Positions 1 to 32,343 of a stretch of DNA of 32,343 nt are shown one piece after another. Each line of letters opens with the position of its first letter. The stretch's first letter is position 1. Both the position numbers and the translations under genes were made by a program. This DNA is from Methanobacteriota archaeon (GTDB taxonomy: Archaea > Thermoplasmatota > Poseidoniia > Poseidoniales > Poseidoniaceae), in the NCBI GenBank assembly GCA_002699515.1, contig PAAW01000064.1, positions 1 to 32,343 on the forward strand. The letters are read 5' to 3'. The notes under the pieces are model-generated. The model was not told where the DNA came from, searched no databases, and worked only from the letters and a program-made list of their open reading frames with translations.

Positions 1-1
1 T

Positions 2-115
2 AATATTGGTAAACGTTGGTTAAAAAATCTCAAAGTGGAATGGATTCAAAGGGGAGTAATGTTAGGTATTATTGGAAGTGGTTTTTTCTACTTATATGAA
101 GCCACTATCATATAA
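2..115 (+). CDS. C-terminal end of a CDS entering from the left (hydrophobic C-terminus)
   Basis: Open frame from base 2, ...NIGKRWLKNLKVEWIQRGVMLGIIGSGFFYLYEATII, stop TAA at 113-115. Confidence 0.5.
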   Translation, partial: NIGKRWLKNLKVEWIQRGVMLGIIGSGFFYLYEATII

Positions 116-172
116 TATTCAACCCTTCTAAAATTAAAAACGGGCCTAATGCTCCAAATAATAATACCATTA

Positions 173-1087
173 TTATTCTTTTTTATATTTTGAAAGGAAA
201 AATTCTGGAATAAAGACTTCTGTCCAACTTGCCCGTTTTAGATTTTCTTTTTCAGTAAAAAATGACCTTGCATAAATAGATATTAAATCAATAATTACTA
301 CAGTTATGAATATAATTATTAGGTATGCAATGACTTTGTCATATTGTAAAAATTTCAAATATAAATTGATGTAGTAACCAATTCCACCTGCTCCAACAAT
401 ACCAATTACAGTACCATGTCTAACATTATATTCAAACATAAAAATTAATTGAGAAATTAAATTGTTTGCTGATTCTGGAATTACAACTCCAATTGATTTT
501 TCCATCTTATTTAGTCCCATAGCATCTGCAGCATCTAAAGGATCTCGAGAAATCCCTTCAATAGATTCGTACTGTAATTTTCCTAAATAGCCAATTGTAT
601 AAAATGTCATGGCCAAAGCTCCAGAAACTGGCCCAAACCCTATTAAAATAACAAATAAAATAGCCCAAATAATACTTGGTAAACTTCTAAAAGCCGCCAA
701 AATAATTCTTGCTGGGTATGAAATCCATAAAGGATTTAAATTTCTGGCGGCCAATAAAGAAAGTGGTAATGAAAGTATCATTCCAAAAATTGTTGCAACA
801 AATGCAATCTTCAACGTTTCAGTCATTCCAATCCATGCTGTTGAGCATTTAAATTCAAAAGGAGGGTATTCTGTACAAACTGGATATGCTTGGGGTTTTA
901 TTACTCTCCAATCTGGGGGCCACAACGATTCATAGAAAAACACAGAAAGGTTATCTAAACTATTTTCAAGAGATCCCCAATCCCCATCTACTAAATCACT
1001 AAAAATCAACCAAGTAAGTGTCAAAAGTAATATTAACAAAAAAGGTAATTTCACCTTTCTATAATAATTTTGAAATAAAGACATCAT
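173..1087 (-). CDS. phnE: Phosphonate/phosphate-type ABC transporter permease (PhnE-like)
   Basis: 304 aa, multiple TM segments, permease signature around 'ESIEGISRDPLDAADAMGLNKMEK...GTVIGIVGAGGIGYYI'; SD GGAGGAGG upstream; next to PhnC/PhnD-like genes. Confidence 0.88.
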   Translation of the reverse strand: MMSLFQNYYRKVKLPFLLILLLTLTWLIFSDLVDGDWGSLENSLDNLSVFFYESLWPPDWRVIKPQAYPVCTEYPPFEFKCSTAWIGMTETLKIAFVATIFGMILSLPLSLLAARNLNPLWISYPARIILAAFRSLPSIIWAILFVILIGFGPVSGALAMTFYTIGYLGKLQYESIEGISRDPLDAADAMGLNKMEKSIGVVIPESANNLISQLIFMFEYNVRHGTVIGIVGAGGIGYYINLYLKFLQYDKVIAYLIIIFITVVIIDLISIYARSFFTEKENLKRASWTEVFIPEFFLSKYKKE

Positions 1088-1785
1088 TCCTCCTCCATAT
1101 TAGTTATCTCTTTTATTTTAGCATCTTCAATTGAAAAAATCCTATCACCCATTTCTTTGGCTCTAGAAATATCATGTTCAACAACCACAAGGGTGGATTT
1201 GTTTTGATGGATATATTCTATCACTTTTGATTGTACAATTTCTTTTGTATGCTCATCTAATTCACTTAAAAATTCATCAGCTAAAATTAATCTTGGTTGT
1301 TGAGATAAAGTTCTAGCAGTAGCAACTCTTCTTTGTTGTCCACCCGATAGTTTTCGAATAATATTATATTGAAGGGGTTCTATTCCCATAGCAATAATTG
1401 CATCTAATGCATGTTTTTTAGCAATTTTTGAAGGTAAGGGGGTCCAAAATCGTTTATGTCCTGCGTTAGCACCAAGCATAACATTATGCATTACACTAGC
1501 GTGCCGAACCAATCCTAAACTTTGGGGGATGTACCCTAATTCTCCTTTATTTGGGTGTTGGGGTAAATGTTTACCACACACTTCAATAGATCCTGAAATT
1601 GGCCTGACTAACCCTGCAATTGTTTTGAGGAGTGTTGTTTTTCCAATTCCTGATATCCCTGTTAAAACTATAATTTCACCAGGGTATGCCTTAAACTCAC
1701 CAATATCAATTAGAATGTTTTTGGGATCATACCCAATAGTTACATTCTGAAGATTTACTAGAGGGGTGTTTTCTTTGTCCTCAAT
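1084..1785 (-). CDS. phnC: Phosphonate-type ABC transporter ATP-binding protein (PhnC-like); extended past the ORF-track start, probable ATT start at 1785-1783
   Basis: Walker A 'GISGIGKTT' lies upstream of the first GTG/ATG in frame (1581); LSGGQQRR signature and Walker B 'LILADE'; frame is open to a TAA just upstream of the G6 tract at 1795-1800. Confidence 0.85.
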   Translation of the reverse strand: MEDKENTPLVNLQNVTIGYDPKNILIDIGEFKAYPGEIIVLTGISGIGKTTLLKTIAGLVRPISGSIEVCGKHLPQHPNKGELGYIPQSLGLVRHASVMHNVMLGANAGHKRFWTPLPSKIAKKHALDAIIAMGIEPLQYNIIRKLSGGQQRRVATARTLSQQPRLILADEFLSELDEHTKEIVQSKVIEYIHQNKSTLVVVEHDISRAKEMGDRIFSIEDAKIKEITNMEEE

Positions 1786-1813
1786 AAGAAAGCACCCCCC
1801 ATAGATTTAATCT

Positions 1814-3988
1814 TCAAGAGGAGACTATATCAAACTTAGTTTCAAAATATGTTGAGATTCCAGGTATATTTGAAATTAAATCTGAGTAGCTTCCAAGGTG
1901 TTGTTGAGATGTCACCGTAACTAATCCTGGAGTATTCAAAATATTGTTTAAAATTTGATCTCCGCATGTGTTTTTTGGTGAATCTGAATCAACTTGGTGT
2001 GTTGTGATGTCATAACAACCAGTATATGTGTTGCCCATTACTGTCATATTTTCTACATATTGTTCATTATTTAATGAAAGAAGGGCATTAAGTATAGCTG
2101 TCCTTGTTTGGATATCTATTCTATCTGGGTTATACATTACTGGGTGACTTGGTGCTTTACCAAACATAGGTAATGCAACATATTGATCCATTGCTAAACA
2201 CCAATCTTCGTTTTCTACTGGGTCCTCATTATCACAATATGAAGCTACTGTACTATCTTTTGCAAATGCAACATCACCTGTTCCATCAGATAAGCATTTT
2301 ACTGCTCCACTATATCCATAGTATGGTGTCCCAGAATCTGGAATAGAAGCATCATCACTAAAGAAATTAAATATTGTATTTCTTAATGACTCAATGTCTG
2401 TTGGATCTCCTATAACCTCAGCATATCCATTACCAATTAAGTATCCCATTGGTAATAACATACCTGCTGATTTTAACCATCCTGTATGACATGATGTTTT
2501 ACCTTCTAATAATGCAAATGGATCAGTTGTTGGGTCATCATCTAAATGAGCTGCTGCCATTTCACTATCTGCTTTTACCCACGCATGTGCATTGTAATGT
2601 GTTCTTCCGTCAGACTTTTGGTCTGCAGCCATAGCTGCCAATCCATATTCTTTCCAACCAACCCATGACGCTCCTCCATCCATAAATGCAATGTCTGCAT
2701 TTCCAAATCTTAAAGCCTCAATAATTGCACCTTCAGAACTTACTGGGTAAAGTTCAACAGTTACTCCTAATTTATCTGCTAAATAATCAGCTAAAATTTG
2801 GGGGTTTTCATCAGGATTATCATAATCATCTTTAACTTCATATGCTATTACAACATTGTCAATTGTTGGCGTCATTAAATCATTAATTGTGTATTTATCA
2901 TTATAATATGCTGAAATTCCTGGAATTGCTGACAATACTGCAGAATAACTCCCTAAATGTGTTTCTGTGTCTGTTTCAACGATTCCTGGTGTACTTAATA
3001 CATCAGATAATATTGCTGCTCCATCTACCTCGTCCTTCATTTCAACTAATGCAGTGGTTACTTTATTTACTAATTCTTCATCCATATATTGAGGATTATA
3101 CATTACTGGGTGACTTGGAGACTGCCCAAATTCTGGTAATGCAACATATTGATCCATTGCTAAACACCAATCTTCATTTTCTGTTGGGTCCTCATTATCA
3201 CAATAAGATGGGACTGTGCTATCTTTTGCAAATGCAACATCACCTGTTCCATCAGATAAGCATTTTACTGCCCCTCCATATCCATAATATGGTGTTCCAG
3301 AATCTGGAATTGAAGCATCATCACTAAAGAAATTGAATATTGTATTTCTTAGTGTTTCTACATCATTTGCATCACCAACAACATTTGCATATCCATGTCC
3401 AATTAAATATCCCATTGGCATTAACATACCTGCTGATTTTAACCATCCTGTATGGCATGATGTTTTACCTTCTAATAATGCAAAAGGATCTGTTATTGGG
3501 TCATCATCTAAATGTGCTGCTGCCATTTCACTATCTGCCTTTACCCATGCATGTGCATTGTAATAAGTTCGGCCATCTGACTTTTGATCTGCTGCCATAA
3601 CTTCAAGATCGTATTGTTGCCAACCAACCCATGCACTTCCCCCATCCATAAATGCTAAATGTGCATTTCCGAATCTTAATGCTTCTAATGCTGCACCTTC
3701 TGAATCTATAGGGTATAATGAAACGTCCATAGTTAATTTAGCACTAAGATAATCTGCTAAACGTTGTGGGTTTTCATCAATATTTTCATAATCATCTTGA
3801 ACTGAATATGCGATGTTTAATTTTGGTAATTCAACTGTATCTGTAGTTGTATTATCAGAAGTTGTGTTGTTTGTTGTGTCGTCAACAACTGTATCATCTT
3901 TAATCAAAGGTTCGTCCGTTCCTGTGCATCCAGCAAATACTGAACAAATAATCAATATTGCCATCAATAATTCTTTTCCAATTTTCAT
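1814..3988 (-). CDS. phnD: Lipoprotein with two tandem PhnD-like periplasmic substrate-binding domains
   Basis: Lipobox-like 'CSVFAGCTG'; two near-identical copies of 'FGNA.IAFMDGG..WVGW...AADQKSDGRT.YNAHAWVKADSEMAAAHLDDDP.TDPFALLEGKTSCHTGWLKSAGML'; SD GGAGAG 6 nt before ATG. Confidence 0.88.
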   Translation of the reverse strand: MKIGKELLMAILIICSVFAGCTGTDEPLIKDDTVVDDTTNNTTSDNTTTDTVELPKLNIAYSVQDDYENIDENPQRLADYLSAKLTMDVSLYPIDSEGAALEALRFGNAHLAFMDGGSAWVGWQQYDLEVMAADQKSDGRTYYNAHAWVKADSEMAAAHLDDDPITDPFALLEGKTSCHTGWLKSAGMLMPMGYLIGHGYANVVGDANDVETLRNTIFNFFSDDASIPDSGTPYYGYGGAVKCLSDGTGDVAFAKDSTVPSYCDNEDPTENEDWCLAMDQYVALPEFGQSPSHPVMYNPQYMDEELVNKVTTALVEMKDEVDGAAILSDVLSTPGIVETDTETHLGSYSAVLSAIPGISAYYNDKYTINDLMTPTIDNVVIAYEVKDDYDNPDENPQILADYLADKLGVTVELYPVSSEGAIIEALRFGNADIAFMDGGASWVGWKEYGLAAMAADQKSDGRTHYNAHAWVKADSEMAAAHLDDDPTTDPFALLEGKTSCHTGWLKSAGMLLPMGYLIGNGYAEVIGDPTDIESLRNTIFNFFSDDASIPDSGTPYYGYSGAVKCLSDGTGDVAFAKDSTVASYCDNEDPVENEDWCLAMDQYVALPMFGKAPSHPVMYNPDRIDIQTRTAILNALLSLNNEQYVENMTVMGNTYTGCYDITTHQVDSDSPKNTCGDQILNNILNTPGLVTVTSQQHLGSYSDLISNIPGISTYFETKFDIVSS

Positions 3989-4094
3989 TTTAATCTCTCC
4001 TAATTTAGGTGCTCCTAAAACTGCCTGCCTAGCCCCCTATATATAATAGTTTAGGCACACCTAAAAATTAAAGTAAATTTTAAATTATAAAATA

Positions 4095-4358
4095 TTAAAT
4101 TTTTGTTTTAAATCCCATAGCTCGGACAATGCACCATCCTTTGCGTCCCTCCCAAATTGTGAAAAAGCCTGTAAAAAATGTGCAGCCAATAAGGGCCCAA
4201 TTCACTGGTATTGGGGATTCTGGAAGGCTATCCCAGAACATTGGGGGGAAATTGAAAAGGGTGGAGATAGTGAGAATTATTCCTAACACCACAACAAAAG
4301 TTCCAAGTTTGATCCTTGCTGCTTTACCTCTCGCATCTATATTACATTCTAAGGCCAT
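4095..4358 (-). CDS. Small two-TM membrane protein (DUF2892/YgaP-TM-like)
   Basis: 87 aa, 'NIDARGKAARIKLGTFVVVLGIILT...ALIGCTFFTGFFTIWEGRKGWCIVRAMGFKTKI'; upstream GGGATG SD-like. Confidence 0.65.
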   Translation of the reverse strand: MALECNIDARGKAARIKLGTFVVVLGIILTISTLFNFPPMFWDSLPESPIPVNWALIGCTFFTGFFTIWEGRKGWCIVRAMGFKTKI

Positions 4359-4402
4359 TATGCATCCCTAATTTTATTTCAGTGATAAATGTCTGTTTTT
4401 TA

Positions 4403-5635
4403 TTAGAGTAGTAAAACATCAATAATTTGATCTTTGGTTCCTTTTTCATTGTATGGTAAAATAGTTAATGCATTAGAAGTTGTTAAACTATGTAAATTTC
4501 CTGAGCCTTGGTGTGTTGTGGTATATGCTATCATCTCTGTGCCTGTATTTTCAACAATTACTCTTGAAAAATTTATGTATTCTTTTTTGAGGTTGATATT
4601 TTCAAGTAATTTTGCTTTAACTATTTTAGGGGTAGGGCCATTTGCATTTGTAATAAATTTTAGCCAGGGATTAATTAATATTTGAAATACTACATGCGAG
4701 CTAACTGGGTTTCCTGGTAATCCAAAAATAGGTGTATTATTCCATTTCCCAAATAATGGGGGGGAGCCTGGTTTTATTTTAATTCGCCAAAATAAAATAT
4801 TGCCTTCTTCTTCCATAATTTTCCTTACAAGATCAAAATCTCCCATTGATACTCCTCCAGAAGTTATAATTAAATCTGAAATGTTAGATGCTTTATCTAA
4901 TTCTTCTCTTAAATCATCAATTGTATCTGAAACAGAATTGTGTCTAATGGGGATATGTCCCATTTCTTTAATTAATCCCTCTAAAACATAACTATTAGAT
5001 TCATAAATTTGACCTGGTAAAAGTTCTTTTCCGGGTGCAATTAATTCATCACCTGTGGAAATTATTGAAATTTTAAGTTGTTTAATTACTGAAACTTCGG
5101 AAAATCCCATTGTTGCTAATAACCCTATTTCTCTAGGAGTAAGGTATGTTCCTTTTTTGAAGATAAGTTCATTTTTTGATAAATTTTCACCTTTAATACG
5201 AATATAGTTTGGGAAACTGGGTGAGTAAAGTAATACTTTATTATTTGTTTTTTTGGTTTTTTCAACCATTATAATCGAATCGGCGCCATCTGGAATTGGT
5301 GCGCCTGTCATGATTTTGATTGCAAAACCAGATGTTAATTTTTCATTGGGTGTTTCTCCCGCAGGAAGGGTTCCGATTATTTCTAATTCTATTGGTTCGT
5401 TTTCTGTAGCTGTTATTGTATCTGAATAAATTACTGCATAACCATCCATACTAGAATTGTTAAAGGGGGGATCATTTATCTTACTATAAATATCATTAAT
5501 TAAAACCCTGTGAAGTGTGTTTTCAATGGGTAATTTTTCTTCAAAAGTTGGTATTTTAATTGTTTTTGAAAGTTTTAAGGCTTCTTCTAAACTTACAAAA
5601 TAATTTTTATTATTTGAAAATGAGGGGGTTGCCAT
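4403..5635 (-). CDS. moeA: Molybdopterin molybdenumtransferase MoeA
   Basis: 410 aa; 'NNSSMDGYAV', 'MTGAPIPDGADSIIMVE', 'ISTGDEL', 'ITSGGVSMGDFD', 'GLPGNPVSSHVVFQ'. Confidence 0.93.
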   Translation of the reverse strand: MATPSFSNNKNYFVSLEEALKLSKTIKIPTFEEKLPIENTLHRVLINDIYSKINDPPFNNSSMDGYAVIYSDTITATENEPIELEIIGTLPAGETPNEKLTSGFAIKIMTGAPIPDGADSIIMVEKTKKTNNKVLLYSPSFPNYIRIKGENLSKNELIFKKGTYLTPREIGLLATMGFSEVSVIKQLKISIISTGDELIAPGKELLPGQIYESNSYVLEGLIKEMGHIPIRHNSVSDTIDDLREELDKASNISDLIITSGGVSMGDFDLVRKIMEEEGNILFWRIKIKPGSPPLFGKWNNTPIFGLPGNPVSSHVVFQILINPWLKFITNANGPTPKIVKAKLLENINLKKEYINFSRVIVENTGTEMIAYTTTHQGSGNLHSLTTSNALTILPYNEKGTKDQIIDVLLL

Positions 5636-5695
5636 ATTATATCGTTAAGGATTTGTTTTAATAATATTGATTAATCAAAGTAAACTCGGTGGTTC

Positions 5696-6451
5696 GTGGA
5701 TATTAATCTAATTGTGTTATGTTTGGGTTTATTTCTTATTTCTATTCTTTATTCTAGTGTGGGCCATGGGGGTGCTTCTGGATATTTAGCTATATTATCA
5801 TTAAGTACATTTGCAAGTATGGAAAGTAGTTGGTTAAAACAACATGTGTGGTGTTTAAATTTAGTTGTAGCAGCTATCGCATTTTACCATTATTACAAGG
5901 CAGGATTTTATGTTAAAAAATTTACAATACCATTTATTTTGGGTAGTGTTCCATTTGCAATAATTGGGGGTGCCCTAAAAATAAATGGTGATGTTTATGA
6001 TTACCTTCTTTCAATTACATTAATTTGGGCTGCTTATAGACTATACCAAACCAAAGAAATAATTGAAAAGGGGAAGGTTGTCAATTTAAGTCTGAAAACA
6101 ACATTACCAATTGGTGGGAGTATTGGTTTTTTAAGTGGTGTTATTGGGGTTGGTGGGGGTATTTTTTTATCACCGATTCTTTTATTGAAAAAATGGGCTG
6201 ATCCAAAAAGTGTTGCAACTACTTCTGCATTATTTATTTGGGTAAATTCAGCGGCTGGACTATTTGGTGCTGGGCTCTCGAAACAATTAGAAATTGATTT
6301 GAATATTTTATTGCCGTTTATAGTGTCTGTAATTATTGGAGGGTATATTGGTTCCAAATTTGGATCTAATACAAATCAATCAAAAATTAAATCAATATTA
6401 ATAATAGTTTTAATTATAGCGGCATTGAAACGTATTTTAGAATTTATTTAA
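5696..6451 (+). CDS. TauE/SafE-family (DUF81) membrane permease
   Basis: 251 aa, GTG start, duplicated 4-TM layout; 'YSSVGHGGASGYLA' and 'GFLSGVIGVGGGIFLSPILLL'. Confidence 0.87.
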   Translation: MDINLIVLCLGLFLISILYSSVGHGGASGYLAILSLSTFASMESSWLKQHVWCLNLVVAAIAFYHYYKAGFYVKKFTIPFILGSVPFAIIGGALKINGDVYDYLLSITLIWAAYRLYQTKEIIEKGKVVNLSLKTTLPIGGSIGFLSGVIGVGGGIFLSPILLLKKWADPKSVATTSALFIWVNSAAGLFGAGLSKQLEIDLNILLPFIVSVIIGGYIGSKFGSNTNQSKIKSILIIVLIIAALKRILEFI

Positions 6452-6660
6452 CGGTGTCTAAACATATGGGGTGGGGGGGGTATTTGTGGTTTTAGAGAAC
6501 TTGATTGGGTGTTCCATTGATTATTTAGGGGGGGTATTGGCATATCCCAAATATTTGTTGTTTGTTTTTTGCGTCTCTTAACTGTTCTAATCGTCAATTG
6601 TAACGATAAAAATATTAAAATTAAACTTAAAATATATATCATGTTGTTCATCTTAATCAT
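6448..6660 (-). CDS. Small single-TM protein, unknown function
   Basis: 70 aa ORF, N-terminal TM then basic/proline-rich tail; follows the archaellin-like gene on the same strand. Confidence 0.4.
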   Translation of the reverse strand: MIKMNNMIYILSLILIFLSLQLTIRTVKRRKKQTTNIWDMPIPPLNNQWNTQSSSLKPQIPPPPHMFRHR

Positions 6661-6709
6661 GGGTATTAACCATCATTAGTATTTGAATGAGTGTTTAATC
6701 TCGTAAAAA

Positions 6710-7468
6710 TTAAATTACTAATTGACCGATTTCATAACTTCTAAAATGTAATGTATATTCTGTTGTAAAACCCCCCCCTAATGTAATAAGTAAAGTGGTG
6801 TCATAATATGTTGAAATTCTACAACCTTCACGTGGTGCATCATTAGCATTACTATTCAAATTATCAAATAATTCTAATTTTATTTTATATGATTGATCTT
6901 GGTCTAAAAGACTAACTCTAATCTCTTCATCTAATTTTGTAACAAAGCCATTTTCAAATGCATTGTTTGGTGCACCAGAAGCTCTTACTTGAGATGTTGC
7001 AGAACCATCAAATGAAGAAGCAAACATTGGTGTTTCTACTTGGCGGCCATCATTTATTCCATTTTCATTTAAATCTGTAACTCCCTCATTTTCACATCTT
7101 ACAACATAATTTGCATTTGTTACTTCAATAGGTGTGCTTCCTGGTGCTAAATGAAAATTCATCAATAATTGATGATGCCCCCACGGTCTTTGATTTCCTC
7201 CTGGTGCATCAGAACAATCTGGTTCTGTCGAAACAAAATCAGTAACCCAACAAGGTTGAAAACGGTAAATAAATATTGAATCTACAATTATTTTACCATT
7301 TTGTTCTGTGGTTTCTGCTGTATTTGTTTGATTTTTAAACGCTTTCTCCATAGTCATTATAATGGTAGAGCAAACTATCATTGATACTAAAACTATTGCA
7401 ATAAATGTAATGAGGGTTCCAATTCCAACAGAGGCGTCCTCATCTCTTTTCATATTTTTCACAAACAT
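6710..7468 (-). CDS. Archaellin/type IV pilin-like protein
   Basis: N-terminus 'KRDEDASVGIGTLITFIAIVLVSMIVCSTIIMTMEKAF' matches the archaellin class III signal peptide/core helix; beta-rich C-terminus. Confidence 0.75.
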   Translation of the reverse strand: MFVKNMKRDEDASVGIGTLITFIAIVLVSMIVCSTIIMTMEKAFKNQTNTAETTEQNGKIIVDSIFIYRFQPCWVTDFVSTEPDCSDAPGGNQRPWGHHQLLMNFHLAPGSTPIEVTNANYVVRCENEGVTDLNENGINDGRQVETPMFASSFDGSATSQVRASGAPNNAFENGFVTKLDEEIRVSLLDQDQSYKIKLELFDNLNSNANDAPREGCRISTYYDTTLLITLGGGFTTEYTLHFRSYEIGQLVI

Positions 7469-7478
7469 AATATTTTAT

Positions 7479-7856
7479 TTAACCAAATTTTTCTTCGTGC
7501 TCACAATGTGGACAAATAATAGTATATGTTGCTCGTTTTGCTTTGGGTACTTGCATCACTGTTCCACATAAATTACATTGGTGTTTAATAAAATCTGGTT
7601 CTTTTTGAATTGTTTCTTTTTGGTCAAGAATTGAGGTGTGTGTGTTTGATGTCCACCCAGCCACTTCATTATATCCTTCATTAGATTCTGAAATTGTTGA
7701 TGATTTTAAACTTAATTTTATTTTTTTCTTTAATCTAAACCTTTTCTTCTTCACTTGCTTTTTTTTCTTTGGCATTGGTGGAGGCATAGGCATTCCAGGA
7801 AGGGGTTGAGGCCTCCTTCCTTTTTTCATCCGTTTTTTTCTACGCTTCATCGCCAC
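7479..7856 (-). CDS. Basic protein with C-terminal zinc ribbon
   Basis: 125 aa; Lys/Arg/Pro-rich N-terminus; 'CNLCGTVMQVPKAKRATYTIICPHCEHE'; 10 nt upstream of the archaellin-like gene. Confidence 0.7.
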   Translation of the reverse strand: MAMKRRKKRMKKGRRPQPLPGMPMPPPMPKKKKQVKKKRFRLKKKIKLSLKSSTISESNEGYNEVAGWTSNTHTSILDQKETIQKEPDFIKHQCNLCGTVMQVPKAKRATYTIICPHCEHEEKFG

Positions 7857-7932
7857 GGTATCGTTATACCTCAGGGGATAAGCATATTATACACTGTTGT
7901 TAATTTATTGTAATAAATTTGAAGATGGGGGT

Positions 7933-7973
7933 GTAATAATGGGGGGAATGAAGACAATACCCCCCATTACTAC
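7933..7973. promoter_or_regulatory. Strong hairpin (14-bp stem, one mismatch, 13-nt loop) between proteorhodopsin and the downstream operon
   Basis: GTAATAATGGGGGG (7933-7946) / loop aatgaagacaata / CCCCCCATTACTAC (7960-7973); about 30 nt past the proteorhodopsin stop. Confidence 0.75.
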
Positions 7974-8003
7974 GAAAACGAAAAACTATATTTTGTTCTA
8001 CAT

Positions 8004-8810
8004 TTAATTTTCAACTTTTTGCAACTTGGTATCCATTGTTGCAGCATACCAAACCATTAAACCAAATGCTGTTTTATTAATTGCATCTGCTAAATTGTAT
8101 AGTATATTCAATCCGTCTGCACCACCAAAGTCATTATTCTGTCCTAAGAAATACCCTATAGGGTAGATCGCCCAACCAACAGTTAAAATAAACGCCATTG
8201 CTTTAAAGGCAAATTGTGTTCCCTCGCTCGTTTCCGAAACCTTGTTTTTAGCATCTCCAGCCCATATTTCATAAATTATGTAAAACCAAGCTGCCATTCC
8301 AATTGTGAACCACATCCACGGACTTCCTCCAATAATTTCTGATTCTCCGATAAATCCTGATATCAACATAATCATTGATGCTCCAAATAATCTGAAGAAT
8401 AATGCTGCAGATGCAACACCAACCGCTGCCAATATCAAATAAAATTCAGAAACTTGAAGGGGGACTGTAATCAACCAATCAATATATCTCAATACAAGAG
8501 GGCTCTCTCCTGTAGATACCCAATGATCTCTCATGTATGTATAGTGATACCAAGCAACACCCGTTACAAGAGCTGCAACTGTCATTGATGTTTTCCATTT
8601 ATCAGATACATTTTGTCTTTCTAATACAAAGAACACTGTTGATGCAAGCATCAACGCTGTTGCAATCCAAAAAGTAATTGCAACATTATCTGATGTGTCA
8701 ATTGTCATTCCACCTTCGGCACTTACAATACTTAAAGTTACTAAATATAGTAAACTAACTAAGGTTAGTGTTTTAATTTTATTTCTTCCAATTTTAATCA
8801 TTTTAATCAA
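8004..8810 (-). CDS. Proteorhodopsin (light-driven proton pump), blue-tuned type
   Basis: 268 aa, 7-TM; 'RYIDWLITVPLQVSEFYLIL' gives D97/T101/Q105/E108 equivalents; retinal Lys in 'NLADAINKTAFGLMVW'. Confidence 0.97.
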   Translation of the reverse strand: MIKMIKIGRNKIKTLTLVSLLYLVTLSIVSAEGGMTIDTSDNVAITFWIATALMLASTVFFVLERQNVSDKWKTSMTVAALVTGVAWYHYTYMRDHWVSTGESPLVLRYIDWLITVPLQVSEFYLILAAVGVASAALFFRLFGASMIMLISGFIGESEIIGGSPWMWFTIGMAAWFYIIYEIWAGDAKNKVSETSEGTQFAFKAMAFILTVGWAIYPIGYFLGQNNDFGGADGLNILYNLADAINKTAFGLMVWYAATMDTKLQKVEN

Positions 8811-8907
8811 TTATCGCATCGATATACACTATATAAAAGAGTGTTTAAATCTATAAAGTTATGAAATAATACATTGTTTAATATAGTGAAGGTAGATACA
8901 AAAAGTA

Positions 8908-9116
8908 TGGAACATGTAATAATCTCAAACCACACAAGACGACAGAACTTTTTGAATAACACTTTGTTTACTTTGCTTTTACTAACTTTTGTTAGTGTAA
9001 TTGCAATCACAATAAATAGCTCTTTAATTGCGCTATTATTTATTTTAGCCCCCGCTACAATAATAAATGTTATTTGGATTTTATTACATACTAACTCTGT
9101 TTTTAAAATAGATTGA
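8908..9116 (+). CDS. Small hydrophobic two-TM protein, unknown (divergent from proteorhodopsin)
   Basis: 'MEHVIISNHTRRQNFLNNTLFTLLLLTFVSVIAITINSSLIALLFILAPATIINVIWILLHTNSVFKID'; competes with a less protein-like minus-strand ORF 8807-9010. Confidence 0.4.
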
Positions 9117-9138
9117 TGGTAATTAAAATTTTGTTATA

Positions 9139-10221
9139 TTAGGGGATCCATTTTAGTGAATAGATCCCCCCGTGGTTGTCTGTCTTTTCACTAGCACTAC
9201 CAAAATAGATTCTCCACGATCCATCATTTAATTGTACTGCTGTTGGATCTGCTAATACATTAATATCCAAACCAAGTCCTTCAGATACAGTAGATGTGTT
9301 GGCAATCATACCTTCAACTTCCCAATTCAAACCATCGACACTTACGGCTGTCATAATCTCTTGGGGATGGAAAGGAGTAATGTGGGGATGATCTTGAGGG
9401 TTCATCATAGTGTAGAATAATCGATATCCCCCCCCAACATTATGAATTTCAATATCTATTGCTTGGTAAAGTAAAATCCCATCACTTTTACCAAAATTTA
9501 TCCCATCTTCAGTTGAAGTAAAACTAGCCATATGTGAGGGGTTCGCACAAGAAAAATAAAGTCGAACACTGTCATCATTATCATTTAAACGTACCACACT
9601 TGGAGTTCCTAAAAAACCATGACAAGGGTCTCCTGCACCTTGGGCATTAGTACCATTATCTCCCACCCTATTATTAGGTCCAATATCTGTTAAATTAGTA
9701 AACACAGCAGAAGTAGAATTTACTGATTCTGTGCCGTTATTTAATGTAACTTTTGTTGTAGTATACAACCTATAACTCCCATCATTTAATTTAATAAAAT
9801 TTAAGCCACAACCACCAATTCCTGTTCTCAATGGTGAGGTAAAATTCAATCCATCATCTGAAATAGAATAATGGTGACCTTCAGTACCGTTGCACATATA
9901 AAGATAAAATAGATTATCTTCAAAGTAAATAAAGGGTACTGTGACCCCCAATAAAACGGGTTTTCCTGGTGTCTCAAAAATAACTGAGCCAGTAAAATTA
10001 TCCATCGGAGTTGCGCCTTCAAAGTCATCATCTATCCATTCTGGCCACGGAATTGGTTCATATTGACAAGATCCGTCATTAGAATTTGCTTTTTCATCAT
10101 AATTATTTGCTTCTTGATCTGTACAACCACTTTGTTTTGTTTCTTCTTGAAGGCAGCCCATTAAAGGAAATGTAAACAAAAAAATAATAATTAATGTTAA
10201 TATCTTCTTCATAAATACCAA
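9139..10221 (-). CDS. Lipoprotein with five-bladed-propeller (GH43/sialidase-like) domain and CTD-x-A-x-NYD motif
   Basis: Lipobox 'FPLMGC'; 'CTDQEANNYDEKANSNDGSC'; repeated 'LNDGSYRLYTT', 'LNDNDDSVRLYFS', 'VGGGYRLFYT', 'LNDGSWRIYFGSA' blades. Confidence 0.65.
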   Translation of the reverse strand: MVFMKKILTLIIIFLFTFPLMGCLQEETKQSGCTDQEANNYDEKANSNDGSCQYEPIPWPEWIDDDFEGATPMDNFTGSVIFETPGKPVLLGVTVPFIYFEDNLFYLYMCNGTEGHHYSISDDGLNFTSPLRTGIGGCGLNFIKLNDGSYRLYTTTKVTLNNGTESVNSTSAVFTNLTDIGPNNRVGDNGTNAQGAGDPCHGFLGTPSVVRLNDNDDSVRLYFSCANPSHMASFTSTEDGINFGKSDGILLYQAIDIEIHNVGGGYRLFYTMMNPQDHPHITPFHPQEIMTAVSVDGLNWEVEGMIANTSTVSEGLGLDINVLADPTAVQLNDGSWRIYFGSASEKTDNHGGIYSLKWIP

Positions 10222-10236
10222 TTCCTAAATATTTTT

Positions 10237-10743
10237 TTATGTTTTAATTTTAAAATAAATAAATGCAAATAAAATTGCAAGTGTGGAAATATTAAATCCA
10301 AAACCTGGTGTTTCTATGGGTTCTTCAATAATTGGTGTACTCCAGGGAAGTACAATATTGTGCATTGTTGAATTATCTGTTACTGTAAAAATTAATGTTG
10401 ATCCTATTGTAATTGTTATTTCAGATGGTGAAAACTCCCATGTAGATACATTTATTGGATATGTGCTTGCATTACCATTCGTTATTGTAATTGATAGTAA
10501 CATTTCTTGTCCTCTTCCAAACATACAATAACCTATATTATCATCTAAATTTGTTACATATTTACAATCAACATTACTACATTTTTCATTTAATGATTCT
10601 GGTAGTGTGTATGAATATTCTATTCCTGGTTCGAATGTGTCATTATGTGTTGGTCCTGGAAAATGTGTTATTCCTGCCGATACAGAACTTGGAATAATTA
10701 TTAAAATAATTAATGATAAAAGGTAAATTGATTTCTGCGCCAT
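10237..10743 (-). CDS. Secreted, cupredoxin-like protein with PGF-CTERM-like tail
   Basis: Signal peptide; 'FSPSEITITIGSTLIFTVTDNSTMHNIVLP'; C-terminus 'ETPGFGFNISTLAILFAFIYFKIKT'. Confidence 0.55.
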   Translation of the reverse strand: MAQKSIYLLSLIILIIIPSSVSAGITHFPGPTHNDTFEPGIEYSYTLPESLNEKCSNVDCKYVTNLDDNIGYCMFGRGQEMLLSITITNGNASTYPINVSTWEFSPSEITITIGSTLIFTVTDNSTMHNIVLPWSTPIIEEPIETPGFGFNISTLAILFAFIYFKIKT

Positions 10744-10774
10744 ATTATTTCACCAAAAGTTGTTTTTTTTATAT

Positions 10775-12088
10775 TTATTCAATTACATATGTTTCCCTAT
10801 TCATTGGATTATGTACATTTATTCCAAGTTCTAATAATGATTTGGTTAATGGTGGTCTTGATGTTTTGTGGTCTGTATGATAAAGTATAACATCTTCTGC
10901 TTTACATTCTTTAGCAAAATTTACTAATTCATCATGGCCTGCATGAGTTGAAAAATCAAATCTTTTAACTTCTAGATCTATTGGAGTGATATTTCCAAAA
11001 ATTGGTAATCTTCCTTTTTCTAATAACATCCTTCCTCCGGTTCCTTCTGCTTGATAACCTGTTAAAAATACTGAATTTCTCTTGTCCATTCTTAATCTAT
11101 TAAGATACCAGACCGCAGGTCCACCTTCCAACATCCCACTAGTACTTACAATAACGTCAGCTTCCAAAGCTTTTTTCCGATCCGACTTACTAGATACTTT
11201 TCTTGATCTTCCAAAAGCAAATTCTAATGCTGAAGGATTTAATAATTCATTTTTATGATTAAGCATTGTTTTTGTAATTGTTTTTCCCATACCATCATAA
11301 TGTATTTCTAAATCTAAATCAGAATCTTGTAAAATCATCAAAATATCTTGGCTTCTACCCATTGCAAATGAGGGTATTAATGCGGTACCCCCCCTTTCAA
11401 CTACTCTTTCAACTTCTCTCAAAAATCTGTTTTCTTCATCTTTACGATTTGGATGATTTTTTCCTCCATAGGTTCCTTCCATAAATAAAATATCGGCTTT
11501 TTGGGGTTTTGCTCCTTCAACTAATCTTGAATTTCTAGTATCAAAATCACCAGAAATTAATATTTTCTTTTCTGGTGTTTGAATATCTATCATAGCAGCA
11601 CCTGGAATATGTCCTGCTTTTCTTAAACACCAAGTCCAATCATCTAACTCATTTATTTTATTATATTCATGAATATTCCAAGCTGATTCTGATTCTGCTG
11701 CATCTCTTTTATCCCATGCTAATGGATACCCTTCTATTTTACTTACTTTATAACAATCATTCCACATTAATTTAGATATAGATGAAGTAAAAGCTGTAGC
11801 ATGTAATTTTGTATAATGAGATGAATTTAACCAGGGCACCATTCCTAAATGATCAATATGTGCATGGGTTATGATAGAATCAGATATTTTAGGTGCTGCT
11901 GCAGGATATTTAGGGGGTTTTGTAGGAGCTAAACCATAATCAAATAATAATTTTGATTTTGTATAATCTTCTATTATACAACCTACATTTCCTACTTCTT
12001 CTCCCCCGCCTAAAAAATGGTATCTAAATCCTTTATCAATTGGATCTGATGGATAAGATGTGATTCGTGTTGGATTATACATTACCAT
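10775..12088 (-). CDS. MBL-fold/beta-CASP ribonuclease (CPSF-like)
   Basis: 'HAHIDHLGMVPWL', 'ISGDFDTRNSRLV', 'MEGTYGGKNH', 'VSTSGMLEGGPAVWYL', 'VKRFDFSTHAGHDEL', 'YHTDHKTSRP'. Confidence 0.9.
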   Translation of the reverse strand: MVMYNPTRITSYPSDPIDKGFRYHFLGGGEEVGNVGCIIEDYTKSKLLFDYGLAPTKPPKYPAAAPKISDSIITHAHIDHLGMVPWLNSSHYTKLHATAFTSSISKLMWNDCYKVSKIEGYPLAWDKRDAAESESAWNIHEYNKINELDDWTWCLRKAGHIPGAAMIDIQTPEKKILISGDFDTRNSRLVEGAKPQKADILFMEGTYGGKNHPNRKDEENRFLREVERVVERGGTALIPSFAMGRSQDILMILQDSDLDLEIHYDGMGKTITKTMLNHKNELLNPSALEFAFGRSRKVSSKSDRKKALEADVIVSTSGMLEGGPAVWYLNRLRMDKRNSVFLTGYQAEGTGGRMLLEKGRLPIFGNITPIDLEVKRFDFSTHAGHDELVNFAKECKAEDVILYHTDHKTSRPPLTKSLLELGINVHNPMNRETYVIE

Positions 12089-12130
12089 TAATCAAACCTA
12101 AAATGTATTTTCACTTCAATATATGGGCCC

Positions 12131-12154
12131 ACCCCCTTATTTCCTGTGGAAAAT
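12131..12154 (-). promoter_or_regulatory. ORB-like dyad + G-string element, left copy
   Basis: Minus strand reads TTTTCCACAGGAAATAAGGGGGT; inverted with respect to the right copy. Confidence 0.6.
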
Positions 12155-12272
12155 AATTGATTGATAAAACATTGAATATCTAAGAAATGTTTAATTGATT
12201 GTCGCGAAATCGATAATTGAGGTAATTTGCATTGGAAATGAATTGATGATTTGCATTGATATTTCAAATTAA

Positions 12273-12301
12273 TATTTCCACAGGAAATAAAGGGGTTAGG
12301 G
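12273..12301 (+). promoter_or_regulatory. ORB-like dyad + G-string element, right copy
   Basis: TATTTCCACAGGAAATAAAGGGGTTAGGG; shares TTTCCACAGGAAATAA(A/G)GGGG with the left copy. Confidence 0.6.
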
Positions 12302-12337
12302 TATAAATTTCTAAAGTAAAAACTTCTGGGTAGTAAT

Positions 12338-12544
12338 ATGGCAAGATTAAAGGGTCACAAATTTAACGTAATTGATGATCTTTGTTATGGATGTGGTGCA
12401 TGTATTGGACTTTGCCCCCTTTCTGTTTTAGAATTAGTAGATCAAATAGCAGTTGTTGATGAGAAAAATTGTTCACATTGTGAATTATGTATTCCTTCTT
12501 GTCCAGTGTTTGCATTGGAATTAAAGGTAGATAATAATGAATAA
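12338..12544 (+). CDS. 2[4Fe-4S] ferredoxin
   Basis: 68 aa; 'CYGCGACIGLCP' and 'CSHCELCIPSCP'. Confidence 0.92.
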   Translation: MARLKGHKFNVIDDLCYGCGACIGLCPLSVLELVDQIAVVDEKNCSHCELCIPSCPVFALELKVDNNE

Positions 12545-13253
12545 AATAATTATTATTGGAGGGGGATTAACAGGACTTTCATGTGCATTTAAATTAATTC
12601 AAATGGAAATAGAACCTTCAAATATTACAATTTATGAAGCCAGACAAGAAATTGGTTCACCAACAAGATCACCAGGAATAGCTAAAAAATCAAAAAATAT
12701 TGATTTATTAATTGATAAAATTAAATTACAACCATTAACGTTATTAAATTTAAATCATAATTTATTTTCATTCAGAAGAGAATGGTTAGAAAAATCAATT
12801 TCAATTTATTTAACAAAATTAGGATGCAATATCAAATTAAAAACCAAAATTACAGAAAAAGAAATTATCCAATTTTTTGATAATGAAAATAATAAAACAA
12901 TAATTATAAATTGTGCAGGTAATAAAAAGAAAAGTAGTGGATTTCCTGGAGACTATACTGATTTTATTAATACTAAAAAGAAAATAATAAATTATAATTT
13001 TCCTAAAACTGTTAGATGGTATGGTTATTTATTTACCTCTTCTAATGAATTTAAAATCGAAGAAAAATATATTTCAATAAATAAAAAAGATGGATTAAAT
13101 GAAACATGGATTTGTGAAGAAGAAGTAAAAAACAATATAAATTTTAAAACAATAGAATTTATCAAATCAAATTTTCCACCAAAGTCAGAGTTAATTTTAG
13201 CAAATAATACAATAGACAGAGGATTTTCTTTAACAAATAAAGCAATGAAATAA
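12537..13253 (+). CDS. Short FAD-binding oxidoreductase, geranylgeranyl reductase-like
   Basis: 238 aa; Rossmann 'KIIIIGGGLTGLSCAFKL', 'YEARQEIGSPTRSPG'; overlaps the ferredoxin gene, followed by GGGP synthase. Confidence 0.65.
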   Translation: MNKIIIIGGGLTGLSCAFKLIQMEIEPSNITIYEARQEIGSPTRSPGIAKKSKNIDLLIDKIKLQPLTLLNLNHNLFSFRREWLEKSISIYLTKLGCNIKLKTKITEKEIIQFFDNENNKTIIINCAGNKKKSSGFPGDYTDFINTKKKIINYNFPKTVRWYGYLFTSSNEFKIEEKYISINKKDGLNETWICEEEVKNNINFKTIEFIKSNFPPKSELILANNTIDRGFSLTNKAMK

Positions 13254-13269
13254 TGGGGGTGATGTTATA

Positions 13270-14076
13270 ATTTTAGATGAATATAATAATACGTTTGAAT
13301 ATTTAATAAATCGGAAGAAACCTTGCCATGCAACTTTAATAGATCCCGAAAAACAGACTCCAGAGGAATCAGTAAAAATAGTTCAAATAGCAATAGAGTC
13401 TGGTACAGATTTAATATTGATAGGGGGGTCAACAACAGATAAAACATCAGTTCAAAAAACAGTCGAAATTATTCAAGAAACTATGGAGCTTCAACAGTGG
13501 GCAGCAACACAAAATGGAGTTTTTGAAGATCAAACAGCAATAGTGCCAGTTATATTATTTCCAAATGCTTCTAACACACTAAGTACAAATGCTGATGCAT
13601 TATTATTCATGACTTTATTAAATAGCAATTCAACAAAATATTTAATTAAAGAACAATTAAAGTCAACAAAATATATCTTTGATAATAATATTGAAACAAT
13701 TTCTACCGCTTATTTAATCTTTGAACCTGGAATGAAAGTAGGAGAAGTGGGAGATGCAGAATTAATTAAAAAAACCGATTTAGAAACTTCAATTGCATAT
13801 TCTCGTTTAGCCAAATATTTCAATTTTAAAATATTATATTTAGAGGCAGGAAGTGGAGCAAATCTACCAATTTCTGAAGAAATAATCTCATCATCAAAAA
13901 AAGAGTTTGATGGGTTGTTATTTGTTGGAGGGGGTATAAAAACACCAGAACAAGCAAAAAAAGCATCTTTAGCAGGAGCAGATTGGATAGTTACTGGTAA
14001 TCTAACAGAATCATTTAATGATTATAACCAACTTAAAACGAAATTAAAATTATTAATTGATGAAATTAAAAACTAA
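13270..14076 (+). CDS. Geranylgeranylglyceryl phosphate synthase; probable ATT start (ORF-track start at 13417 is too short)
   Basis: Upstream in-frame sequence 'LDEYNNTFEYLINRKKPCHATLIDPEKQTPEESVKIVQIAIESGTDLILIGGST'; later 'AYLIFEPGMKVGEVGDAELI', 'YLEAGSGAN', 'LLFVGGGIKTPEQAKKASLAGADWIVTGNL'. Confidence 0.9.
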   Translation: MLDEYNNTFEYLINRKKPCHATLIDPEKQTPEESVKIVQIAIESGTDLILIGGSTTDKTSVQKTVEIIQETMELQQWAATQNGVFEDQTAIVPVILFPNASNTLSTNADALLFMTLLNSNSTKYLIKEQLKSTKYIFDNNIETISTAYLIFEPGMKVGEVGDAELIKKTDLETSIAYSRLAKYFNFKILYLEAGSGANLPISEEIISSSKKEFDGLLFVGGGIKTPEQAKKASLAGADWIVTGNLTESFNDYNQLKTKLKLLIDEIKN

Positions 14077-14088
14077 GGGGGAGATATA

Positions 14089-15096
14089 ATTAATTATAAA
14101 AAACCACCAATTAAATCTAAATATTTTTCTAAATTTAAAAAAACACTTCCATCAATGAAAAACAAAACAGTGGTAATTACAGGTACAACAACAGGAACAG
14201 GTTATGTTGCCGCAACGACTGTTGCAGAGCTTGGTGCCAAATTAATAATGCTCAACCGCCCCTCTAAAAGATCAAAAAAAATCCACGACGAAATTATGAA
14301 AAAGTACCAAGAAACCGAAGTATATACAATTGATTGTGATTTACAATCCTTTTTTTCTGTCCATAATGCAATTTCCAAAATAATTGAAATATGTCCAGAG
14401 GGGATAGATGTGCTTTGTAATAATGCAGGAGTAATGGCTTTAATGGATATTGCAACAGAAGATGGGTATGATATTCAAATGCAAACTAACCACCTTTCTC
14501 ATTTTCTTTTAGTTTGTGAATTATTTACATTATTAGAAAAAACATCTACAGAAAAAGGGGAATCAAGAATTGTTAACCACTCTAGTATTGCTAGACTTAC
14601 AGTAAAAAAACTAAAAAAAGAATATCTTGGAAAAAACGGAGGTAATTTGGGGGGTAATGGGAAAAGTATGTTTTTTGGTGGTGCAAGATGGAAACGTTAT
14701 GGGCAAACAAAATTTGCTAATGCTGCATTTACAGCAACACTCCACGAAAAACTTCAGACAAAGAGATCAAAAATTAAGGCTTTAGTAGCTCATCCAGGAC
14801 TTTCAAACACAGAACTTCAAGTTACTACAATGAAAGATGGTGGTATGGCGAAAAAAATGACAGGATTTATGATGAAAAGGTCTCAAAGTGCAGAAGATGG
14901 TGCTATGGGGATTCTAAGTTGTATATGCCTCCCCGAAGCCGAATCAGGCCAATTTTGGGGCCCAGGTAAAGGAATGATGGCAATGAAGGGAAAAGCAAAA
15001 CCATTCAATATGGAAAAAAGTTACAATAATAATAGAACAAAAACATTACTTTGGGAAAAAAGTTGTGAAGCAATTGGTAAGGAATTTATAATTTAA
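14089..15096 (+). CDS. Short-chain dehydrogenase/reductase (retinol/protochlorophyllide reductase-like); probable ATT start, canonical alternative ATG at 14155
   Basis: 'KTVVITGTTTGTGYVAA', 'DVLCNNAGVMA', 'QTNHLSHFLL', 'RYGQTKFANAAF', 'LVAHPGLSNT'; in-frame N-terminal extension behind GGGGGAGAT. Confidence 0.85.
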   Translation: MNYKKPPIKSKYFSKFKKTLPSMKNKTVVITGTTTGTGYVAATTVAELGAKLIMLNRPSKRSKKIHDEIMKKYQETEVYTIDCDLQSFFSVHNAISKIIEICPEGIDVLCNNAGVMALMDIATEDGYDIQMQTNHLSHFLLVCELFTLLEKTSTEKGESRIVNHSSIARLTVKKLKKEYLGKNGGNLGGNGKSMFFGGARWKRYGQTKFANAAFTATLHEKLQTKRSKIKALVAHPGLSNTELQVTTMKDGGMAKKMTGFMMKRSQSAEDGAMGILSCICLPEAESGQFWGPGKGMMAMKGKAKPFNMEKSYNNNRTKTLLWEKSCEAIGKEFII

Positions 15097-15101
15097 TAAA
15101 T

Positions 15102-15608
15102 TCATTCTGGGATTTTTTCTGGTGGCACAATTCTTGATTTATATAATATAAAAATAATAAAAAATAATATAAATATAGGAATCAATGATATACCATCCTC
15201 TTCATACTCATTATCTTTAATATTTTGTTGAATAATTTCTTCTTCTATATTTAATACCGTAATTCCACCAACCATCCCAAGATCTTCATGAGGTTCACAA
15301 AAAAAATCATATGTTCCAGATTGTGTATAATTGAAAGTATACAAATAATCAACATCCCTTTCAGGATCTCCAGAATTAAATAAATTATTTTCTTCTACTG
15401 AATTATGTGGCAATAATTCACCACCCCATAAAAAACGAACACTATCTCCTTCATTAATAGTTAAACTATCAGGGGAAAATCTTAAATTTGTACTATCAAC
15501 AATTACTATATGTTCAACACCTTCTTCATTTACCATTCCAATATTACCACAAAGTATCATAGATAAAGAAACTAAAATTATAATGTTTAATTTCAAAATC
15601 AAACCCTC
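15102..15608 (-). CDS. Membrane-anchored blue copper protein (plastocyanin-like cupredoxin); probable start near 15608
   Basis: 'LRFSPDSLTINEGDSVRFLWGGELLPHNSVEE...GTYDFFCEPHEDLGMVGGITV' retains His, Cys, His, Met ligands; C-terminal TM; ORF track extends to 15641. Confidence 0.78.
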   Translation of the reverse strand, partial: EGLILKLNIIILVSLSMILCGNIGMVNEEGVEHIVIVDSTNLRFSPDSLTINEGDSVRFLWGGELLPHNSVEENNLFNSGDPERDVDYLYTFNYTQSGTYDFFCEPHEDLGMVGGITVLNIEEEIIQQNIKDNEYEEDGISLIPIFILFFIIFILYKSRIVPPEKIPE

Positions 15609-16224
15609 ATTTTTTTGGTCTAGCGTAATCAAACCTTTCAATTAATTCAGTTTGTACATAACCATCCAAACCATTTATTGCAACAGTGCCACCTTCATCT
15701 AATCTTAACCACCCATCATCCTTTAAAATATTATTTTCAATATATATTTCCTCAATAGATGCGACAATTAAAATTGTAGAATTTTCCTTAATAGTATATT
15801 CATTCAAATATTTACACCCCAATTTTATTTTGGAACTTCTAACATAAGGTGCGATGAATTCATTCAAAAAAACCGCTTCCAAATTAGTTTTATCAAATTC
15901 TGAAATATTTTTTGGGTATTTAGCAGAAGTATGGTGTGCATCTTTTATATCATCTTTATTAATATGATTAATAGTAAAAAAACGAGATTCTAAAATATTA
16001 TCATAAGTATTTCTAAATTCTGTTTTTGGCCTCAATATAAAACAAATTAAAGAAGGATCACTTCCCAAATGAGTAACAGAACTAAAAATTGCTAGATTAT
16101 TATTTCCATCTTTATCAATACTTCCAATAAGATTAGCAGATTTAAAACCAGTACAACTATTTATAAGATTTAATCTATAAATTTTTTCTAATTTATCAAT
16201 AGATTTCTTATTAAAATAAACCAT
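15607..16224 (-). CDS. Flavin reductase-like FMN-binding protein
   Basis: 205 aa; 'ANLIGSIDKDGNNNLAIFSSVTHLGSDPSLICFILRP', 'FTINHI', 'IKLGCKYLNEYTI'. Confidence 0.75.
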   Translation of the reverse strand: MVYFNKKSIDKLEKIYRLNLINSCTGFKSANLIGSIDKDGNNNLAIFSSVTHLGSDPSLICFILRPKTEFRNTYDNILESRFFTINHINKDDIKDAHHTSAKYPKNISEFDKTNLEAVFLNEFIAPYVRSSKIKLGCKYLNEYTIKENSTILIVASIEEIYIENNILKDDGWLRLDEGGTVAINGLDGYVQTELIERFDYARPKK

Positions 16225-16400
16225 TTTTCTAACTCCTAAAACCCAAATATACTAAGACTAACACAATTCCTATTTTATTCCTATATTAATTACTTTGTTT
16301 TTTTACTTAACACAACCCCCCCTTTTTTCAAATTAAAATCAAAATTTTGTAATTTTTTATTTAACAAAATTTCATAAGTCAAATAAATTAGGGAAAATTA

Positions 16401-16634
16401 ATGCAAGAACTATTTGGACAAGAATATACTTATGCTAGGACATGGGAAGATATTGAAAATATGTTGGACAAAGCGGAAAGAAAATTAAATTTTCACAAAT
16501 CAAAAATGTCTCAAATTAAAATAAAATCTAAATCATGGATAATACATGCTAGGAATTTCAAAGCTCTTGAGGGAGTTATTAAAACATTAAAATGGACATT
16601 AGGGGATAGAGATATTAAACACCCACTGAATTAA
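16401..16634 (+). CDS. Small soluble protein, unknown
   Basis: 77 aa; SD-like GGGAAAA upstream; low-hydrophobic, codon-like sequence. Confidence 0.55.
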   Translation: MQELFGQEYTYARTWEDIENMLDKAERKLNFHKSKMSQIKIKSKSWIIHARNFKALEGVIKTLKWTLGDRDIKHPLN

Positions 16635-16680
16635 AATATTATTTTTTAAAACGACCTCGATTTTGCGGAACAATATTAAT

Positions 16681-16923
16681 TCAAATTAATAGTACTACCA
16701 CAATAATGGGAATTGCAAACCCAACAACAACCATAGACCAAAGAAAAATACTACTATTCCGCATCTTTTTTTCCCTTTCTTCATTATCAGGCATATATAA
16801 TTCAACAAATTTACATTTATTACAAGATATTATTTTAAAAAACTCACGACTTTGTATGATAGCATCTCTTTCCTTACTCAAATCTTTACTTCCACATTTT
16901 GGACAAAGTTTGTTTTTTCTCAT
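16681..16923 (-). CDS. Zinc-ribbon plus TM protein
   Basis: 'MRKNKLCPKCGSKDLSKE...IISCNKCKFVELYMP' then C-terminal TM; overlaps the 3' end of the coiled-coil gene. Confidence 0.65.
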   Translation of the reverse strand: MRKNKLCPKCGSKDLSKERDAIIQSREFFKIISCNKCKFVELYMPDNEEREKKMRNSSIFLWSMVVVGFAIPIIVVVLLI

Positions 16924-16927
16924 TTTC

Positions 16928-18166
16928 TCAACCATCTTCTTCTTCACTTAATGGAACCGCAGAACCACCAGGAGCGCTCGGATTCTTTTTCAACTCCATT
17001 TCTGAAGATTCCAAATTTCTTTCATCAACATTTAATATTATTTCTTCACCATCAACCAAACGTTCTATATCATCAATAGATGGTGTCTCAAGAGTCCTTT
17101 CTTTTTTTGGTTGTTTTCTTTCTTCTTCTCTCTTTTCATGATCCTTTGTTAAAGTTAAACTATCTGAAAACATTTTCCCAACCAAGCCCCTTGTCCTTTC
17201 CGAACGTTTTGCTTTTTCTAATTCAACAGTTGTTTGCTCTTGCACACCCTCCAAAGCTCTTAATTCCGCCGTCCTATCTTGTAAACCACTTTCTAAATCT
17301 GTCATCGTAAGTTGCATTTGTTGAATTCTTTCATCTCTTTCGAATACATCATTATGTAACCCCCTCTCCCTTCTTCTTAAAACTTCAAACTCCCTATTTC
17401 GTTCTACCAATCTTCTTTTTAATTCTTCAATTTGCTCTACTAAATAATCATGTTCAGCACTTACTGATTTAGGTCCCCGCATTAAATTTTCAACCTGTTC
17501 TTCAACTTCTAAAAGGCGTTTATCTCGTAAATCCAACATCCCACGTAATTTTTCAATAATTTCTCTTAAACGATTCCTCTCTTCTTCCAAAGCGATAATT
17601 GCTGCCCTTTCACCCTCTAACTCTAATTCTGAACTTTCTAAACCCATTCTCATTTTTTGAAACTCTTCAAGTGAAATTGAAGTTAATCCTACGTTTGCTG
17701 CTTTTTGTAAAGCATCTAACATCTGATCTATTTTTCCTTCCATTTCCTCAATAACATCAGTTTGTTCTTCAATAGTATTACTTAATACTATATTTTCATC
17801 TAAAAGACGATTTCTTTCTTCTAAAGAAAGAACAGATTCTTGTGCAGCAATTCTTTCATTAGCATCTGTTAACAATCCTGTTACATTTACTAACTCAGTT
17901 TCTGTTTTTACTAAATCATTTTCTAAAATTTTCAACCTTGCAATTTCAGGAGCTATACCATCTTCCCTTTCCGCTAAATCAAGTTCTAAAATTCTTATTT
18001 TTTGTTTTAAATCAGAGAAATCATCATTCTTTTTTGTTAATTCGTTCCACGCAACTAATACTTCTTCCACTAATTGTTTTGTTGAATATTCCATCAACAT
18101 ACTTTCAAGTGCAGCGCGGTCTGTTGTGTCTGGGCCCATCACAATCATGTACAATCGGCGCAACAC
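16928..18166 (-). CDS. Long coiled-coil protein, unknown
   Basis: 412 aa, Glu/Leu/Arg heptad-rich; likely start at MGPDTTDRAALESMLMEY within the called ORF. Confidence 0.7.
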   Translation of the reverse strand: MLRRLYMIVMGPDTTDRAALESMLMEYSTKQLVEEVLVAWNELTKKNDDFSDLKQKIRILELDLAEREDGIAPEIARLKILENDLVKTETELVNVTGLLTDANERIAAQESVLSLEERNRLLDENIVLSNTIEEQTDVIEEMEGKIDQMLDALQKAANVGLTSISLEEFQKMRMGLESSELELEGERAAIIALEEERNRLREIIEKLRGMLDLRDKRLLEVEEQVENLMRGPKSVSAEHDYLVEQIEELKRRLVERNREFEVLRRRERGLHNDVFERDERIQQMQLTMTDLESGLQDRTAELRALEGVQEQTTVELEKAKRSERTRGLVGKMFSDSLTLTKDHEKREEERKQPKKERTLETPSIDDIERLVDGEEIILNVDERNLESSEMELKKNPSAPGGSAVPLSEEEDG

Positions 18167-18249
18167 CGTTCTTGAATGCTTCCCGTGTAAATTAAGAAAA
18201 ATATTGATTATTACACCAATTTAAGAATTTCAAAGAATATTAAAAATAA

Positions 18250-19941
18250 TTATAATGAGACACCAAAATCACCCAATGAAAATATATTCAACACAACAAA
18301 CCAAATTACAAAGAATACAATACTTATTATATTCAATAAACGATTTCGAGACACATCTAAATGAGGCCTATTTTTTTCGATATCTAATACCATACCCAAA
18401 GAAACTATTGAAAATGGAACAAATATAAATCCGACCCAAGAAAAATAATTTAACAATCTTTTATCGTCATCATCAACATTTTCAACTTTAAAACCCATCC
18501 ATTCAGGATCATCAAACGCCCCTTCCACATTCAACCTACCCTTTTGCCACCATTTTTCATTATCTTTCAAACCAATTTGCTTCTTTACAACCGTTAAACG
18601 ATTTGCAATAGTAACAATCATCCATTCCACACTCCCAATATATCCTTTTTTAGACCACAATTTCAAGAGATAATGAAATACAAACAATGTTAAAATTAAT
18701 GTTAACCATGTCCCAACCCATGGCATTCTATCATATGCCTCAACCCCAGGATATAATGAAGAAACAATAAAATGCATAACAAAATAAATCCATTGAATAA
18801 TATATACAGTAAATGCAACAAATCCAAATCTACGGAAGAAAGTAGTTATTCTAGCAAATTTTTCAGTATTTCCTCTATATTCAGCAACTCTAATTGCCAT
18901 TGTCACAATCATTAATGAAGCACCATTCAAAGTCATCCATTGCCAAAACCACCCCCCTGTAACTCCAACATCACTTGTCCATTTCCTGTGATCATAGATT
19001 ACTTTGTAAAGATCAATTGCAGCATCAAAATCACCTAAACCAACTAATAAGACAACCACACCAATAAATCCAACAACAAACATTAAACAACCAATTCCAA
19101 AAATTCTTTTCACAAAACCTCTTTCAAAATATTCCTTCGGTTCTGTCATATGTAAAGCAATCAAACTACCTAAGAAACTAGTAGCAAGGTATGGAAAAAT
19201 AGGCTCAACAGGAGCAGCTAATGGATTAACAAAAAACATAATAATAAAATCATACCAGGGAGACTCACCAATTACTGGCCTCCACATACTATTTTCCCAA
19301 GGGTAACCTGGAATCAAGGAACTTACTAAATCCCAAACAAAAGGAGTCATGAGTAAAACAATGCCCACCAAAACCCAATATATTTTTATCACAGTTTTAC
19401 TATCAGTCTGAAGATCCCATTTTGATGCAATATATCCTTGAACAATTCCATTAAGTATTACACACCAACCAATAGTGTGAATAGTTTCAAAATGATAACC
19501 ATTACTTCTCCAAGCATCTGCAGACCAACCAGTACCCATATTTTCTAAATCATTCAAATGATCCATAATTTGACCCAATGAGCCATGATAGCCTAACGTC
19601 GCTTCAAGAATATGGGCAAAAATAACAATTAAAAAACCACCAACAACTTGTTTTTTTGCAATTGACCAAGTACCAAACCCACGTTCTAGATTTTTTCTCA
19701 TTCCAACCATATTACCCATTGCCGAGACCATAAGAAACAAACCAGCCAAACCCCCAAGATATGGGAATATTAAAAGCGCGAGAAGATTAATTGCACCAAC
19801 CTCATCAAGTTTATTGATATAATCATCAATAGAAAAAACATCCATTACAACATGTAATAATAACATCATCACAATTGCTAATCCTCTTAAAAAATCAATT
19901 GAAGCAAAACGGTTCATTTTTCTATAAGTCAATTCACCCAT
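18250..19941 (-). CDS. Polytopic membrane acyltransferase-like protein (heparan-alpha-glucosaminide N-acetyltransferase/DUF1624-like)
   Basis: N-terminal 'RFASIDFLRGLAIVMMLLLHVVMD', ~10 TM. Confidence 0.65.
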   Translation of the reverse strand: MGELTYRKMNRFASIDFLRGLAIVMMLLLHVVMDVFSIDDYINKLDEVGAINLLALLIFPYLGGLAGLFLMVSAMGNMVGMRKNLERGFGTWSIAKKQVVGGFLIVIFAHILEATLGYHGSLGQIMDHLNDLENMGTGWSADAWRSNGYHFETIHTIGWCVILNGIVQGYIASKWDLQTDSKTVIKIYWVLVGIVLLMTPFVWDLVSSLIPGYPWENSMWRPVIGESPWYDFIIMFFVNPLAAPVEPIFPYLATSFLGSLIALHMTEPKEYFERGFVKRIFGIGCLMFVVGFIGVVVLLVGLGDFDAAIDLYKVIYDHRKWTSDVGVTGGWFWQWMTLNGASLMIVTMAIRVAEYRGNTEKFARITTFFRRFGFVAFTVYIIQWIYFVMHFIVSSLYPGVEAYDRMPWVGTWLTLILTLFVFHYLLKLWSKKGYIGSVEWMIVTIANRLTVVKKQIGLKDNEKWWQKGRLNVEGAFDDPEWMGFKVENVDDDDKRLLNYFSWVGFIFVPFSIVSLGMVLDIEKNRPHLDVSRNRLLNIISIVFFVIWFVVLNIFSLGDFGVSL

Positions 19942-19991
19942 ACTTCATCCTAACTCTTTAGGTTGATAAGATAAAACCCCTAAATTTTATT

Positions 19992-20261
19992 TTAATTATC
20001 TTTTTGTACTTTCCAACTTCCAACCAAAACAAGAAAAATCATAATTAAAGTAGCACCATTACTAATCATTAATGATGGAGAACCAATTAAAAATCCATAA
20101 ATAAACCATAAACACAAAGCCCAAAAAATCAAACTAAACGCAAATAAACTAATCCCTTCAGCCTTTTTTTTAATCCATATTTTATTTAATTGTGGAAACC
20201 AAGCAATAATTCCTAAAATTCCAGCAAAAATACCGATTCCTTCAATCCACCAATTTGCCAT
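19992..20261 (-). CDS. SemiSWEET/PQ-loop transporter
   Basis: 'GIFAGILGIIAWFPQLNKIWIKKKAEGISLFAFSLIFWALCLWFIYGFLIGSPSLMISNG', 3 TM; likely Met at MANWW. Confidence 0.83.
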   Translation of the reverse strand: MANWWIEGIGIFAGILGIIAWFPQLNKIWIKKKAEGISLFAFSLIFWALCLWFIYGFLIGSPSLMISNGATLIMIFLVLVGSWKVQKDN

Positions 20262-20340
20262 CACTATAACCAAAAAAACACATTACTAAACACTATCCGA
20301 AAAACATACAATTTTGAATAACAACCAATTAAGATTGAAC

Positions 20341-21072
20341 ATGCCCACTCACAAATTATACATGGACTCAATCAAATCTTGTTATTTGAAAGAGTTTAAT
20401 GCAGAAATAACCAACATAGAAGATGATTTGATAGAATTAGATCAAACACTATTTTATCCTATGGGGGGAGGTCAGGATTGGGACCAAGGCACATTGAAAA
20501 TAAATGATAAAAAAATTAATGTTTTAGAGGTTAAAGGGAGAGAAATAATAACTCATTTAGTAGAACCAAGTCATAATTTAGAAATAGGTCAAAAAATCCA
20601 AGGAAGTATAGATTGGAAAAGAAGATATGCACACATGAAAATGCACACAGCTCAACATTTGATTTCTGCAGTTGTTTATGATTTATTTGATGGCGTTAGG
20701 ACTGTAGGCAATCAAATAAGACACGATAGAAGTAGAATTGATTTCAACCCAATAAGTTTTGATGAAGAAATGTTGACCGAATTAGTTAATGAGACCAATG
20801 AACGAATTAAAAAGGGTGCAGAATTACAAGTTAAAACCATGTCAAGAGATGAAATAAATGAAATAATGCCCCCAGAAAGAACAAACATGGATCTTGTACC
20901 CCCCCATGTGGAAAATTTACGAGTAGTAGTTATTGGAGATAATTTAGATTTATGTCCATGCGCAGGAACACACATTCAGAATATTTCAGAAATAGGAGAA
21001 ATTGAATTTCTTGGGAAAAAATCCAAAGGAAAAGGAACTCAAAGATTTTCATATACATTAAAGGAATTCTAG
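20341..21072 (+). CDS. Alanyl-tRNA editing protein (AlaX-like)
   Basis: 'FYPMGGGQDWDQG', 'HMKMHTAQHLISAVV', 'CPCAGTHIQNISEIGEIEFLGKKSKGKGTQRFSY'; ORF track begins at 20314 (TTG). Confidence 0.88.
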   Translation: MPTHKLYMDSIKSCYLKEFNAEITNIEDDLIELDQTLFYPMGGGQDWDQGTLKINDKKINVLEVKGREIITHLVEPSHNLEIGQKIQGSIDWKRRYAHMKMHTAQHLISAVVYDLFDGVRTVGNQIRHDRSRIDFNPISFDEEMLTELVNETNERIKKGAELQVKTMSRDEINEIMPPERTNMDLVPPHVENLRVVVIGDNLDLCPCAGTHIQNISEIGEIEFLGKKSKGKGTQRFSYTLKEF

Positions 21073-21088
21073 GCTTAACAAATAAAAG

Positions 21089-21466
21089 TTAAAGGGTGAA
21101 TATCCAGTACATCAATAAAATTACAACTATGAAATTTAATATAAGCGAAATCCAAGCCCCCATTTCCATATTTTTCTTTTCATTTCGTTTACCATCAAAT
21201 ACCAAACCCACACCCAATAATGGCCAAAGGCAAAAGATGGAGCACAGAAGAAAAATTCCGACACCGAAAAAATCACCAACATCTTCCAAATATCCAGTAT
21301 TGTTGCTGCTGACAATAGCCAACCAAAAAAAACCCATTAATGTACAAAACATTGGAATTCCTAAACCTTTCCAAAAATCCCAATCTTTGTAAATTTCAAT
21401 TTCCAAATAATCTAAATCTTCTTCATCATCCTTTCCCTTTGCAATTTCAAGAATACCTGGAGACAT
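21089..21466 (-). CDS. Membrane protein, paralog 3 of the tandem family
   Basis: 'YKDWDFWKGLGIPMF...LLCSIFCLWPLLGVGL', SD GGGAAGTGA. Confidence 0.65.
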   Translation of the reverse strand: MSPGILEIAKGKDDEEDLDYLEIEIYKDWDFWKGLGIPMFCTLMGFFWLAIVSSNNTGYLEDVGDFFGVGIFLLCSIFCLWPLLGVGLVFDGKRNEKKNMEMGAWISLILNFIVVILLMYWIFTL

Positions 21467-21486
21467 TTTTTCACTTCCCTAATATA

Positions 21487-21951
21487 TCAACGAAGAGCAT
21501 CACCAAGCCAACTAAAGATCCACATAAATAGTAAACTACCAAGAATAAAACCTATAATTGTAGAAACTCTCCCTCCAGCACGAAAACTTTCAACAAAAGC
21601 AGCACTTCTTGCAATATAAAGTCCAATTATAGGCCAAAGGCAAAGAGTAAATATCGACCAAATGAAAACCATAATCTCACCTGTAATAAAAACAAAAAAC
21701 ATCATTATAATTATTGGCATTATAGGAATAATTAAACCAGCCCAAAAAGAACCTTGTTTTATGTAAATTTCATTTTTTAAATAATCTTCACTATTTTCTT
21801 CTTCAATAGAAGCCTCAACTTGGAACTTTTGATCACAAGTAGGGCAAAGCGCAGTTCCCGAATAAGTTGAAGGAACTCGTAGACGTTTACTACAAGTGGG
21901 GCATATTACCACTACTTTCTCTTTTTCAACTTCAGGAATTTCATCAGAAAT
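21487..21951 (-). CDS. Zinc ribbon fused to membrane domain, paralog 2 of the tandem family; possible ATT start (TTG alternative at 21981)
   Basis: 'VVVICPTCSKRLRVPSTYSGTALCPTCDQKFQVE' + 'YIKQGSFWAGLIIPIM...SIFTLCLWPIIGLYI'. Confidence 0.68.
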   Translation of the reverse strand: MSDEIPEVEKEKVVVICPTCSKRLRVPSTYSGTALCPTCDQKFQVEASIEEENSEDYLKNEIYIKQGSFWAGLIIPIMPIIIMMFFVFITGEIMVFIWSIFTLCLWPIIGLYIARSAAFVESFRAGGRVSTIIGFILGSLLFMWIFSWLGDALR

Positions 21952-21977
21952 CTTCACTCCCCCATTTTTTATACAAT

Positions 21978-22331
21978 TCAATTGAAGTTATATTCAGACC
22001 ACGCTGATGGAAGGATGAAAAAAACAATCCATATTACATATAATTTTAGTGATAAAATAGCCCCCTTCTTATAAGGTAAATTTCCAGATTCATTAGCACG
22101 TAATTTCAACCACCATGCAATAACCGGCCAAAGAACGAGATGCCCTACCACCAAAATAGTGCTAAAAAAATATTGAATAAAACCCATTTCACTCACAGGT
22201 CCATCATACGTGGTCGTTAAGATGAACAACGCAAAAAAAGAACATCCCCAACCAACAATAATAGGAATTCCCATTCCAAACCAATAATCTTTGGTATTTT
22301 GCTTTACTTCTTTATTAACGAATATTTGCAT
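21978..22331 (-). CDS. Membrane protein, paralog 1 of the tandem family
   Basis: 'TKDYWFGMGIPIIVGW...STILVVGHLVLWPVIAWWL'. Confidence 0.62.
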   Translation of the reverse strand: MQIFVNKEVKQNTKDYWFGMGIPIIVGWGCSFFALFILTTTYDGPVSEMGFIQYFFSTILVVGHLVLWPVIAWWLKLRANESGNLPYKKGAILSLKLYVIWIVFFILPSAWSEYNFN

Positions 22332-22339
22332 TTAAATCA

Positions 22340-25300
22340 CTATTTATTATAATTCATAGTTCCAATAAACATTACAGGGTCTCCACTAGATAATTTCCCT
22401 TTAAATTCACCCCTTCTTTCCCCTACTTTCATTTGCAATCTAAATTCAGTAGGATCCTGATTTTTACGTTTGTTATGTTTCTTGAAATGATGCACGAACA
22501 CTTTGTATTCTCCAGATTTTGCCTTTCCATTTTCCCAAAACACATTTTCAACTGGTGCTTTTGACTCTGGTTTAAAATTCATATCAACATCTAAATTTCC
22601 ACCACACCCTGTAGTTCTGCTACCACTATGAAGAATTTCACCACTTGGTGCAGTTACAATAATATCAAGATCATTATAATTATCCCATAATAGAGAGATT
22701 CTAAAGTCACCATCTTTTGCACTTGCTTTTCTTAATCTTTTATCGAAATCAGCATCTCTTCTTTCTTCTTCTGGAATCATTTCTAGTGCTCCAGCACTTT
22801 CAGAATCTGTTAAAGCCTTCATCATTCTTTCATTTGCAACCAATGTTCTTCTAATTCGTTCCTCTTCCATTTCTAAATCTGATATTTTATCAGCTAACAA
22901 TGTGTTCAAGAAAACAACCTTATCTTCATTAACTCCACTAATTTCTAATTTCTTTAATTCAGATAACTCCCCATCATTAATTTTAGCGATTAACTCTTCT
23001 GCCTTTTGATTCTCAACAATAATCTTCTCTTCAGCTTCTTTTTGCTCTAATACTTTCTTCATTTCTTCTTTCAATGTAAATAATTCATTATATCTTACAC
23101 GAGATAAACCTTCAAGAGAAATCTCTTCCAATTCATTTGAATTTGAAGCCCCCTCCATTTTTTCTTTAACAGAAAGATACAAACCTTCTTTTTCTTGGAT
23201 ATCTTTAGCACGAGAACTAATATCACTAATTACAACATTTGAAATAAATTTCATAGGGTCTCCAAATGAAGTTTGGCTGCTAATAAATTCAACTTCATTT
23301 GATCCATTTGCAATTCTAATAGTAAATTTCGTAGGGTCCTTACCTCTTAATCTTCCATGTCTTTTTCTGTGCCATACAAATATAGAATATTCACCTTTCT
23401 CTGCAGTGATTCCTTCCCACACAATGTTTTCTAATGGCGCCTTAGACTCTGGTTTCATATTCATTTCCAAATCTAAAACACCATTACAACTTGAAGTTTT
23501 TCTAGTTCTATGAATTAATTCATCCTTTGGTGTTTTAATGATTAAATCTAAATCATTATTATTATCCCAAATTAAACTAAATTGCACATCTCCTATTTTG
23601 GCCCCATATTCTCCAAATCGACTTAAATAAATATTTTCCAACTCTTCATTAAACTCAATTTTTGGTAGCCCTTCATTTTCTAATGCATTTTCTACATGAG
23701 TTCTAATTGTCTCTTCTTCTTTTAGAATCACAAACATTTCATCTTTTAATCTAGTTAATTCTTCTTGTTGAGATTCATTAACTTCACCAATCTCAATTTC
23801 TTTAATTTCATCTGAAGTTTGTGCATGCTGAATTGCCTTTTTAATTAAATTATATTTTTCTAATTCTTCTTGCTCAATTCTTAATCTTTCCCTTTCTTCT
23901 AAAAATTCATATCTACCAAGTCTTAATTTTTCTAACTCAATTGAATATTTTTCACCAACACTAAAGATTTCAAATCCTTGCAATTCTTCAATATCCTCGA
24001 TAGATTTCAATTGATCCCTAAGTTTTTGATAATTAATTCTATACTGCTCATCTCTTAAAATTGCAACTAATGCAGCTCTTCTAGAAGTTTTCAATTCTTT
24101 TAACATTTCTAAATTACTTTCCCCAATATCTTCAATATCCTCTTCATTAAATTCAAAACTATCTAACTCTAAAACATTATCAAACTCAGAAATAATTTTT
24201 GAATATTTATCCATGAGTATGCCTGTTTTAGCATCTTCCAACTCAACTATTTTTTCATTTCTCATTTTTATTAATTCAAACTCATTTTCTTCACTAACAC
24301 CAGTAATTATCATATCACTTAATTCAGCAATACTATCAGAGTTTGAAATAATACCTTCATAGATTTTATTAGCAACAATCATTCTTCGCATGTTTTTAAT
24401 TTGTATTAATTCCCTTTCCTGTCTAGAATTAACTCCACCAATTTCTAATTCATCAAATTCTTCTACCTTTTCAAAACCTTCAATCTCTTCAATTAACTCT
24501 TCATAACGTTTTAATTGTTTAGCTAAAGTTTCCCTTCCAGTTAATAGTTTGTGTCGCTGTTCATAATTTTCATTTAAATTATCTAATTGTTTTTCATTTA
24601 CCCCTTCAATAACAATTTCTTCTAATTCAGCAACCGTTTCCGAATTAAATATTAACTCTTTTAACTCTTCAAATTTTTCTAATTGTTCTAAATCTAACTC
24701 TTCTTTAATAATTCTAACTCGAGACTTCTCAACCAAATTATTCAATTCTTCCAACTCCCTTTCATTTGGAGCTTTAATTTCAATAGATTCTAACTCTTCA
24801 ATTGTTTTTGCATTCTCAATATTATATCTTAGAGCTTCTTCTTCTTTCATTTTCTTTAATTTATCTTTTAAGATAGACTCTTCTAAATCTAATTTTTCTT
24901 TTTCCTGGAGCATTCTCTTTTCAGTAACTTCATCCTGTTTCCTTCTCAAACGCTCCTTCATTTTTTCAGCATCTTGGTGATCAACTTCCCTTTTTAATAA
25001 TCTCAAAACATGAGATAATTCAGTCATTCTTAAATCTAAATCAGCCAAATCCATATTTTCAATATTATCATCAAAAGACTCGTCTGGAGGAATTCCTAAT
25101 TTATCTTGTAATTGTAATACTTCATCAGCCATATTCATACATTTTGTTCGCTTATTTTCCAAATCAATACGTGCAGAAGCTCTTGCCTTCCGTATCTCTT
25201 GAACATCGCCAATTTCCTGCTCTAATTCAGAAACAGACTTCTTTCTCCCAAGCATTTCCCCTCTTAATGATTTAATATTTTCACTTTCATCAAGTTTTGA

Positions 25301-25483
25301 TTTATTACGCCTTCCAAATAGACTAAACCCACTCTCTCTTTCACCAAATAATTTCGGCATTTCAAAATCAACTATTGAAGATAAACTACCATCATCTTCC
25401 AAATCATTATCTGTAAAGAAAACAAACCAAATTAAAATTACTAGGAAAAGAGTAACACCAATAATTATTATTGTCGTCATCAT
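22340..25483 (-). CDS. 1047-aa membrane-anchored coiled-coil repeat protein with two YfaP/DUF2135-like domains
   Basis: N-terminal TM; repeats 'ELEEIVIEGVNEKQLDNLNENYEQR'; domains 'FSLIWDNNNDLDLIIKTPKDELIH...' and 'ISLLWDNYNDLDIIVTAPSGEILHSGSRTTGCGGNLDVDMN'; SD AGGTGGT. Confidence 0.85.
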   Translation of the reverse strand: MMTTIIIIGVTLFLVILIWFVFFTDNDLEDDGSLSSIVDFEMPKLFGERESGFSLFGRRNKSKLDESENIKSLRGEMLGRKKSVSELEQEIGDVQEIRKARASARIDLENKRTKCMNMADEVLQLQDKLGIPPDESFDDNIENMDLADLDLRMTELSHVLRLLKREVDHQDAEKMKERLRRKQDEVTEKRMLQEKEKLDLEESILKDKLKKMKEEEALRYNIENAKTIEELESIEIKAPNERELEELNNLVEKSRVRIIKEELDLEQLEKFEELKELIFNSETVAELEEIVIEGVNEKQLDNLNENYEQRHKLLTGRETLAKQLKRYEELIEEIEGFEKVEEFDELEIGGVNSRQERELIQIKNMRRMIVANKIYEGIISNSDSIAELSDMIITGVSEENEFELIKMRNEKIVELEDAKTGILMDKYSKIISEFDNVLELDSFEFNEEDIEDIGESNLEMLKELKTSRRAALVAILRDEQYRINYQKLRDQLKSIEDIEELQGFEIFSVGEKYSIELEKLRLGRYEFLEERERLRIEQEELEKYNLIKKAIQHAQTSDEIKEIEIGEVNESQQEELTRLKDEMFVILKEEETIRTHVENALENEGLPKIEFNEELENIYLSRFGEYGAKIGDVQFSLIWDNNNDLDLIIKTPKDELIHRTRKTSSCNGVLDLEMNMKPESKAPLENIVWEGITAEKGEYSIFVWHRKRHGRLRGKDPTKFTIRIANGSNEVEFISSQTSFGDPMKFISNVVISDISSRAKDIQEKEGLYLSVKEKMEGASNSNELEEISLEGLSRVRYNELFTLKEEMKKVLEQKEAEEKIIVENQKAEELIAKINDGELSELKKLEISGVNEDKVVFLNTLLADKISDLEMEEERIRRTLVANERMMKALTDSESAGALEMIPEEERRDADFDKRLRKASAKDGDFRISLLWDNYNDLDIIVTAPSGEILHSGSRTTGCGGNLDVDMNFKPESKAPVENVFWENGKAKSGEYKVFVHHFKKHNKRKNQDPTEFRLQMKVGERRGEFKGKLSSGDPVMFIGTMNYNK

Positions 25484-25619
25484 TGATTAATACCACCTTA
25501 GGCAATGCCTCGTTACCCTTCCCAAATCCTCCTCAAATTTGACCTTTATTATATCATCTTTAATTATTATTAATAAAATATTCTATAATTAAATTATTAA
25601 TATATTTAATTGATATTTA

Positions 25620-26117
25620 TTAATTATTCAAAAACTCATCTAATTCATCAAGAATTTTATATTTTTCATCTCGTTTCTTTTTCAATTCTAAATCTTTAAT
25701 TTCTTCACCTAGGCGATCATTTAAATCTATTTTTTTAATTTTTTTATTTGGGTTAGTCCTTCCTAATTTCTTAGGTGTCACTTTAGGGACTTTTTCAACA
25801 AATTCTTTAATTTCTTCCATATTTTGGTTAATTTCATAGTTCTTATTCTTTTTTTGCTCTTCAATAATTTCCTCAAAATTCTTTATTATCTTCTTCTTTT
25901 TTACATTATTATTTTTATTTCTTGTGTGTGAAATTAATTCTCTAGCCAATCCTTTTATAGGATTTAAATCATTCAAATTATCTATTTTCTTCATCAATAG
26001 TCTATGGGAATTTATACATAATTTACATCTATTGGTTTTTGGTTCATCTGGAGCATCACAAACATAGCAACATTCTTCTAAACCCATCTCCAACATTGCT
26101 CTTCGAGGTAATGACAC
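25620..26117 (-). CDS. Lys/Glu-rich protein with N-terminal Cys4-type zinc-binding motif
   Basis: 'CCYVCDAPDEPKTNRCKLCINSHR'; charged coiled-coil tail. Confidence 0.6.
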   Translation of the reverse strand: MSLPRRAMLEMGLEECCYVCDAPDEPKTNRCKLCINSHRLLMKKIDNLNDLNPIKGLARELISHTRNKNNNVKKKKIIKNFEEIIEEQKKNKNYEINQNMEEIKEFVEKVPKVTPKKLGRTNPNKKIKKIDLNDRLGEEIKDLELKKKRDEKYKILDELDEFLNN

Positions 26118-26212
26118 AATATTTGCAAACAGTCTTACTTCATCAATTAACCCCTTAAAATAACAAGAGTTGATATCTCACGAACATTTCCCATATTACA
26201 AGGGAGAATAAA

Positions 26213-27100
26213 ATGCGTGATCCACGAGCCTCCATCTTAGACAACGATCCATTTACAAAAAAGAACGATGGAGTAAGGCCTTTTAATCCAAAAAAAAACC
26301 CCAAAAAAGTTTCAGAAGCACCAATCTACCAAAGATTTTGGGAAATCTCTATGAATCAACCTACAGTTAATCACAAAGGGAATTTATGGCATTTTAGTAA
26401 GACAGAAAAACAACATTTATTATTGGCAACAGGTGCATTTTCCATCGCTATTGCATTTTTTAGTGTGGGGGGAATTTTTAGTTTAATGTCCACAGGTTTA
26501 ATTGTAGGATTGGTAGAGATGTTAGTTCATACTCCAATTTACATTTTAGCCATTGCTCCAGCATTTGTTTTACATGAAATAGGTCATAAGATAGTTGCAA
26601 AATATTATGGTTGTTGGGCAGAATTTAGGGCAGATCCCCAAGGTTTACAAACAGGAATTTTAATTTCGGCAGTAATAGGTATTATTTTCATGTCTCCTGG
26701 AGCTGTAATGGTTTCAGGAATGGTTTCTAAAAAACAAAATGGACACATTGCAATTGCAGGGCCCTTAGTTAATTTATTTTTATTTTTAATAGCAATCCCA
26801 TTAGGAATTTTATTGTTTGTTTTAATGGGCATAACTGAGACTATATATCCATTAACATCCAACGGCTTATCATTAAAGGGAATAGGATATATGACAGTAA
26901 GTACTTGGCTTTGGATTAATGCGATTTTAGGATTATTCAATATGCTTCCATTTGGACCTTTAGATGGTTTGAAAGTAAAAGGATGGTCAGAAAATTATTT
27001 TTGGTTAACAATTGTACTTTTTGGAATATTAGTATATTCACAATTTGCGGGATATACTATGGGGATAATCTTATCACTTTCAAATATGATAATTTCTTAA
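26213..27100 (+). CDS. Site-2 protease family (M50) membrane metalloprotease
   Basis: 'FVLHEIGHKIVAKYYGCWAEF' and 'GLFNMLPFGPLDGLKV'; upstream GGGAGAATAAA. Confidence 0.88.
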   Translation: MRDPRASILDNDPFTKKNDGVRPFNPKKNPKKVSEAPIYQRFWEISMNQPTVNHKGNLWHFSKTEKQHLLLATGAFSIAIAFFSVGGIFSLMSTGLIVGLVEMLVHTPIYILAIAPAFVLHEIGHKIVAKYYGCWAEFRADPQGLQTGILISAVIGIIFMSPGAVMVSGMVSKKQNGHIAIAGPLVNLFLFLIAIPLGILLFVLMGITETIYPLTSNGLSLKGIGYMTVSTWLWINAILGLFNMLPFGPLDGLKVKGWSENYFWLTIVLFGILVYSQFAGYTMGIILSLSNMIIS

Positions 27101-27242
27101 ATGGATAAGTTAGCAATCATATGGTCGGTACGCAGTTAAACAGGAATGGTTTTTGTTAAATGTTCTAAATTTCGCAAAATTTGCCACACGTCCTCTTTAT
27201 AAGTAAACTACATTCCTATGATTAGATAACTGAATTTTTCTA

Positions 27243-28895
27243 TCATAAGTAAGAATTTAGAATTGGTTGATGATCTAGGTGTAAGAAAATCATAGTTCCA
27301 TACCAAGTCATCAAATCAACAGAGTTGATGAGATTCTGCATTCCAGAAGCGTGATCATTTTCCATCCAATATATCATTTCATCAATTGTATCACACGTCT
27401 GGTGATAACAATCATATCCATCTACCAAACCACCAAATCCAACCGTAACAGTATCAATTGCTTGGAAGGAAGCATGATCACTTCGTGCAGTCGTGGCCTC
27501 ATTTATGATAATTCCTGGCTCACCTGCTTCAGCCCATGCAGCACCCAACTCACCATTGAGGACAGCTAATTGCTCCTCAACTCCTAATGCATCTCCAGCT
27601 AACCATTCTGCAAGATAAACCATTTTTGGTTGGTTGATAACATCTTCTTCAGTGTCAGGACCAATATATACCCTGAATGGCCAATTTTCTTGACTTGCAG
27701 GATAGGACCCTGTTCCATCGGGGCCAACTCGATCAGAAGGAGTTCCATTTCCAGGCCAATTTACACCACCCATGTCAATATTGATGTAGTTTGAAATTGT
27801 AATTTCGTCAGGGATATCATCTACCCATGCGATACTACCTCTTTTTCCACCTTCTTCACTACTCCACAAACAGAAAACAATTCCTCTTCTTGTAGGGATA
27901 TCAAACATCGCCTCAGCCATATTTAGTACTACAGAAGTTCCAACTGTGTTATCATATGCTCCAACACGAGTTCCATAACCTCTAGGAGCGCCCATATCTA
28001 CAGGAGTGGGTGCAATTATTGGCGCAATATCGAAGTGAGCACCAATAACCATCCATTCATCTGGATATTCATAACCCTCTTTGTATGCACAGATATTGTA
28101 TGCTTCAGGATTCCCTTCAATATATTGGAAACGATGTCTTTCTACGTTATCATATCCATATTCGGTAAATTCAGCAACTAGGAAATCAGCCCCACACTCA
28201 TATCCTGGACTACCCATTCCCGCCCATCGGTTCAAGTAACCCTTTGCACCATCACAGGTGTCGAAAGGATCTGTGGTTTCATCTGAAAGTACAGATAGCA
28301 TGTTAAATGTTTCAAACCCACTAACTATCCCAGTGCTGTGCATACCCCCATTTTCAACAGACACACTCGCAGCTATAGGCCTAATTATCGAAGCCATTTT
28401 TACAGAAACTGACCCTCCAGTTTCAGTACTATTTGATAATTGTAACAAATTATTTTCAAATTCACTACTAATAATTTCAACTCCACGAGAAGCTTTCATA
28501 CCACTTTCAATCCAAGTTGCCCATGATATATTTCCTTCTCTGATTGGAAAATATTCTCTTCCAGGTTCCCCAATTAATACAACAAAAGAGTCAATTCTTG
28601 GAGGTATGAGGATTACAATTTCTGACTCTTCATTTTCTCCCAAATCTAAAACAGTACCATTTTGCACATATCCAGTGGTGGGTTGTAATACTAAATATGG
28701 AATTAACACCCTCATTGCTTCATCAGCTTTGAAGTAAACACTTTGAAAAATACCTGCAGTTAATGGATCAGGTGCAATATTAAGAGCATCAGCATCTAAA
28801 ATTTCACTTCCATCATCATTAGCAAAACAACCAACCATTGATGCATTTAAAAATAATAAAATTAGTAACAACGCATGGTATTCAACTCTTCCCAT
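27243..28895 (-). CDS. Secreted lipoprotein, M28-family metallopeptidase
   Basis: Lipobox 'MVGCFA'; 'VIGAHFDIA', 'GAYDNTVGTSVVLNMAEAM', 'IVFCLWSSEEGGKRGSIAWV', 'INIDMGG', 'ARSDHASFQ'. Confidence 0.87.
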   Translation of the reverse strand: MGRVEYHALLLILLFLNASMVGCFANDDGSEILDADALNIAPDPLTAGIFQSVYFKADEAMRVLIPYLVLQPTTGYVQNGTVLDLGENEESEIVILIPPRIDSFVVLIGEPGREYFPIREGNISWATWIESGMKASRGVEIISSEFENNLLQLSNSTETGGSVSVKMASIIRPIAASVSVENGGMHSTGIVSGFETFNMLSVLSDETTDPFDTCDGAKGYLNRWAGMGSPGYECGADFLVAEFTEYGYDNVERHRFQYIEGNPEAYNICAYKEGYEYPDEWMVIGAHFDIAPIIAPTPVDMGAPRGYGTRVGAYDNTVGTSVVLNMAEAMFDIPTRRGIVFCLWSSEEGGKRGSIAWVDDIPDEITISNYINIDMGGVNWPGNGTPSDRVGPDGTGSYPASQENWPFRVYIGPDTEEDVINQPKMVYLAEWLAGDALGVEEQLAVLNGELGAAWAEAGEPGIIINEATTARSDHASFQAIDTVTVGFGGLVDGYDCYHQTCDTIDEMIYWMENDHASGMQNLINSVDLMTWYGTMIFLHLDHQPILNSYL

Positions 28896-28941
28896 AATAG
28901 ACCCGAATACTTATTAGATGTTGAAGTTGACGAAAATAAAA

Positions 28942-29109
28942 TCACTCTTCTTCTAGTAAAAATGCATTGTAATCTTCTTCATTTTCAAACTCAATTACCA
29001 TAGGAGAAATCTCTCCACATTCTTGGCATTGGTATTGTGGACCTGTCATAAAACCCATATATGGATAAACTCTGATACTATGGCAAAATGAACAAATTCT
29101 AAATGACAA
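28942..29109 (-). CDS. Unlisted 55-aa zinc-ribbon protein (TTG start)
   Basis: Minus-strand ORF MSFRICSFCHSIRVYPYMGFMTGPQYQCQECGEISPMVIEFENEEDYNAFLLEEE*, SD GGAAGGAT 3-6 nt upstream; below the ORF-track length cutoff. Confidence 0.7.
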   Translation of the reverse strand: MSFRICSFCHSIRVYPYMGFMTGPQYQCQECGEISPMVIEFENEEDYNAFLLEEE

Positions 29110-29137
29110 GAATATCCTTCCGAATCATATCACAGAA

Positions 29138-31165
29138 TTATTCTTCATCAGTGGCAACCCAAAGAGCAGGATAATCAAATCTAGCATCCTTATCTTCGTC
29201 AAATTGAACAATATATATTCCTGAAACCATTTCTGAAATAACTACATATCCTCTAGGATCAAATTGCAATCCCCAATCAAAAGGAATCATACAAGAAGCC
29301 CAACAATCAGCCATATCATATTCCAAAGCATCAATACCTGATTGATTCATCCATTCAGGTCCTGCTGGAAGGTAATAACCGATTATTTTTGTTTCTGCTA
29401 ATTCTTTAATTGCGGGAAAACCTATTTCTGGTTGTGCGGTTCCATTCTCCCATACTAATTCTTCCCAAATATTTCCGTGGTCTGTTACCCAAGTACCTGC
29501 ATGGTAATGTGTCCAATAAACATGGCCACGTAAACCTGTATCTCCATTATGCGGGCTGAAAATATATCCTCCTGGGATGTAGTGATTGTCATGAACAGAC
29601 CCGTCAGGTAGGATACTTTGTCCAGGGAGCTTCCACTTACTAACTAAGAATGGCTTGGCAGGGTCTGTTGTATCGATAGTCCAAACAAATCCTGTATGAT
29701 TTGCATTACTTCCGTATTCAGGAGCAATAATTGTAAAATGTCTCCAATTTATTCCAAACTCAGCATCGTCAGGGCCAGTTCCACATTCATCTGGCCATTC
29801 AGAAATAGGATCTTCCTCATAAATACCATTACAAATTAAATGATCATATGGTACAGCATAGTGAATATTATCATTTCCTAGTTCAGCGTTTAACCATTCA
29901 TCAGAATCCATTCCAGCATGCCCTCCTCCATCAGGGCCATACCACCCAGAACTATCAGTAGGGCAACCTAACCAACGACCCACTTCATTATTCTGGGGCC
30001 AACTTATACCTTCAGGATCTGGAATAACAGGAGGATTAGTAACATCAACAATTCTTAGTCCTGCTCCCCAATAAGAAATATACAATAATTTTTGACCCGT
30101 AATTGGATGTTGATGAAATACATTATCATGATTAAAAATAGAACCCCCACAAGTAGTATCAGGTTCTGGAGAGTACCCTCCCCATCTAATTATTTGCCTA
30201 CTTGTATTTTCTTGCTCATCATTTTGTAATGGGTTTAACCAAGATTCAAGACCTAGAGGAACATAGAATACTTGTGTTCCTTTATAGTAAACCCCACTAT
30301 CCCCCTCCATCATTTCAGGATATGGGTCCGCTCCAAATAAGAATAAACTACATTCTTCTTCAGGACTTACAGCCCCCTCCCAATCACAATATATGTGTAA
30401 ATCTTGGTTATGGAAACCTGCAGGAGGATTATTCCATTCTGCAACTTTAATTGGAGAACTTTTATCTCCCACATAAATTACATCTAATCTATTAGCTCCG
30501 GAATTTGCATCATCATCATTAGGAATTGGATCAAGCTCAGTATTAGTCAACTCATGATTAACTAATACCCAATTATTATCAGGAGTTACCTTGATATCAA
30601 TCATTCTAGCAGTTTCTGCATAATATGTTGAAAGTAACCTAATATTATTTGGTTTCGAAATATCTAAAATTTCAAATTGATTATAACTTGAAACATATGC
30701 ATAACAACCTCCAATAACTCCCGAAGGACTACTTGAATCAGCAGTAATTACACAATCCTCTGCAAAATTTCCTTCGATAGAAACTTCAGAATTATCTCCT
30801 GGTGTTGGCCCTATGTTTTTGTAAGCATCATCACAAGGTCTTCCAGCGACATTATCTAATTCTGCAGGAGGCTTTACATTTCCATCACAATTTAGGTTGT
30901 GATAATCAATCAAATTAGCATTAGGAGTTTTTAATCTATGTTGTGATAAATTATTGTGAGAGTGATTTGCATCTTCTATTTCAGTCACTGGGTCAATCCA
31001 AACCCATCCATTATTTTCAACGTTAGAATCCTCATCTGATATATTAAAATAAACTACAACTGAACCTATTGATAGTAGAATTAATCCCCCCAATGCTAAT
31101 GCTGTAGTTACTTGGCTTGTTACGATTCCCGCTGCAACTTCTGCAGTTACTGCTTCTGAAGACAT
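29138..31165 (-). CDS. Membrane-anchored extracellular beta-propeller (LVIVD-like) protein
   Basis: 675 aa; N-terminal TM; 'GCYAYVSSYNQFEILDISKPNNIRLLSTYY', 'GLRIVDVTNPPVIPDPEG', 'FVWTIDTTDPAKPFLVSKW'; SD GGAGGG. Confidence 0.75.
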   Translation of the reverse strand: MSSEAVTAEVAAGIVTSQVTTALALGGLILLSIGSVVVYFNISDEDSNVENNGWVWIDPVTEIEDANHSHNNLSQHRLKTPNANLIDYHNLNCDGNVKPPAELDNVAGRPCDDAYKNIGPTPGDNSEVSIEGNFAEDCVITADSSSPSGVIGGCYAYVSSYNQFEILDISKPNNIRLLSTYYAETARMIDIKVTPDNNWVLVNHELTNTELDPIPNDDDANSGANRLDVIYVGDKSSPIKVAEWNNPPAGFHNQDLHIYCDWEGAVSPEEECSLFLFGADPYPEMMEGDSGVYYKGTQVFYVPLGLESWLNPLQNDEQENTSRQIIRWGGYSPEPDTTCGGSIFNHDNVFHQHPITGQKLLYISYWGAGLRIVDVTNPPVIPDPEGISWPQNNEVGRWLGCPTDSSGWYGPDGGGHAGMDSDEWLNAELGNDNIHYAVPYDHLICNGIYEEDPISEWPDECGTGPDDAEFGINWRHFTIIAPEYGSNANHTGFVWTIDTTDPAKPFLVSKWKLPGQSILPDGSVHDNHYIPGGYIFSPHNGDTGLRGHVYWTHYHAGTWVTDHGNIWEELVWENGTAQPEIGFPAIKELAETKIIGYYLPAGPEWMNQSGIDALEYDMADCWASCMIPFDWGLQFDPRGYVVISEMVSGIYIVQFDEDKDARFDYPALWVATDEE

Positions 31166-31216
31166 AAGCCCTCCGACAAATAACTATATTATCAATAAAT
31201 CGATAGATTAGTTTAG

Positions 31217-32119
31217 TTGAGAATGATGAATACCTTAAGGACAGATATCCGCTTGACATCAATAGTTGTAATTTCAACACTTCTAATCATTAGTGTAATA
31301 GTCAGTGCAGTTGAAAAAAATTCAGTGCAAATTAATGGCTACTCTACAGTATTATATTGTGCTATTATTTGTATTACGACTCAATGGTTAGCATGGATAC
31401 CAGCATCAATCAAACAAACAGAACGATTCTATGATTTAACAGGCGGTCTCACTTACTTAACTGTAGTTATATTTAGTCTATGGGCTGGTTCACAATCGGA
31501 ATTTCCTAGTGTAAGAGAATTAATAATTAGTTTACTCGTTGTGATATGGTCTTTACGACTATCCTTTTTTCTTTATCTTCGTATCCATAGATCAGGGAAA
31601 GATGGACGTTTTGACGAACTTAAAAAATCACCAATCAGATTCCTTGTTCCATGGACTTTACAAGGGTTATGGGTATTCTTGACAATGATAGTAGTTATAG
31701 TTATCAATAGTCAAAATGGACCATCCCCCCCACTTAAAATTTGGGATGGTATAGGATTGGCTGTTTGGATTTTAGGGTTTGTAATAGAAGCATTAGCTGA
31801 CAATCAGAAGACAAAATTCAACACAATACCAGAGAATCAAGGCAAATGGATAGATAGCGGACTATGGTCAATTTCCAGACATCCTAATTATTTTGGAGAA
31901 ATACTCCTATGGTCTGGAATTGCCATATTTGGAATTTCATGCTTATCGGGGCTTGAACTACTAACTTGGATTTCACCAATATTTATTTATTTATTATTAA
32001 CTAAAATTAGTGGCGTTCCGATATTAGACAAACGGGCTTTGGAAAAGTGGGGAGATGACCCTGAATATCAAAAATATAGAGAGAAAACATCTTTATTAAT
32101 TCCAATTAGGAAAAATTAA
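31217..32119 (+). CDS. DUF1295/steroid-reductase-like membrane protein
   Basis: 300 aa; C-terminal 'SGLWSISRHPNYFGEILLWSGIAIFG...LLTKISGVPILDKRALEKWGDDPEYQKYREKTSLLIP'. Confidence 0.85.
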   Translation: MRMMNTLRTDIRLTSIVVISTLLIISVIVSAVEKNSVQINGYSTVLYCAIICITTQWLAWIPASIKQTERFYDLTGGLTYLTVVIFSLWAGSQSEFPSVRELIISLLVVIWSLRLSFFLYLRIHRSGKDGRFDELKKSPIRFLVPWTLQGLWVFLTMIVVIVINSQNGPSPPLKIWDGIGLAVWILGFVIEALADNQKTKFNTIPENQGKWIDSGLWSISRHPNYFGEILLWSGIAIFGISCLSGLELLTWISPIFIYLLLTKISGVPILDKRALEKWGDDPEYQKYREKTSLLIPIRKN

Positions 32120-32228
32120 TTTTTTAGATATGGTCTATCTTAGATAAACATTTTAACACCAGAATCATCAATATTAATTAATAAAATCTATCAAAGTAAA
32201 CATAAGATTACACCATTTCCGAGAGTTG

Positions 32229-32343
32229 TGTCGACCTCTTCACATTCAGATAAAAAGAATATAATTGTACGGCGGCCCCCCAGATCTTTTGCAAATGCAT
32301 TAACAACTAGCCAATTTACAAATGGAGAAAAACCAGATTATGA
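32229..32343 (+). CDS. 5' end of a CDS running off the window; N-terminus resembles dimethylargininase/arginine deiminase-type proteins
   Basis: Open frame VSTSSHSDKKNIIVRRPPRSFANALTTSQFTNGEKPDY... (GTG candidate start at 32227-32229 region). Confidence 0.45.

Follow-up and report, generated by a model that had tools for sequence, protein, structure and literature searches.

An inverted pair of origin recognition boxes as the likely chromosomal replication origin of Poseidoniales, located away from the initiator genes

Introduction

In oriC1 of Sulfolobus, an AT-rich region separates two origin recognition boxes (ORBs), ORB2 and ORB3, of inverted orientation, and each box is needed for origin activity, as is a motif (ucm) midway between them (PMC12141716). 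The locus described here resembles that arrangement (ORB3-DUE-ORB2) in having two inverted ORBs, an AT-rich region, and a short conserved motif midway. Unlike this locus, Sulfolobus oriC1 has a third ORB and an adjacent orc1-1 gene. Methanomassiliicoccales, a related lineage, share near-identical ORBs, which are mostly paired, and have two orc1/cdc6 genes per genome (PMC4153887). However, their pairs adjoin orc1/cdc6.1, whereas the Poseidoniales pair sits between a beta-CASP gene and a ferredoxin gene. Reviews describe the adjacency of orc1/cdc6 to archaeal origins as typical rather than universal (PMC4010727; PMC4164010), and we therefore did not treat adjacency as defining. Binding of Cdc6 to regions besides oriC has also been cited for Pyrococcus abyssi, although a role in gene regulation has only been suggested (review, PMC5333045).

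Poseidoniales are abundant uncultured archaea of the ocean, and no paper describing a Poseidoniales origin was found in the open-access literature that we searched. A located origin would provide a fixed reference point for growth rates based on metagenome coverage and for the orientation of assemblies.

Results

The window, meaning the whole stretch of 32,343 nucleotides that was analysed, belongs to a 72%-complete MAG of 1,590,281 bases. Its host was placed in Poseidoniales (marine group II) on the basis of the named relatives found in a beta-CASP protein search, which were nearly all Candidatus Poseidoniales or Euryarchaeota assemblies and included the chromosome CM001443.1. A Bacteriorhodopsin-family gene at 8004-8810 on the minus strand (PF01036, E = 1.8e-46) is consistent with this host. 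Also encoded in the window, at 1814-3988 on the minus strand, is a 724-aa protein with matches to a phosphonate-binding-type periplasmic domain and to the transferrin family. Two assemblies titled Deltaproteobacteria and Rhodobiaceae (L283 and L350) contained Poseidoniales-like beta-CASP loci and are probably mislabelled or contaminated.

The ORB pair is flanked on the left by a gene for a 437-aa beta-CASP metallo-beta-lactamase (10775-12088, minus strand) and on the right by a gene for a small 4Fe-4S ferredoxin-like protein of 68 aa (12338-12544, plus strand). Both boxes share TTTCCACAGGAAATAA(A/G)GGGG and are inverted around an AT-rich spacer. The left box, TTTCCACAGGAAATAAGGGGG, occupies 12132-12152 on the minus strand, and the right box, TTTCCACAGGAAATAAAGGGG, occupies 12275-12295 on the plus strand; each has 0 mismatches to TTTCCACAGGAAATAANGGGG, and each G-string points outward, towards the beta-CASP gene and the ferredoxin gene, respectively. 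With up to 3 mismatches allowed, TTTCCACAGGAAATAANGGGG had only these 2 matches in the window, where 0.01 would be expected by chance, and the same 2 matches only in the whole MAG. When up to 2 mismatches were allowed, a looser pattern, TTCCANNGGAAAYNANGGGG, matched at 4 additional scattered sites of the MAG, all with 2 mismatches, compared to 1 for the backward control. Both boxes match the published archaeal consensus, CTTCCAGTGGAAACGAAAGGGGT (PMC4153887). They also match the common motif of Ori-Finder, TCCA[CG]T[TG]GAAA[TC][GA]AAGGGGT (PMC4164010), from which the right box differs at one position by hand count.

Between the boxes lies a spacer of 122 bp (12153-12274), a candidate unwinding element, with an AT content of 76.2% compared to 67.6% for the window. 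The spacer is not extreme, as 7.5% of 122-bp windows are equally or more AT-rich, and its AT excess is modest for an AT-rich MAG. In an order-wide alignment of spacers, CGCGA at 12203-12207 falls within a conserved mid-spacer element with a consensus of about TTATgtACTTctCGCGAc. In position, this element is analogous to the ucm of Sulfolobus oriC1. A TATA-like sequence, TATAAATT, is present at 12302-12309 on the plus strand between the right box and the ferredoxin start, and its reading as a promoter is an inference.

Most of what a preliminary description had claimed for this locus held. The inverted pair of ORB-like elements between divergent genes was confirmed with exact matches, and the AT-rich spacer was confirmed although not as an extreme one. 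The dyad centres, described as about 134 bp apart, were 135 bp apart when recounted by hand (12146 and 12281). The direct repeat ATTTGCATTG (12225-12258, copies at 12225 and 12249) is also present as described; however, we rejected it as a core origin element because it is not visible in the order-wide spacer consensus.

To define conservation, 90 distinct beta-CASP/ferredoxin gaps of relatives were assembled from the beta-CASP protein search, named loci, and 33 earlier loci. Both boxes were present with up to 3 mismatches, inverted and with G-strings outward, in 85 of the 90, with both families represented. Some of the 33 earlier loci had been fetched by the ORB pattern, so this proportion is slightly favourable; 80 loci were fetched by protein alone. 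The box-to-box spacing ranged from 143 to 174 bp with a coefficient of variation (CV) of 0.04. In contrast, the distances from the boxes to the beta-CASP and ferredoxin starts had CVs of 0.38 and 0.43, making them about 10 times more variable. The spacer was more AT-rich than its own locus in 85/85 relatives, and the alignment of the relatives' spacers had the conserved central element around CGCGA. Taken together, the tight spacing against loose gene distances, the AT-rich spacer, and the central element indicate that the conserved unit is box-spacer-box, which fits an origin better than it fits two independent operators. Helical phasing of the box spacing was considered and set aside, as there was only a broad periodicity of approximately 9.5-10 bp that could not be separated from shared ancestry.

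ORB-like sites beside glyS and a topoisomerase VI A gene were present in three genomes (L361, L362, and L363) of the class's other family, which is probably marine group III. In two of these genomes (G075 and G082) these sites form a pair that is inverted with G-strings outward, as in the window, and approximately 90 bp apart; no orc1/cdc6 was recognised in the neighbouring open reading frames that were read. At the beta-CASP and mcm loci of this family that we examined, there was no ORB with up to 3 mismatches. As far as was tested, the window's arrangement is thus specific to Poseidoniales.

No orc1/cdc6 gene is present in the window, as the preliminary description had noted; the two of the MAG are on other contigs, C27 and C34. 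Among 48 genomes searched, all had orc1/cdc6, and 47 had two copies. In CM001443.1, a marine group II chromosome of 2,064,136 bases, these genes are at approximately 1,830 and 701 kb, and neither is near the pair, from which orc1/cdc6-1 is about 439 kb away. Because the pair of the relatives likewise lacks an orc1/cdc6 neighbor, absence of the gene from the window is no argument against the locus, and an initiator gene located away from the pair appears to be normal for Poseidoniales. The protein encoded on C27 is of the Orc1-1 type; its best PDB match was Sulfolobus Cdc6-1 (E = 1.4e-100), with the C-terminal winged-helix stretch aligned.

CM001443.1 is the single complete genome behind all of the skew and orientation results. 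A weight matrix for the ORB, built from the conserved pairs and scored over the whole chromosome, identified exactly four ORBs, at 26-33 bits, with the next best site at 14 bits. Two of these are the pair in the beta-CASP/ferredoxin gap (203,746 and 203,910), one is upstream of mcm (305,933), and one (1,824,164; L131) falls within the gene for a winged-helix-like protein of 843 residues, approximately 5.3 kb from orc1/cdc6-1.

Gene-orientation divergence in 100-kb windows had its genome-wide maximum at 204 kb, the position of the pair, a value reached by 0.05% of positions. In 60-kb windows the pair was not extreme, and the maximum was at 1,237 kb. Raw GC skew was rejected as an origin locator within the 32,343-nucleotide window since it tracks gene orientation, and raw whole-genome GC skew is weak in CM001443.1, which led us to use third and fourfold sites with strand correction. 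After this correction, the cumulative curve of GC3 peaked at 206.0 kb, near the pair. The plateau of the global AT maximum was also centred on the pair, yet the local skew sign was reversed. Third-position AT asymmetry was strong after strand correction, with a sharp switch at approximately 1,219 kb, the antipode of which is at approximately 187 kb. The opposite AT switch was not at the pair; equally good fits at fourfold sites were obtained at approximately 100-120, 310-330, and 50-60 kb, and the best-fitting switch was 84-126 kb away. The two best-fit counter-switches, at approximately 100-120 and 310-330 kb, lie symmetrically around the pair. They flank it because AT and GC skew within approximately 110 kb of the pair (about 98-330 kb) have a sign opposite to that of the AT skew of the chromosome arms. 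Correction for codon bias did not remove this zone. The skew evidence is therefore mixed, and we take the composition landmarks as support for chromosomal symmetry around the pair, short of the clean signal expected of a textbook origin.

The sharpest AT-skew switch of CM001443.1, at 1,216.6-1,219 kb (L100), falls at two divergent genes, ferredoxin and glyS; its sign (at approximately 1,218 kb) matches that of the local switch at the ORB pair (approximately 209 kb). No ORB was found within 1,210-1,225 kb, where the best site scored 4.7 bits compared to 26-33 bits for real sites, and within 12 kb of the switch there were no repeats and no intergenic region longer than 250 bp. On these grounds we rejected glyS as the site of a second origin in marine group II. 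A terminus would be the simplest reading of the switch and a second or former origin a more unusual one; both are tentative, and the switch is still unexplained. Oddly, glyS is also the gene that the ORB-like pair of the other family adjoins.

Upstream regions of mcm were collected partly through the ORB pattern and partly through a search for the MCM family. Of 51 distinct regions, 47 had an ORB with up to 3 mismatches on the strand of the gene (44 with up to 2), for example at L006:1502, L008:1520, and L033:1502. Each of these regions had a single box, 75-107 bp upstream of the estimated start, whose G-string faced the gene. Degenerate copies with 4-5 mismatches occupied the same place in three further regions. 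Only one region, from G011, was a clear exception; because a second mcm match exists in that genome, the gene is possibly a paralogue. As a control, the best site on the opposite strand had 4-7 mismatches in 50 of the 51 regions. The mcm-promoter box was not seen in the host MAG because that MAG, at its 72% completeness, is without mcm (best MCM match, 1.1e-8).

The ORB inside the coding sequence of the winged-helix-like protein was also present in seven further loci (L010, L014, L021, L024, L249, L266, and L270). Coordinates compared by hand placed such a box 4-6 kb from orc1/cdc6-1 in about 18 of 26 genomes with a contig long enough to extend to it. The codons TCC, GGA, and GGG are fixed in the box, whereas the residues encoded between these codons are variable, a pattern that could reflect selection on the DNA; the loci were chosen by pattern, and the observation is only suggestive.

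Discussion

The sequence and uniqueness of the boxes, the order-wide conservation of their orientation and spacing and of the AT-rich spacer, and the landmarks in one complete relative are shown here. On this basis, the element at 12132-12295 is likely the chromosomal oriC of its Poseidoniales host, as the preliminary description had proposed; its function as an origin is inferred, with no replication or binding data. The window pair satisfies the oriC criteria of at least two consensus-matching ORBs with a G-string and of ORBs inverted around an AT-rich unwinding region. The criterion of a genome-encoded Orc1-1-type initiator is met on homology only, and that of a neighbouring orc1/cdc6 or other replication gene is not met. 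By analogy with Sulfolobus oriC1, Orc1/Cdc6, most likely the Orc1-1-type paralogue on contig C27, would bind both inverted ORBs and open or remodel the 122-bp spacer, and two MCM hexamers would then be loaded face to face in the spacer, leading to bidirectional replication. The component parts are already known; what is new is the location of the origin and its separation from the initiator gene.

The points against this reading are the lack of orc1/cdc6 beside the pair, the reversed local skew, the glyS switch, the reliance on one complete genome, and the nearness of the boxes to gene starts. The last of these raises the possibility that the boxes are operators of the divergent beta-CASP and ferredoxin promoters, under regulation by bound Orc1, as may occur at mcm, or by a different winged-helix protein, with the origin elsewhere. 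In favour of operators, the boxes lie 62-63 bp before the starts of the two genes, each with its G-string facing the adjacent gene, the TATA-like sequence follows the right box, and mcm has a single ORB in a similar geometry. However, the spacing between the boxes is far more constant than their distances to the genes, the AT-rich stretch that separates them includes a conserved central element, and the site of the pair is a chromosome-scale symmetry point. We consider the operator reading unlikely.

Less likely still is that the pair is a secondary or late origin and that the main origin is at the opposite glyS locus. The skew switches of the same sign at the two loci of CM001443.1 and the inverted ORB-like pair beside glyS in marine group III-like genomes would be compatible with this, but the glyS switch of CM001443.1 lacks an ORB, a long intergenic gap, and repeats, and a terminus explains an antipodal switch more simply. 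That the pair is a chance occurrence or a repeat unrelated to Orc1 is all but excluded; no evidence in its support was found, and it is opposed by the small number of matches expected in the window, the four sites in the complete genome with their gap from 26 to 14 bits, and the order-wide conservation of position.

An oriC at the pair also withstood, to differing degrees, the observations that the preliminary description had said would refute it. Many copies at ordinary promoters were not found, as there were two copies in the MAG and four in CM001443.1. The absence of a skew extremum does not clearly apply, since compositional landmarks do centre on the vicinity of the pair, albeit with an unusual local sign. 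Neither does a clear origin elsewhere, as no better candidate was found, with the glyS switch remaining unexplained.

The box upstream of mcm is a more surprising result than the location of oriC. Its fixed place suggests that the initiator might also control mcm, an inference from sequence alone, and its order-wide occurrence makes initiator control of helicase transcription directly testable. A bolder reading, which could as easily prove wrong as right, is that each Poseidoniales chromosome retains a constant set of four Orc1 boxes, namely the origin pair split from the initiator gene, the mcm-promoter box, and the coding-sequence box near orc1/cdc6-1. The initiator would then have two roles, firing the origin and, as a transcription factor, controlling the gene of the helicase that it loads, and the coding box would be a titration or regulatory site. 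If true, this would be the archaeal parallel to gene sets under initiator control, of which the DnaA regulons of bacteria are an example. In a single genus, two genomes (L017:1502 and L018:1502) had an ORB near genes for a ribonucleotide reductase small subunit and a dUTPase-like protein; none was seen at the nrdB of CM001443.1.
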